A DNA stretch of 64,000 bases from Sediminimonas sp. (GCF_024637375.1 NZ_JAGXFK010000058.1:1-64000), one strand, 5' to 3'. Shown: positions 1 to 64,000, numbered from the stretch's first letter. The notes: generated by a model not told the origin, from the sequence alone. Numbers and translations: made by a program.

Positions 1-389
1 GCCTTCAGCATGCGAGGTCGGAGCGGACCGCCGATGGCGACGACGGTCGCCTGGGTCGAGCCCGACACCGCGCCGAACATGGTGCACGCGGCGGCGGTGG
101 ATACCGCCAGCCCGCCCTTGAGATGGCCGACGAAGGCCATCACCATGTCGATCAGCCGGCCGGCGGAATGGCCGCGTGTCATGATATCGGCGGCGAAGAT
201 GAACATCGGCACCGCGATCAGCGAGGCCGGGCGGATACCCGCCATCATCTGCTGGACCATGGTTTCCATCTGGCCCAGGCCGCCGAACAGCGAATAGAAC
301 CCCACGAAGGCGCCGACGATAAGCGGGATCATCATCGGAAAGCCCAGCAGCAGCAGGACGATCATGATCGAGAAAATGGTGATTGCCAT
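1..389 (-). CDS. dctM: TRAP transporter large permease (DctM), C-terminal part outside window
   Basis: Minus-strand coding directly downstream of dctQ, start codon near 389; position in dctPQM order; hydrophobic coding. Truncated at window edge. Confidence 0.8.
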   Translation of the reverse strand, partial: MAITIFSIMIVLLLLGFPMMIPLIVGAFVGFYSLFGGLGQMETMVQQMMAGIRPASLIAVPMFIFAADIMTRGHSAGRLIDMVMAFVGHLKGGLAVSTAAACTMFGAVSGSTQATVVAIGGPLRPRMLK

Positions 390-392
390 GGC

Positions 393-1019
393 TCAGACCT
401 CCTGCTCGTTTTCCTCATACCCCTCGATCACGTTGGTCGAGAGATAGATGTCTTTTTCAATGAGGTTCTTGATCGCGGTCAGCAGGTATTGCAGCCCGGT
501 CATGAAAAAACCCACCGGAACCCAGACCAGGATGATCCAGACCGGAATTTGCAGCGATGGCAGGACACGCCCGCGCCCGGCCTGCGTCAGGATGTATTGC
601 GTCGAATACCAGGCGAGGCCCAGCATGAAGACGGCCGTGACCAGCGAGATGATGATCATCATCACCTTGCGCGGCCTGGGCGGCAGCGCGTCGAAGATTG
701 CCGACATGCGGATGTGCCGGCCCTGGCGGGCGGCATAGCTGATCCCCGCGAAGGTGACCAGGATGATGAGGATGCGGTTGAGTTCCTCGGAAAAGAACAG
801 CGAGCTTTGAAATACGAAGCGGCCGACCACGTTCGAGATGGTATTGGCTGCCATCAGCAGAACGCCGGCCGCCAGCAGAACCGATTCGATGCGGCTGATC
901 GCCGTGTCGATGGTGCCAAGAAAACCCGGCAGGCTGGATTTGTACTCTTCCAGCGGCGGGTCGTCGGTTCCCGTCGTGTCGGTCTGCGATTGCAATTGCG
1001 AAGAATGTTCTTCTGTCAC
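393..1019 (-). CDS. dctQ: TRAP transporter small permease (DctQ family)
   Basis: 208 aa ORF with four hydrophobic segments, adjacent to DctM and DctP genes. Confidence 0.88.
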
Positions 1020-1054
1020 CGGCCCGCCCCCGTGATGAATTGCGGATAATGCGA

Positions 1055-1079
1055 CGCCCCCGCCGGGATGGCGGGGGCG
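1055..1079 (-). other. Intercistronic hairpin between dctP and dctQ
   Basis: Perfect 10-bp inverted repeat CGCCCCCGCC-GGGAT-GGCGGGGGCG; no U-tract on the minus strand, so more like an mRNA-stability/partial-termination stem. Confidence 0.6.
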
Positions 1080-1094
1080 CGAATTGCGGCGGTC

Positions 1095-2111
1095 TTACTC
1101 GCCGACCGCTTCGAGGTCGGCCTTGAACTGCTCAAGCAGTTCCTTGCCGCTGTCGCCGGTCATCTCGATGAACTTGTCCTCGACCTGCTCGGCAGCGGCC
1201 ACGAACGGCGCGCGCTCTTCCTTGCTGAGCACGTTGACTTCCATCGACGGCTTGTCCTCCAGGATCTTTTCGAGGCTCTCCTGGTGCAGGCCCTTCTGGT
1301 AGCCGATGATGTGGTCGAAGGCCGTGTCGATGGCGCCCTGGATTACCTGCTGGTCCTCTTCCGGCAGACCGTCATAGAAATCCTTGTTGGCCATCACCGC
1401 GGTGGTGAAGTTGTTGTGGCCGATGCAGGTGATGACGTCTGTCACCTCGTACATCTTGGCGGATTCGATCCAGAACATCGGGTTTTCCTGGCCCTGGATG
1501 ATACCGGTCTGAAGCCCGCCATAGACCTCGCCCCACGGCAGCGGCGTCGGCGTGGCGCCGAAGGCCTTGTAGTTTTCCACCAGGAGCGGGTTGGTCATCA
1601 CGCGGACCTTGACCTCGTTGAGGTCCTCGGGCGAATGAACCGGTTCCTTCGTGGACATGCAGACTTCGCCCTCGGGGAACATGGTCAGCAGTTCCAGCCC
1701 CTGATCGGCGTAGAACTTGGGGAACATCTCGTTGATCGCCTTGGAGGTGCGGAAGAACTCGCCCAGCTTCTCGGTGTCCTGCGGCAGCAGGTAAGGCACG
1801 AAGAACACCTGCGCCTCGGGGATCAGCGAACCGGTAAAGCCGGGCGATTGGTCGACGAACTGCAGGATGCCGGCCTGGGTCTGTTCCATGGTGTCTGCGG
1901 ATTCGCCCAGCGTACCGTAGGGGAACAGCTGGATGGTGTGGTCGGAATTGGCCTCGACCTCTTCCTTGAACTTGGTGGCGAAGACGCCCTGCACGTCGGT
2001 GATCGCCTCTTCGAAGGCATAGCGCCAGGTTTCGGCACCGGCGATGCCCGCGCTGGCCATCAGGGCCGCCGCGGCGGCGGTGCCGGTGAGAATGCGTTTC
2101 AGGTTGGTCAT
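1095..2111 (-). CDS. dctP: TRAP transporter substrate-binding protein (DctP family)
   Basis: MTNLKRILTGTAAAAALMASAGIAGAETWRYAFEE... signal peptide plus DctP-type sequence; start trimmed from the 369-aa ORF. Confidence 0.9.
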   Translation of the reverse strand: MTNLKRILTGTAAAAALMASAGIAGAETWRYAFEEAITDVQGVFATKFKEEVEANSDHTIQLFPYGTLGESADTMEQTQAGILQFVDQSPGFTGSLIPEAQVFFVPYLLPQDTEKLGEFFRTSKAINEMFPKFYADQGLELLTMFPEGEVCMSTKEPVHSPEDLNEVKVRVMTNPLLVENYKAFGATPTPLPWGEVYGGLQTGIIQGQENPMFWIESAKMYEVTDVITCIGHNNFTTAVMANKDFYDGLPEEDQQVIQGAIDTAFDHIIGYQKGLHQESLEKILEDKPSMEVNVLSKEERAPFVAAAEQVEDKFIEMTGDSGKELLEQFKADLEAVGE

Positions 2112-2342
2112 GGGTTTCTCCCTTGTTGCAAATCGGTTGTGGCATCGGCGTCTGCGCGCCGCTTTACTAGGCCAAGGACGCCCGAACGGGCGATCCCAAG
2201 CCATTGATACGCCGGGTCAGCCCAAGCGTCATGCGCGCACGCAAAGCCGGGAAGACACGCTTGATCGTGCCCGCCCGCCCGGCGAAAAACGCCGACCCAC
2301 GGTGCCGTTCCACGATGCCATGGAAAAAGACCATGTCAACAT

Positions 2343-2356
2343 TTGTGCCTGCACAA
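2343..2356. promoter_or_regulatory. Perfect palindrome TTGTGC-CT-GCACAA (candidate operator)
   Basis: Located in the dctP upstream intergenic region. Confidence 0.45.
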
Positions 2357-2383
2357 CCGGTGCGGATGCGAAATCTTTCAGCC

Positions 2384-2406
2384 AATTCAGATGATTGGTC
2401 TGAATT
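2384..2406. promoter_or_regulatory. Perfect inverted repeat AATTCAGA-N7-TCTGAATT (candidate operator)
   Basis: 8-bp arms in the intergenic region between dctP and the HpcH/HpaI aldolase. Confidence 0.45.
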
Positions 2407-2417
2407 CGGGCCGACAT

Positions 2418-3200
2418 TCAGTCGTTTTTTCTGCACCTTTTCCAGGCGTCGACTGTTGCCCGCGCCGCCCCGGCCAGCATCAGAACGTCGATACCCACGG
2501 CCAGGAACCGCACGCCACGGTCGCGGTAGCGTGTCGCCGCCTCCGGGGCCAGCGCGAGGATTCCCGCCGCCTTGCCGGCAGCGGTGATGCGGTCGATGGC
2601 ATCCCCGATCGCCGCCGTCACCGCTGGCGATTCGGTGTCGTCGCCATGGCCCATGTCGGCGGCCAGGTCGGCGGGGCCGATGAACACGCCATCGACGCCC
2701 TCGACGGCGAGGATCTCGTCCAGCGCGGCCAGCCCGGCGCGGCTTTCGACCTGCACCAGCAGACACATTTGCGCGTCAGCGGTGGCGAAATAGTCGGGAA
2801 TCGCGGCAAAGCGCGACGCCCGCGCCAGCATCGCCCCCGACCCGCGCGTGCCCGCCGGCGGGTAACGCATCGCCTGCACCAGCGCGCGCGCCTGCGCGGC
2901 GCTTTCGACCATCGGGATCAGCAGCGTCTGCGCGCCGGCGTCGAGTACCCTCTTGATCATCCAGTGCTCGCCCGCCGGCAGGCGCACCACCGGGTGCGCC
3001 GCGCTGGCATCGAGCACCTGAAGCTGCGCCAGCGTGCTGCGCAGGTCGTTGGGCGCGTGTTCGCCGTCGATCACCAGCCAGTCGAACCCGGCGGTGGCCA
3101 GCACCTCGGTCGCGTAAGGCTCGGCGAAGGCCGCCCAGCAGCCCAGTTGCAGATCGCCGCGCGCCAGCGCCGCCTTGAACGGGTTGATCGGTGCGGGCAT
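2418..3200 (-). CDS. HpcH/HpaI aldolase family protein (4-hydroxy-2-oxoheptanedioate aldolase-like)
   Basis: MPAPINPFKAALARGDLQLGCWAAFAEPYATEVLATAGFDWLVIDGEHAPND... class II pyruvate aldolase signature. Confidence 0.9.
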   Translation of the reverse strand: MPAPINPFKAALARGDLQLGCWAAFAEPYATEVLATAGFDWLVIDGEHAPNDLRSTLAQLQVLDASAAHPVVRLPAGEHWMIKRVLDAGAQTLLIPMVESAAQARALVQAMRYPPAGTRGSGAMLARASRFAAIPDYFATADAQMCLLVQVESRAGLAALDEILAVEGVDGVFIGPADLAADMGHGDDTESPAVTAAIGDAIDRITAAGKAAGILALAPEAATRYRDRGVRFLAVGIDVLMLAGAARATVDAWKRCRKND

Positions 3201-3201
3201 G

Positions 3202-4629
3202 TCAGTCCTCCTCGAGATTGCGGGCGGTTTCGGTGATCGTGCGATAGGCGGCGTCGATATCATCTTCGGTGCAATCGAACTGCCCGGCCTGGAAGCGGAT
3301 CACGTAGCGGCCATCGACCCGCGTCTGGGTCAGGTAGATATGGCCGTCGTCGTTGATCCGGGTCAGCAGCGCCTCGGTCGTGGCGTCGGGGTCGGCGCCC
3401 GGCGGCGCGTACCGGAAGGTGAACAGCGACAGCACCGGCTCGGTCACGATCTCGAATCCGGGCGCGGCGCGCAGGCGCTCGGCCAGGTCGCGGCTCCAGG
3501 TGACATGGTTGCGGATCACCTGTCGCAGCCCCTCCAGCCCGTGGGCGCGGATCAGGAACCACAGCTTGAGCGCCCGGAACCGCCGGCCCAGCGGGATCGA
3601 CCACTCGGAATAGTTGATCACCCCGTCGGCGCCATGGGTTTTCAGGTATTCGGGCTGTATCGCCAGGGTGCGCGTCAGGTCATCGGGGCTGCGCAGAAAA
3701 TGCGCCGACAGGTCGAACTGCGTGCCCAGCCACTTGTGCGGGTTGAAGACCACTGAATCCGCCCCCTCGACCCCGGCCCAGAGGTCGCGGAATTCCGGGC
3801 AGATCATTGCCGAACCCGCCCACGCGGCATCGACATGGGTGAAAAGCCCGTGACGGCGCGCGACAGCGCAGGCGCCGGCCACGTCGTCGCAGGCGCCGGT
3901 GCCGGTGCCGCCGGTGCAGGCGATGATGCCGGCGGGCAGGTGGCCGGCTTTGCTGTCGGCCTCGATCGCGGCCTCCAGCGCGGCAATGCCCATGCCGCGC
4001 CGCGGGCCGTGCACGGGGATGCGCACCAGGTTGGCCTGGCCGATGCCACTGATCCAGATCGCCCGGTCGACCGAACTGTGCACCTCGGCCGAGGCGTAGA
4101 CGCGCAGGCGCGGCTGGCCGGTGAGACCCTCGGCGTTGCCGCGCCAGTTCAATGCGCGCTCGCGCATCACCAGCACCGCGGCCAGCGTGGCGCCGCTGGC
4201 GCTGTCCTGTATCACGCCGTGGAATTCCGCCGGCAGGGCCACGGCCTGACGCAGCCAGTCCATCATCCGGGTTTCCATCTCGGTCGCCGCCGGCGAGGTC
4301 TGCCACAGCATGCATTGCGGGGCCATGGCGGTGATCAGGTTGTCCGCCAGCACCGCCGCGGGCGTGGCGTTCGACGGGAAATAGGCAAAGAAGCGCGGGT
4401 GTTGCCAGTGGGTGATGCCGGGCATCACGATGGTTTCGAAATCGGCGATGATGTCGTCCATCGGCTGCGCGGTCTCGGGCGGATGCGCGGGCAGGGCGGC
4501 GGCCACCTCGCCCGGCGCGGTCTGCGCCCGCACGGGGCGTTCGCGCAGCCCGGCATGGTAGCGCGCCGCCCAGTCGGCCGCCCATTTGCCCCATTTCGGA
4601 AATTCGCTCCAGCGCATCGCCGCCCTCAT
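3202..4629 (-). CDS. PLP-dependent decarboxylase (aromatic-L-amino-acid/tyrosine decarboxylase family)
   Basis: NPHKWLGTQFDLS PLP-lysine motif; overall group II decarboxylase pattern; start uncertain. Confidence 0.85.
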   Translation of the reverse strand: MRAAMRWSEFPKWGKWAADWAARYHAGLRERPVRAQTAPGEVAAALPAHPPETAQPMDDIIADFETIVMPGITHWQHPRFFAYFPSNATPAAVLADNLITAMAPQCMLWQTSPAATEMETRMMDWLRQAVALPAEFHGVIQDSASGATLAAVLVMRERALNWRGNAEGLTGQPRLRVYASAEVHSSVDRAIWISGIGQANLVRIPVHGPRRGMGIAALEAAIEADSKAGHLPAGIIACTGGTGTGACDDVAGACAVARRHGLFTHVDAAWAGSAMICPEFRDLWAGVEGADSVVFNPHKWLGTQFDLSAHFLRSPDDLTRTLAIQPEYLKTHGADGVINYSEWSIPLGRRFRALKLWFLIRAHGLEGLRQVIRNHVTWSRDLAERLRAAPGFEIVTEPVLSLFTFRYAPPGADPDATTEALLTRINDDGHIYLTQTRVDGRYVIRFQAGQFDCTEDDIDAAYRTITETARNLEED

Positions 4630-4776
4630 TGCCGGTTCAAGGCAAGGGGTAAGCCCGGCGGCGGCCGGGGGCAAGGGGCGGGGCCTTGAGATGCATGAGA
4701 CGTGGGGGGCTGTCGTCCCTCACACCCCGAGGACATTTTTCGAGAGACGGAAAGGGTAGGGCGGGCGCGGTGCCGT

Positions 4777-4980
4777 TCAGCCGGTGGCGCGGCCGGGATC
4801 GCGGGCGGCGGCGAGCGCCTCGCGCAGCACGGCGCGGTCGCCGATGTGGTTGGCAAGGATCAGGATCAGCCGCGCGTTGAGCGCGTCGCTTTCTTCCTTG
4901 CTCAGCCCCTCGTGGGCGGCGAGCAGGTCGGCGTAGACGTCATCGGCTTGTGCCAGGTTGGGGGCGAGGGTCAGCGGCAT
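4777..4980 (-). CDS. DUF2783 family small protein
   Basis: 67 aa, MPLTLAPNLAQADDVYADLLAAHEGLSKEESDALNARLILILANHIGD..., adjacent to FAD monooxygenase. Confidence 0.75.
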   Translation of the reverse strand: MPLTLAPNLAQADDVYADLLAAHEGLSKEESDALNARLILILANHIGDRAVLREALAAARDPGRATG

Positions 4981-4986
4981 GATGGG

Positions 4987-6600
4987 TCACTCCAATCCAA
5001 GGGCGCGGCGGATCGCGGCGCGGGTGGCGGATTCGTCGTAGGCGGGCCAGCGGGCGACGACGTGCTGATCGGGCCGCACCAGGTAGACGGCGGCAGGCGC
5101 GTCGCCGAGGTAGCGCTCGCGCAACGCCGCATGCGCATTGCCATCCACGTCGAGCGCCACGCGCCGCGCCACGACACCCGATTCCGACAGCGCGTCGGGC
5201 GCCTCGGCCCCCAGCGTGAGCAAGATGAAGCGCTCGCCGAGCTGGTCGAGCAGGAAGCCGTCGCCCGCCGGCGCGTCGGGGCACGGCGCGCCGGGGCGGG
5301 TGCGTGCCGGCGCGGCGGGAAGCGCGTCGTCCCCGGCGAGCGGCGAGCCGTCGTGCACGGCCGGCACCGACAGCCGCCCCGAATTGACCAGCGGGCGGGC
5401 GAAGGCGTGGTGTTCGGCCAGGTCGAGCACGGCATCGCGGAAGATGCGGCTGATGTCGGATTTCGGGGTGATGAAATCGGTCGAGCGCGAGGAATTGAGG
5501 ATGTTCTCGTCGGCGGCCTGGATGCGCTCGGCGTCATAACTGTCGAGCAGCGTCTCGGGGGCGGTGCCGTCGATCACCAGCCCCAGCTTCCAGCACAGGT
5601 TGTCGGTGTCCTGAAGGCCGGAATTGGCGCCGCGGGCGCCGAACGGGCTGACCTGGTGCGCGGCGTCGCCGGCAAAGAGCACGCGGCCGTGGCGGAACCG
5701 CTCCATCCGGCGGCACTGGAAGGTGTAGATGCTGACCCATTCCAGTTCGAACTCGACATCATCGCCTAGCATCGCCTTGAGCCGGGGGATGACGTTTTCG
5801 GGTTTTTTCTCTTCTTCCTTGTCGATGTCCCAACCCAGTTGCAGGTCGATGCGCCAGACTCCGTCGGGCTGCTTGTGCAACAGCGCCGACTGGCCGCGGT
5901 TGAAGGGCGGGTCGAACCAGAACCAGCGTTCGGTGGGGAAGCCGGCGTCCATCACCACGTCGGCGATGAGGAAGTTGTCCTCGAACACGCGGCCGACGAA
6001 ATCGAGCCCCATCATCGCGCGCAGCGGCGAACCGGCACCGTCGCAGGCGATCAGCCAGTCGGCTTCGAGGTCATAGGGGCCATCGGGGGTGTCGATGCCG
6101 AGCGTCACATGGTCGGCGTGCTGCGTGATCTCGCGCACCCTGTTGCCGCCGCGCAGCTCGATCGGGGCGCCATCGGCCTCCAGTTCGCGGACGCGCTCGA
6201 CCAGGTACTGTTCGAAATAGTATTGTTGCAGGTTGATGAAGGCGGGGCGGCGGTGGCCGTCCTCGGGCAGGAGGTTGAATTCGAACACCTTGCGGTCGTC
6301 GAAGAACACCTTGCCGGTGTTCCACTGCACGCCCTTGTCCACCATGCTCTGGCCGCACCCGAGCCGGTCGAGGATTTCCAGCGGCCGCTTGGCGAAGCAG
6401 ATCGCACGCGAGCCGAAGCTGACCTTGTCGTTGTCGTCCACGACCACCGCTTCGACGCCCTGCTGCGCGAGGTCGATCGCCGCGGCCAGCCCGACGGGTC
6501 CCGCACCCACGATCACCACCTTGCGGCGCGCGGGCGGCGTGGCGTCCTGGTCGGGGTGGCGCGCGTAAGGGTAGAGCGGGGTTTCGAAGATCTTGTTCAT
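4987..6600 (-). CDS. FAD-dependent aromatic monooxygenase/oxidoreductase (MhpA/PheA-like)
   Basis: GAGPVGLAAAIDLAQQG FAD motif and ...GRVLFAGDAAHQVSPFGARGANSGLQDTDNL...; start MNKIFETPLYPYARHPD. Confidence 0.88.
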   Translation of the reverse strand: MNKIFETPLYPYARHPDQDATPPARRKVVIVGAGPVGLAAAIDLAQQGVEAVVVDDNDKVSFGSRAICFAKRPLEILDRLGCGQSMVDKGVQWNTGKVFFDDRKVFEFNLLPEDGHRRPAFINLQQYYFEQYLVERVRELEADGAPIELRGGNRVREITQHADHVTLGIDTPDGPYDLEADWLIACDGAGSPLRAMMGLDFVGRVFEDNFLIADVVMDAGFPTERWFWFDPPFNRGQSALLHKQPDGVWRIDLQLGWDIDKEEEKKPENVIPRLKAMLGDDVEFELEWVSIYTFQCRRMERFRHGRVLFAGDAAHQVSPFGARGANSGLQDTDNLCWKLGLVIDGTAPETLLDSYDAERIQAADENILNSSRSTDFITPKSDISRIFRDAVLDLAEHHAFARPLVNSGRLSVPAVHDGSPLAGDDALPAAPARTRPGAPCPDAPAGDGFLLDQLGERFILLTLGAEAPDALSESGVVARRVALDVDGNAHAALRERYLGDAPAAVYLVRPDQHVVARWPAYDESATRAAIRRALGLE

Positions 6601-6643
6601 CGGTTTCCTCCCGAAGCGATGCGGTCGGCCGGTCACCGGGCCT

Positions 6644-7594
6644 TCAGCCTTGCAGTTGGTCCCACATTTCCAGGTCGCGCTCGGCCGTCCAGATGCGCGG
6701 GGTGTCGAGGCCGCGGGCCTCGTCATAGGCGCGGGCGACGTTGAAGGGCAGGCAATGCTCGTAGATCGCGTAATCGGCGAACTTGGGATCGCACTCGGCG
6801 CGCACAGCATCCCACGCCTCTTTCAACGTGCCGCCGCGGGCGGCGACGCGGGCCGCCGGGCGGTAGGTGCTGTCGACGAAATCGCGGGTGTTCTCGATCG
6901 CCTCGTTCACCCGTTCGCGCCCCATCAGCGCGTCGCCGCGCCCCGGCGCGATGGCGTCGACGTCGAACCACTTGATCGTGTCCAGCGTATCGCCCCAGTC
7001 GGCGAAATGCCCATCGCCGCAATAGCAGGCCGAGTGGTATTCGACGATGTCGCCGGTGAACATCACGTTCTGGTCGGGGACGTGGATGACGATGTCGCCC
7101 GCCGTATGGGCGCGACCCAGGTGCATCAGGTCCACCCGTCGGTTGCCGAGGTAGACGGTCATCGAGTCGTTGAAGGTGGTGGTGGGCCAGGTCAGGCCGG
7201 GGATGCTTTCATGCCCCTCGAACAGCCGCGGGAAGCGCTGGAACTCGCTGTCCCAGTCCTCCTGCCCGCGCTCGACGACCATGGCGCGGGCCATGTCCGA
7301 CATGATGACCTGGCTGGCATCGTAGGCGCTGGCGCCCAGTACGCGCACGGCGTGGTAATGGGTGAGCGCGACATGGGTGATGGGCTTGTCGGTGACGCCG
7401 CGCACGCAGTCGATCACCTTGTGCGCCAGCCGCGGGGTGGCCTGCGCCTCGACGATCATCACGCTGTCGTCGCCGATTATGACGCCCGAGTTGGGGTCGC
7501 CCTCGGCGGTGAAGGCGTAGATGCCCTCGCCCACTTCGGTGAACGAGGTTTTCTTTTCTGTCATGTCGCCTTGCGATGCGAATGCCTTGGCCAT
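6644..7594 (-). CDS. MBL-fold metallo-hydrolase-like protein with atypical HxHxVR motif
   Basis: MBL-like sequence; ALTHYHAVRVLGASAY in place of HxHxDH; sits in homogentisate cluster. Confidence 0.8.
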   Translation of the reverse strand: MAKAFASQGDMTEKKTSFTEVGEGIYAFTAEGDPNSGVIIGDDSVMIVEAQATPRLAHKVIDCVRGVTDKPITHVALTHYHAVRVLGASAYDASQVIMSDMARAMVVERGQEDWDSEFQRFPRLFEGHESIPGLTWPTTTFNDSMTVYLGNRRVDLMHLGRAHTAGDIVIHVPDQNVMFTGDIVEYHSACYCGDGHFADWGDTLDTIKWFDVDAIAPGRGDALMGRERVNEAIENTRDFVDSTYRPAARVAARGGTLKEAWDAVRAECDPKFADYAIYEHCLPFNVARAYDEARGLDTPRIWTAERDLEMWDQLQG

Positions 7595-7639
7595 GGGTGC
7601 GTGTCCTTTCAAACGGGGCCGCCGGCGGCGATGTCGGGT

Positions 7640-7673
7640 GCCTCCGGCGGGAGTATTTGTGGAAAGATGAAGC
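7640..7673 (+). repeat. Class I intergenic repeat, copy A (GCCTCCGGCGGGAGTATTTGTGGAAAGATGAAGC)
   Basis: Near-identical to copies at 12760, 17898, 55783 and (reverse) 45522; abuts the fahA stop codon. Confidence 0.9.
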
Positions 7674-7675
7674 GG

Positions 7676-8931
7676 TTATCGGGCATAGGGGTTTTCGAGC
7701 GCCGGCAGAACCTTGCCCGCGCAGGTGCCGAATCCGATGGTGTAGCCATCGCCGTGGCAGCGCCCGTGCAGAGTGACGGTGTCGCCGTCCTCGATGAAGG
7801 CGCGTTGCTCGCCGGTATCGAGCGTGATCGGCTCCTTGCCGCCCCAGGAAAGTTCCAGCAGGCTGCCGCGCTGGTGCTTTTCGGCGCCCGAGATGGTGCC
7901 AGAGCCGAGCACGTCGCCCGGCGTCATCGGGCAGCCGCTGGTGGTGTGGTGCGCCAGTTGCTGGGCCGAGGAATAGTACATCTCGCGGTAATTGGTGCGG
8001 GCGATTTCGGACGCCTTGCCGCTTTCGGGGGCCAGCGTCACGGCGAGGTCGATGTCGTAGAGCATCGGCCCGGTGTCCTTGAGGTGGTCGAGCAGTTCGA
8101 CCTCGCGCGGCGGGCAGGGGGCGCGGAAGGGCTCCAACGCGGCGGCGGTGACGATCCAGGGGCTGATGGAGGTGGCGGTCGCCTTGGCCTGGAAGGGGCC
8201 GAGTGGCTGGTATTCCCAGGCCTGGATATCGCGCGCCGACCAGTCGTTGAGCAGCACGTAGCCGAAGATCATCGCGTCGGCCTCGTCCACCGTCACCGGG
8301 CCGTCGCCGGGCTGGCCGACGATGGCGCCCATCTCCAGCTCCAGATCGAAACGCCGGCAGGGCAGGAAGGCGGGTTTGTCGTGGTCGGGCGACTTGAGTT
8401 GTCCCCAGGGGCGGCGCACGTCGGTGCCCGAGACCACCACCGAGGAGGCGCGCCCGTTGTAGCCGATGGGGATGTGCAGCCAGTTGGGCGGCAACGCGTT
8501 TTCGGCGCCGCGGAACATGGTACCCACGTTGGTGGCGTGGTGGCGGCCGGCGTAAAAGTCGGTGAATTCCGACACGAGGACCGGCAGGTGCATCTCGGCC
8601 CGGCCTGCGGCACCAAAAGTGGCTCGGCCGCGGCGCGATCAGGGCTGCCCTCGCGCAGGATTTCGCTCAGCCGGGCGCGCAGGGCGGCCCACAGCTCGGG
8701 GCCTTCCTCCATCACCTCGTTCCAGAACGGCACGTCGAAAAGCGGCACCTCGGCCAGCGCGATCAGCCCGGCCTCCTCGGCGGCGCGGCAGTCGAGGATC
8801 ATGTCACCGATCGCCACCCCGCAGCGCGGGTCGAGCGTGTCGGTCGAGAACACCCCGTAGGGCAGGTTGTTGAGCGGGAACGGGTGGTCGGCGGCATTGG
8901 CCGCGGCCACCCAGGATTTGAGCAGGGTCAT
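7676..8931 (-). pseudogene. fahA: Fumarylacetoacetase with an apparent single-base frameshift near 8594-8610
   Basis: N-terminal part in frame of ORF 8293-8931 (MTLLKSWVAAANAADHPFPLNNLPYGVFS...AAAEPLLVPQ) and C-terminal part in frame of ORF 7676-8593 (MHLPVLVSEFTDFYAGRHHATNVGTMFRGAENALPPNW...). Confidence 0.85.
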
Positions 8932-9009
8932 GTCGGTGTCCTTGTCAGGTCAGCGGGTGTGCCCCACCCTACGGCCGAACCGCGGGGCGGGGAAAGCCCT
9001 GGCGCGGGG

Positions 9010-10377
9010 TCACTTGCGGCCCGGCATGCCGTCGAACTTCTTTTCGATCCCATCCCAGCAGTGGATGTAGTCGTCCTGCAACGGCGCTTCGTTCGCGGCG
9101 AAGGCGGTCAGGTGCTGCGGGAAGCGGGTTTCGAACATAAACGACATGGTGTTGTCGAGCTTCTCGGGCTTGAGATCGGCGTTCGACGCCCCCTCGAACG
9201 CGTCGCGGTCGGGGCCGTGGGGCAGCATCATGTTGTGCAGGCTCAGGCCACCAGGGACGAAGCCCTGCGGCTTGGCGTCGTACTGGCCGTAGATGTTGCC
9301 CATCATCTCGGACATGATGTTCTTGTGATACCATGGCGGGCGGAAGGTATCTTCCATCACCATCCAGCGTTCGCGGAACAGCACGAAATCGATATTGGCG
9401 GTGCCCGGCACGCCCGAAGGCGCGGTCAGCACGGTAAAGATCGACGGGTCGGGGTGGTCGAACAGGATCGCGCCGATGGGGCAGTAATTGGTGAGGTCGT
9501 ATTTCACCGGCGCGTAGTTGCCGTGCCAGGCAACCACGTCGAGCGGGCTTTGCCCGATCTCGCAGGAATGGAACTGACCGCACCACTTGATCGTCAGCGT
9601 CGAGGGCGTCTCGCGGTCTTCGAAGGCGGCGACGGGGGTCTTGAAGTCGCGCCGGTTGGCCATGCAGTTGGCACCGATCGGGCCGCGGCCGGGCAGCTCG
9701 AACTTCTGACCGTAGTTTTCGCACACGAAGCCGCGGGCGGGGCCTTCCAGCACCTCGACCCGGTAGACCAGCCCGCGCGGGATGACGGCGATTTCCTGCG
9801 GGCCGATGTCGATGATGCCCAGTTCGGTGGCAAAGCGCAGCCGGCCTTCCTGCGGCACCACCAGCAATTCGCTGTCGGCGGAGAAGAAATAGGCATCCTC
9901 CATCGAGGCGGTGACCAGGTAGATGTGGCTGGCCATGCCGACCTGGGTGTTGACGTCGCCGGCGGTGGTCATGGTGCGCATGCCGGTGAGCCAGGTCAGT
10001 TGCGTGCCATCGCCGGGCAACGGCACCGGATCCCAGCGGTATTGCCCTAGGCTGATCACGTCGGGGTCGACATTGGGCGCCGATTTCCAGTGCGGCAGGT
10101 CGATCTTTTCATAGCGCGAGGAATGTTTCACGCTGGGTCGGATGCGGTAGCACCAGGTGCGTTCGTTCTGGTGGCTGGGCGCGGTGAAGGCGGTGCCGCT
10201 GAGTTGCTCGCCGTAGAGGCCGTAATTGCATTTCTGCGGGCTGTTCATCCCCTGCGGCAAGGCGCCGGGCAGCGCCTCGGTCTCGAAATCGTTGCCGAAG
10301 CCGGGCATGTAGCCCGGCGTCGTGCCGGTGGGGGTGGGGGCCTGGATGATGCTTTCGGGCACTGTATCGAGAGTCAT
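9010..10377 (-). CDS. hmgA: Homogentisate 1,2-dioxygenase
   Basis: [85 protein letters not shown]... Confidence 0.96.
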
Positions 10378-10402
10378 GGCGTCTCCTCCTTTGTTGCTTG
10401 CG

Positions 10403-10431
10403 TTGTTAACGGTTGTTTTTGTAACTAACAA
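10403..10431. promoter_or_regulatory. Inverted repeat TTGTTA-N17-TAACAA between hmgA and marR (candidate MarR operator)
   Basis: Symmetric element in the 69-bp divergent intergenic region. Confidence 0.4.
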
Positions 10432-10446
10432 GGGCAGGAGGCTCAC

Positions 10447-10887
10447 ATGAACGGCGATGACGATTTCGATCTGCAGGATTTCCTGCCCTATCTTCTCAAT
10501 CAGGCGGCCGAGGAAAGCAGCCTGGCCTTTCAGCAGATATACAAGGACCGCTACGGCATGTTGCGCACCGAGTGGCGGGTGTTGTTCCATCTTGGCCTTT
10601 ACGGGCGCATGACCGCGCGCGAGATTGGCCGCATGTCCAAGATGCACAAGACCAAGATCAGCCGCGCGGTGGCGAAACTGGCTGAACGCCGGTTCCTGAC
10701 CCGCCGGCGCGATGTCGACGACCGACGGCTTGAATACCTCGAACTCACGGCGGCGGGGCAGCGCGCCTATCGCGACCTGCGCGGCGTGGCGATGGCATAC
10801 GATGCAAACCTGGCGGCGCAATTTTCGCCGCGCGACGTGGCGACGCTCAAGCGGATGCTGCAGGCGCTTGCCGGGGGCGCGGAATGA
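10447..10887 (+). CDS. MarR family transcriptional regulator
   Basis: [50 protein letters not shown] wHTH; divergent from hmgA. Confidence 0.92.
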
Positions 10888-11750
10888 GCGACCAGGCCAA
10901 GGGGCTCATGATCACCACGCTGGCGGTGCTGATGGTGGTGCCCGATTCGCTGTTCGTGCGGCTGATCGGGGCCGATGCGCTGGTGATCGCGTTCTGGCGT
11001 GGCGTGGTATCGGGCGGGCTGATCCTGCTGGGGGTGCTGGTTTGGCAAGGCGTGCAGCCCTACCGCGCGTTGCCCGGCACCGGGGTCAGCGGGGCGATCT
11101 ACGTGCTGGCGGTGGGCGCGGCGGGGGTGCTGTTCCCGCTTGCCGTCAGCCTGACCAGCGTTGCCAACGTGGTGTTCATCATCGCCGCGCTGCCGGTTTT
11201 CGCGGCGCTTTATTCGCGCATCTTCCTGGGCGAGGCGATATCGCGGCGCATGGTGCTGACGATGATCGCGGTGGCGGTGGGGCTGGCGATTCTGGGCTAT
11301 GGCTCGGCCGAGACGCGCGGCGCGCACTGGACGGGCGATGTGACGGCGCTGGGGGTGGCGGCGCTGTTCGCGGCGGGGCTGACCGCAGCGCGCAAGGTGC
11401 GCCGCGTGTCCATGGTGGCGGCGGTGCCGGTAGGCTACCTGGGCGCCTCGGCGTTGCTGTGGCCTTTCGTGGACCCGCTAAGCATTCCCGATGGGCAATG
11501 GCACCTTGTCGCCTTTCACGGCGCCTTCATCGCCGGCAGTTCGATGGGGCTGGCGCTGGGTCCGCGTTACATCCCCTCGCCCGAAGTGGGGCTGCTGATC
11601 TTGCTGGAATCGGTGCTGGCACCGCTGCTGGCATGGATGGTGGTGGGCGAGGATCCGGGGCCCTATGCCCTGGTCGGCGGCGCGGTGGTGATCGGGGCGC
11701 TGGCAGTGTCGAACGCGGTGGCGCTGAGCCGGCGGAAAGGGCGGGTTTGA
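10884..11750 (+). CDS. EamA/DMT family transporter
   Basis: 288 aa hydrophobic protein with EamA-type repeats; ATGA overlap with MarR gene. Confidence 0.9.
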
Positions 11751-11819
11751 GCACGTTGCAGGCATTGCCCCTGCCCGGGAACGGAGTCCCCTCCGCTCGC
11801 ATGGCGCCCTTGGAGGCGC

Positions 11820-12629
11820 TCAGAAATCCACGCTGACGCCGGGCAGGTTCAGTGCCTTGATCAGGTCGCGCAATTCTTGCCGGGCAGCGACGTTGGAGAT
11901 GTTGAGCTGCTTGACGCCCACGTCCTTGAGATCGAGCAGCGTCAGCCCGCGCGGAAACAACTCGCGGAACACCACCCGTTCGTGAAAGCCCGGCGCGGTG
12001 CGAAAGCCGATTCGCCTGGCCAGGTGATCGAGCGCGGCACCCATCTTCTGCTTGTTGACCATCTGCTGAGCGCCCAGCCGGTTGCGCACCACCACCCAGT
12101 CGATGGGTTTCAGCCCCGCCTGGGCGCGCAGTTGCCGGGCATTCCAGACCATCTCGGAATACACCGAGGGGCCGAGGATCTTCTGCCCGTCCGAATCGAC
12201 ATGCGCCAGCAGGTCGAAATCGATGAAGCTGTCGTTGAGCGGCGTAATCAGCGTGTCGGCCAGGCTGTGGGCGACCTGGCTCAGTCGTGTGTGCGAGCCG
12301 GGGCAGTCGATGACGATGAAGTCGCAGGCGGTTTCCATCTCGCCGATGGCCGCCGAAAGGCGATGGTCGTAGATGTTCTCGCCCGGTTTCAGATCGTCCT
12401 GCTGGGCCTCGGGCAATTCGTGATATTGCGCCGATGGCAGGTCGATGCCGTTGTCGGCGATGAATTTCTCGCGGTTGGCGGCATAGCGCGCGAAGGTTTT
12501 CTGGCGCAGGTCCAGGTCCAGCGCGCCGACCGCGTGCCCCAGCCGCGCCAGCGCCGTGGCGGTGTGCATCGAGACGGTGGACTTGCCCGCGCCGCCCTTT
12601 TCATTTCCAACCACGATGATATGCGCCAT
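11820..12629 (-). CDS. mipZ: Division-plane positioning ATPase MipZ
   Basis: MAHIIVVGNEKGGAGKSTVSMHTATALARLGHAVGALDLDLRQKTFARYAANRE, deviant Walker A, MipZ-type sequence. Confidence 0.9.
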   Translation of the reverse strand: MAHIIVVGNEKGGAGKSTVSMHTATALARLGHAVGALDLDLRQKTFARYAANREKFIADNGIDLPSAQYHELPEAQQDDLKPGENIYDHRLSAAIGEMETACDFIVIDCPGSHTRLSQVAHSLADTLITPLNDSFIDFDLLAHVDSDGQKILGPSVYSEMVWNARQLRAQAGLKPIDWVVVRNRLGAQQMVNKQKMGAALDHLARRIGFRTAPGFHERVVFRELFPRGLTLLDLKDVGVKQLNISNVAARQELRDLIKALNLPGVSVDF

Positions 12630-12759
12630 GCGTCCCCGTCCCCCATATCGCCTTGTTAGCGGCGTTTTCCACAGGATATTGTGGCGCGGCGGATTTGCAA
12701 AGCCCCCACGCGCGCAGGGCTTCATTGGCAGGTGTCGCGGCGATTTGGAAGGGGCCGCG

Positions 12760-12793
12760 ACCTCCGGCGGGAGTATTCGGGGCAAGATGAAGC
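12760..12793 (+). repeat. Class I intergenic repeat, copy B
   Basis: ACCTCCGGCGGGAGTATTCGGGGCAAGATGAAGC. Confidence 0.85.
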
Positions 12794-12810
12794 CACAGTG
12801 CGCAGGAATG

Positions 12811-12840
12811 AAAACCCCCGCGCCGTGGGGGGCGCGGGGG
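12811..12840 (-). terminator. Rho-independent terminator downstream of rpmE
   Basis: Minus strand CCCCCGCGCC-CCCCAC-GGCGCGGGGG-TTTTC. Confidence 0.85.
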
Positions 12841-12870
12841 ATTGCATTGTCACGACGAGTAGCGGGCTTA

Positions 12871-13092
12871 TCAGAAGCCGAGGCCCGCGTACTTGTTCTT
12901 GAACTTCGACACGCGTCCGCCGGTGTCCATCAGGCGCGAGGACCCGCCCGTCCAGGCCGGGTGCGAGGTGGGGTCCACGTCGAGCGTCATCATGTCGCCC
13001 TCGGCGCCCCAGGTAGAGCGGACCTGGAACACGGTGCCGTCGGTCATCTTGACGTCGATCATGTGGTAATCGGGGTGGATGCCTTGTTTCAT
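12871..13092 (-). CDS. rpmE: 50S ribosomal protein bL31
   Basis: [73 protein letters not shown]. Confidence 0.96.
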
Positions 13093-13103
13093 CGGTCCGA
13101 TCC

Positions 13104-13496
13104 TTATGCCTTGGCGCCCGAGAGCGGCTTGTAGTGGGTATCCTCGGCGATGCGGGCGGATTTGCCCCGGCGCGAGCGCAGGTAGTAGAGCTTGGCGCGG
13201 CGCACGCGGCCGCGGCGTACCACTGTGATGTTTTCGATGTTGGTCGAGTAGAGCGGGAACACCCGTTCCACGCCCTCGCCGAACGAGATCTTGCGCACCG
13301 TGAAGGCGCCGGCGACGCCCTTGCCGTTCTTGCGGCTGATGCACACGCCTTCGAAGTTCTGCACCCGGGTGCGCGTGCCTTCGGTCACCTTGTAGCCGAC
13401 GCGGATGGTGTCGCCGGCCTTGAAGTCGGGAATTTCCTTCCCGAGGGAGGCGATGTGTTCCGCCTCCAGTTCTGCGATCAGGTCCATCTGATCCAC
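13104..13496 (-). CDS. rplS: 50S ribosomal protein bL19
   Basis: [57 protein letters not shown]... Confidence 0.96.
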
Positions 13497-13541
13497 TCCT
13501 GACTATGCTTGCGGTTTGGCCCGCAAAGTTGATGCGCGTCC

Positions 13542-14393
13542 TCAGAGCTCTTGGTCTTCTTCCGGGTCCCTATCGTGGTCGTCACAATAAGCCCGCCAGA
13601 GATCAGGTCGGCGTTGCTTGGTCAGCCTTTCGGCCATGGCCCGGCGCCAGTCGGTTATGTTCGCGTGGTGGCCCGACAGAAGAACATCGGGAACCGCGCG
13701 CCCCTTCCAGACGGCCGGTTTCGTGTACTGGGGGTGTTCAAGCAGGTGGTCTGAAAAGGATTCCTCTTCGGTCGATGCCTGATTCCCGAGCACGCGGGGT
13801 ATAAGCCGGACCGCGGCATCAATCAAGGCCTGTGCGGCGATCTCGCCGCCGGTGAGAACGAAATCGCCCAGGCTGACCTCGTCGATGTCGTAGGCGTCGA
13901 GCACACGCTGATCGACGCCCTCAAACCGTCCGCACAGCAGCGTCACGCCGTCGGCGCGCGCCAGCCGCCGTGCCTGCGCCTGGTCGAAGCGGCGACCGCG
14001 GGGGCTGAGATAAATCACCGGCCAGTCGCCGCGAGCGCGGCTTGCGGCCTGGTCGAGCGCCGCCCCCAGCACATCGGGGCGCAGCACCATGCCGGCGCCG
14101 CCGCCGGTGGGCGTGTCGTCGACATTGCGGTGCGGGCCGACGCCGAAGGGCCGCAGGTCGATCGTGTCGAGCGCCCAAAGCCCCTCGCGCAGGGCACGCC
14201 CCGTGAGGCTTTCACCCAGAACGCCCGGAAAGGCCTGCGGAAACAGGGTAAGCACCTGCGCCGTCCAGACCCCGGCCAGCGGGTCGGGGTCGCCGATCAA
14301 ATCGCGCGGGCGGCGGGTGGCGGCGATCGATTTGCGCCCGTGCGAGCGGGCGGTCCGGCCGCCGCCTGTGCCGCCGTCGCCGCCGCCGGTCAT
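13542..14393 (-). CDS. trmD: tRNA (guanine-N1)-methyltransferase TrmD
   Basis: [63 protein letters not shown]... SPOUT MTase. Confidence 0.95.
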
Positions 14394-15205
14394 GCCGGGA
14401 ACCCCCGGCTGCCGGTGCCACGGGCCATGACGGCCTTCTTTGCCGCGGTCAGCGCCGCCTTGTCGAGCCCCGCGCGGTTGAGCCGCAGCAACTCGTCGGC
14501 GACCTCCGCGCCAAGCGCGCGGTTGGCCGGCGGCAGCGGGGTGAGCGCGGCGCGCAAGTCCGCGCCGGGCTGCATGAGGTCCAGCAGCGGCTCCAGCGGG
14601 CCGAGGCGCAGGTCGGCGCAGGCTTCCAGCGGGGTGGCGTGCACCCGGTGCGGCGCGGGCACCGCGGCACTGACGGCGGCAACGTCGGCTTCGAGGTCGG
14701 CATGCGGCAGGTAGGCGGCGCGGTAGCTGTCGAAATCGTCGGTCATGCGGGTAGCGCGCAAGTGCTGCCAGTAGCACGAGCGCAGCCAGCTTTCGCGCTC
14801 GCGGGTCGAGAAGTGGAAGTCGATGAGCGCATCCGGCAGGCATTCGCCGGTGACCTCGGCAAAGCGGGCCATGATCGCCGGCGTCACCGAGTACCGCCTG
14901 AGCCCATGCCGCCCCGGCATGTGGCCGGCGAGGTTCTCCGAACTGATCACCACCGGGCGCGGGTCGTCGGCGTCAAGCCCGGCGAGGAACTGCGCCAGTT
15001 CGAAGGCGAACAACGCCGCGTCGAGCGGGTCGCCGCCGTGCTTGCCGCCCGCCGACATGCCGCGCGCGGCACCGCACACGCCGGGGATGTCGCGGTGGGT
15101 GAAGACGCGGAATTCGCGCGCCAGCCGCTTGCCGTTGCGGCGCAGCGTCTGCTGCACGCTGCTGGTGCCGGTCTTGTGAAACCCCGCGTGCGCGATCAGT
15201 CGCAT
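14390..15205 (-). CDS. Sulfotransferase-like P-loop protein
   Basis: MRLIAHAGFHKTGTSSVQQTLRRNGKRL, PAPS-binding-like HKTGTSS P-loop; ATGA overlap with trmD. Confidence 0.65.
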   Translation of the reverse strand: MRLIAHAGFHKTGTSSVQQTLRRNGKRLAREFRVFTHRDIPGVCGAARGMSAGGKHGGDPLDAALFAFELAQFLAGLDADDPRPVVISSENLAGHMPGRHGLRRYSVTPAIMARFAEVTGECLPDALIDFHFSTRERESWLRSCYWQHLRATRMTDDFDSYRAAYLPHADLEADVAAVSAAVPAPHRVHATPLEACADLRLGPLEPLLDLMQPGADLRAALTPLPPANRALGAEVADELLRLNRAGLDKAALTAAKKAVMARGTGSRGFPA

Positions 15206-15206
15206 C

Positions 15207-15755
15207 TCAGAACAGCCCCTCGGGCGGGTCGGCGACGATGCGCCCGGCGGCCAGATCGACGGTGGGCACGGCGGCGCGGGTGAAGGGCAGCAGCACCGTG
15301 TCGGTGTGCCCCGGCGCGTGAACCTCCAGCAAGTCGCCGGCGCCATGATCGTGCACCGCGCGCACCCGACCCAGCGTGGCGCCGCCGGTATCGACCACCT
15401 CCAGCCCGATCAGGTCGACGTGGTAGAACTCGTCGTCGGGAAGCGCCGGCAGGCGCGCGCGCGGCACGTAAAGGCGCACGCCGCGCAGCGCCTCGGCCGC
15501 CTCGCGGGTTTCGACGCCGCTGAGGCGCACGGCGAACCCGTTCTTGACCGGGCGTTCGACCTGGATATCGAACGCGATCTCGCCGTTCTCGGTGAGCAGC
15601 GGCGCGTAGTCGGCGATGTCGTCGGGCCGGGCGGTGAAGCATTTCAGCCGCACCTCGCCATGGACGCCGAAAGCGCCGGCGATGGCGCCCACGCAGATCA
15701 TCGGATCGCCGGTCGCGGCGGTGCCGCCGCTGCCCTGGTCGTCGCTGCCGGTCAT
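15207..15755 (-). CDS. rimM: Ribosome maturation factor RimM
   Basis: [41 protein letters not shown]... Confidence 0.95.
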
Positions 15756-15808
15756 GTGGTTTCCCCAGTGAGTGCCCCGCCGCGCGAAAGGCGCGGCGGG
15801 GGCGCGGG

Positions 15809-16186
15809 TTACGCCTCGGCCTCGGCCTCGTCGCTGGCGCCGGCGGCTTCGGCGGCCTTGGCGGCTTTCGCCTCGGTGCGCTCCTGCGCTTTCTTGCCGG
15901 GCGCGCCTTTCTTGAGGTTGGCGCGCTGTTTCTTCTCGACCACGCCGGCGGCTTCGAGGAAACGCGAGATGCGGTCGGTGGGCTGGGCGCCCTGGTCGAG
16001 CCAGTGCTTGATGCGCTCGACATCCATTTTCACGCGCTCCTCGCTGTCCTTGGGCAACAGCGGGTTGTAGGTGCCCAGTCGCTCCAGGAAGCGCCCGTCG
16101 CGGGGCATGCGGCTGTCGGCGGCGACGATGCGGTAGAAGGGGCGTTTCTTGCTGCCGGCACGGGCGAGGCGGATTTTCATGGCCAT
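15809..16186 (-). CDS. rpsP: 30S ribosomal protein bS16
   Basis: [73 protein letters not shown]. Confidence 0.97.
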
Positions 16187-16236
16187 TGGTGTTTCTCCTT
16201 TGTGAATGGCGTTTGACAGAGTGTCGGTGGTCGGGG

Positions 16237-16533
16237 TCAGGATTGGTGGCTCTGGTGGTGGTGGATCACCTCGGCGATGATGAAGTTGAGGAACTTGCGG
16301 GCGAATTCGGGATCGAGATCGGCGGCTTTCGCCAACTCTTCGAGCCGGGCGATCTGTTGCTCTTCGCGCGCCGGGTCGGAGGGCGGCAGCTCGTGATGCG
16401 CCTTGAGCCGGCCCACCGCCTGGGTGTGCTTGAACCGCTCGGCCAGGGTATAGACGAGGATCGCGTCGAGCCTGTCGATGCTGTCGCGGTGATCGGCCAG
16501 CAGGGCCGCGGCGCGGGTGGCGTCATCGGTCAT
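16237..16533 (-). CDS. Chorismate mutase (AroQ type)
   Basis: [58 protein letters not shown]; between ffh and rpsP. Confidence 0.88.
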
Positions 16534-16631
16534 GGCGGTGCTCCGGACCGGCGAAATCGCCGGACTGCAAGATGTCGGTATCACGTCGGTATCGCATCGG
16601 TGCGCGACGCGGCGTGCGGATCGAGGGCGTG

Positions 16632-17237
16632 TCAGTCAACGGGCATCCCCCTGGGTTTGAACAGCGGATCGCGGTAGTTGGCGATTTCCATCTCGATGCC
16701 GTGTTCGAGTTGGCTGCCGCGCAGCGCGCCAGCGTCGGGATGGCGATAGACCGCGTCGTGGCCGTCGATGGTGGGCGCGTCGTGATCCTTGACCGCGCCC
16801 AGCCGTTCGGCCAGGCGGATGCTGTCGAGGTTCTTGGGGTCGATATAGCTGACCGCGCCGGTCCAGCCCAGCGTGTCGTAGAAATAGTCGCGCGCGGCGT
16901 GGGTGGCTTCGAGCGCGTAGCCGTGGCCGGCGACCTCGGGCCAGATGATCCAGGCCAGTTCGGGTTCGGGCCACATGGCCGGGAACCAGCCGCCGGCCAT
17001 GCCCAGCGAGCGATCGGTTTCGCGGTCGTGGATCATCCACATGCCGTAGCCGCGGATCTGCCAGTGGCCGATCTCGGCGGCGTAGAGCATCCATGCCTCG
17101 TAGGCGTTGAGCGGCCCGCCCATGAACCGCGCGCGGTAGGACGAGAACGTCGCCTTGAAATCTGGATAGTCCTGCGGCTCGGGGCCGCGCAGGACGAGGC
17201 GTGGCGTCTCGATGACGGGGATGGACGTGTGCGGCAT
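16632..17237 (-). CDS. GNAT family N-acetyltransferase
   Basis: ETPRLVLRGPEPQDYPDF...RETDRSLGMAGGWF...WPEVAGHGYALEATHAARDYFYD... GNAT (RimJ/RimL-like). Confidence 0.88.
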   Translation of the reverse strand: MPHTSIPVIETPRLVLRGPEPQDYPDFKATFSSYRARFMGGPLNAYEAWMLYAAEIGHWQIRGYGMWMIHDRETDRSLGMAGGWFPAMWPEPELAWIIWPEVAGHGYALEATHAARDYFYDTLGWTGAVSYIDPKNLDSIRLAERLGAVKDHDAPTIDGHDAVYRHPDAGALRGSQLEHGIEMEIANYRDPLFKPRGMPVD

Positions 17238-17797
17238 CAGGCGTAGGCCTCCGCGCTGCCGTCGCTGTCGAGCGCGTCCGGGCCGGGGTGACGGTAGAGC
17301 ATGTCACGGCCCATATTGACGTTGGTGTACTCGCGTTCGAACCAGGCGCCCAGCCGTTCGGCCAGCGCCACCGAACGGGTGTTGCCGGGTACGATGTTGG
17401 AGGTCAGCGTGGTGAAGCCCAGCCCGTCGGGCGCATAGGCCCATTCGCGGGCGCGCGCGGCGGCCTCGAAGGCGATGCCGCGGCCCTCGTAGCCGTCTAA
17501 CACGACCCAGCCCAGTTCGGGTTCGGGCCAGCCATCGGGGTTCCAGATGCCGGTGATGCCGGCGGGCTGGCCGCTGGCCTTGTCCTGGATCGTGAAATAG
17601 CCGTAGCCGTGGATGTGCCAGTGCCCGATACTGAGCGCGATCCAGCGCCAGGCGTCGTGGCGGTTGTCGCAGGCGCCGAAACCGGCGGCGCGGTCGCGGT
17701 CGGTCAGGAAGGCGATCAGCGGTTCGATGTCGCGCATCTCGGGGCCGCGCAGGACCAGGTTGGCGGTTTCCAGGGTGGGGGCGTTGGTGAGGTTCAT
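17237..17797 (-). CDS. GNAT family N-acetyltransferase (tandem paralogue)
   Basis: ETANLVLRGPEMRDIEPLIAFL...GYEGRGIAFEAAARAREWAY...; start/stop touches next GNAT gene. Confidence 0.88.
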   Translation of the reverse strand: MNLTNAPTLETANLVLRGPEMRDIEPLIAFLTDRDRAAGFGACDNRHDAWRWIALSIGHWHIHGYGYFTIQDKASGQPAGITGIWNPDGWPEPELGWVVLDGYEGRGIAFEAAARAREWAYAPDGLGFTTLTSNIVPGNTRSVALAERLGAWFEREYTNVNMGRDMLYRHPGPDALDSDGSAEAYA

Positions 17798-17897
17798 GAT
17801 GGCGTGATCCGGTTGCCGCGCTGCCGCGCGTCCGATTTCGGTATGGGGCGGGCGCGACGTGCCGCTGCGGGCAGGTGCGCGCAATGCACCGATGGGA

Positions 17898-17931
17898 GCC
17901 TCCGGCGGGAGTATTTCGGGAAAGATGAAGC
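17898..17931 (+). repeat. Class I intergenic repeat, copy C
   Basis: GCCTCCGGCGGGAGTATTTCGGGAAAGATGAAGC, ending within 6 nt of the ffh stop codon. Confidence 0.9.
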
Positions 17932-17936
17932 CATGG

Positions 17937-19419
17937 TCATTTCTTCTTGCCCAAGCCCGAGAGGCCGGGGGGCAGCGCGTTGCCGCCGCCGATGCCGCCC
18001 ATTCCCTTGGCGCCACCCATGGCGCGCGCGGCGTCTTCCATTGCCTTGGGGTCGTTCATGTCGGGCATTCCGCCGCCTTTGCCGAACATGCCTTTCATGG
18101 CCTGCTTGAGGGCGCCGCCCTTGCCCATCTTCTTCATCATGTCGGCCATCTGGCGGTGCATTTTCAGCAGCTTGTTGAGGTCCGACACGTCGAGCCCGGC
18201 GCCTTTGGCGATGCGTTTCTTGCGGCTGGCCTGGAGGATCTGGGGGTTGGCGCGTTCGCGCCGCGTCATCGACTGGATCAGCGCGATCTGCTGGCGCAGG
18301 ATGGAATCGTCGAAGCCGGCCTGCTGCACCTGTTTGGCCATCTTTCCCATGCCCGGCATCATGCCCATGATCGAGTCCATGCCGCCCATCTTGAGCATCT
18401 GTTCAAGCTGGGCGCGCAGGTCGTTCATGTTGAACTGGCCCTTCTTGAAGCGCCGCATCATGCGCTCGGCCTGTTCGGCCTCGAGCGTGGCCTGGGCTTT
18501 CTCGACCAGGCTGACGATATCGCCCATGCCGAGGATGCGTCCGGCGATGCGTTCGGGCTCGAAGGTTTCGAGCGCGTCCATCTTCTCGCCCAGGCCGACG
18601 AAGCGAATGGGCTTGCCGGTGATGGCGCGCATCGACAGCGCCGCGCCGCCGCGGCCGTCGCCGTCCATCCGGGTGAGAACCACGCCGGTGACGCCGATCT
18701 TGTCATCGAATTCGGTGGCGACGTTGACGGCGTCCTGGCCGGTCAGCCCGTCGACCACCAGAAGCGTCTCGCGCGGGTTGACCGCGTCGCGCACCGCGGC
18801 GGCCTGGGCGATCAGCTCGGCGTCGATATGCAGCCGGCCGGCGGTGTCGAGCATGTAGACGTCGTAGCCGCCAAGGCTGGCCTGGGTCTTGGCGCGCCTG
18901 GCGATGGCGACCGGGTCTTCGCCCTTGACGATGGGCAGGGTATCGACGCCGATCTGGGCCCCGAGGATTTCCAGCTGTTCCATCGCCGCGGGTCTTTGCA
19001 CGTCGAGCGAGGCCATCAGCACGCGCTTGCCGTCGCGTTCCTTCAGCCGCTTGGCGAGCTTGGCGGTGGTGGTGGTCTTGCCCGAGCCCTGCAGCCCGAC
19101 CATCAGCATCGGGGCGGGCGGCGTGTCGATCCTGAGCGCGTCGGGGTCTTCGCCGCCGCTGAGCGTCTCGACCAGCGCGTCGTGAACGATCTTGACCACT
19201 TGCTGGCCCGGCGTGACCGACTTGGTCACCGCGCTTCCGGTGGCCTCTTTCTGGACGCGCTTGATGAATTCGCGCGCCACGGGCAGCGACACGTCCGCCT
19301 CAAGCAGCGCCACGCGCACCTCGCGCAGGGCGGTCTTGACGTCGTCTTCGCTGGGCGCGCCCTGCTTGGTGAGCCGGTCGAGGACGCCGGAGAGGCGTTC
19401 GGATAGGTTTTCAAACATG
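17937..19419 (-). CDS. ffh: Signal recognition particle protein Ffh
   Basis: MFENLSERLSGVLDRLTKQGAPSEDDVKTALREVRVALLEADVSLPVAREFIKRV...GLQGSGKTTTTAKLA... M domain C-terminus. Confidence 0.97.
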
Positions 19420-19774
19420 CCTGCGGCTTCCCTCTGATGCCGGATTTCGCCTTGCCCCAACATAAGTGGGACGGTTCCAAACGTGAATGCCCCCACGGGC
19501 GAAACTCGCTGGTGGGGGGCGATCCCGGGCTGCGCCCATGGGACCGGAAGCATGACCGGCTTCCGGAGATTTGGTTCCCGTTAAGCGCAGGCGGCGCGGG
19601 AGTCAAGCCATGCGGGCGCGTTTCGCGGCATGGGCCGGCGCGTGCGGCTGGCGCGTGCGGCGCGCTTTGCCTTGTGCCACCGCACGCACCGGACTAGAAA
19701 GTCGTGCGGATGTGTTGATCTGCGCACATACGCCCCCCGCATCCGTCCGAAACCGACAGCGCGCGAGGCCTGCC

Positions 19775-20656
19775 ATGGATAACTGGGACGAAATCCGCAC
19801 TGCCTACCAGGTGGCGCGCGTCGGCACGGTGAGCGGCGCCGCCGAGGTGCTGGGCGTGCATCATGCCACCGTGATCCGTCATATCGACGCGCTGGAAGAG
19901 CGGCTGGGCGTCAAGTTGTTTCAGCGTCACGCGCGGGGCTACACCGCCACCGAGGCGGGGGCCGACCTGTGCCGCGTGGCGCAGACCACCGACGACCAGT
20001 TCGCGCAGCTGGCCGGGCGTATCAAGGGGCAGGGCGATGCGGTCAAGGGGGAGCTGGTGATCACCTCGCTGAGCGGGCTGGCGCCGCTGTTGGCGCCGGT
20101 GCTGGCGGAGTTCAACGCGTGCTACCCCGATGTCATCTTGCGGTACCTGACCGGCCCGCGGCTGTTTCGCATGGAGTACGGCGAAGCGCATGTTGCGATT
20201 CGCGCCGGCGCGGCGCCCGAGCAGCCCGACAACGTGGTGCAACCCTTCTTGCGCCAGCGCACGGCGCTTTACGCGGCGCCTGCCTATGCAGATGCGCATG
20301 GCATCCCCGAAACCGAGGCGGATTTTGCCGCGCACCGGTTCGTGGCCACCGACGACGTGACATCGCGCGCGCCGTTCTACAACTGGCTGTGGGAAACGGT
20401 GCCGCACGGCAACGTGGTGTTCCGTGCCAGCGACGACCGGGCGCTGGAACTGGCCGTGGTTGGGGGTGTGGGCATCGGGTTCATGCCGCGTTGGACGGCG
20501 GTACTTTATCCCGAACTGATCGAGGTGGCGCCGCCACGCCTCGACTGGGAGTCACCGCTGTGGCTGGTCACGCATGTGGACTTGCACCGCACCACCAAGG
20601 TGCAGGCGTTCCTGCGGCACCTCAAGGACAATGCCGACATGCTGGAGCGGTCATGA
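19775..20656 (+). CDS. LysR family transcriptional regulator
   Basis: MDNWDEIRTAYQVARVGTVSGAAEVLGVHHATVIRHIDALEERLGVKLFQRHARGY N-terminal wHTH. Confidence 0.92.
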   Translation: MDNWDEIRTAYQVARVGTVSGAAEVLGVHHATVIRHIDALEERLGVKLFQRHARGYTATEAGADLCRVAQTTDDQFAQLAGRIKGQGDAVKGELVITSLSGLAPLLAPVLAEFNACYPDVILRYLTGPRLFRMEYGEAHVAIRAGAAPEQPDNVVQPFLRQRTALYAAPAYADAHGIPETEADFAAHRFVATDDVTSRAPFYNWLWETVPHGNVVFRASDDRALELAVVGGVGIGFMPRWTAVLYPELIEVAPPRLDWESPLWLVTHVDLHRTTKVQAFLRHLKDNADMLERS

Positions 20657-21564
20657 GCGAGGCGACGGCGCGGAGCACGGCGGTGCGCGACGGCTTGCGC
20701 GGGCATCTGGCGATGCTGGTGTTCTCGGCGTTGGTGGCGGGGTCGTTCTCGCTGGGGTCGATGGCGGCCGGGCACATTGCGCCCACGGCGCTCAATGCAG
20801 TGCGCTTTGCGGTGGCGGCGGTGATCGTGGGTGTCGCGGCGCTGGCCACCACCGGGCTGCGGCGCGGGGCGTTCCGGGCGCCGTGGCGCTATCTGGTTCT
20901 GGGCGGCACGTTCGCGACCTATTTCGTGCTGATGTTCGAGGGGCTGAAGACCGCGGCGCCGGTTTCGGCGGCGGCGGTGTTCACGCTGACGCCGGTGATG
21001 ACGGCGGTGGCGGGTTACGCGCTGTTGCGGCAGGTGGCGACGCCGCGCATCGTGCTGGGCCTGGCGGTGGGGGCGGCGGGCGCGCTGTGGGTGATCTTTC
21101 GCGCCGACTGGCAGGCGCTGATGGCCTTCCGCATCGGGCCGGGCGAGGCGATCTATGCCTGGGGCTGCGCCGCGCACGCTATCTATACGCCGCTGGTACG
21201 CAAGCTCAACCGGGGCGAACCGGCGATCGTGTTCACCTTCGGCACGCTGGTGGCGGCCTGCGTGGCGGTCACCGCCTGGGGCTGGCGCGACATCCTGGCG
21301 ACGGACTGGGCGGCGCTGCCGCCGGTTGTATGGGTCACCATCGCCTATGTCGCGGTGTTCGCCAGCGCGCTGACCTTCGTGCTGCTGCAATTCGCCTCGC
21401 TGCGGCTGCCGTCGTCCAAGGTGATGGCCTATACCTACCTGACACCCACATGGGTGATCGTGCTGGAACTGGCGCTGGGCCACGCGGTGCCGCCGGTCTG
21501 GGTGCTGGGCGGCGTGGTGCTGACGGTGGCGGCGCTGTTGATCCTGCTCAAGGACGAGGGATAG
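20653..21564 (+). CDS. EamA/DMT family transporter
   Basis: MSEATARSTAVRDGLRGHLAMLVFSALVAGSFSLG..., multi-TM; ATGA overlap with LysR gene. Confidence 0.9.
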   Translation: MSEATARSTAVRDGLRGHLAMLVFSALVAGSFSLGSMAAGHIAPTALNAVRFAVAAVIVGVAALATTGLRRGAFRAPWRYLVLGGTFATYFVLMFEGLKTAAPVSAAAVFTLTPVMTAVAGYALLRQVATPRIVLGLAVGAAGALWVIFRADWQALMAFRIGPGEAIYAWGCAAHAIYTPLVRKLNRGEPAIVFTFGTLVAACVAVTAWGWRDILATDWAALPPVVWVTIAYVAVFASALTFVLLQFASLRLPSSKVMAYTYLTPTWVIVLELALGHAVPPVWVLGGVVLTVAALLILLKDEG

Positions 21565-21582
21565 GGCCGCCCCGGCGGGCCG

Positions 21583-21924
21583 TCAGCCGGGCTCGGGCGC
21601 CTCTTGCGGCAGTTCGGCGGCGAGAAAACGTTCGAAGGCGTCGAGGTGAACCGGTTCGAACTGGCCGAAGCCCTGCATCCAGACGCTGGCGGCGCGCAGG
21701 GCGTCGGGCTCCAGCTTGCACCACTTGACCCGGCCGTGCTTTTCTTGGCTGATCAACCCGGCGCCGGCGAGGATGCCGAGGTGCTTGGAAATCGCTGCCA
21801 GCGACATCTCGAACGGCTCGGCCACGTCTGTTACCGCCATGTCGTCTTCCAGCAGCAGCGACAGGATGGCGCGGCGCGTCGGGTCGGCGAGGGCGGCGAA
21901 AACGGCGTCGAGGTGCTGATCCAT
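21583..21924 (-). CDS. ArsR family (metalloregulator-like) transcriptional regulator
   Basis: MDQHLDAVFAALADPTRRAILSLLLEDDMAVTDVAEPFEMSLAAISKHLGILAGAGLI. Confidence 0.93.
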   Translation of the reverse strand: MDQHLDAVFAALADPTRRAILSLLLEDDMAVTDVAEPFEMSLAAISKHLGILAGAGLISQEKHGRVKWCKLEPDALRAASVWMQGFGQFEPVHLDAFERFLAAELPQEAPEPG

Positions 21925-21956
21925 GGCGCATGACTACCCGCCGGGATATGGCAAGG

Positions 21957-21972
21957 TCAACTAGGCGGTTGA
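21957..21972. promoter_or_regulatory. Inverted repeat TCAAC-N6-GTTGA upstream of arsR gene (candidate autoregulatory operator)
   Basis: Located about 33 bp upstream of ArsR start. Confidence 0.4.
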
Positions 21973-22143
21973 ATGTGCGAGCGGCGACGCGGTGCTGCAA
22001 CCCGTTCGCGGCAAGTTTCCAGAACGGGAATGAAAAATAATAATAACAGACGGTTACAAGGTATTCACCCGCGACGAACGGGTGCTTGACTCGGGCGCCG
22101 CCGCGCAATAGCAAAAGCGCGACCGACAAGGGGGCCTCCGCGC

Positions 22144-22512
22144 GTGACAGATCCCGACCGCGACCGCCGCATGAAGCAGCTCGAAGAGAAGCTCGGCACC
22201 GTTCGCAAGAAGGAACGGGCGTCCGGCCCCCGCAAGGACGATCCGCACAGCCAGGCGCATCTGGCCTGGCGGATGGTGACGGAACTGGTGGCCGGTCTGC
22301 TGATCGGCTTCGGCATCGGGTACGGGCTGGATCTCCTGGTGGGGACAATGCCGCTTTTCCTGGTGCTGTTCACATTGCTGGGGCTGGCTGCGGGCATCAC
22401 GACGATGCTGCGATCCGCGGGCGAGTTGCAGCGCAAGTACCCGGCCGGAAAGGCCGACGACAAATCGGCCCACCGGGCCGGCGACGACGAGGGGAACAGA
22501 GATGGCGACTGA
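22144..22512 (+). CDS. atpI: AtpI (ATP synthase-associated protein)
   Basis: [46 protein letters not shown]; precedes atpB. Confidence 0.88.
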
Positions 22513-23257
22513 AGCGAATGGCGAAGAAGGCGGCCTGGCGCTGCACCCGATGGCGCAGTTCGAGGTCACGCCGCTGTTCGGTGGCGACACCGTGGCATGG
22601 TACACGATCACCAACGTGACGCTGTGGATGGCGATCGCGGTGATCGCGGTCACCGCGCTGCTGGTGCTGGGCACCTCGCGGCGCGCCGTCATCCCGTCGC
22701 GGGTGCAGTCGGTGGCCGAGCTTGCCTATGGTTTCGTCTACAAGATGCTCGAGGACATCACCGGCAAGGAAGGGGTCAAGTACTTTCCTTACGTGATGAC
22801 GCTGTTCATGTTCATCGTGATGGCCAACTTCGTTGGCCTTATTCCGATGGCGTTCACCACCACCAGCCATATCGCGGTGACCGCGACCATGGCGCTGCTG
22901 GTGTTCTTCACCGTCACGGTGCTGGGCTTCGTGCTCAACGGCGGAAAGTTCTTCGGGCTTTTCTGGGTCAAGGAGGCGCCGCTGGCGCTGCGCCCGTTCC
23001 TGGCGATCATCGAGGTGATGTCCTACTTCGTGCGCCCGCTGAGCCATTCCATTCGTCTTGGCGGCAACATGATGGCCGGGCACGCGGTCATCAAGGTGTT
23101 TGCCGGCTTTGCCGCCATCGCCGCCATCGCGCCGCTTTCGGTGCTGGCGATCGGCGCCATGTACGCGCTCGAAATCCTCGTGGCCTTCGTGCAGGCCTAT
23201 GTTTTCACCATCCTGACCTGCGTCTACCTCAAGGATGCGCTGCATCCCTCGCACTAA
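22502..23257 (+). CDS. atpB: F0F1 ATP synthase subunit a
   Basis: [12 protein letters not shown]...[21 protein letters not shown] conserved Arg motif. Confidence 0.97.
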
Positions 23258-23342
23258 AGGGTGAAGCGGGGCGCGGGCATTGCCCGCGCGCCCGACACAA
23301 CCGGAACGAACCAACGCAAATTCCAACGTAAGGAGAGATCTC

Positions 23343-23579
23343 ATGGAAGGCGATATCGTACAAATGGGCGCATACATCGGCGCGGGTCTGGCATGTACCG
23401 GCATGGGCGGCTCGGCCATCGGTGTGGGCAACATCGTGGGCAACTTCCTGTCCGGCGCGCTGCGCAACCCGTCGGCCGCCGCCGGCCAGACCGCCATGCT
23501 GTTCATCGGCATCGCCTTTGCCGAGGCATTCGGGATCTTCTCGTTCCTCGTGGCGCTGCTGCTGATGTTCGCCGTCTGA
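23343..23579 (+). CDS. atpE: F0F1 ATP synthase subunit c
   Basis: [78 protein letters not shown]. Confidence 0.98.
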
Positions 23580-23667
23580 GTCCAGCGGAACACCATCCTT
23601 ACGGCCGGGCGGGGCGTGCAATGAGCGCCCGCCCGGTGTAAACCGGCAAGTTCCCAAGGAGGACGAC

Positions 23668-24207
23668 ATGGCGACTGAAACCCAAGAGGCCGCAGGTCAG
23701 GCCGCGGAAGCAGCCGCCCCGGGCATGCCGCAGCTGGATTTCTCGACCTACAGCAACCAGATATTCTGGCTGCTGGTGACGCTGGTGGCGCTCTATTTCA
23801 TCCTGTCGCGTATCGCCCTGCCGCGCATCGCCGCGGTTCTGGCCGAGCGCAAGGGCGCGATTTCCAACGACATCGCCGCCGCCGAGGACCTCAAGACCAA
23901 GGCGGCCGAGGCCGAAGAGGCATATAACAAGGCGCTGGCCGAGGCACGCGCCGAGGCCAGCCGCATCGTTGCCGAGGCCAAGGCCGAGATCAAGCAGGAC
24001 CTCGACGCGGCCATCAAGGAGGCGGATACCGAGATCGCCGCGATGTCCGCCGAGGGCGAAAAGAAGATCGCCGAGATCCAGGCCAACGCCACCGAAAGCG
24101 TCAAGGAGGTGGCCAAGGACACCGCCAAGGAAGTGGTCGCGGCGCTGGGCGCCGACGTCGACGCCCGCACGGTGACCGCCGCCGTCAATACAAGGCTCAA
24201 GGGGTAA
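23668..24207 (+). CDS. F0F1 ATP synthase subunit b'
   Basis: [46 protein letters not shown], coiled coil; precedes subunit b. Confidence 0.94.
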
Positions 24208-24212
24208 CGGAC

Positions 24213-24776
24213 ATGCGCAACACGGCAATTCTTTCCGCTGCCGGCGTCGCTGCCGCGACGCCCGCGCTGGCGGCCTCGGGGCCGTTCTTTTCGCTGGGCA
24301 ATACCGACTTCATCGTCTTGCTGGGGTTCTTGTTGTTCGTCGGCGTGCTGATCTACTTCAAGGTGCCCGGCCTGCTGATGGGCATGCTGGACAAGCGCGC
24401 CGCGGGTATCCGCTCCGAGCTGGACGAGGCCCGCGCCCTGCGCGAGGAGGCGCAGGCGCTGCTGGCCTCTTACGAGCGTCAGCAAAAAGAGGCGCAGGCG
24501 CAGGCCGATCGCATCGTCGCGCAGGCCAAGGACGAGGCGAACGCGAGCGCCGAGCAGGCCAAGCAGGACATCAAGCGCTCGGTCGAGCGGCGCAAGCAAG
24601 CCGCCGAAGAGCAGCTTGCTTCGGCCGAGGCGAAGGCGATCCGCCAGGTCCGCGACCAGGCCATCGCGGTGGCCATCGAAGCGGCGCGCGACGTCGTCGC
24701 AAAGAAGATGACCGCCGCGCAGGGCAACGCCCTGATCGACGATGCCATCGAGGAAGTCGACAAGAAGCTGCACTGA
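24213..24776 (+). CDS. atpF: F0F1 ATP synthase subunit b
   Basis: SLGNTDFIVLLGFLLFVGVLIYFKVPGLLMGMLDKRAAGIRSELDEARALREEAQALLASYERQQKEA. Confidence 0.95.
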   Translation: MRNTAILSAAGVAAATPALAASGPFFSLGNTDFIVLLGFLLFVGVLIYFKVPGLLMGMLDKRAAGIRSELDEARALREEAQALLASYERQQKEAQAQADRIVAQAKDEANASAEQAKQDIKRSVERRKQAAEEQLASAEAKAIRQVRDQAIAVAIEAARDVVAKKMTAAQGNALIDDAIEEVDKKLH

Positions 24777-24817
24777 TACCGCGGGTATCGCGGTACCGCG
24801 CGACCTCGTTTCATATC

Positions 24818-24847
24818 GCCCCCGGCCGCGTGGCCGGGGGCTTTTTC
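24818..24847 (+). terminator. Rho-independent terminator after F0 operon
   Basis: GCCCCCGGCC-GCGT-GGCCGGGGGC followed by TTTTTC. Confidence 0.9.
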
Positions 24848-24889
24848 GTCGGTTCGGGCCGTGGCGTCGCGCGCTTGCGTGACGGGTGG

Positions 24890-24917
24890 TTGACACCCCC
24901 GCGCGGGGCGGTATAAG
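24890..24917 (+). promoter_or_regulatory. Sigma70-like promoter upstream of rpsD
   Basis: TTGACA - 16 nt - TATAAG. Confidence 0.65.
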
Positions 24918-25028
24918 CGCGGCTTCATTGGTGTTGGTGGCCCCCGCGAGGGGATGCCTGTCGGCCGACCGGATCAAGCCGGAACGCAAAGGACAACGCC
25001 CTTCTGAACCGCATGAAGGAGACCAGCC

Positions 25029-25649
25029 GTGACCAAACGCACGTCTGCCAAGTACAAGATCGACCGCCGGATGGGCGAAAACATCTGGGGGCGCCCGAAA
25101 TCCCCGGTCAACCGCCGCGAATACGGCCCCGGCCAGCACGGCCAGCGCCGCAAGCAGAAGCTGTCGGATTTCGGCACCCAGCTGAAGGCCAAGCAGAAGC
25201 TCAAGGGCTATTACGGCGACCTGACCGAAAAGCAGTTCCGCCGCATCTATTCCGAGGCCGAGCGTGTGTCCGGCGATACCGGTGAAAACCTCGTCGGCCT
25301 GCTGGAACGCCGCCTCGACGCGGTGGTCTACCGCGCCAAGTTCGTGCCGACGGTGTTTGCCGCCCGCCAGTTCGTCAACCATGGTCACGTCACGGTCAAC
25401 GGCAAGCGCGTCAACATCCCCTCCTACCGGGTCAAGGAAGGCGACGTGATCGAGGTGCGCGAGAAATCCAAGCAGATGGCGGCGATTCTCGAGGCCACCC
25501 AACTGCCCGAGCGCGACGTGCCCGATTACCTGGACGTCGACAATTCCAAGCTGACCGCCACCTTCGTGCGCACCCCGGGCCTGAGCGACGTGCCCTACCC
25601 GGTGATGATGGAGCCGAACCTGGTGGTCGAATTCTACGCCAAGAACTGA
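25029..25649 (+). CDS. rpsD: 30S ribosomal protein uS4
   Basis: [73 protein letters not shown]. Confidence 0.97.
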
Positions 25650-25677
25650 CGCTCGCGCGGCAGGTCATGTCTTTCGG

Positions 25678-25705
25678 GGCCCCGCCGCAGCGATGCGGCG
25701 GGGCC
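25678..25705 (+). terminator. Terminator-like hairpin after rpsD
   Basis: GGCCCCGCCGCA-GCGA-TGCGGCGGGGCC, perfect 12-bp stem, weak T-tract. Confidence 0.65.
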
Positions 25706-25821
25706 TTCGCGTTGGCGGGCATGGCAGCAGGGCAACGCGCGCCGGTCGAATCGCGCCCGCGCCGCTTGACCCTTTCCTTGCCCCGGGGCCGACGCTAAGA
25801 CGGCCCTCAAGGAGTTGCGAG

Positions 25822-26907
25822 ATGACCCAGATCACCCCACGCCCCGGCATCATGGAGATCGCCCCCTACCAGGGCGGGCAGGCCCGAATCGAGGGCGTGC
25901 GCGACGCCGTGAAGCTGAGCTCCAACGAGAACCCCTACGGCCCCGGCGAGGCGGCGATCGAGGCGTTTCGCCGCGCCGCCTACGACCTGCACCGCTACCC
26001 GCCCACCGATCACGCCGCGTTGCGCACCGCGATCGCCGAGGTACACGGGCTGGACGCGGCGCGCATCATCTGCGGGGTGGGCAGCGACGAGATCATCCAT
26101 TTCCTTTGCCAGGCTTATGCCGGGTCGGGCGCCGAGGTGATCCATACCGAGCACGGCTTTGCCATGTACCGCATCAGCGCGCTGGTCTCGGGTGCCACAC
26201 CGGTCGAGGTGCCGGAACGCGACCGCGTCACCGATGTCGATGCCATCCTCGCCGCCTGCACCGAGGCGACGCGGCTGGTATTCATCGCCAACCCCAACAA
26301 CCCCACCGGCACGATGATCGGCGAGGCCGAGATCGCGCGCCTGGCCGCTGGGTTGCCGGCGCAGGCGATCCTGGTGCTCGACGGCGCCTATGCCGAGTAT
26401 GTCGAGGATTACGACGGCGGCGCGGGGCTGGTCGAGACGTGCGACAACGTGGTGATGACGCGCACCTTTTCCAAGCTTTACGGGCTGGGCGGGATGCGCG
26501 TCGGCTGGGGCTATGGCCCCGCCGCGATCATCGACGTGCTGGACCGCGTGCGCGGGCCGTTCAACCTGTCGAGCGCCGCGCTGGCCACCGCCGAGGCGGC
26601 GGTGCGCGACCGCGCCTGGGCCGAGAAGTGCCGCGCCGACAACGCCCGGATGCGCACCTGGCTGGCCGGTGCGCTGGCCGAGCACGGCGTGCCCTCGGAC
26701 GTGTCGATGGCCAATTTCATCCTTGCCCGCTTCGCCGATGTCGAGGAGGCCGAGGCTTGCGACGCCTACCTGAAATCGCAAGGGCTGATCGTGCGGCGCG
26801 TGGCCGGCTACAAGCTGCCCGAGTGCCTGCGCATCACGGTGGGCGACGAGGCCAGCTGCCGCCGCGTGGCCCACGCGGTGGGGCAGTTCAAGGGCGGCGC
26901 GCGATGA
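25822..26907 (+). CDS. hisC: Histidinol-phosphate aminotransferase
   Basis: [19 protein letters not shown]...[11 protein letters not shown]...[10 protein letters not shown]...[21 protein letters not shown]. Confidence 0.95.
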
Positions 26908-27860
26908 CCCCGGTTTACGACCGCGTGGCGTTGATCGGGCTGGGGCTGATCGCGTCGTCGATGTTCCATGCGATCCGGCGCGCCGGACTCGCGGACGAGG
27001 TGACCGGCTATACACGCACGCAGGCCACGCGCGATACGGCGCGCCGCATCGGGCTGTGCGACCGGGTGTGCGACAGCGCGGCCGAGGCGGTCGCGGGCGC
27101 CGACCTGGTGGTGCTGTGCGTGCCGGTGGGCGCCATGGGCGCGGTCGCCGCCGAGATCGCGCCGCACCTGGCGCCGGGTGCCACGCTCAGCGATGTCGGG
27201 TCGGTCAAGCGCGCGGTGATCGACGCGGTCGGCCCGCATGTGCCCGGGGGGGTGCATTTCGTGCCCGCCCACCCCTTGGCCGGGACCGAGCATTCCGGCC
27301 CCGAGTCGGGCTTTGCCGAGCTGTTCGACAACCGCTGGTGCCTGCTGGTGCCGCCGCCGGGCACGGCGCCCGAACCGGTGGCGCGGCTCAGGGCGTTCTG
27401 GGAGGCGCTGGGCTCGCACGTCGAGACGATGGAGCCCGACCACCACGACCTGGTGCTTGCGGTAACCAGCCACGCGCCGCACCTGATCGCCTATACCATG
27501 GTCGGCGTCGCCGACGACCTGGGGCGGGTGACCGACAGCGAGGTGATCAAGTATTCCGCCGCCGGGTTCCGCGACTTCACCCGCATCGCCGCCAGCGACC
27601 CGACCATGTGGCGCGACGTGTTCCTGACCAACAAGGATGCGACGCTGGAAATCCTCGGCCGCTTCACCGAAGAGCTGTTCGCGTTGCAGCGCGCCATCCG
27701 CACCGGCGACGGCGATCACCTGTTTGATTACTTCACCCGAACGCGCGAGATTCGGCGCGGCATCATCGAGGCCGGGCAGGACACCGACGCGCCCGATTTC
27801 GGCCGCGCTTCCGCGCAGCGCGGCCCCGAACCCGACCCGGCGGGGCGCGGCGACGGTTGA
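26904..27860 (+). CDS. Prephenate/arogenate dehydrogenase family protein
   Basis: [22 protein letters not shown]...[30 protein letters not shown] overlap with hisC. Confidence 0.93.
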
Positions 27861-27867
27861 CGGGCGC

Positions 27868-28881
27868 TCAGGGCAGGCGCAGCCACGGTGCGCGCCCGAC
27901 AGGCACCGGCCCGAGGTAGACGCGCCCGCCGGCAAGCTGGAGGGGGATATCCAGCATCCGCGGGTTGCCCGCCAGCCCGGCGATCATTTCCAGCGCCGAT
28001 TGCATCTGCCCTGCCACGACCTGCGGCAGCGCCCCGGTGGCGACGGCGGCGCCGAGGATGTCGCGCCAGTTGCGCGCCCGCAGGGTGATCCGGCCATCGG
28101 CGCGCCCGCGTTCGTCGATGGTCACTTCGCCTGCCGCCTCCAACACCATGTCGCCCCATTCGGCGCGGGCCGCCTCGATGCGCAGCGCCACCGGCTGCGG
28201 GCGGGCGCGTTCCAGCGTATGCCGGTCGATCGGGCGGTCGAGGGTCACGGCAATGTCGGCCTTGAGCACGTCGAAGCGCGGCGGCAACACGTCTCCCGTG
28301 GCGATGCGGCGGCGCGTTCGCGCCGGCGGGGCGAACTCGGCGGCACTCAGCGCCACGCGGTAGGCCGCCTTTTCGCCGCTGCCGGGTTGAGCCTTGATGG
28401 CGAGGTTGAGCGCCGTCATGGCGGTGCCGCCCCCGGGATTGGCGCCAACCCGCGCGATACGCAGCGTATCGGCGATGAGCGTCGCCCGCTCCAGCGTCGC
28501 CGCCTTGCCGCGCGTGACCATGCTGGCGCGCATGTCGGCGCTGGTCAGGTCGTATTTTACCCGCGGCGAGGCAAGGCGCTGGCGGTCGGGCCACACCGCG
28601 ATGACGTGATCGTCGTCATAGCTCAGCCGCAGGATTTGCAGAAACGGTGCCTGCCAGGCCCAGCCGGTCGCCGGGTCGGCCATCGCCGGCGCATCGAGCG
28701 TCGCGTCCAGCCGATTGGGAAACCCCGCCACCGACAGCGCCGCGTAATCGGCGGCCCAGCCCTCGGCGCGGCGGGCGTCGAACCAGGCGGAGATGTCGGA
28801 TTTCATGCCCGATGCGGCCCAGAACCAGTGCCCCGACCACAGCGCGGCGGCCAGAACGATCACGATCACCAGGCGTTTCAC
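27868..28881 (-). CDS. DUF2125 domain-containing protein
   Basis: GTG start; VKRLVIVIVLAAALWSGHWFWAASGMKSDISAWFDARRAEGWAADYAALSVAGFPNRLDATLD. Confidence 0.82.
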   Translation of the reverse strand: MKRLVIVIVLAAALWSGHWFWAASGMKSDISAWFDARRAEGWAADYAALSVAGFPNRLDATLDAPAMADPATGWAWQAPFLQILRLSYDDDHVIAVWPDRQRLASPRVKYDLTSADMRASMVTRGKAATLERATLIADTLRIARVGANPGGGTAMTALNLAIKAQPGSGEKAAYRVALSAAEFAPPARTRRRIATGDVLPPRFDVLKADIAVTLDRPIDRHTLERARPQPVALRIEAARAEWGDMVLEAAGEVTIDERGRADGRITLRARNWRDILGAAVATGALPQVVAGQMQSALEMIAGLAGNPRMLDIPLQLAGGRVYLGPVPVGRAPWLRLP

Positions 28882-28947
28882 GGGCTGCCCCCTTTCATGT
28901 GGTGCCTGGCTGGTGTTTACAGGGCCGCAACGCGGAGGGCCAGATGC

Positions 28948-29478
28948 ATGACGATGTGGGTGTTCGGATACGGATCGCTGTTGTGGAACCCGGGTTTCGA
29001 GGTCGCGGATCGCGGCCTTGCGGTGTTGCCGGGCTACCACCGCAGTTTCTGCATGCGCTCGGTCCACCACCGCGGCACCGCCGATGCGCCGGGGCTGGTG
29101 CTGGCGCTGGACCGGGCCGAGGGCGCCGCCTGCCACGGGCAGGCGCTGGCGGTGGCACCGGGGCGCGAGGACGACACGCTGGCCTACCTGCGTGAGCGCG
29201 AGCTGGTCTCGTCGGCCTATTTCGAAGCGCGCCTGGCTGTCGATCTGCGCGACGGGCGCCGGGTCGAGGCGGTGACCTACCTGGTCGACCCCGATCATAC
29301 GCAGTATTGCGGCGCCTTGCCGCTGGACGAGCAGGCCGGGATCATCGCCCGCGCGAGCGGCGGCATGGGTCCGAATGCCGAGTATCTGTTCAACACCGCC
29401 GCGCATCTGCGCACGCTTGGAATCTCTGACCCCGACCTTGATTGGCTGGACGCCCGGGTGCGCGCCCTGACGGCATAA
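28948..29478 (+). CDS. Gamma-glutamylcyclotransferase (ChaC-like)
   Basis: MTMWVFGYGSLLWNPGFEVADRGLAVLPGYHRSFCMRSVHHRGT... YGSLLW signature. Confidence 0.92.
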   Translation: MTMWVFGYGSLLWNPGFEVADRGLAVLPGYHRSFCMRSVHHRGTADAPGLVLALDRAEGAACHGQALAVAPGREDDTLAYLRERELVSSAYFEARLAVDLRDGRRVEAVTYLVDPDHTQYCGALPLDEQAGIIARASGGMGPNAEYLFNTAAHLRTLGISDPDLDWLDARVRALTA

Positions 29479-29546
29479 TTCCTTGGCTTGACGCGCTGAA
29501 ACCCCTATTGTCGCGCCAACAAGAACAAGTGTCAGGATCTGTCCGC

Positions 29547-30782
29547 ATGGATCAGCCGGACCGCGAGGTCGAGCCGCAGTTTTCCCAACCCGTGCGCCAG
29601 ATCATCCTGATGCTCATGGTGCTGGGTCTGACCGGGGTGGTGGTGGTGCTGGCGCTGCCGCGGGTGCTGCCGGTGTTCGAGGCAAACCCCTACCTCAACG
29701 GCTTCATCCTGTTCGTTTTCGTGATCGGCGTGCTGGCGTGTTTCTGGCAGGTGCTGCAACTCATCAGTTCGGTGCGCTGGATCGAGGCATTCGCCAGCGA
29801 GCGAGAGGTCGCGCAGGCCGGGCGCGTGCCGCAATTGCTGGCGCCCCTGGCGGCGTTGCTGCGATCGCGCGGGCGACGGATGCAGATATCGGCATCCTCG
29901 ACACGTTCGATCCTCGATTCGGTGGCCACGCGGATCGACGAGGCGCGCGAGATCACCCGCTATATCGTCAGCCTGCTGATCTTTCTCGGGCTCCTGGGCA
30001 CGTTCTACGGGCTGGCCACCACCGTGCCGGCGCTGGTGGACACGATTCGCGGGCTTGCCCCGCAGGAGGGCGAGGCGGGGGTCGAGGTGTTCGGGCGCCT
30101 GATGAGCGGCCTGGATCAACAACTTTCGGGCATGGGCGTGGCGTTCGGTTCGTCGCTGTTGGGGTTGGCCGGATCGCTGGTCGTGGGGCTGCTGGAGCTG
30201 TTCGCCGGCCACGGGCAGAACCGGTTCTACCGCGAACTTGAGGAATGGCTGTCGTCGATCACGCGGCTGGGCTTTTCCAGTGGCGAGGCCGAGGGCGGCG
30301 ATCAGGAGGTCGTGGCGCAGGTTCTCGACACCATGGTCGAGCAGATGGACGGACTGCGCCAGCTTTTTTCGCAGTCCGAGGCGGGTCGCGTCGAAACCGA
30401 CGCCAAGCTGGGCAGCCTGGCCGACTCGGTCGAGCGGCTGACCGACCGAATGGCCGAGACGCGGTCGATGGACGAGGCGCTGGCGCGCGTGTCTGAGGGG
30501 CAGGACCGGCTGATCGGGACGTTGACCGACCTGGCCGAGGCCGAGCGCGGCCGCGAAGAGGGGCTCGACGCCGAAAGCCGGATGCGGCTGCGCTCGATCG
30601 ACGTGCAGATGCTGCGCCTGCTGGAAGAGATCAGCGCCGGCCGCCAGGAAACCATGACCGAGCTGCGCACCGATCTTTCGGCGCTGGCCCGCGCCCTGCA
30701 ACAGCAGGGCGGGCGCGGCACCGGCCGTGACCGGGACAGGGGCGCATCGCGGGGCGGTGGCGGCACCGGGCAGGAGGGCTGA
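29547..30782 (+). CDS. MotA/TolQ/ExbB-like proton channel protein
   Basis: Hydrophobic segments plus ITRYIVSLLIFLGLLGTFYGLATTVPALVDTIRG...LSGMGVAFGSSLLGLAGSLVVGLLELFAGHGQNRFYREL. Confidence 0.8.
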   Translation: MDQPDREVEPQFSQPVRQIILMLMVLGLTGVVVVLALPRVLPVFEANPYLNGFILFVFVIGVLACFWQVLQLISSVRWIEAFASEREVAQAGRVPQLLAPLAALLRSRGRRMQISASSTRSILDSVATRIDEAREITRYIVSLLIFLGLLGTFYGLATTVPALVDTIRGLAPQEGEAGVEVFGRLMSGLDQQLSGMGVAFGSSLLGLAGSLVVGLLELFAGHGQNRFYRELEEWLSSITRLGFSSGEAEGGDQEVVAQVLDTMVEQMDGLRQLFSQSEAGRVETDAKLGSLADSVERLTDRMAETRSMDEALARVSEGQDRLIGTLTDLAEAERGREEGLDAESRMRLRSIDVQMLRLLEEISAGRQETMTELRTDLSALARALQQQGGRGTGRDRDRGASRGGGGTGQEG

Positions 30783-30785
30783 GCC

Positions 30786-33389
30786 ATGGCCCTGTCGCGG
30801 CGCACCGGGCAGCGCTTCCAGTCTTCCATCTGGCCGGGGTTCGTGGACGCGATGACGGGGCTGTTGCTGGTCCTGATGTTCGTGTTGACCATCTTCATGG
30901 TGGTGCAATCGGTGCTGCGCGAAACCATTGCCGGGCAGGATACCAGGCTTGATGCGCTTTCCGCCGAGGTGGCGGCGCTGTCGCAGGCGCTGGGCTTGGC
31001 GCAGCGGCGCAACACCGAACTGACAGCCCGGGTGGGCGAACTGGACGCGACCCTGCGCGAGGAACGTGCCCGCGCCGACGAGCAGTCGGCGCTGATCGCG
31101 TCGCTGCGCGACGAGCGCGACGCGCAGGCCGCCGCGCTTGAGGGCGCGCGCGGCCGTATCGCCAGTTTCGAGGAACAGGTCGCCGCCCTGATCGCCACGC
31201 GCGATGCGCAAGCCGCGGCGTTGGACGCGGCGCAGAGCCGCATCGCCGGGTTCCGCCGCGAGGTCGCGGCGCTGGGTGACGAACGCGATGCCGCCCGCGA
31301 AGAGGCCGAAGACCTGCGCACGGCACGCGATGCTGCGCAGGCCGAGGTGACGCGACTGGAGGGCGAGCGCGCCGAACTGATCAGCGAGCGCGAGGCGCTC
31401 AACCTGGCGCTGGCGCAGGCGCGCGACGAGGTCGACGCGAAAACCGAGGCGGCGCGCCTTGCCGCGGCGCGGCGCGAGGCCTTGCAGGCGCTGATCGCCG
31501 ATCTGCGCCGTCGCAACGTTGCCGCGGGCGCCGAAGCCGACGATCTGCGCGCCCGGCTGGGTACCGTAGAGGACAAGCTGAGCGCGCAGGAGGCGGCGCG
31601 CGACCGGCTTTCCGCGCGGGTCGGCGAACTGGAGGACGACCTTGACGAAAGCGCGGCGGCGCGCGCCCGCCTGGGCGAAGATCTTGCCGCGACCAGGGAG
31701 CGGCTGAGCGAGGAAGAGGCCGCGCGCTTGGTAGAGGCCGCCGCGGCCGAGCGCCTGCGCGAGCGGCTCAGGAACGCCGACGCGGAACTCACCGCGATGA
31801 CCATGGTGCTGGAGGAGCAGCGCCGCAAGGCCGAGGAAACCCTGACCTTGCTGGCCGCGGCCGAAAGCTCGCAGGAAGACCTGAGCACCAAGCTGGCCGC
31901 GGCGCTGCTGGCGCGCGAGAAGACGCAGCAGCAGCTTGGCGCCCTGCAGGAAGACCTGCAAAGCGCCCGCGACGCCCGCGAGGCGGCGCTTGCGCAGGCC
32001 GAGGAAGACCGCGCCGCGGCGCAAACCCGCCTGTCGTCGCTGGAGGCGGCGCTGGCCCAGGCCCTGGCACGGGCCGAAGAGGGAACGGCGCGCATCGAGG
32101 ATCTGCGCACCCGTCTGAGCGAGGCCGAGGCGGAGCTGGCGCAAACCCGCGAGGCCGCAGGCGACCTGGAGCAGCAACTGGCGCAGGCGCGGCAAACGCA
32201 GACGGCGCTGCGCGATGAGCTGGCCCAGGCACGCGGCGAGGCCGAAAGCCTGCGCGCGCGGATGCAGACCGAAACCGGGTCGCTGGAGAAGCGCCTTGCC
32301 GAGGCGCTGGCCGCCAAGCTCAAGCTGGAGGGCGACCTGGACGACGCACAAACCGCGCTGGCCACGGCGCTGGAGGCGCGCCGACAGGCCGATCAGGCGG
32401 CGCAGCAGGCGCGCGCGGCGCAAGGCGCCGCCGAGGATCGCGCCGCAGCGGCCCAAGACCGTGCCGACGCGGCCGAAGAGCGCGCCACCGCTGCCGAGGG
32501 TCGCGCCGAAGCCGCCGAGCAGACACTGACCCGCGAGACGCAGCGCGCCCAGGACGCGCTGGCCGAGGCGCTGGCGGCCCGTCTGGCGGCCGAGCAGCAG
32601 GCGCAGGCGCAACTGAGCGAGGCCGAGCGTCGCGCGGCGTTGCTGGCCGAGGCACGGCGCAAGCTGACCCAGGAGGAAGCCGCCAGCGCCAAGGCGCAGC
32701 GCGAGCAGGCGCTGCTCAACCAGCAACTGCGCGCGCTGCGAGAGCAACTCGGGTCGTTGCAGGCGCTGCTGGACGACTACAAGGAACGCGAGGCCGCCGC
32801 GCAGGTGCAGTTGCAATCGCTGGGGTCGGACCTTAACGCCGCGCTGGCCCGCGCCGCGGCAGAGGAACGCAAGCGCCGCGAGCTGGAAGAAGCCGAGCGC
32901 AAGCGCCTGGAAGAAGAAAAGGCCAACCTGGAGAAATACCGCAGCGAATTCTTCGGTCGGCTGCGCGAGATCCTGGGCAACCAGGAAGGCGTGCGCATCG
33001 AGGGCGACCGCTTCGTGTTCTCGTCGGAGGTGCTGTTCGCGCCGGGCAAGGCGGAACTGTCGGATGACGGCAAGGCCGAGATCGCCAAGGTCGCGGGTAT
33101 CGTCAAGCGCATCGCCGACGAAATCCCCGAGGGCATCGACTGGATCATCCGGGTGGACGGGCACACCGACGATGTGCCGCTGGCCGATTCCGCCGATTTC
33201 GAGAACAACTGGGAACTCAGCCAGGCGCGGGCGCTGTCGGTGGTGCGCTACATGGTCGATGAACTGGACATGCAGCCCAAGCGGTTGAGCGCCAACGGCT
33301 TCGGGGAATTCCAGCCCGTGAACACCGCCGATACCGAAGCGGCGCGTGCCCAGAACCGGCGCATCGAGTTGAAGCTGACCGAGCGATAG
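30786..33389 (+). CDS. MotB-like protein: single N-terminal TM, very long coiled coil, C-terminal OmpA peptidoglycan-binding domain
   Basis: FVDAMTGLLLVLMFVLTIFMVVQ TM; about 600 aa A/E/R/Q/L-rich heptad-like region; C-term VDGHTDDVPLADSADFENNWELSQARALSVVRYMVDE...GFGEFQPV..RAQNRRIELKL. Confidence 0.85.
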   Translation: MALSRRTGQRFQSSIWPGFVDAMTGLLLVLMFVLTIFMVVQSVLRETIAGQDTRLDALSAEVAALSQALGLAQRRNTELTARVGELDATLREERARADEQSALIASLRDERDAQAAALEGARGRIASFEEQVAALIATRDAQAAALDAAQSRIAGFRREVAALGDERDAAREEAEDLRTARDAAQAEVTRLEGERAELISEREALNLALAQARDEVDAKTEAARLAAARREALQALIADLRRRNVAAGAEADDLRARLGTVEDKLSAQEAARDRLSARVGELEDDLDESAAARARLGEDLAATRERLSEEEAARLVEAAAAERLRERLRNADAELTAMTMVLEEQRRKAEETLTLLAAAESSQEDLSTKLAAALLAREKTQQQLGALQEDLQSARDAREAALAQAEEDRAAAQTRLSSLEAALAQALARAEEGTARIEDLRTRLSEAEAELAQTREAAGDLEQQLAQARQTQTALRDELAQARGEAESLRARMQTETGSLEKRLAEALAAKLKLEGDLDDAQTALATALEARRQADQAAQQARAAQGAAEDRAAAAQDRADAAEERATAAEGRAEAAEQTLTRETQRAQDALAEALAARLAAEQQAQAQLSEAERRAALLAEARRKLTQEEAASAKAQREQALLNQQLRALREQLGSLQALLDDYKEREAAAQVQLQSLGSDLNAALARAAAEERKRRELEEAERKRLEEEKANLEKYRSEFFGRLREILGNQEGVRIEGDRFVFSSEVLFAPGKAELSDDGKAEIAKVAGIVKRIADEIPEGIDWIIRVDGHTDDVPLADSADFENNWELSQARALSVVRYMVDELDMQPKRLSANGFGEFQPVNTADTEAARAQNRRIELKLTER

Positions 33390-33470
33390 GCCCGCGCCGG
33401 GCAAGCGCCCTGGCGTCGCGCCTGATCACCTGGTCCCGTGGGCCTCGGGGCCCGGCGGGCGCCGCCCCCC

Positions 33471-36400
33471 TCAGCCGATCTCGGCCAGCCGGGCCAGCGC
33501 GGCGTTCAGGCGCGCCTCTTCCTCTTCGCGGGCGGCGAGGTTTTCGCGCGTTTCCTCGACCACCTCGGCAGGGGCGCTTTCGGCGAACTTGGGGTTGTTC
33601 AGCCGCCCGCGCAGACCGGCCAGTTCCTTTTCCAGCTTGGCGTGCGCCTTTTGCAGCCGCGCCTTTTCGGCGTCCACGTCGATGACGCCGGCCAGCGGCA
33701 GGCCGAAGGTGCCGCCCTCGACCGGCACGGTCACGGTGCCCTTGGGAAAATCGGCGGCCTCGGTCAGGGTGTCGATGCGCGCCAGCTTCGTGATCAGCGC
33801 CTCGTTGCGCGCCCACGCGGCGTGCCCGGCTGTGTCGAGATCGGCCACCAGCATCGGTATCTGCAGCCCCGCCGGCACATGCATCTGCGCGCGGGCCGAG
33901 CGGATACCCTCGATCAGCGAGATCACCCAGTTCATTTCACGGTCGGCGTCGGCATCGACCAGCTCGGCGCCGTATTCGGGCCACGGGGCCAGCGCCAGCA
34001 GCCCGTCGCGCCGGGTGGTGACCTGCCACAGCTCTTCGGTGACGAAGGGCATGATCGGGTGCAGCAGGATCAGGCACTGGTCCAGCACCCATGCCATCGT
34101 GGCGCGCGTCTCGGCCTGGTCTTCGGCGCTGCCATCCATCAGCAGGGGCTTGGAAAATTCCACGTACCAGTCGCAGACCTTGCCCCAGACAAACGCGTAC
34201 AGTGAATTGGCCGCGTCGTTGAACCGGTAGGCGGTGAGCGCTGCGTCCACTTCCTCGCGGATGCGCCCGACCTCGCCGATGATCCAGCGGTTGACGGTGC
34301 GGCTGGCCGCGGGCGGCGTGGGCGCGGGGGCGTGGCCCTCGTAGACGCCATTCATCTCGGCAAAGCGGGTGGCGTTCCATATCTTGGTGCCGAAGTTGCG
34401 GTAGCCGGCGATGCGGTCTTTCGACAGTTTCAGGTCGCGCCCCATGGCCGCCATCGCGGTGAGGGTAAAGCGCACCGCGTCGGCGCCGTAGTCGTCGATC
34501 AGCTCGATCGGGTCCAGCACGTTGCCCAGGGATTTGGACATCTTCTTGCCGGTCTCGTCGCGGACAAGGGCATGGACGTAAACGGTATGGAACGGCTTTT
34601 GCCCGACCACGGCGTATTGCATCATCATCATCCGGGCGACCCAGAAGAAGATGATGTCGAACCCGGTGATCAGCACATCGGTGGGGAAATACTTGCGCAG
34701 TGCCTCGGTGTCCTCGGGCCAGCCCAGCGTACCGATGGGCCAGAGGCCGGAGGAGAACCAGGTGTCGAGGACGTCGGGGTCGCGGGTCAAACCAATTGTA
34801 GTGCGCTCGGATTCCGGATCACCGACCCAACCAGACCCTCTAGACGGCGGATTGGCTTGTGGGCGGCCTGCACTATCAGGCTCAGAGAGTATGAAACCAT
34901 CATCAAAAATAACGTCGATAGTCGCGTGAGGGGTTGTCTTTTTGTGGAAAGCCTTTGCTTTTTCGGCCACTTCGGCTTCACTCGAAGCACAAAACTCGTT
35001 TCCATACAGGTCATACCAAACCGGCACCTGGTGGCCCCACCAGAGCTGGCGCGAGATGCACCATGGCTCGATGTTCTCAAGCCAGTGCAGGTAAACCTTG
35101 CGGTCCTGGTCGGGCATGATCGTGACGTCGCCGCCGGTCACCGCATCAATCGCGGGCTGCACGATCTGCGCGGTGTCCACGAACCACTGGTCGGTCAGCA
35201 TCGGCTCGATCACCACCTTCGAGCGGTCGCCGAAGGGCTGCATGATGGGCTTGGCTTCGACCAGCGGCACCATGGTCACGTCATCCCCGGCAAAGCCGTC
35301 ATCCCCGACTTGATCGGGGATATCCTGATCCCGGGATCCTCGGGTCGCGCCCGAGGATGACGTGGCGGCGGCGGGGCGAGATCCTCCGGTCGAGCCGGAG
35401 GATGACGGGGGATGGTCGGCCGAGGATGACGGCATCATCACGGCCAGCCCCTCGGCGGTGATCTCCTCGACGACCTTGCGGCGCGCCTCGAATCGGTCCA
35501 GCCCGCGCAGGTGATCGGGCACCAGGTTGAGCGTATCCACCTCCTGCGCGGTGAATTCGGCGCCCTCGGCGATCTGTTGCGCGCGCTTGGCACAGTCGGC
35601 ATAAGGCGCGCCGTCGTCGCGCATGTGCGCCTTCGTGTCCATCAGACGGTACATCGGGATGTTTGCGCGCTCGGCCACGGCATAGTCGTTGGCATCATGC
35701 GCGCCGGTGATCTTGACCGCGCCCGAGCCGAAATTCGGGTCGGGGTAGTCATCGGTGATGATCGGGATCAGGCGGCGGTGTTCCTTCGGGCCGACCGGAA
35801 TTTCGCACAGCTTGCCGACGATGGGCGCATAGCGCGCGTCCGACGGGTGGACCGCCACCGCGCCGTCGCCCAGCATCGTCTCGGGGCGCGTGGTGGCGAT
35901 GGAGATGTAATCGCGTTCTTCGCGGAAGATCACGTTGCCGTCTTCATCTTTCTCCAAATACTCATAGGTCTCGCCGCCCGCCAAGGGGTACTTGAAATGC
36001 CACATGTGCCCCGGCACCTCGACATTCTCGACCTCGAGATCGGAAATGGCGGTCTCAAAGTGCGGATCCCAGTTGACCAGCCGCTTGCCGCGATAGATCA
36101 GCCCCTTGTTGTACATGTCCACGAAGACGCGGATCACCGCGTCGTGGAAATTGCCCTCTTCGCCCGCCGGCGCGCCGGGTGCGCCGGACATGGTGAAGGC
36201 GTTGCGCGACCAGTCGCACGAGGCCCCCAGCCGCCGGAGCTGGTTGATGATGGCGCCGCCCGATTCCTGTTTCCATTCCCAGACCTTCGCGAGGAACTCT
36301 TGCCGCGTGAAATCGGTGCGCCGCTTGCCTTCCTTGGCGAGGTCGCGTTCCACCACCATCTGCGTGGCGATGCCGGCGTGGTCCTGCCCCGGCTGCCACA

Positions 36401-36632
36401 GGGTGTCGAAGCCGCGCATCCGGTGCCAGCGGGTCAGGATGTCCTGAAGCGTGTTGTTGAAGGCGTGCCCCATGTGCAGGCTGCCGGTCACGTTGGGCGG
36501 CGGGATCATGATGCAGAAGGTCTCGGCGCCATCGCGCGCGCCGGCGCCGGCCTTGAACGCGCCGGCCTCTTCCCACGCCTTGTAAAGCCGCGCCTCGGCC
36601 TCGGCCGCGTCGAATGTCTTTTCCATCGCCAT
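33471..36632 (-). CDS. valS: Valine--tRNA ligase (with two internal insertions)
   Basis: [31 protein letters not shown]..., [12 protein letters not shown], ValRS C-terminal coiled coil. Confidence 0.96.
35275..35434. repeat. Palindromic (REP-like) element cluster embedded in frame within valS
   Basis: GTCATCC...GGATGAC ended imperfect palindromes: atccccgacttgatcggggat, ggatcctcgggtcgcgcccgaggatgac, gatcctccggtcgagccggaggatgac, ccgaggatgac. Confidence 0.85.
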
Positions 36633-36718
36633 GGTGCCTGGTCCCGCTGATCCGTTTGCGCCCCCGTCTAGCGAATTGGCGGGCCAAGGGAAAGCCGGTT
36701 GTCGCGGCCTGTCCGGGG

Positions 36719-37150
36719 TCAGGCGCGGTCGAGCTTGGTGCTCAGGTGAATGAGCGATTCCGACGAGCGCACGCCCTTCGCCTCGCCGATCCGGTCGAGC
36801 GTCTCATCGAGGGCCGCGGTGCTGTCGGCGGCCAGTTCCACGATCATGTCGAACCGGCCCGAGGCGGTGTGCACGCGCTTGACCTGCGACAGGGTTTTCA
36901 GCCGCGCCAGCACCGCGGCGCCGGCGCGCGGTTCGACCGACAGCAGCGCCGTGGCGTGCAGCGGCGGGCGCGCCTGCGCGCCGCGGCGCAGGGTGTAGCC
37001 GGCGATGGCGCCGCCGGCTTCCAGCCGGTCGATGCGGGCCTGAACGGTGGTGCGCGCCAGCCCCAGCCGCCGCGCCAGAGTGGCCACCGGCAGGCGGGCA
37101 TTTTCGGCCAGAAGGGCCATCAGTGCCGCATCGGTTTCGTCGGTTTGCAT
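36719..37150 (-). CDS. Lrp/AsnC family transcriptional regulator
   Basis: [54 protein letters not shown]. Confidence 0.93.
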
Positions 37151-37169
37151 TATCACCCCGTCATAATGT

Positions 37170-37200
37170 GTCACATCCCTGTCAATATAGACAAGGTGAC
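37170..37200. promoter_or_regulatory. Nested palindrome in divergent Lrp/decarboxylase intergenic region
   Basis: GTCAC-atccctgtcaatatagacaag-GTGAC with inner TGTCAATATAGACA. Confidence 0.5.
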
Positions 37201-37261
37201 GACAGGAATCGACAGCATTTCGCCCCAGACTGGAGAAAACGAGCAGCAGGAGACCCCGAAC

Positions 37262-38392
37262 ATGCGCGCAGAGCCCCTTTGGCGTGACCCCCTGACCCAC
37301 CTGGCCCGCGTGCGGCCCGACACGGCGGTGATGTATTTCTGCCCGGCGGTGTTGCAGGCCAACGCGCGGCGGTTCCGGGCCGGGTTCGACGGGTTGGTAA
37401 CCTACGCGGTCAAGGCCAACCCGCGCGCCGAGGTGCTGGAAAACCTCGCCGCCGCCGGGGTGCGCGCCTTTGACGTGGCCTCGCCGGCCGAGATGCGCGC
37501 GGCGCGCGCGGCCTGTCCCGACGCGGTGCTGCACTACAATAACCCCGTGCGCTCGCCCGACGAGGTGGCAGCGGGCGTGGCGCTTGGGGTGGCATCGTGG
37601 TCGGTCGATTGCGCGGCCGAGTTGGACAAGCTGGCCGATGTGCCGCGCACCGCCGAAGTGAGCGTGCGCCTGGCGCTGCCGGTCAAGGGCGCGGCCTATG
37701 ACTTCGGCGACAAGTTCGGCGCCAACCCCGAGGCGGCCGAGAAATTGCTGGCCCGCGTGGCGGAGATGGGGTTCACCCCGGCGATGACCTTCCACCCCGG
37801 CACCCAGTGCGCCGATCCGTCCGCCTGGGCGGCCTATGTCGCGGCCTGCGCCGACGTGGCCTGCCGCGCCGGCGTGCGGCTGGCGCGGCTCAACGTCGGT
37901 GGCGGCTTTGCCGCGCATCGCGCCGGCGCCGATGCGCCGGACCTCGACGCCATTTTCACCCGTATCCGCGCGGCGGTGGACGCGGCCTTTGGCGCCGATG
38001 CGCCGGCGCTGGTGTGCGAGCCGGGCCGCGCCATGGTGGCCGAGGCGTTCACCCTGGCTGCGCGCGTCAAGGCGCGGCGCCCGGGCGGGGCGGTGTTCAT
38101 CAACGACGGCATCTATGGCGGGCTGTCCGAAATGCGCGACCTCGCGCAGGGCGACCGGATCACCGTGCACGCGCCCGACGGCGCCCCGCGCCGGGGCGCC
38201 CCGCAGCCACGCGTGGTGTTCGGACCGACCTGCGACAGCCTCGATCGGCTGCCCGACCCGGTGGCCCTGCCGGGCGACGTGGCCGACGGCGACTACCTGC
38301 TGTTCCACGGGCAGGGGGCCTATTCGCTGGCGCTTGCCACCGGGTTCAACGGCTATGGCCCGGGCGATCCGATCACTGTCGGCCGGCTGTGA
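37262..38392 (+). CDS. Type III PLP-dependent decarboxylase (ornithine/lysine/diaminopimelate decarboxylase fold)
   Basis: FDGLVTYAVKANPRAEVLENLAAAGVRAFDVASPAEM...FGPTCDSLDRLPDPVALPGDVADGDYLLFHGQGAYSLA. Confidence 0.92.
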   Translation: MRAEPLWRDPLTHLARVRPDTAVMYFCPAVLQANARRFRAGFDGLVTYAVKANPRAEVLENLAAAGVRAFDVASPAEMRAARAACPDAVLHYNNPVRSPDEVAAGVALGVASWSVDCAAELDKLADVPRTAEVSVRLALPVKGAAYDFGDKFGANPEAAEKLLARVAEMGFTPAMTFHPGTQCADPSAWAAYVAACADVACRAGVRLARLNVGGGFAAHRAGADAPDLDAIFTRIRAAVDAAFGADAPALVCEPGRAMVAEAFTLAARVKARRPGGAVFINDGIYGGLSEMRDLAQGDRITVHAPDGAPRRGAPQPRVVFGPTCDSLDRLPDPVALPGDVADGDYLLFHGQGAYSLALATGFNGYGPGDPITVGRL

Positions 38393-38453
38393 TCCACTGG
38401 ACAGTGCCGCACGGTGAGCTAGGGTGCGCCCGAGACAGCGAATGGGGCGCATC

Positions 38454-40760
38454 ATGGAAAAATTCGGCAAAAGCCAGCCAATCACGCGGATCGAGGACCA
38501 GCGATTCCTGACCGGGCATGGCGAATACGTGGACGATATCGCGCCTGCGGGCGCGCTGCACGCGCTTGTTTTCCGCTCGCCGGTGGCGCACGGGCGGATC
38601 ACGGCGCTTGACGTGGGTGCCGCGCGCGACGCCGAGGGCGTGCACATGGTCGTCACCGCCGCCGATCTCGACGCCGCCGGCATCACCGCCGGCATCTGGG
38701 GCATCACGATTGAAAACCGCGACGGCACCCCCGCCGCCGGCCCCGAGCGGCCGATCCTGGCACGCGACCGGCTGCGCCATGTCGGCGAACCCGTCGCGGT
38801 GGTCATCGCCGAAACGCTGGACCATGCGCGCGACGCCGCCGAGCTGATCGAACTGGATTATGACGATCTGCCCGCCAAGCTGGGCCTTGCGCCGGGGGGC
38901 GAGGCGATTCACCCCGACGCGGCGCCCGACAACCGCGCCTTTGACTGGGCGATGGGGGACGAGGCCGCCTGCGCATCGGCGCTGGAGCGCGCCGCGCACG
39001 TGGTGCGCATGCAGGTGGACGACAACCGCGTGATCGTGAACTCGATGGAACCACGCGGCTGTTTCGCCGAATGGCAGGGCGGGCGGCTGCACCTGTCGTT
39101 CAACGGGCAGGGCGTGTGGGGGCCCAAGGCGCAGATCGCGCGCGTCCTGGGTCTTGACCGCGACCAGGTGCGCGTGACCAACCCCGATGTCGGCGGCGGC
39201 TTCGGGATGAAGGCGCCGCCCTACAACGAGTATTTCGTCGTCGCCCACGCCGCGCGCGCGCTGGGCCGGCCGGTGCGCTGGATGTCCGAGCGCACCGAGG
39301 CGATGCTGAGCGATCACGCCGGCCGCGACCTGACCCACGAGGTGATGATGGGCTTCGACGCCGATCACCGGATCACCGGCTACCGGGTGGACTCGCGCTG
39401 TAACCTGGGCGCCTACAACAGCAATTTCGGCCAGATCATCCAGACGACGCTGTTTTCCAAGGTGATGATGGGCACCTACGACGTGCAGGACACGTTCCTG
39501 CATGTCGAAGGGTACTACACCAACACCACGCAGGTGGATGCCTATCGCGGCGCCGGTCGGCCCGAGGCGATCTATCTGCTGGAGCGCGTCATGGACATGG
39601 CCGCGCGCGAACTGGGCGTCGATCCGTGGGAGTTGCGCCGGCGCAACTTCATCCCGGCCGATGCCTTTCCATATGTCAGCGCCACCGGCGAAACCTACGA
39701 CGTGGGCGATTTCGCCCGCGTTCTGAACCACGCCGAAGCCGCCGCCGACCGTGACGGGTTCGAAGCCCGGCGCGCGGCCAGCGCCGCGCGGGGGCGGCTG
39801 CGCGGCATGGGGCTGGCCTATTACATCGAAAGCATCCTGGGCGATCCGTCCGAGGGCGCCAAGGTGGAATTCGGCGCTGACGGCACCGCCACGATCTATG
39901 TCGGCACGCAAAGCAACGGGCAGGGGCATGAAACCGTCTATGCGCATTTCCTGTCGGATCAGACCGGCATCCCGCCCGATCGCATCCGCGTGGTACAGGG
40001 CGATTCGGACCTGATCGAAAAGGGCGGCGGCACCGGCGGGTCACGCTCGGTCACCGTGCAGGCCAACGCCACGCTGGCCACGGTCGATGTGATGGTCGCT
40101 GCCTTCACCCCTTACCTGGCCGAGAAACTGGGCGTGGATGAAAGCGCCGTCAGCTTCGACCATGAGACTTTTCGCGCGCCCGGATCGAACCTGACGCCGA
40201 CGCTGCTGGAGGCGGCGCAGATGGCCCTTGCCGACGGGCGCACTGACCTTCTGGTGCACGAGGCGCGCGCCACCCTGCCGGCGCGCAGCTACCCCAACGG
40301 CGCCCATGTGGCCGAGGTGGAAGTGGACCCCGATACCGGCAAGGTCACGCTCGACCGCTACACGGTCGTGGACGATTTCGGCAACCTCATCAACCCGCTG
40401 CTGGCCGAGGGGCAGGTGCATGGCGGGGTGGCGCAGGGCGTGGGCCAGGCCCTTACCGAACACACGGTATTCGACGAGGACGGGCAGTTGCTCACGGCAA
40501 CGTTCATGGACTACGCCATGCCGAGGGCCGATGATCTGCCGATGATCGGTTTCGCGACCGAACCCGTGCCCTCGACCGCCAACCCGATGGGAATGAAGGG
40601 CTGCGGCGAGGCCGGCACCGTGGGCGCGATGGCAGCCACCGCCAACGCGGTGCTCGATGCGCTGTGGGCGCGCGGGGTACGCCGGGCGGACATGCCGTTC
40701 ACGCCGTCGCGCGTTTGGGAGATGCTCAATGAAGATGGAACGCCTCAGGCGGCTGAGTAA
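38454..40760 (+). CDS. Molybdopterin-binding large subunit of xanthine dehydrogenase/CO dehydrogenase family (form II-like AYRGAGR)
   Basis: DVGGGFGMKAPPYNEYFVV...VDAYRGAGRPEAIYLLE...MGMKGCGEAGTVGAMAATANAVLDAL. Confidence 0.93.
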   Translation: MEKFGKSQPITRIEDQRFLTGHGEYVDDIAPAGALHALVFRSPVAHGRITALDVGAARDAEGVHMVVTAADLDAAGITAGIWGITIENRDGTPAAGPERPILARDRLRHVGEPVAVVIAETLDHARDAAELIELDYDDLPAKLGLAPGGEAIHPDAAPDNRAFDWAMGDEAACASALERAAHVVRMQVDDNRVIVNSMEPRGCFAEWQGGRLHLSFNGQGVWGPKAQIARVLGLDRDQVRVTNPDVGGGFGMKAPPYNEYFVVAHAARALGRPVRWMSERTEAMLSDHAGRDLTHEVMMGFDADHRITGYRVDSRCNLGAYNSNFGQIIQTTLFSKVMMGTYDVQDTFLHVEGYYTNTTQVDAYRGAGRPEAIYLLERVMDMAARELGVDPWELRRRNFIPADAFPYVSATGETYDVGDFARVLNHAEAAADRDGFEARRAASAARGRLRGMGLAYYIESILGDPSEGAKVEFGADGTATIYVGTQSNGQGHETVYAHFLSDQTGIPPDRIRVVQGDSDLIEKGGGTGGSRSVTVQANATLATVDVMVAAFTPYLAEKLGVDESAVSFDHETFRAPGSNLTPTLLEAAQMALADGRTDLLVHEARATLPARSYPNGAHVAEVEVDPDTGKVTLDRYTVVDDFGNLINPLLAEGQVHGGVAQGVGQALTEHTVFDEDGQLLTATFMDYAMPRADDLPMIGFATEPVPSTANPMGMKGCGEAGTVGAMAATANAVLDALWARGVRRADMPFTPSRVWEMLNEDGTPQAAE

Positions 40761-41796
40761 GAGCTTTCTCGAATGGGTCCGCCCCGGGCAGCGCGCGGGG
40801 CACACGCCGCTGTCCGAGAGGCGCGGGTCGCAGACCCACGTCATCATCCTCGATGGCACCATGTCGACGCTGGAGCCCGGCGACGAAACCAATGCCGGGC
40901 TGACCTACAAGCTGCTGTGCGAGGCGCGCCCGGCGCTGTCGCTTTACTACGAGGCGGGGCTGCAATGGTGCGACTGGCGCACCACCCATCACGTCATGAT
41001 GGGGCGCGGCATCAACCAGCAGATCCGGCGCGCCTACGGTTTCCTTGCCAGCCGCTATCGGCCCGGGGACCGGATTTTCCTGATGGGGTACTCGCGCGGC
41101 GCCTACGCGGTGCGCTCGCTGGCGGGGATGATCGACCGGGTCGGCCTGCTGCGCGCCACGTGCGCGACCGAACGTAACATCCGCCAGACCTATCGGCTCT
41201 ACGCCGCGCCGGGCAAGACCGACCAGGCGCGCGCCTTCGCCGGCGGCCGCTGCCACGCCCACGTTCCGATCGAAGCGGTCGCGGTGTGGGACACGGTCAA
41301 GGCGCTGGGGCTGCGGCTGCCGTTCCTGTGGGAACGCTCGGCGCGCAACCACGCCTTTCACAACCACCACCTGGGGCCGTCGATCCTGCACGGCTTCCAC
41401 GCCCTGGCGCTGGACGAGACGCGCGAGGTCTTCGACCCGGTGCTGTGGGAATGCCCGCCGGAGTGGGAAGGCGATGTGCGCCAGGTCTGGTTTACCGGCA
41501 CCCATGGCGATATCGGCGGGCACCTGGGCGGCTACACCCCGGCGCGGCCGCTGGCCAACATCGCGCTGGTGTGGATGCTGGAGCGGATGGAGGAATGCGC
41601 GCTGCCGCTGCCCGAGGGCTGGTGCGGGCGCTTTCCCACCGACCCGGATGCGCCCAGCGTCGGCACCTGGCGCGGCTGGGGCAAGCTGTTCTGGTTGCGC
41701 AAACGGCGGGTGGTGGGGCGCGACATGTCCGAGCGCCTGCATGAAACCGTGCGTGGCCACCCGGCGGCGCGCGCTGCGCTGGGCGTGACCGCGTGA
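40729..41796 (+). CDS. DUF2235 domain-containing alpha/beta-hydrolase-like protein
   Basis: [28 protein letters not shown]...[28 protein letters not shown]...[15 protein letters not shown]. Confidence 0.85.
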
Positions 41797-41809
41797 TCCC
41801 CGCGGCGAC

Positions 41810-41851
41810 GTCCAGCCCCCGGCAAACACGCGCGTGCGCCGGGGGCTGGAC
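41810..41851. other. Perfect 14-bp inverted repeat between DUF2235 gene and ispH
   Basis: GTCCAGCCCCCGGC-N14-GCCGGGGGCTGGAC, no T-tract. Confidence 0.7.
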
Positions 41852-41896
41852 GCGCGGCGCGCTTCGTCTTACCTGTGGCGCCGACAGGAGACGCCA

Positions 41897-42847
41897 ATGA
41901 CCACACCGCCCCTCGACCTTTTCCTTGCCGCGCCGCGCGGCTTTTGCGCCGGCGTCGACCGCGCCATCAAGATCGTCGAGATGGCGCTGGAGAAATGGGG
42001 CGCCCCCGTCTACGTGCGCCACGAGATCGTGCACAACCGTTTCGTCGTCGACCGGCTGCGCGACCTGGGCGCGGTTTTTGTCGAGGAACTGTCAGACTGC
42101 CCCGACGACCGCCCGGTGATCTTTTCCGCCCACGGGGTGCCGAAATCGGTGCCCTCGCAGGCGCAGGCACGCAACATGGTCTATGTCGATGCCACCTGCC
42201 CGCTGGTCAGCAAGGTGCATATCGAGGCCGAGCGCCATCATCAGTCGGGCCTTCAGATCATCATGATCGGCCATGCCGGCCACCCTGAAACCATCGGCAC
42301 GACCGGGCAACTGCCACCGGGCGAAGTGCTGCTTGTCGAAACCCCCGAGGACGTGGCGCGCGTCGACGTGCGCGACCCCGAAAAACTGGCCTTCGTCACC
42401 CAGACCACGCTGTCGGTCGACGATACCGCCGATATCGTCGCGGCGCTGCGCGCGCGGTTCCCGCGCATCGTCGGCCCGCACAAGGAAGACATCTGCTACG
42501 CCACCACCAACCGGCAGGAGGCGGTCAAGGCGATGGCGCCGCGCATCGACGCGATGCTGGTGGTGGGGGCGCCGAATTCGTCCAATTCACGGCGGCTGGT
42601 CGAGGTCGCCGCGCGCGCCGGCTGCGGGTACGCGCAGCTTGTCCAGCGCGCCGCCGATATCGACTGGCGCGCGCTCGACGGCATGCGCAGTCTTGGCCTG
42701 ACCGCCGGCGCCTCGGCGCCCGAGGAATTGGTGGACGAGGTGATCGCGGCGCTGCGCACCCGCTACGAGGTAACGGTGCACGAGGTCGAGACCGCCACCG
42801 AAAACGTCGAATTCAAGGTGCCGCGCGCGCTGCGCGCGCCGGCCTGA
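41897..42847 (+). CDS. ispH: 4-hydroxy-3-methylbut-2-enyl diphosphate reductase
   Basis: [65 protein letters not shown]. Confidence 0.97.
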
Positions 42848-42863
42848 GCAGGAGGGCACGGCC

Positions 42864-43316
42864 ATGCGCGCCATCCCCGCCTCGGCGCTGGCCCTCGGGC
42901 TGGCGGGTCTGATCCCGTTCATCTGGTCGGCGGTCAGCGGGCTGGTGCCCGACCTGGGGCTGTGGACGGCGCGCACCATCGGGCCGCGCTTTGCCGGGCC
43001 GTACGTGGGGCTGGCCTATGGCACGGTGATCCTTTCGTTCATGTCCGGCGTCCTGTGGGGCTTTGCCACCCGCGCCAGCGGCCAGGTGGCCGCCAGCGGC
43101 TACGCGCTGTCGGTGATCCCGGCGCTGTGGGCGTTCCTGATGGTCGGCGGCGGGCCGGTCAGTGCGGGCATGAACCTGATGTTCGGGTTCGGCGGCGTGC
43201 TGGGGCTGGACTGGCTGTTCTGGCGTCACGGGCTGGCGCCGCCATGGTGGATGCACCTGCGCGTGCCGCTGACCGCGGTGAGCGTGGCTTGCCTGGCCGC
43301 CAACGTGTTCTTCTGA
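42864..43316 (+). CDS. DUF3429 domain-containing membrane protein
   Basis: LALGLAGLIPFIWSAVSGLV...GLAYGTVILSFMSGVLWGFATRAS. Confidence 0.8.
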   Translation: MRAIPASALALGLAGLIPFIWSAVSGLVPDLGLWTARTIGPRFAGPYVGLAYGTVILSFMSGVLWGFATRASGQVAASGYALSVIPALWAFLMVGGGPVSAGMNLMFGFGGVLGLDWLFWRHGLAPPWWMHLRVPLTAVSVACLAANVFF

Positions 43317-43337
43317 AACCCTTGCCGGAGGCCGCCC

Positions 43338-43814
43338 ATGCCCCATGACCTGATCGCCTATACCGACGGGGCGTGCTCCGGCAATCCCGGGCCCGGGGGC
43401 TGGGGTGTGCTGATGCAGGCGCGCGAGGGCGACCGCGTGGTGAAAGAGCGCGCGCTTTCGGGCGGCGAGGTGGCGACCACCAACAACCGGATGGAGCTGC
43501 TGGCGGCGATCAACGCGCTGGAAAGCCTCGCGCGGCCGTCGGCGATCACCATCATCACCGACAGCACCTATGTGCGCAACGGCGTCACCGGCTGGATCCA
43601 CGGCTGGAAGCGCAACGGCTGGAAGACATCGGCCAAGAAGCCGGTCAAGAATGTCGAGCTGTGGCAGCGTCTGGATGCGGCGCAGGCGCGCCACGACGTG
43701 ACCTGGGAATGGGTCAAGGGCCATGCCGGCCACCCGGAAAACGAGCGCGCCGACGAATTGGCGCGCGCCGGCATGGCGCCGTTCAAACCCGCGCGCGGCG
43801 CCGGGGCGGGCTGA
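43338..43814 (+). CDS. rnhA: Ribonuclease HI
   Basis: [57 protein letters not shown]...[17 protein letters not shown]. Confidence 0.97.
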
Positions 43815-43820
43815 GGCCGC

Positions 43821-44213
43821 TCAGCGCGTCTTGCCGGCCAGGTCGGCCAGGATCGGGCAATCGGGGCGCGCGTCGCCCGCGCAGGCCTCGACCAGATGCG
43901 ACAGGGTGTCGTGCATCGCCCGCAGATCGGCGATCTTGGCCTCGATTCGCGCCATGTGTTCGCGCGCGATCGCCTTCACATCGGCGCTGGCGCGGCTGTC
44001 GTCCTCGTAAAGCGCCAGCAGGGTGCGGCATTCCTCGATGCTGAACCCCAGCGCCCGCGCCCGGCCCAGAAAGCGCAGCTTGTGCAGGTCGCTGTCGCGA
44101 AACCGGCGATAGCCGTTGTCGCCACGCAGCGGCGTGATCAGCCCGATCTGTTCGTAGTAGCGGATCGTCTTGGCCGGCAGGCCCGACAAACGCGCGACAT
44201 CGCCGATATTCAT
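43821..44213 (-). CDS. MerR family regulator (CueR-like)
   Basis: MNIGDVARLSGLPAKTIRYYEQIGLITPLRGDNGYRRFRDSDLHKLRFLGRARALGFSIEECRTLLALYED. Confidence 0.93.
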   Translation of the reverse strand: MNIGDVARLSGLPAKTIRYYEQIGLITPLRGDNGYRRFRDSDLHKLRFLGRARALGFSIEECRTLLALYEDDSRASADVKAIAREHMARIEAKIADLRAMHDTLSHLVEACAGDARPDCPILADLAGKTR

Positions 44214-44299
44214 CCGCGGCCCCTTTCATTTCTCTCCCGATACCATGTGACAAAGGTGGCCAACAGCGCCGGGTCAACCCCTGCGCGCCGCTGCCCGGC

Positions 44300-44611
44300 T
44301 CAATAAGCCCCCGAATCGGCCGCGTCGCAGTCGAGAATGCCCAGGATCAGCGCCTGGTCGCCGCGCAACCCGCGCACGCGACAGCCGGTCATCCGTGCCA
44401 TCGCGACGCCGGCCCGCGCTGCCACCGGGCCCAACCGCGGCGCGTATTGCGGGTTGACCCGCACCGCTTCCACCAGCCGCCCGCGACGGCGCAGATCGAA
44501 GGTGCTGCCGCCCACCGTCATCCGCACCGGCGCGACGGCACTGAAATACGGGCTGGGCGCGTCACAGCCCGCCAGTAGCAGCCAAACCAACACCATGCCC
44601 TTGCGAACCAT
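44300..44611 (-). CDS. Hypothetical lipoprotein
   Basis: MVRKGMVLVWLLLAGCDAPSPYFS lipobox LLAGC. Confidence 0.65.
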   Translation of the reverse strand: MVRKGMVLVWLLLAGCDAPSPYFSAVAPVRMTVGGSTFDLRRRGRLVEAVRVNPQYAPRLGPVAARAGVAMARMTGCRVRGLRGDQALILGILDCDAADSGAY

Positions 44612-44717
44612 GGCTCAGCCTGCACGCGCGGGCGTAAACGCCGGGTTAACCCGTCTGGCGCGGCGGTGCGAAACGCGGTTGCCGCCCCGGCGCGGCCTGC
44701 CTATTGTTCTTGGCGCC

Positions 44718-45512
44718 ATGAACCGACCCGGAGACCCGATGCCGTTTCGCAAAATCCAGCCCGAGAAGCTTTCGCTCGCCGTGTCGCGCCAGATCGAGCT
44801 GCTGATCCTGCGCGGCATCCTGCGCCCCGGCGAACGCCTCCCCGCCGAGCGGGACCTGGCAGAGCGGCTGGGCGTCTCGCGCCCGTCCCTGCGCGAGGCG
44901 GTGGCCGAACTACAGGACAAGGGCCTGCTGACATCGCGCGCGGGCGCGGGCATCTACGTGGCCGACGTGCTGGGCGGGGCCTTCTCGCCGGCGCTGGTGC
45001 GGCTGTTCTCGGCCCATGACGAGGCGGTGTTCGACTACATCTCGTTTCGCCGCGACATGGAGGGGCTGGCCGCCGAACGCGCCGCCAAGCTGGCCTCGGA
45101 TACCGACCTGCGCGTCATCCAGACCGTATTCGACAAGATGGAAGCCGCCCATGCCAAGCGCAACCCGGCCGACGAGGCGCGGCTCGACGCCGATTTCCAC
45201 CTGTCGATCATCGAGGCCAGCCACAACATCATCATGCTGCACATGATGCGCTCGATGTACCAGTTGCTGCGCGAGGGCGTGTTCTACAACCGCCAGGTCA
45301 TGTTCAAGCAGCGCACCACCCGCGACATGCTGCTCGACCAGCACCGCGCCATCAACGACGCGCTGCAGGCGCGCGACCCGGCCGCCGCGCGCGCCGCGGT
45401 GGAGGCCCACCTGACTTACGTCGAACGCGCCCTCGCCGACCAGCAAACCGCCGATCGCAACGAGGAAATCGCGCACCAGCGCCTCGATCACGAAAAGCTC
45501 AGGCGTACTTGA
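44718..45512 (+). CDS. GntR family regulator (FadR/FCD subfamily, PdhR-like)
   Basis: MPFRKIQPEKLSLAVSRQIELLILRGILRPGERLPAERDLAERLGVSRPSLREAVAELQDKGLL; alternative start 44739. Confidence 0.93.
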   Translation: MNRPGDPMPFRKIQPEKLSLAVSRQIELLILRGILRPGERLPAERDLAERLGVSRPSLREAVAELQDKGLLTSRAGAGIYVADVLGGAFSPALVRLFSAHDEAVFDYISFRRDMEGLAAERAAKLASDTDLRVIQTVFDKMEAAHAKRNPADEARLDADFHLSIIEASHNIIMLHMMRSMYQLLREGVFYNRQVMFKQRTTRDMLLDQHRAINDALQARDPAAARAAVEAHLTYVERALADQQTADRNEEIAHQRLDHEKLRRT

Positions 45513-45521
45513 CCGCCCCCG

Positions 45522-45555
45522 GTTTCACCTTTGCGTAAATACTCCCGCCGGAGGC
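45522..45555 (-). repeat. Class I intergenic repeat, copy D (diverged)
   Basis: Reverse strand GCCTCCGGCGGGAGTATTTACGCAAAGGTGAAAC, 10 nt after GntR stop. Confidence 0.8.
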
Positions 45556-45737
45556 TCCCGCACCCGCCACGGGTCCAGCCTCATGCAGCGGCGCGGCGCC
45601 TTGACCGCAAACCCGAGCCGGCGCCCGCCGGGCGACGGCGAGACGCCCTGTGCGCGGCCCCCGGCCGCGCGCCGCTGTCTCGACCCCGGCCAGACGGCGA
45701 CAGGGCTTGATGCCGCGCCGCCGCGCGGGCAGTCTGA

Positions 45738-46379
45738 ATGAAAATCCCGGGGGCCACCCAAGTGCTGATTTTCGTCGATGCAAATCTGACCTTCTTCGCG
45801 GTGCCCAAGACCGGCAGCACCGCCTATCATGTGTCGCTGCGCGGGCGTGCCGACATCGTGCTGGCGCACAAGGGCTACCTCAAGCACATGAGCGCCCGTG
45901 CCTACGAGCGCCACTTCGCCCCCTGGCTCGACCAGGCGCACGGGCTGCGCCCGGCGCGTGCCGCGGTGGTGCGCGATCCGCTCGATCACCTGCGCAGCTG
46001 GTACCGCTACCGCCACCGCCCCGAACGTCGCGGCACCCCGCGCAGCGCCGCGGATGTCGATTTCGACAGTTTCGTGCTGGCCGCGATCGCCGACGACCCG
46101 CCGCGCTATGCCGCCGTGGGCAGCCAGTACGCCTTTCTCGCCGGCGACGACGGTGCGGTGCGCTTCGAGCACCTCTTCGCCTATGAAAAGCTGGGTGTTT
46201 TCCACCGCTTCATGGAAGAGCGTCTAGGCCGTGACATCGAGCTGTCGTGGCGCAACGTCTCGCCCACCGTCGACACGCCGATCAGCCCGGACGTCGAGGC
46301 GCGCCTGCGCGCCGCGCGAGCGGCCGATTTCGATCTGCACGCGCGGATCATGGCCGCCGGGGGGCATCTTCTGGGCTGA
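45738..46379 (+). CDS. Sulfotransferase-family-like protein
   Basis: ANLTFFAVPKTGSTAYHVSLRGRADIVLAHKGYLKHMSARAYERHF...VVRDPLDHLRSWYRYR PAPS-binding-like motifs. Confidence 0.75.
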   Translation: MKIPGATQVLIFVDANLTFFAVPKTGSTAYHVSLRGRADIVLAHKGYLKHMSARAYERHFAPWLDQAHGLRPARAAVVRDPLDHLRSWYRYRHRPERRGTPRSAADVDFDSFVLAAIADDPPRYAAVGSQYAFLAGDDGAVRFEHLFAYEKLGVFHRFMEERLGRDIELSWRNVSPTVDTPISPDVEARLRAARAADFDLHARIMAAGGHLLG

Positions 46380-46464
46380 GCGGGGCGCGCGGCGATGACC
46401 GCGAAAAATCGGCTGCCGCCCTCTTTCCAACCCGGCGGCGTTGGTCTATACGCGCAGCCTTGAC

Positions 46465-46493
46465 GCGGGCATACAGCCTTGGAGGATGCCCGC
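46465..46493 (+). promoter_or_regulatory. Leader hairpin upstream of rplY
   Basis: GCGGGCAT-N13-ATGCCCGC perfect 8-bp inverted repeat between a TATAC-like -10 (near 46455) and rplY start. Confidence 0.4.
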
Positions 46494-46514
46494 CCCAATC
46501 TTATGGAGACTGAC

Positions 46515-47171
46515 ATGGCTGGAGAAATTCCTGATCTTCACGCCCAGGAACGCACGGGGACGGGCAAGGGCGCCGCTCGTGCAGCGCGCCGCGCGCATCT
46601 GGTTCCGGGTATCGTATTCGGTGGCGACAACGATCCGCTGCCCATCAACATCCCCTACAACGCCCTCATCAAGCGGCTCAAGGACGGGCGCTTCAAGTCG
46701 ACCCTGTTCAACCTCAAGGTCGAGGGGCACGAGGACGTGCGGGTGATCTGCCGCGAAGTGCAGCGCGACGTGGTCAAGGACCTGCCCACGCATGTCGACC
46801 TGCTGCGCCTGCGCCGCACGACCAAGATCAATCTCTACATCCATGTCGAATTCACCGGCGAGGAAGATTGCCCCGGCCTGAGCAAGGGCGGCGTTCTGAC
46901 CGTGGTGCGCCCCGAGGTGGAGCTGCGCGTCACCGCCGGCGACATTCCCGAAAGCATCACCGTGGACCTGTCGCAATGCGAGATCGGCGATACCGTCACC
47001 ATTTCCGACGTCGAGTTGCCCAAGGGCGCCAAGCCGACCATCGACCGCGATTTCGTGATCGCCAACGTCTCGGCACCGTCCAGCCTGCGTTCGGCGGATG
47101 ACGAAGAGGAAGAAGGCGAAGAGGCCGAGGCCGAGACCGCCGAAGACAGCGGCGAGAGCAGCGAAGACTGA
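46515..47171 (+). CDS. rplY: 50S ribosomal protein bL25/Ctc
   Basis: [69 protein letters not shown]. Confidence 0.96.
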
Positions 47172-47206
47172 CGCCTCGTCGATCCCGTCGGTCGGGAGAT
47201 ATCGGA

Positions 47207-47241
47207 GGGCGCGGCGCCGGAGGCGGCACCGCGCCCTTTTT
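47207..47241 (+). terminator. Rho-independent terminator after rplY
   Basis: GGGCGCGG-N14-CCGCGCCC-TTTTT. Confidence 0.8.
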
Positions 47242-47309
47242 CCTGCGCCGTTGAGGTTGCCGCGCGACCGCGCTAGGACTGTCGCGGTACAAGGCAGGGG
47301 AATGCGCGC

Positions 47310-47996
47310 ATGCTGATCTTCGCGGGGCTGGGCAATCCGGGCGCGAAATACGCGGCCAACCGGCACAACATCGGTTTCATGGCGGTTGACAGGATCGCCG
47401 CCGATCACGGCTTCGGGCCGTGGCGCGCGCGCTTTCAGGGCCTGGTGACCGAGGGCCGCCTGGGCGACGAAAAGGTGGTGTTGCTCAAGCCACAGACGTT
47501 CATGAACCTCTCGGGCCAGTCGGTGGGCGAGGTGGCGCGCTTCTACAAGCTGCCCGCCGAGAACGTGATCGTGTTCCACGACGAACTGGACCTGGCGCCG
47601 GGCAAGGTGCGGGTCAAGCGTGGCGGCGGGCACGCGGGCCACAACGGGTTGCGCTCGATCCAGGCACATATCGGCGCCGGTTTCGCGCGCGTGCGTCTGG
47701 GCATCGGTCATCCCGGCCACAAGGACGCGGTGGCGCACTACGTGCTGCACGATTTCGCCCGCGCCGACCAGGACTGGCTGGATGACCTGATGCGCGGCAT
47801 TAGCGACGGCGCCGCCGACCTGGCAAAGGGCGACAACGGTCGATTCCTGAATGCCGTGGCCCGTCGCGTCGCCCCGCCGCGGCCTTCGAAACCCGGGGCG
47901 GAAAAGCCCGCAGAGAAACGGGACGCATCCGACGCGCCCCCTGACCCGCCAGACGACCGCTCGCCCCTGCAAAGGCTGAGGGACAGGTTTCGATGA
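47310..47996 (+). CDS. pth: Peptidyl-tRNA hydrolase
   Basis: MLIFAGLGNPGAKYAANRHNIGFMAVDRIA...KPQTFMNLSGQSV...GGGHAGHNGLRSI. Confidence 0.96.
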   Translation: MLIFAGLGNPGAKYAANRHNIGFMAVDRIAADHGFGPWRARFQGLVTEGRLGDEKVVLLKPQTFMNLSGQSVGEVARFYKLPAENVIVFHDELDLAPGKVRVKRGGGHAGHNGLRSIQAHIGAGFARVRLGIGHPGHKDAVAHYVLHDFARADQDWLDDLMRGISDGAADLAKGDNGRFLNAVARRVAPPRPSKPGAEKPAEKRDASDAPPDPPDDRSPLQRLRDRFR

Positions 47997-48260
47997 CCCG
48001 TCCGTGACCCTGCGGCAGGGCACCGATCAGGCATCTGGATTTTCGCCGCGCCCGCCGTCATTGTGTGCCGGGGCGGTCGCAAGGGAAACACCGTGCGCCG
48101 AATGACGAAACTGCGGCCTCGGCGCTTGTTGATCCTCGTGATCGCTACCATTGCCGCCGACCGGAAGTTCCGCGAGGATGGCTGGTGGAGGAAAACATAC
48201 GCATCTTTCGGCTGATCGCCGAAAGCGTCTGAGGGCCGCAGCAACAGGCAGGGACGTGCA

Positions 48261-48638
48261 ATGATCGAAAAGGATGATCCGGTGAACGTTCTGGGCACGC
48301 CGTTGCAGCCCTGCTCCAACGCGCCGCGCACCGGGTTCTTTCGCGACGGGCACTGCAACACCTGCGCCGAGGATACAGGCCGCCACACCGTCTGCGCCGT
48401 GATGACGGCCGAGTTCCTGGCCTATTCGAAATACGTCGGCAACGACCTGAGCACCCCGCGCCCGGAATTCGGCTTCGACGGCCTGCGCGCCGGTGACCGC
48501 TGGTGCCTGTGCGCGGCGCGATTCCTGCAAGCGCACGAAGAGGGGTGCGCGCCGCGGGTGCTGCTGCCGGCGACCCACCGCGCGACGCTGGATATCGTGC
48601 CGATCGAGGTATTGCGCGCCAACGCCCTTCCCGAATAG
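48261..48638 (+). CDS. DUF2237 family protein
   Basis: NVLGTPLQPCSNAPRTGFFRDGHCNTCAEDTGRHTVCAVMTAEFLAYSKYVGNDLSTPRPEFGFDGLRAGDRWCLCAARF. Confidence 0.88.
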   Translation: MIEKDDPVNVLGTPLQPCSNAPRTGFFRDGHCNTCAEDTGRHTVCAVMTAEFLAYSKYVGNDLSTPRPEFGFDGLRAGDRWCLCAARFLQAHEEGCAPRVLLPATHRATLDIVPIEVLRANALPE

Positions 48639-48682
48639 CCGATTTACATTGAAATGCCGCGCTCCGGTGGTATCGGTTTGAC

Positions 48683-49591
48683 ATGATAGCAAAGCTGGAA
48701 ATGTTCCTGGCGCTGGCGAAAGAGCAGCATTTCGGCCGCGCAGCCGCCAGCCTTGGTGTCACCCAGCCGACGCTTTCGACCGGCATCCGCCAGCTCGAGG
48801 ACCAACTGGGCGTCAAACTGGTGCAGCGCGGGTCGCGCTATGGCGGGCTGACGCCCGAGGGCCAGCGCGCGCTGGTCTGGGCGCGCCAGATCGTCGGCGA
48901 CGTGCGCATGCTGCGCGACGAGATGCGCCAGACCGGCAAGGGGCTGTCGGGGCATCTGCGGCTGGCGGTGATTCCGACGGCGCTGACATGGGCCTCGCGG
49001 CTTGCGGCCGGGTTCAACCAGCGCCACCCGAACGTGGATTTCACCATCCTGTCGCGGACCTCGGCCGAGATCCTGACGATGCTGGAAAACCTCGATATCG
49101 ACGCCGGGCTGTCCTATCTCGACAACGAGCCCCTGGGCCGGGTTTCGACCGCGCTTCTCTACCGCGAGCATTACACGCTGGTCTGCCACCCCGATCACCC
49201 GCTGGCCGGGCGCGACACGGTGGGCTGGGCGGACCTGGCCGACCTCAAGCTGTGCATGCTGACCCCGGACATGCAGAACCGCCGCATCATCAACAAGAAC
49301 TTCATGGATGCCGGGGTGGCGCCGCAGGCGCGGATGGAGTCGAACTCGACCGTGGTGCTGGTTTCGCACGTTTCGCATGGCGACTGGGCGACGATCCTGC
49401 CGTTCGACTTGGCGCGGTTCCTGACCGCGGGCAAGCCGCTGCGGGTGATCCCCATCGTGCAGGCGGGCGCGGGCCACGCCGTGGGGTTGGTGGCGCCTTA
49501 TCGCGAGCCGCACACCCCGGTGCTGCGGGCGCTGCTGGCCGAGGCCGGGCAGGTCGCGCGCGATGGTCCGGCCGCCGCGGCCGGCGATTGA
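48683..49591 (+). CDS. LysR family regulator upstream of formate dehydrogenase operon
   Basis: MIAKLEMFLALAKEQHFGRAAASLGVTQPTLSTGIRQLEDQLGVKLVQRGSR; adjacent to fds genes. Confidence 0.92.
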   Translation: MIAKLEMFLALAKEQHFGRAAASLGVTQPTLSTGIRQLEDQLGVKLVQRGSRYGGLTPEGQRALVWARQIVGDVRMLRDEMRQTGKGLSGHLRLAVIPTALTWASRLAAGFNQRHPNVDFTILSRTSAEILTMLENLDIDAGLSYLDNEPLGRVSTALLYREHYTLVCHPDHPLAGRDTVGWADLADLKLCMLTPDMQNRRIINKNFMDAGVAPQARMESNSTVVLVSHVSHGDWATILPFDLARFLTAGKPLRVIPIVQAGAGHAVGLVAPYREPHTPVLRALLAEAGQVARDGPAAAAGD

Positions 49592-49607
49592 GAAAATCGC
49601 GCGTTTC

Positions 49608-49626
49608 TGATAGGCTACTCCTATCA
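49608..49626. promoter_or_regulatory. Perfect palindrome TGATAGG-CTACT-CCTATCA (ATAG-N7-CTAT), candidate LysR-type operator of fds operon
   Basis: 7-bp arms between LysR gene and fdsG. Confidence 0.6.
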
Positions 49627-49703
49627 ATCAACGGAAACTCGATATTGAATCGGCGCGCGATTTCGGCCACGGGGGACAGGCACAGCAACGACTGGGGGGC
49701 GAT

Positions 49704-50180
49704 ATGCGCCAGCACCTGCCGCAGCCATCCGCCGGGGACATCCAGCCCCTGATCGACCGTCACCTCGCGCAGGAGGGGCCGCTCTTGCCGATCCTGCACA
49801 GCGTGCAGGATGCGTTCGGCCACGTCCCGGAGGCGGCGGTGCCGATGATTGCCGAGGCGCTCAACATCACCGCGGCCGAGGTCCACGGAGTGCTGAGTTT
49901 CTACCACGATTTCCGCGACGTGCCCGCCGGCCACCATGTGGTGAAAATCTGCCGCGCCGAGGCCTGCCAGGCGATGGGCGGCGCGGCGCTGGCCGACGCG
50001 GCGCTGGCGCGCGCCGGTGTTGCCTGGCACGGCACCAGCGCCAACGGCGCGGTGACGATCGAGCCGGTATACTGCCTGGGGCTTTGCGCCTGCGGGCCGG
50101 CGGCGATGGTCGATGACCGGCTGGTGGGCCGCATGGACGCGGCGCAGATTGACGCGATCCTGACGGAGGCCGGGGCATGA
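49704..50180 (+). CDS. fdsG: NAD-dependent formate dehydrogenase gamma subunit
   Basis: NuoE-like: ALPILHSVQDAFGHVPEAAVPMIAEALNITAAEVHGVLSFYHDFRDVPAGHHVVKICRAEACQAMGG. Confidence 0.93.
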   Translation: MRQHLPQPSAGDIQPLIDRHLAQEGPLLPILHSVQDAFGHVPEAAVPMIAEALNITAAEVHGVLSFYHDFRDVPAGHHVVKICRAEACQAMGGAALADAALARAGVAWHGTSANGAVTIEPVYCLGLCACGPAAMVDDRLVGRMDAAQIDAILTEAGA

Positions 50181-51694
50181 AGATCTACGTTCCCCTCGAC
50201 AGCGCCGCCAAGGCACTGGGCGCCGACGAGGTGGCCGAGGCGATCCGCGCTGCGGCCCGGTCGTGCGATATGGACGTACAGGTTGTACGCAACGGCTCGC
50301 GCGGGATGGTGTGGCTGGAGCCGCTGGTCGAGGTCGAGCGCGACGGTGTGCGCCTGGCCTATGGCCCGGTGAGCGTGGCCGACGTGCCCGCGATACTGGA
50401 CGGCAGCGCCGAGACGCTGGGCCCGGTCGAGGACATCCCCTTTTTCGCCCGCCAGACGCGGCTGACCTTCGCGCGCTGCGGGGTGATCGACCCGCTGGAC
50501 CTGGACGACTACGCCGCCCATGGCGGGCTTGCCGGGCTGCGCCGGGCGCTGGATGCGGACCCGGCCGCCATCGTGCAGGACGTCACCGACAGCGGCCTGC
50601 GCGGGCGCGGCGGCGCGGGATTTCCAACCGGCATCAAGTGGAAAACCGTGCATGACACCCCGGCGGCGCAGAAATACATCGTCTGCAACGCCGACGAGGG
50701 CGACAGCGGCACCTTCGCCGACCGCATGATCATGGAGGGCGATCCGTTCAGCCTGATCGAGGGCATGGCGATCGCCGGGCGCGCGGTCGGGGCAACCAGG
50801 GGCTATGTCTACCTGCGCAGCGAATACCCGGTGGCCATCGCGGTGATGAATGCCGCTATCGACACCGCCCGCGACGCCGGCCTGCTGGGCGATGATGTGC
50901 TGGGCTCGGGTGTCGCTTTTGACATGGAAATCCGTGTTGGCGCAGGGGCTTACGTATGTGGCGAGGAAACGTCGCTGCTCAACTCGATGGAAGGCAAGCG
51001 GGGCGTGGTGCGGCCCAAGCCACCGCTGCCGGCGATCGAGGGGTTCATGGGCCGGCCGACGGTTGTCAACAACGTGCTCAGCCTGGCCACGGTGCCGGTG
51101 ATCTTCGAGCGCGGCGCGGCGCATTACGCCGATTTCGGGCTGGGCCGCTCAAAGGGCACGATCCCGGTGCAGATCGCCGGCAACGTCAAACATGGCGGGC
51201 TGTTCGAGACCGCCTTCGGCATGGCCCTGGGCGAGTTGGTCAACGACATCGCCGGCGGCACCGCGACGGGGCGGCCGGTGAAGGCGGTGCAGGTGGGCGG
51301 CCCGCTGGGTGCCTATTTCGTGCCGGACGAGTTCGACACGCCGTTTGGCTACGAGGAATTCGACGGGGCTGGCGGGCTCATCGGGCACGCCGGGGTGGTG
51401 GTGTTCGACGATAGCACCGACATGGCGCAGATGGCGCGCTTGGCAATGGAATTCTGCGCCGTGGAAAGCTGCGGCAAGTGTACGCCGTGCCGGATCGGGG
51501 CGGTGCGGGGCGTCGAGACCATCGACCGCATCGTCGCGGGCGATGCGGCGGCGGCCGGCCTGTTGAGCGATCTGTGCGAGACGATGACCGATGGCTCGCT
51601 GTGCGCGCTGGGGGGCTTCACGCCCTACCCGGTGATGTCGGCGCTGCGCCATTTCCCGGATGATTTCGGCCTCCACCGGGAGGCGGCGGAATGA
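50177..51694 (+). CDS. fdsB: NAD-dependent formate dehydrogenase beta subunit
   Basis: NuoF-like: DSGLRGRGGAGFPTGIKWKTV...NADEGDSGTFADRMIMEGDPFSLIEGM...CAVESCGKCTPCRIG. Confidence 0.95.
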   Translation: MKIYVPLDSAAKALGADEVAEAIRAAARSCDMDVQVVRNGSRGMVWLEPLVEVERDGVRLAYGPVSVADVPAILDGSAETLGPVEDIPFFARQTRLTFARCGVIDPLDLDDYAAHGGLAGLRRALDADPAAIVQDVTDSGLRGRGGAGFPTGIKWKTVHDTPAAQKYIVCNADEGDSGTFADRMIMEGDPFSLIEGMAIAGRAVGATRGYVYLRSEYPVAIAVMNAAIDTARDAGLLGDDVLGSGVAFDMEIRVGAGAYVCGEETSLLNSMEGKRGVVRPKPPLPAIEGFMGRPTVVNNVLSLATVPVIFERGAAHYADFGLGRSKGTIPVQIAGNVKHGGLFETAFGMALGELVNDIAGGTATGRPVKAVQVGGPLGAYFVPDEFDTPFGYEEFDGAGGLIGHAGVVVFDDSTDMAQMARLAMEFCAVESCGKCTPCRIGAVRGVETIDRIVAGDAAAAGLLSDLCETMTDGSLCALGGFTPYPVMSALRHFPDDFGLHREAAE

Positions 51695-51730
51695 CCGGGC
51701 CGAGCGGTTTCGCCGCCTGCGGCGGCGACC

Positions 51731-51784
51731 GTCCGGGGGGCGCTGCCCCCCGGACCCCCCGGGATATTTCCGGCCAGAAGAAGG
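51731..51784 (+). repeat. Class II intergenic repeat, copy G (inside fds operon)
   Basis: GTCCGGGGGGCGCTGCCCCCCGGAC hairpin + CCCCCCGGGATATTTCCGGCCAGAAGAAGG. Confidence 0.8.
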
Positions 51785-51815
51785 CCGGGACAGCAGATGC
51801 ACGAAAGGTTCTGTC

Positions 51816-54707
51816 ATGAAGGATTTCATCATCCCCGACGACCGCGACATGGGCACCCCGGCCAGACAGGGCGCGCCGGTTACGCTGACGGTTGACGGCT
51901 TTGCCGTGACGGTGCCGGAAGGGACTTCGGTGATGCGTGCGGCGGCCGAGGCGGGGTTGCAGATACCCAAGCTGTGCGCCACCGACAGCGTCGAGGCGTT
52001 CGGGTCGTGCCGGCTGTGCGTGGTCGAGATCGAGGGACGGCGCGGCACGCCCGCCTCGTGTACCACGCCGGTGGCGCCGGGAATGGTGGTGCGCACCCAG
52101 TCCGACAAGGTGCGCAAGATCCGCACCGGCGTGATGGAGCTTTATATCTCCGACCACCCGCTTGATTGCCTGACCTGCGCGGCCAACGGCGATTGCGAAC
52201 TGCAGGACATGGCCGGCATGGTGGGGTTGCGCGACGTGCGCTACGAGGCACCGCAATCGGGCGGCCTGACCAACCATTTCGAGGCGCGCAGCGGCGGCGA
52301 GGCCAACCCGCAATGGATGCCCAAGGACGACTCGAACCCCTATTTCACCTATGACCCCAGCAAGTGCATCGTCTGTTCGCGCTGCGTGCGCGCGTGCGAA
52401 GAGGTCCAGGGCACTTTCGCGCTGACAATCCAGGGGCGCGGTTTCGAGAGCCGCGTGAGCGCCGGCGCGATGGGCGACGATTTCCTGTCGTCGGACTGCG
52501 TGAGCTGCGGCGCCTGCGTGCAGGCCTGTCCGACCGCAACCTTGCAGGAAAAATCGGTGATCGAACTGGGCACGCCGGAACGGTCGGTGGTGACCACCTG
52601 CGCCTATTGCGGGGTCGGCTGTTCGTTCAAGGCCGAACTCAACGGCGACCAGGTGGTGCGCATGGTGCCCTACAAGGGCGGCAAGGCCAACCGCGGGCAT
52701 AGCTGCGTCAAGGGGCGGTTCGCCTATGGCTATGCCGCGCACAAGGACCGCATCCTGGGCCCGATGATCCGCGAGTCGATCGACGAGCCCTGGCGCGAGG
52801 TCGGCTGGAACGAGGCGCTGGAATTCGCCGCGAACAAGCTGCGCGGCTTGCAGGAAGAGTACGGGCGCCGCTCAATCGGGGTGATCACGTCGAGCCGCTG
52901 CACCAACGAGGAAACCTACCTGGTGCAGAAACTGGCGCGGCAGGTGTTCGCCAACAACAACACCGATACCTGCGCGCGGGTGTGCCACTCACCCACCGGT
53001 TACGGGCTGGGCCAGACCCTGGGCACCAGTGCCGGAACGCAGGATTTCGACAGCGTCGAGCAGACCGACGTGGTGATCGTGATCGGCGCCAACCCCACCG
53101 ACGCGCACCCGGTATTCGCCAGCCGCCTGAAAAAGCGGCTGCGCGCGGGGGCAAAGGCGATCGTCATCGACCCGCGGCGCATCGACCTGGTGAAATCGGC
53201 GCATATCGAGGCGTCGCATCACCTGGCCTTGCGCCCCGGCACAAACGTGGCGGTAGTCACCGCGATGGCGCATGTCATCGTCACCGAAGGGCTGATGGAC
53301 GAGGCCTTCATCCGGGAGCGCTGCGACTGGGACGAGTTCGCCGAATATGCCGAATTCGTCAGCGACCCGCGCCACAGCCCCGAGGCGACCGAGGCACTGA
53401 CCGGCGTGCCCGCGGACGAGTTGCGCGCGGCGGCGCGGCTTTATGCCACTGGCGGTAACGGGGCGATCTATTACGGGCTCGGTGTGACCGAGCACAGCCA
53501 GGGGTCGACCACCGTGATCGGCATCGCCAACCTTGCCATGATGACCGGCAACGTGGGCCGGCCCGGCGTGGGTGTGAACCCGCTCAGGGGGCAGAACAAT
53601 GTGCAGGGGTCGTGCGACATGGGCAGCTTCCCGCATGAATTGCCGGGCTACCGCCATGTCAAGAACGCCGACGTGCGCGCGGTGTTCGAATCGCTCTGGG
53701 GGGTCGAGATCGACCCCGAGCCGGGCCTGCGCATCCCCAACATGCTGGATGCCGCGGTAGATGGCAGCTTCAAGGGGCTCTACTGCCAGGGCGAGGACAT
53801 CCTGCAATCGGACCCCGACACCAAGCACGTCGCCGCCGGGTTGGCGGCGATGGAATGCGTCATCGTGCATGACCTGTTCCTCAACGAGACGGCCAATTAC
53901 GCCCATGTGTTCCTGCCCGGCTCGACCTTCCTGGAAAAGGACGGCACCTTCACCAATGCCGAGCGGCGCATCAACCGCGTGCGCAAGGTGATGGCGCCGC
54001 GCAGCGGCTATGCCGACTGGGAAGTGACGCAGTTGCTGGCCAATGCCATGGGCGGCGACTGGAGCTACGATCACCCCGGCCAGATCATGGACGAGATCGC
54101 GGCCACCACGCCCAGCTTTTCCGGCGTTAGCTACGACCTCTTGGAGGAAGTTGGCTCGGTTCAGTGGCCCTGCAACGAGGCGCACCCCGAGGGTACGCCG
54201 CTGATGCACGTCGACGGTTTCGTGCGCGGCAAGGGGCGGTTCATCGTGACCGAGTACGTCGCCACCGAAGAGCGGACCGGGCCGCGCTTTCCGCTGTTGC
54301 TGACGACCGGGCGGGTCTTGTCGCAGTACAACGTCGGCGCCCAGACCCGGCGTACCGAGAACGTGATCTGGCACGAAGAGGACGTGCTGGAAATTCACCC
54401 CCACGACGCCGAATTGCGCGGCATCAAGGACGGCGACTGGGTCAGGCTGAACAGCCGCACCGGCGACACCGCGCTGCGCGCCCGGGCAACCGACCGGGTC
54501 AGTCCCGGCGTCGTCTACACCACCTTCCACCACCCCGATACGCAGGCCAACGTGGTCACCACCGATTTCAGCGACTGGGCCACCAACTGCCCCGAATACA
54601 AGGTGACCGCGGTGCAGGTGAGCCTGTCGAACGGGCCTACCGACTGGCAGGAGGATTACGCTGCGCAGGCCGCGCGCGCGCGCCGCATCCTGCCGGCGGC
54701 GGAGTAG
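51816..54707 (+). CDS. fdsA: Formate dehydrogenase alpha subunit (Cys type, molybdopterin, N-terminal Fe-S domains)
   Basis: CSRCVRACEEVQGTFALTIQGRGFESRV; CAYCGVGCSFKAELNGDQVVRMVP; TCARVCHSPTGYGLGQTLG. Confidence 0.96.
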   Translation: MKDFIIPDDRDMGTPARQGAPVTLTVDGFAVTVPEGTSVMRAAAEAGLQIPKLCATDSVEAFGSCRLCVVEIEGRRGTPASCTTPVAPGMVVRTQSDKVRKIRTGVMELYISDHPLDCLTCAANGDCELQDMAGMVGLRDVRYEAPQSGGLTNHFEARSGGEANPQWMPKDDSNPYFTYDPSKCIVCSRCVRACEEVQGTFALTIQGRGFESRVSAGAMGDDFLSSDCVSCGACVQACPTATLQEKSVIELGTPERSVVTTCAYCGVGCSFKAELNGDQVVRMVPYKGGKANRGHSCVKGRFAYGYAAHKDRILGPMIRESIDEPWREVGWNEALEFAANKLRGLQEEYGRRSIGVITSSRCTNEETYLVQKLARQVFANNNTDTCARVCHSPTGYGLGQTLGTSAGTQDFDSVEQTDVVIVIGANPTDAHPVFASRLKKRLRAGAKAIVIDPRRIDLVKSAHIEASHHLALRPGTNVAVVTAMAHVIVTEGLMDEAFIRERCDWDEFAEYAEFVSDPRHSPEATEALTGVPADELRAAARLYATGGNGAIYYGLGVTEHSQGSTTVIGIANLAMMTGNVGRPGVGVNPLRGQNNVQGSCDMGSFPHELPGYRHVKNADVRAVFESLWGVEIDPEPGLRIPNMLDAAVDGSFKGLYCQGEDILQSDPDTKHVAAGLAAMECVIVHDLFLNETANYAHVFLPGSTFLEKDGTFTNAERRINRVRKVMAPRSGYADWEVTQLLANAMGGDWSYDHPGQIMDEIAATTPSFSGVSYDLLEEVGSVQWPCNEAHPEGTPLMHVDGFVRGKGRFIVTEYVATEERTGPRFPLLLTTGRVLSQYNVGAQTRRTENVIWHEEDVLEIHPHDAELRGIKDGDWVRLNSRTGDTALRARATDRVSPGVVYTTFHHPDTQANVVTTDFSDWATNCPEYKVTAVQVSLSNGPTDWQEDYAAQAARARRILPAAE

Positions 54708-54715
54708 GGCGCGCC

Positions 54716-55543
54716 ATGACACGCTATCCCGCCAGCCGCAGCATGGCCGGCCTGTCGGTCAGGCCGGGCGACGAGCGCCGGATCACCCGCACGCTGCCCG
54801 AGGAAGTGCCGGTGGCGATGGTCTATGACGGCACCACCCAGGCGGTGATGATGGCTACCCCGGCGGACATCGCCGACTTCGCCACCGGGTTTTCGCTGAC
54901 CGAGGGGATCGTGACCGACCTCGCGCAGATCGCCGACTTCGAACAGGTCGCGCACGACCATGGGATCGAGGCGCGCATCTGGCTGCGCGGCGGGCGCGGC
55001 GCGGCGCTGGCCGCGCGGCGGCGACAGATGGCCGGGCCGGTGGGTTGTGGGCTGTGCGGGATCGACAGCCTTGAACAGGCGGTGCGCCCGCTGCCGCATG
55101 TGGGCCGGGACGGCCCGACGCCGGCCGCGTCGGACCTGGCGCAGGCGGTGGAGGCGCTGCGCGACAGCCACCAGCCGCTGCACGATCAGACCAATGCCGT
55201 TCATGCCGCCGGGTTCTACCGCCCCGGCGCGGGCATCGTCGCCGCGCGCGAGGACGTGGGCCGCCACAACGCGCTCGACAAGGTGATCGGGGCGTTGGCA
55301 CGCGAGGGGCACGACCCCGCGCAGGGTGCCTTCGTGTTGACCAGCCGCGTCTCGGTCGAGATGGTGCAGAAATGCGCCATGGCCCGCTGCTCGCTGCTGG
55401 TGGCGGTCTCGGCGCCCACGGCCCATGCCCTGCGCCTGGCCCAAGCGGCGGGCATCACCGTGGCCGCCTTCGTCCGCGGTGGCGGGATCGAGGTCTATTC
55501 CCACGAAAACCGCATCAAGAGGGGAACGCACGATGTCGCCTGA
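54716..55543 (+). CDS. fdhD: Formate dehydrogenase accessory sulfurtransferase FdhD
   Basis: FATGFSLTEGIV..GPVGCGLCGIDSLEQAVRP..AREDVGRHNALDKVIGAL. Confidence 0.96.
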   Translation: MTRYPASRSMAGLSVRPGDERRITRTLPEEVPVAMVYDGTTQAVMMATPADIADFATGFSLTEGIVTDLAQIADFEQVAHDHGIEARIWLRGGRGAALAARRRQMAGPVGCGLCGIDSLEQAVRPLPHVGRDGPTPAASDLAQAVEALRDSHQPLHDQTNAVHAAGFYRPGAGIVAAREDVGRHNALDKVIGALAREGHDPAQGAFVLTSRVSVEMVQKCAMARCSLLVAVSAPTAHALRLAQAAGITVAAFVRGGGIEVYSHENRIKRGTHDVA

Positions 55544-55748
55544 GAAAATGGTCCACATGGCCAACCAGATTGCCATCTTCTTCGAAAGCCAGCCCGGGGA
55601 AGGGCAGGCCGAAAAGGTGGCCGATCACCTCAACGATTTCTGGGAGCCGCGGATGCGCGCGCAACTTCTGGACCATATCGCCGCGGGCGGCGAGGGGCTG
55701 CACCCGCTGGTGCTGGATGGCGCCGACAAGCTGCGCGCGCCGGCGTGA
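55533..55748 (+). CDS. fdsD: Formate dehydrogenase delta subunit
   Basis: MSPEKMVHMANQIAIFFESQPGEGQAEKVADHLNDFWEPRMRAQLLDHIAAGGEGLHPLVLDGADKLRAPA. Confidence 0.93.
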   Translation: MSPEKMVHMANQIAIFFESQPGEGQAEKVADHLNDFWEPRMRAQLLDHIAAGGEGLHPLVLDGADKLRAPA

Positions 55749-55782
55749 CCCGGCTACCGGCGCGCGGGTTGAGGATGCGGGC

Positions 55783-55816
55783 GCCTCCGGCGGGAGTATT
55801 TCTGGAAAGATGAAGC
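55783..55816 (+). repeat. Class I intergenic repeat, copy E
   Basis: GCCTCCGGCGGGAGTATTTCTGGAAAGATGAAGC. Confidence 0.9.
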
Positions 55817-55840
55817 GGTTGTCGAACCGGCTGCCCCGGG

Positions 55841-55898
55841 GCTTCTTCTGGCCAAAAACATCCCGGGGGAGGCGCGCGCGAAGCGCGCGGCGGGGGCA
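55841..55898 (-). repeat. Class II intergenic repeat, copy F
   Basis: Minus strand GGGGGCTCTGCCCCC + GCGCGCTTCGCGCGC + CTCCCCCGGGATGTTTTTGGCCAGAAGAAGC. Confidence 0.8.
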
Positions 55899-55945
55899 GA
55901 GCCCCCAACCCCGGCCCCGGCTTTGCGGGTGTCGCGCCTCCCGCC

Positions 55946-57520
55946 TCAGCCCGCGTCCTTGTAGCTGACGGCGCGGGTGTCCTCTCCGGGGGCGGATTTC
56001 TCGCGCCGCACCAGCAGGCGGTTGAGCGCGTTGACATAGGCGCGCGCGCTGGCCACCACGGTATCGGTGTCGGCCGACTGGCCGGTGACGATGCGGCCCT
56101 CTTCCTCCATCCTTACGCTGACGGTGGCCTGGGCGTCGGTGCCTTCGGTCACCGCGTGGACCTGGTAGAGTTGCAGGTGTGCGTCGTGCGGGAACAGCGC
56201 CTTGACGGCGTTGAAGGCGGCATCGACGGGGCCGTCGCCGGTTTCGCGCGCGGTCTTTCCGGTGCCGTCGATGACCATTTCCAACTCGGCCTCGGCCGGG
56301 CCGCCGGTGCCGCACACGACGCGCAGCGACTTGATCTGGAGCCGGTCGTTTTCCGGGTCGTCGCCGGCATGGACAAGCGCGATCAGGTCTTCGTCGTAGA
56401 CTTCTTTCTTGCGATCGGCGAGATCCTTGAAGCGGGCGAAGATATCGGCCAACTGGTTATCGGCCATATCGAAGCCCAGCTCGTGCAGCTTGGCGCGCAA
56501 CGCGGCGCGGCCCGAATGCTTGCCCATCACCAGGCTGGTTTCGGCCAGGCCGATATCCGCGGGGCGCATGATCTCGAAGGTTTCGGCGTTCTTGAGCATC
56601 CCGTCCTGGTGGATGCCGGATTCGTGGGCGAAGGCGTTCTTGCCGACGATGGCCTTGTTGAACTGCACCGGGAAGCCCGAAACGGTGGCAACGCGGCGGC
56701 TGATGTTCATGATCCTGGTGCTGTCCACCCGCGTGTGCCACGGCATGATGTCGTGGCGCACCTTGAGGGCCATCACTACCTCTTCCAGCGCGGTATTGCC
56801 GGCACGTTCGCCCAGCCCGTTGATTGTGCATTCGATCTGGCGCGCGCCGCCTTCGACGGCGGCCAGCGCGTTGGCCGTGGCCATGCCCAGATCGTTGTGG
56901 CAGTGGGTCGCGAAGACGATCTCGCCGGCGCCCGGCACTTCGGCGATCAACCGGCGGATCAGGTCGGCCGATTCCACCGGCGCGGTATAGCCCACCGTAT
57001 CGGGAATGTTGATGGTGGTGGCACCGGCCCTGATGGCGATCTCGACGACCCGCTTGAGGTAATCCCATTCGGTGCGGGTGGCGTCCATCGGCGACCATTG
57101 CACGTTGTCGCACAGGTTGCGCGCGTGGCTGACCGTTTCATGGATGCGATCGGCCATCTCGTCCTGGGTGAGGTTCGGGATCGCGCGGTGCAGCGGCGAG
57201 GTGCCGATGAAGGTGTGGATGCGGGGCCGGTGGGCGTGTTTCACCGCCTCCCAGCAGCGGTCGATATCCTTGGGGTTGGCGCGCGCCAGCCCGCAGATCA
57301 CCGCCTGTTTCGAGCGTTCGGCGATGTCCCTGACGGCCTTGAAGTCGCCCTCGGAGGAGATCGGAAAGCCCGCTTCGATAATGTCCACGCCCATGTCGTC
57401 GAGCATCTCGGCGATTTCCAGTTTCTCGGCATGGGTCATGGTGGCGCCGGGCGATTGTTCGCCGTCGCGCAGCGTCGTGTCGAAGATCAAGACGCGGTCT
57501 TGTTCAGGAATCTGGGTCAT
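55946..57520 (-). CDS. leuA: 2-isopropylmalate synthase
   Basis: RVLIFDTTLRDGEQSPGATMTHAEKLEIAEMLDDMGVDIIEAGFPISSEGDF...HCHNDLGMATANALAAVEGGARQIECTINGLGERAGN. Confidence 0.97.
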   Translation of the reverse strand: MTQIPEQDRVLIFDTTLRDGEQSPGATMTHAEKLEIAEMLDDMGVDIIEAGFPISSEGDFKAVRDIAERSKQAVICGLARANPKDIDRCWEAVKHAHRPRIHTFIGTSPLHRAIPNLTQDEMADRIHETVSHARNLCDNVQWSPMDATRTEWDYLKRVVEIAIRAGATTINIPDTVGYTAPVESADLIRRLIAEVPGAGEIVFATHCHNDLGMATANALAAVEGGARQIECTINGLGERAGNTALEEVVMALKVRHDIMPWHTRVDSTRIMNISRRVATVSGFPVQFNKAIVGKNAFAHESGIHQDGMLKNAETFEIMRPADIGLAETSLVMGKHSGRAALRAKLHELGFDMADNQLADIFARFKDLADRKKEVYDEDLIALVHAGDDPENDRLQIKSLRVVCGTGGPAEAELEMVIDGTGKTARETGDGPVDAAFNAVKALFPHDAHLQLYQVHAVTEGTDAQATVSVRMEEEGRIVTGQSADTDTVVASARAYVNALNRLLVRREKSAPGEDTRAVSYKDAG

Positions 57521-57544
57521 GGTGACAACTCTGGTCTGGAAAAT

Positions 57545-57624
57545 CTGCTAAGGGTGGCGGGGCGCGAAGGGCACATCCTCTGAGCGGTCGCGCCGGGGTG
57601 GCACGCTCAGAGGCGGCTTAGCAG
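57545..57624 (-). promoter_or_regulatory. Candidate leucine attenuator: nested inverted repeats in leuA leader
   Basis: Minus strand CTGCTAAG (57617-57624)...CTTAGCAG-ATTTT (57545-57552) enclosing CCTCTGAGCG (57604-57613)...CGCTCAGAGG (57577-57586). Confidence 0.65.
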
Positions 57625-57690
57625 AAGCAGGGCACCGGGCAGGGCGCCGGCGGCGCGCGCACAAGTCGCGATATGGCCCGTCTGTGTCAT
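57607..57690 (-). CDS. Leucine-rich leader peptide (27 aa) upstream of leuA
   Basis: ATG ... translated MTQTGHIATCARAAGALPGALLLLSRL*, four consecutive Leu codons CTG CTT CTG CTA just before inverted repeats. Confidence 0.7.
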   Translation of the reverse strand: MTQTGHIATCARAAGALPGALLLLSRL

Positions 57691-57776
57691 GGGGGCAGCA
57701 TATACATCCTGCGGGGCAAATGAAAAGCGCGAATTTTCCGGTTGAACGCACTGCGCGTGCGGCTAGGTCGCCTGCA

Positions 57777-58436
57777 ATGGACAGGGCATTGGTCATCGGC
57801 GCCTCGGGCGGGATTGGCGCGGCCATCGCGGCCGAACTCGGCGCGCGGGGCTACGCCGTCACGGGCCTGTCGCGGGCGCAAGACGGGCTGGAGGTCACCG
57901 ACCCGGCGGCCATCGAGGGCGCACTATCGCCGCTCGACGGGCCGTTCGCGCGCATCGTCGTTGCCACCGGCACGCTGGCCGATGGCGGCGCCCCGGAAAA
58001 ATCCCTGGACGCGATAGATGCCGCGCGCATGGCGCGGGTCATGGCGGTCAACGCGATCGGGCCGGCGCTGATCCTGGGTCATGTGGGGCGGCTGTTGCCG
58101 CGCGATTCGCGCGCCGTGGTGGGGGTGCTGTCGGCGCGCGTGGGCTCGATCGGCGACAACCGCATGGGCGGATGGCATTCCTACCGGGCCTCGAAGGCGG
58201 CGTTGAACCAGGTCGTGCGCGGCGCAGCAATCGAGATCGGGCGCCAGCGCCGGCAGGCCATCGTCGTGGCGCTGCACCCCGGCACCGTCGAGACGCCGTT
58301 CACCGCCGGTTATCCGGGCCATGCCAAGGTGGCGCCCGGCCATGCGGCGGCCAGGTTGTGCGAGGTGATGGACGGGTTGAACCGCCGCCAGAACGGTGGG
58401 TTCCTCGACTATGCGAGCGAGCCGATCCCGTGGTAG
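57777..58436 (+). CDS. SDR family NAD(P)-dependent oxidoreductase (C-factor-like)
   Basis: MDRALVIGASGGIGAAIAAELGARGYAVTGLSRAQDGLEV...YRASKAALNQVVRGAAIEI. Confidence 0.92.
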   Translation: MDRALVIGASGGIGAAIAAELGARGYAVTGLSRAQDGLEVTDPAAIEGALSPLDGPFARIVVATGTLADGGAPEKSLDAIDAARMARVMAVNAIGPALILGHVGRLLPRDSRAVVGVLSARVGSIGDNRMGGWHSYRASKAALNQVVRGAAIEIGRQRRQAIVVALHPGTVETPFTAGYPGHAKVAPGHAAARLCEVMDGLNRRQNGGFLDYASEPIPW

Positions 58437-58856
58437 GGTGCCTGATCGCGGCGCTGGGCGATCAGCTTTCGCCCGACATCGCGGCGCTTTCCCGGCAATT
58501 TCGGCACCCTGCGCCCGGTCGGCTTGGCGGTGACACGGGCGCAGGCGCTGGAGGCATTCGGTGACTATCAGGGCGCGATGGTGCAGGGCGACGCTTATGT
58601 GCATCATTCGGTGATTCCGCCGAATTTGAACATCGGCCTGCTGGACCCTGTGGATACTTGTCGCCATGTGGTTGAAGAATGGCAAGCCGAACGGGCGCCG
58701 GGGCGTGCCCGTTCAACCTGCCATACTGGCATTTCCGCCCGCCACCGCGACCGGCTTGTCAGCAACCCGCGGATGGGGCCGGTCTGCCGCACCTGGGAAA
58801 GGATGCCCGGGGGCGACGCGATCCTCGGCCGGCTGTCGGCGGGCGAGGTGGTCTGA
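58430..58856 (+). pseudogene. Degraded cryptochrome/deoxyribodipyrimidine photolyase-related gene remnant
   Basis: Conserved peptides scattered over two frames: LIAALGDQLSPDIAAL; ALEAFGDYQGAMVQGDAYVHHSVIPPNLNIGLLDP; ACPFNLPYWHF; ARHRDRLVSNPRMGPVCRTWERM. Confidence 0.75.
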
Positions 58857-58877
58857 GGCCCGTGGCAGTGGTGCGCG

Positions 58878-60302
58878 TCACTCCTCCAGCAGGGCGCCGT
58901 TCTGCCACTGGCCGCTGGCCTCCTGCCCATCGGCATAGCGCATCGTGCCCGATCCCTGCCGCTTGCCGTTCTCGAACATGCCCTCGTAGACATCGCCGTT
59001 GGAATAGGTGGCCACGCCCTTGCCGCTGATCTCGCCCTGTTTCCATTCGCCCTCGTAGACGAAGCTTTCGTCGGTTTCGGTCTCGGGGTTGTCGGGGATC
59101 ACGATCTTGCCCTGGCCATGGCGCTGACCGTTGGCGAACTGACCCTCGTAGACGGTGCCGTCGGGATAGGTGGCGGTGCCTTGGCCGTGGCGCTGGCCGT
59201 CCTGCCACTCGCCCTCGTAGCGGTAGCCATCGGGGTAGGTCATCACGCCGGTGCCGTGGTTCTTGGCATCCTTGAATTCGCCCTCGTAGACCAGACCGCT
59301 GGCATAGGTGGCCACGCCCTCGCCTTCGATCACGCCGGCGCGCCACTCGCCCTCGTAGGTCGAGCCGTCGGGATAGGTGATCTTGCCGGTGCCGTCGGGC
59401 TGGCCGTCGCGGAACTGGCCGACATAGACTGACCCGTCGGGGTAGGTGACGCGGCCCTGGCCCTCGATCTCGCCGGCAACCCAGCCGCCCTCGTAGACGT
59501 AGCCGTCGGCGCCGGTGAAGGTGCCCTGGCCGTGGCGGTTGTCGTCCTTGAACTCGCCTTCGTAGACATCGCCGTTGGCATAGGTGACGCGGCCCTCGCC
59601 CTGCCGGCGGCCATTGACCAGGTCACCCTCGTAGACATCGCCGTTGGGCTGGATCAGCCGGCCCTTGCCGTTGATCTGTCCGCCTTCCCATGTGCCTTCG
59701 TAGATCATCCCGTCGGGCATGGTCAGCTTGCCCTCGCCCGCGCGGGTGCCGCCCTGCACCTCGCCCTCGTAGACCGAGCCGTCGGGGTATGTGATCGTCG
59801 CCTCGCCTTCCTTGACGCCATTCACCCAGTCGCCTTCATAGGCATAGCTGCTGGGCGATTCCATCACCCCCTGACCGTGATGCATGGCGTTGCGAAAGCC
59901 GCCCTCGTAGCGCACGCCGTTGGCATAGACGGCCACGCCCTGGCCGCTGATCTTGCCGTTCTCCCACTCGCCTTCATAGGTGCCGCCATCGGGGAAGACG
60001 ATCTTGCCGATGCCCTCGGGTTTGCCGTTGGCGAATTCGCCCTCGTAGACCGATCCGTTGGGAAACCGCGCCACGCCCTGGCCGCGGATCTCGCCATTGA
60101 CCCATTCGCCGGTATACTCGTACCCGTTGGGCAACGTGTAGGTGCCGGTGCCGTGCTGCAATCCGTTCTTGAAGGTGCCCTCGTAGACGCCGCCATCGTC
60201 GTATTGCTTGGTCTGGACCGTGCCGTCCTGCGCCAGAGCCGGTGCCGCAATGGCCACACCCACCAGACCCGAAATCAACAATGATGTCCGCATTCTCGCC
60301 AT
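58878..60302 (-). CDS. Secreted MORN-repeat protein (about 19 repeats of about 23 aa)
   Basis: Signal peptide TSLLISGLVGVAIAAPALAQD; repeated YEGEWxNGxxxGxGxxxYPDGxV. Confidence 0.93.
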   Translation of the reverse strand: MARMRTSLLISGLVGVAIAAPALAQDGTVQTKQYDDGGVYEGTFKNGLQHGTGTYTLPNGYEYTGEWVNGEIRGQGVARFPNGSVYEGEFANGKPEGIGKIVFPDGGTYEGEWENGKISGQGVAVYANGVRYEGGFRNAMHHGQGVMESPSSYAYEGDWVNGVKEGEATITYPDGSVYEGEVQGGTRAGEGKLTMPDGMIYEGTWEGGQINGKGRLIQPNGDVYEGDLVNGRRQGEGRVTYANGDVYEGEFKDDNRHGQGTFTGADGYVYEGGWVAGEIEGQGRVTYPDGSVYVGQFRDGQPDGTGKITYPDGSTYEGEWRAGVIEGEGVATYASGLVYEGEFKDAKNHGTGVMTYPDGYRYEGEWQDGQRHGQGTATYPDGTVYEGQFANGQRHGQGKIVIPDNPETETDESFVYEGEWKQGEISGKGVATYSNGDVYEGMFENGKRQGSGTMRYADGQEASGQWQNGALLEE

Positions 60303-60456
60303 GTCCCACCCTGCTGTGCCGCGGGTTTTCGAACGGCACTCTTTGCCGAAAACCTAATCGACGCACCGGCGGGGGGCAACGTATTTTCCCCAAATCGGCT
60401 TCCCCTCGCCACCCGATCTGCTAGATCATGCCGCCAAGGCAAACAGGAGACAGCCG

Positions 60457-62109
60457 ATGGCCGACAGGTTCCGCCTCACGCTGGCACAGCTCAACCCCAC
60501 GGTGGGCGATATCGATGGCAACGCCGCGCAGGCCCGCGCCGCCTGGGAAGCCGCCCGTGCGGCGGGGGCCGACATGCTGGCACTGCCCGAGATGTTCATC
60601 ACCGGCTACGACTGCCAGGACCTGGTGCGCAAGCCCGCCTTTCACCAGGCGGCCCTGGCGGCGGTCGAGCGGCTGGCCGCGGATTGCGCGGATGGCCCGG
60701 CCATCGGCATCGGTGGTCCCTACATGGTGGGCGCGAGCCTATACAACGCGTGGTTCATCCTGTCGGGCGGCCGCGTCGCCCACGTCGTGCGCAAGCATCA
60801 CCTGCCCAATGATGGCATTTTCGACGAGGCGCGTGTGTTCGCCCCGGCCGATCCGGGCGGGCCCTACAGCGTCGGTCCGCTGCGCATCGGCACGCCGGTG
60901 TGCGAGGATGCCTGGCACGACGATGTGACCGAGACGCTGGAGGAAACCGGCGCCGAACTGCTGCTGGTGCCCAATGGCAGCCCCTATTCGCGGGGCCGGC
61001 TGGAGATGCGCCAGGCGATGATGGTGGCGCGGGTGGTCGAGACCGGGCTGCCGCTGGTCTATCTCAACATGGTCGGCGGGCAGGACGACCAGGTTTTCGA
61101 CGGTGCCTCCTTCGTGCTCAACCCCGGTGGCGCGCTGGCGGTTCAGATGCCTCCCTTTGACGCCGACCTCGCGCATGTCGATTTTACCCGCACGCCCGAG
61201 GGCTGGCACGCGGCGCAGGGTGACAAGGCCCATATCCCCGACACCTTGGAGCAGGATTACCGCGCCATGGTCGAGGCGTTGCGCGACTATTGCCGCAAGA
61301 CCGGCTTTGCCCGCGTGCTGCTTGGCCTGTCGGGCGGTATCGACAGCGCCCTGGTGGCTGCCATCGCGGTCGATGCGCTGGGCGCCGAAAACGTGCGCTG
61401 TGTCATGCTGCCGTCGGATTACACGTCCGATGCCTCGCTCGAAGACGCGCAGGCGGTGGCCGTCAACCTGGGCGTACAGTACGACACGCTGCCCATCGGG
61501 CCGGCCAACGCCGCGGTGGGTGAGACGCTGGCGCCGCTGTTCGCCGGGCGCGACGCCGACGTGACCGAGGAAAACATCCAGTCGCGCCTGCGCGGGCTGC
61601 TGCTGATGGCGCTGTCCAACAAGTTCGGCGAGATGCTGCTGACCACCGGCAACAAGTCCGAGGTGGCGGTCGGCTATGCCACGATCTACGGCGACATGGC
61701 CGGTGGCTATAACCCGATCAAGGATCTCTACAAGACCCGCGTCTTCGCCGTCAGCCGGTGGCGCAACGGTGCCCATCGCGCCTGGATGGCGGGGCCGGCG
61801 GGCACGGTGATTCCGCCGCGCATCATCGAAAAGCCCCCCAGCGCCGAACTGCGCCCCGATCAGAAGGATGCCGACAGCCTGCCGCCCTATGACGAACTGG
61901 ACGCCATTCTGGAACTGCTGGTGGATCACGACGCCTCGGTCACCGATTGCGTCGCAGCGGGCCACGACCGCGACACCGTCAAGAAGATAGAGCACCTGCT
62001 TTACATCAGCGAATACAAGCGGTTCCAGTCGGCACCGGGCACCCGGCTGAGCCCGCACGCCTTCTGGCGCGACCGCCGCTACCCGATCGTCAACCGCTGG
62101 CGCGACTGA
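60457..62109 (+). CDS. nadE: NAD+ synthase (glutamine-hydrolysing)
   Basis: Nitrilase domain LTLAQLNPTVGDIDGNAAQAR...; synthetase LLGLSGGIDSALVAAIAVDALGAENVRCVMLPSDYTSDASLEDA. Confidence 0.96.
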   Translation: MADRFRLTLAQLNPTVGDIDGNAAQARAAWEAARAAGADMLALPEMFITGYDCQDLVRKPAFHQAALAAVERLAADCADGPAIGIGGPYMVGASLYNAWFILSGGRVAHVVRKHHLPNDGIFDEARVFAPADPGGPYSVGPLRIGTPVCEDAWHDDVTETLEETGAELLLVPNGSPYSRGRLEMRQAMMVARVVETGLPLVYLNMVGGQDDQVFDGASFVLNPGGALAVQMPPFDADLAHVDFTRTPEGWHAAQGDKAHIPDTLEQDYRAMVEALRDYCRKTGFARVLLGLSGGIDSALVAAIAVDALGAENVRCVMLPSDYTSDASLEDAQAVAVNLGVQYDTLPIGPANAAVGETLAPLFAGRDADVTEENIQSRLRGLLLMALSNKFGEMLLTTGNKSEVAVGYATIYGDMAGGYNPIKDLYKTRVFAVSRWRNGAHRAWMAGPAGTVIPPRIIEKPPSAELRPDQKDADSLPPYDELDAILELLVDHDASVTDCVAAGHDRDTVKKIEHLLYISEYKRFQSAPGTRLSPHAFWRDRRYPIVNRWRD

Positions 62110-62116
62110 GGCGGGC

Positions 62117-62515
62117 TCACTCCCACCACCGGTCGATGGCGGCGATGTCGTCGTCGGACCAGCCGAAGAAATGCGCCAGTTCATGCACGACGACGTTGGT
62201 CACAAGGTCCGACAGGTCGACATCGCCGCGGTCATGCCACTCAGACATGATCGGGGCCACGAACAGCCAGATCGTGTCGGGTGTCGGGCTTGGGTAGCTG
62301 ACCGATTTATGCGTCAGCGGCACGCCTTCGTAGAGGCCCGTCAGCGTCATCGGGTCGTGCAGGCCCAGATCGCGCAGCATCTGGGCGTCGGGCATGTCGG
62401 CGATGCGCAACTGCACCTCGCGCGCGCGGCCGCGGAACGGCTCGGGCAACTCGGCGATGGCCCTGCGGGCAAGCTTGGCGATGTGGTTTCGGTCGTGCCG
62501 GGTGCCGTGTGTCAT
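62117..62515 (-). CDS. Zincin-like metallopeptidase family protein
   Basis: VVVHELAHFFGWSDDDIAAIDRWWE; start uncertain. Confidence 0.88.
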   Translation of the reverse strand: MTHGTRHDRNHIAKLARRAIAELPEPFRGRAREVQLRIADMPDAQMLRDLGLHDPMTLTGLYEGVPLTHKSVSYPSPTPDTIWLFVAPIMSEWHDRGDVDLSDLVTNVVVHELAHFFGWSDDDIAAIDRWWE

Positions 62516-62678
62516 GCCGGGCATATGCATCTGTGCGCGACAAAAGGGAAGGGGCGCGCGGGGGTGTCGGTTCGGGTGCCTGCAAAGCGCTCGTTCCGGC
62601 CCTTGGCGGTAGCAGCCGCCATCGTTGCCGGACTGCACCCCGATGTGTACGGGGTAAACCCGCCGCCGCGCCCGCCCT

Positions 62679-63599
62679 CTACAGCATCATCTGATAGCTG
62701 GTGGGCACATAGGCATAGCCGCCACCCTGCCGGTCGACAAAGCCGGTGCCGGGCCAGGGCATGTGGTAGCCCACGAACGGGATTTGGTCGGTCGCCAGCA
62801 TGTCCAGCAGCCGGTGCCGCGTGGCGGCGGCGGCGGCCTTGTCCATGTCGAACCTGACCTCCCAGTCGGGATGGGCCAGCGACCAGACGTAGTGATTGGC
62901 GAAATCCACCGCCAGCAGCAGCGATTGCCCTTCGCTTTCCAGCATGTAGGCCATGTGGCCCGGCGTGTGCCCGAAGGCCGCCATGGCGGTGATGCCGGGC
63001 GTCACCGCGTCGCCGTCGCCGATCATCGTCATCCGCTCGGCCAGCGGGCGCACCTTGGCCTCGAACCCGTCGTTGCCCATGGCCGCCCACGCGTCGAACT
63101 CGACCGCGCCGGTGACGTAGCGCGCGTTGGCGAATGTTTCGCTGTCGCCCTCGCGCAGCCCGCCGATATGGTCGGGATGCATGTGGGTGATCACCACCAC
63201 GTCCACCTGTTCGGCGGTGTAACCGGCGGCCTCCAGCGCGGCCGTGATGCCGCCCCGGTTCAGCCCGGTGTCGAACAACACCAGTTGTTCGCCGGTGTTG
63301 ACCACCGTCGGCGTGAAGAAGAACTGCGCCGCGTCGGTGGGCAGCTTGGCGGCGGCCGAGACGCGGGCGAATTCCGCGTCGCCGACGTTGAGCCCGAAGA
63401 TCGAATGCGGGTCGGGCCGGGTCATGGTTCCGGCAAGCAGGGTGGTCACCTCGAATCCGCCCAGCACGAACCGGCGGTAGGGCGGCAGGCCGCTTCCCAG
63501 CATCGGCGCGGCGGCGCGCGCCAGCCCCGGCGCGGCGAATGGCAGCGCGGCTGCGCCTGCGGTGGTCAGAACGGTGCGGCGTGTTATGTGTCGGGTCAT
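62679..63599 (-). CDS. MBL-fold metallo-hydrolase with Tat-like signal
   Basis: MTRHITRRTVLTTAGAAALPFAAPGLARA; VVITHMHPDHIGGL canonical HxHxDH. Confidence 0.92.
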   Translation of the reverse strand: MTRHITRRTVLTTAGAAALPFAAPGLARAAAPMLGSGLPPYRRFVLGGFEVTTLLAGTMTRPDPHSIFGLNVGDAEFARVSAAAKLPTDAAQFFFTPTVVNTGEQLVLFDTGLNRGGITAALEAAGYTAEQVDVVVITHMHPDHIGGLREGDSETFANARYVTGAVEFDAWAAMGNDGFEAKVRPLAERMTMIGDGDAVTPGITAMAAFGHTPGHMAYMLESEGQSLLLAVDFANHYVWSLAHPDWEVRFDMDKAAAAATRHRLLDMLATDQIPFVGYHMPWPGTGFVDRQGGGYAYVPTSYQMML

Positions 63600-63716
63600 C
63601 GCAATACTCCCTGTTAATGGGTTGAAGTTTATAGCAGGGAGAGCCGGCGTCCAAGGTTTCACGCGATCGTGACCGGATGCTGGACCCGCCGCGCCCGATA
63701 GCTTAACAGCCACCGC

Positions 63717-64000
63717 ATGTTCGCGATCCTCACCAACCGCACCTATGCCGCGTTGTTCTCGGCGCAGGTCGTTGCGCTGCTGGGCACCGGGCTGCTGAGC
63801 GTGGCGCTGGGGCTTCTGGCCTATGACCTGGCCGGCGCGCGCGCCGGCCTCGTGCTGGGGACAGCGTTCACCATCAAGATGGTGTGTTACGTGGGGCTGT
63901 CGCCGCTTGCCCAGGCGTTGGCGCAGCGACTGCCGCGCAAGCCGGTCCTGGTGGGGGCGGACCTGGTCCGCGTCGGTATTGCCCTGTGCCTGCCTTTCGT
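63717..64000 (+). CDS. MFS transporter, N-terminal part
   Basis: MFAILTNRTYAALFSAQVVALLGTGLLSVALGLLAYDLAGARAGLVLGTAFTIKMVCYVGLSPLAQALAQRLPRKPVLVGADLVRVG; truncated by window end. Confidence 0.8.
   Translation, partial: MFAILTNRTYAALFSAQVVALLGTGLLSVALGLLAYDLAGARAGLVLGTAFTIKMVCYVGLSPLAQALAQRLPRKPVLVGADLVRVGIALCLPF

Follow-up and report, generated by a model that had tools for sequence, protein, structure and literature searches.

A class-wide alphaproteobacterial gene pair with the features of a 5:2 motor and a predicted periplasmic coiled coil of variable length and conserved register

Introduction

TolA is the helical element that spans the periplasm in the Tol system, and neither TolR nor ExbD is known to have an OmpA domain or a long coil. 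Among the 5:2 motors, Zorya has a ZorB subunit whose Asp faces a Ser/Thr ring of ZorA, and Zorya cannot defend the cell without the tail of ZorA (PMC11890865). A survey of MotAB relatives describes the non-flagellar B subunits as being without a long linker and an OmpA-type domain (PMC12505986).

Here we describe a gene pair, A and B, which is an exception to that last statement. It lies in a 64,000-nucleotide stretch of Sediminimonas sp. DNA, hereafter the window, where the original prediction saw a possibly undescribed proton-driven envelope machine. Our search of the open-access literature, which omits most subscription journals, returned no description of the A-B pair and no functional paper on the PRK09039 family, and no mention of the pair was found in a paper on Rgs/Tol-Pal unipolar growth or in the Rhodobacter CenKR and DalA papers. 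"Undescribed" can thus be kept for the pair within that literature but not for B, which already bears a name (NF006542/PRK09039); this family name is what was already known, and B is otherwise uncharacterised. The data presented below make it probable, in our judgement, that A and B form an ion-driven 5:2 motor that is anchored to peptidoglycan through a shaft and has a housekeeping role.

The gene pair and its subunits

Both genes are on the same strand (+), with the start of B at 30786 after a 3-nt gap, so that the predicted order, spacing and 867-aa length of B match the coordinates. The features of the locus are the following:

28948..29478, + strand: ggct (ChaC-like), conserved upstream neighbour, outside the machine (Pfam, locus comparison)
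29547..30782, + strand: gene A, MotA/TolQ/ExbB-type channel subunit, 411 aa (ATG at 29547, stop at 30780-30782)
within 29547..30782, + strand: four hydrophobic helices and cytoplasmic tail of A (alignment, predicted structure)
29958..30230, + strand: TM3-TM4 core of A, residues 138-228, with the FLGLLGTF.GL motif (alignment)
30282..30779, + strand: C-terminal helical tail of A, residues 246-411 (alignment, predicted structure)
30786..33389, + strand: gene B, MotB-type, 867 aa (ATG at 30786, stop at 33389; NCBIfam NF006542, PRK09039)
30840..30908, + strand: sole TM helix of B, residues 19-41 (invariant Asp21, codon 30846-30848)
30912..32930, + strand: heptad coiled coil of B, predicted periplasmic, residues 43-715 (period 3.51 residues; no Pro, His, Cys or Trp)
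32427..32519, + strand: 21-bp tandem array in the coil, 4.4 copies, the unit being one whole heptad
33033..33359, + strand: MotB-type OmpA peptidoglycan-binding domain, B residues 750-858 (Pfam; GHTD, NWELS.AR and NRRIE motifs)

The fold of A was modelled by AlphaFold2 with 43 relatives (mean pLDDT 78), and its hydrophobic stretches fall in the model helices 16-46, 48-83, 116-168 and 178-244. Foldseek against the PDB matched this model, at a probability of 1.00, to chains from 5:2 motors of solved structure (TolQ, ExbB and ZorA), with E-values of 2.5e-3 at best and TM-scores to the targets of ~0.5. At the sequence level, a search of the PDB with A returned coiled-coil or chance matches only, Pfam MotA_ExbB gave 0.0068, which is under Pfam's cut-off, and the core profile reached only E=3.1 against E. 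coli MotA. The best named profile was ZorA1 (7.2e-12). The assignment of A to the MotA/TolQ/ExbB type is supported by the predicted fold, but its closest named relatives are ZorA rather than TolQ, ExbB or MotA.

A also contains the two-helix channel core of the 5:2 superfamily, a helix with the GLLGT motif followed by a polar helix, and two of its residues, T152 and S203, are invariant in an alignment of 43 proteins. By analogy with solved motors, these are candidates for a Ser/Thr ring facing the Asp of B. The tail of A comprises ~165 residues and is helical and predicted to be cytoplasmic; it had been absent from the earlier description of the locus. In some other Alphaproteobacteria it is reduced to ~55-80 residues with the B coil still present, and A is just 267 aa in one lineage.

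Subunit B starts with an Arg-rich N-terminus followed by one TM helix. The TM stretch, FVDAMTGLLLVLMFVLTIFMVVQ, is as originally quoted, beginning with an Asp, and this Asp21 is invariant in 44 class-wide B proteins together with W16, P17 and G18. Also anticipated was the OmpA domain at the C-terminus, which Pfam places at residues 750-858 (E=1e-16). Among solved structures MotB proteins are closest to it (6ysf, E=2.8e-17), it matches the ZorB profile at ~1e-18, and its peptidoglycan-binding motifs are invariant across the 44 aligned B proteins; B is predicted to bind peptidoglycan. The Arg-rich N-terminus, the single TM helix and the C-terminal OmpA domain together point to an N-in topology that would place the coil in the periplasm, in agreement with the original prediction as far as sequence can tell. 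The fold match of A, the invariant Asp21 and the MotB-type OmpA domain support, in combination, the ion-motor-like architecture proposed for the pair.

B belongs to NCBIfam NF006542 (PRK09039, "peptidoglycan-binding protein") with E=2.4e-238 and a score of 793 bits, well over the curated cut-off of 388, and it matches NF006543 (PRK09039) with E=1.8e-94. The PRK09039 model has 627 positions as compared with the 867 aa of the window's B. A comparison with the nearest relative gave dN/dS values of ~0.08-0.09 for the channel, the TM helix and the OmpA domain and of ~0.23-0.24 for the coil of B and the tail of A, which indicates purifying selection.

Coil length and register

The periodicity of LIVMF residues within positions 43-715 of B peaks at 3.51 residues with a power of 45.7, a value not attained by any of 500 shuffled coils (99th percentile 8.7), and residues 18 to 752 are free of proline. 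A median period of 3.50-3.51 and zero proline were also found for 75 Rhodobacteraceae and 25 other proteins. The heptad coil is hence real, but it extends over ~670 residues (43-715) instead of the ~600 first estimated. AlphaFold2 renders residues 19-730 of B as helical with only short breaks near 192-212, 289-300, 567-574 and 676-681, in line with the helical central region that had been supposed. The model has a pTM of 0.32 and a mean pLDDT of only 70, for which reason the helix breaks and any fold-back are uncertain; the short breaks may be hinges.

Coil length varies about sixfold across the class (144-910 residues): 327-910 residues in Rhodobacteraceae, with a median of 456, and 144-436 residues in 36 other loci, mostly alphaproteobacterial. 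The sample of short B proteins first consisted of the best matches to a 350-position model and was biased, and 20 longer B proteins were added. At 0.1485 nm per residue, the computed rods measure ~49-135 nm in Rhodobacteraceae versus ~21-65 nm in the other loci. The extreme length is a Rhodobacteraceae elaboration of a shorter class-wide coil.

Most changes of length preserve the register of the helix. In pairwise alignments, 523/672 B indel events of up to 60 residues (78%) are multiples of 7 and another 114/672 are 3 or 4 modulo 7, against 6/507 multiples of 7 (1%) for A; these events were counted over all pairs and are non-independent, which inflates the count. Because of this non-independence, two tests that need no alignment were added, one on sister pairs and one on distances modulo 7. 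In the first, made on disjoint nearest pairs, 12 of the 13 close pairs of unequal length differ by 0, 3 or 4 modulo 7. The distance from the TM Asp to the wall motif clusters modulo 7 over 135 proteins altogether. Outside Rhodobacteraceae, the distance from the TM Asp to GHTD equals 3 modulo 7 in 45/60 proteins (p ~7e-8, corrected for seven residues and uncorrected for phylogeny), and the best period among 2-12 for distinct lengths is 3.5, with a coherence of 0.80. Rhodobacteraceae alone are noisier (28/75, corrected p 0.01).

Steps of 0 or 3-4 residues leave a coiled coil's hydrophobic seam intact. Units of 21 bp make up 23/39 of the tandem arrays in the B genes of relatives, and the 21-bp array of the window is likely a substrate for heptad-sized length changes. 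It is possible that the heptad indels reflect selection for an unbroken seam, slippage of 21-bp repeats, or both, the excess of 3-4 residue steps being easier to explain by selection than by slippage. Since length is nearly free while phase is kept, the coil behaves as an uninterrupted shaft and not as a ruler.

Free length could also be read in another way, namely that B is a static or sensory tether from the inner membrane to the wall, using little or no ion energy, with its length set by drift and slippage. Coil lengths up to 200-300 residues apart between related species, the sixfold range over the class and the 21-bp repeats that favour such changes all suit this reading. However, the invariant membrane Asp of B and the invariant polar residues of A are unexpected for a mere anchor, and the preserved helical phase also counts against it, so that we regard the tether as unlikely and favour the motor.

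Distribution, genomic setting and relation to Zorya

Rather than being a local machine, the pair is spread through the Alphaproteobacteria. Of 27 genomes sampled from Rhodobacteraceae, a family of marine bacteria, 26 have A; many further families of the class have it too, matches outside the class are few, and B scores above the NCBIfam cut-off in 226/385 alphaproteobacterial genomes. B directly follows A at all 69 Rhodobacteraceae loci with enough flank; outside this family the spacing is usually 0-20 nt.

Upstream of the pair, Rhodobacteraceae loci with enough flank keep ggct in 76/76 cases and DUF2125 in 74/76. Adjacency to valS, found downstream at 1/69 such loci, led us to reject valS as a conserved partner; the placement of the pair between ggct and valS holds at the window, but only its ggct side is conserved. 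Elsewhere in the class the pair is often near EF-P, inositol monophosphatase and thiE, with a gap-like gene farther off. Such conserved neighbourhoods place the pair in the core chromosome and not in a defence island. The immediate neighbours in the window (ggct, DUF2125 and valS) include no flagellar genes, and none of the genes ZorC to ZorG turned up among the neighbours examined here or at loci elsewhere in the class, in keeping with the reported lack of flagellar and Zorya partners nearby. A separate TolQ (L081) is encoded elsewhere in the genome.

In our tree, A forms a group apart from all sampled ZorA (support 93/90), and its nearest relatives outside the family are ZorA3/DUF802 proteins, which belong to Zorya type III. 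The branch that leads to TolQ/ExbB is very long, which leaves the root unsure; their placement inside the A family (branch length 6.8) was judged a long-branch artefact. With ZorA3/DUF802 nearest and the ZorA types grouped apart from A, it is plausible that the pair and Zorya have a common origin, whichever of the two came first.

This kinship raises the alternative that the pair defends against phages as a complete or reduced Zorya-type system, in which a ZorAB-like motor senses phage perturbation of the envelope and triggers an unlinked effector. The ZorA1 and ZorB profile matches, the ZorA-like cytoplasmic tail of A and the proximity to type III proteins are consistent with it. Set against these are the separation of A from ZorA in the tree, the lack of ZorC/D/E/F/G genes among the neighbours examined, a fixed position and near-universal presence in Rhodobacteraceae that contrast with patchy defence systems, and the shortening of the A tail in some lineages, even though the ZorA tail is essential for defence. 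We find this reading quite improbable.

A Tol/Ton-like energiser, in which A and B would drive a third periplasmic partner organised by the B coil, seems very improbable: the candidate partner, a secreted Pro-rich OmpA-domain protein, is encoded directly upstream of A at 7/20 diverse loci, but its gene does not adjoin the pair in Rhodobacteraceae or at most sampled loci.

Proposed mechanism

In the housekeeping motor that we favour, five A subunits would form an inner-membrane ring around two B helices acting as the axle. Asp21 of B would carry the coupling ion, along a path likely made up of this residue together with T152 and S203 of A. Beyond the membrane, the two B chains would run in parallel through the periplasm as an unbroken two-stranded coiled coil, with a MotB-type OmpA dimer gripping peptidoglycan at its far end. 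With the OmpA dimer held by the wall, it is the A ring that would rotate around B.

A rod of 24 nm would fit upright in the periplasm, whereas rods of 68-135 nm would not. A ~670-residue coil is indeed incompatible with standing upright, as originally argued. Being too long to stand, the Rhodobacteraceae rod would either follow the envelope lengthwise or be bent where it is weak, and the wall anchor would thus be displaced sideways from the motor. There is good reason for the previous claim that the coil must fold back or run parallel to the wall, but a single continuous rod is favoured by length changes that are locked in phase.

Most likely, the machine uses ion energy to act mechanically on the cell wall or outer membrane, or to sense one of them, and its function is housekeeping rather than mobile defence. 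That the A tail is nearly lost in some lineages while the B coil stays suggests an output on the periplasmic side, unlike in Zorya. Going further, we offer as a tentative and rather doubtful extension that the B dimer is a torsionally continuous shaft, free in length but fixed in phase, and belongs to a general alphaproteobacterial housekeeping motor beside Tol/Ton. Through this shaft, torque or pull would reach the wall at distances from the motor of tens of nm to over 100 nm, and a relative of the machine was possibly the source of Zorya.

What is apparently new, as not found described in the literature searched, is the pairing itself, its class-wide spread, the relation to ZorA and the phase-locked coil of free length. 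If the motor reading is true, a large bacterial class has a dedicated ion-driven envelope machine in the superfamily of flagellar stators, Tol, Ton and Zorya; Zorya gains a housekeeping relative, and searches with ZorA/ZorB profiles may collect non-defence genes. The coil of free length and fixed phase also provides a natural experiment on torque through a shaft versus a tether.

Comparison with known systems

By the features tested, the pair falls within the 5:2 motor superfamily, the 5:2 assembly and the ion flow being presumed by analogy. It shares with MotAB/PomAB a B subunit with a TM Asp, the same OmpA subtype and an A subunit with four hydrophobic helices, whereas the plug and linker of MotAB/PomAB are replaced here by a continuous coil. 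The A core profile and the lack of adjacent flagellar genes show that the pair is not a flagellar stator.

TolQ and ExbB have the fold matched by A. A helical element spanning the periplasm is shared with TolA, though here a single protein, B, would be this element and the axle at once; unlike the TolR/ExbD type of B subunit, this B has an OmpA domain. With this domain on B and a TolQ elsewhere in the genome, the pair is not Tol/Ton. As for PRK09039, its title names no A partner, motor architecture or length variation.

ZorAB of Zorya types I-III is alike in the channel core of A, the helical cytoplasmic tail of A and a TM-Asp B with a MotB-type OmpA domain. ZorB is short (profiles of ~215-293 positions) and the long part of Zorya is the ZorA tail, whereas the long part here is the periplasmic portion of B; Zorya has effector genes, and the A-B pair has none among the neighbours examined and is chromosomally fixed. 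By gene context and phylogeny, the pair is not Zorya.

Variation and gene neighbourhood of the channel subunit

The cytoplasmic tail of A, the MotA/TolQ/ExbB-type channel subunit, is much reduced or almost missing in some lineages (loci L105, L107, L108, L109 and L147), where the coil and OmpA domain of its MotB-type partner B are retained. At L150:7224-11544 (genome G707), a more remote A-like gene (444 aa) is followed by a big adhesin-like ORF of 969 aa instead of a MotB-like gene.

At 7 of 20 loci outside Rhodobacteraceae, a gene for a secreted Pro-rich OmpA-domain protein, possibly a third component beside A and B, lies directly upstream of A, as in the following three and four more:

L138:9361-10107, minus strand
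L133:6484-7764, plus strand
L132:8769-10067, minus strand

Other features of the window

33471-36632, minus strand, valS (protein of 1053 aa)
19482-19533, minus strand, match to ffh sRNA (Rfam RF01793, 61 bits)

Palindromic elements (CCTCGGGCGCGACCCGAGG, ATCCCCGATCAAGTCGGGGAT), with direct copies spaced 45 nt apart, constitute an in-frame insertion inside valS at 35283-35410; another unusual stretch lies at about 34860-34990. The ffh sRNA match is the sole one to Rfam within the window.

Relation to Zorya systems

Outside the A family, the nearest relatives of A are DUF802 proteins labelled by PADLOC as ZorA3, of Zorya type III (L185-L189). The PADLOC ZorA and ZorB models also recognise the housekeeping pair A and B itself, and automatic Zorya calls in Alphaproteobacteria therefore need checking.
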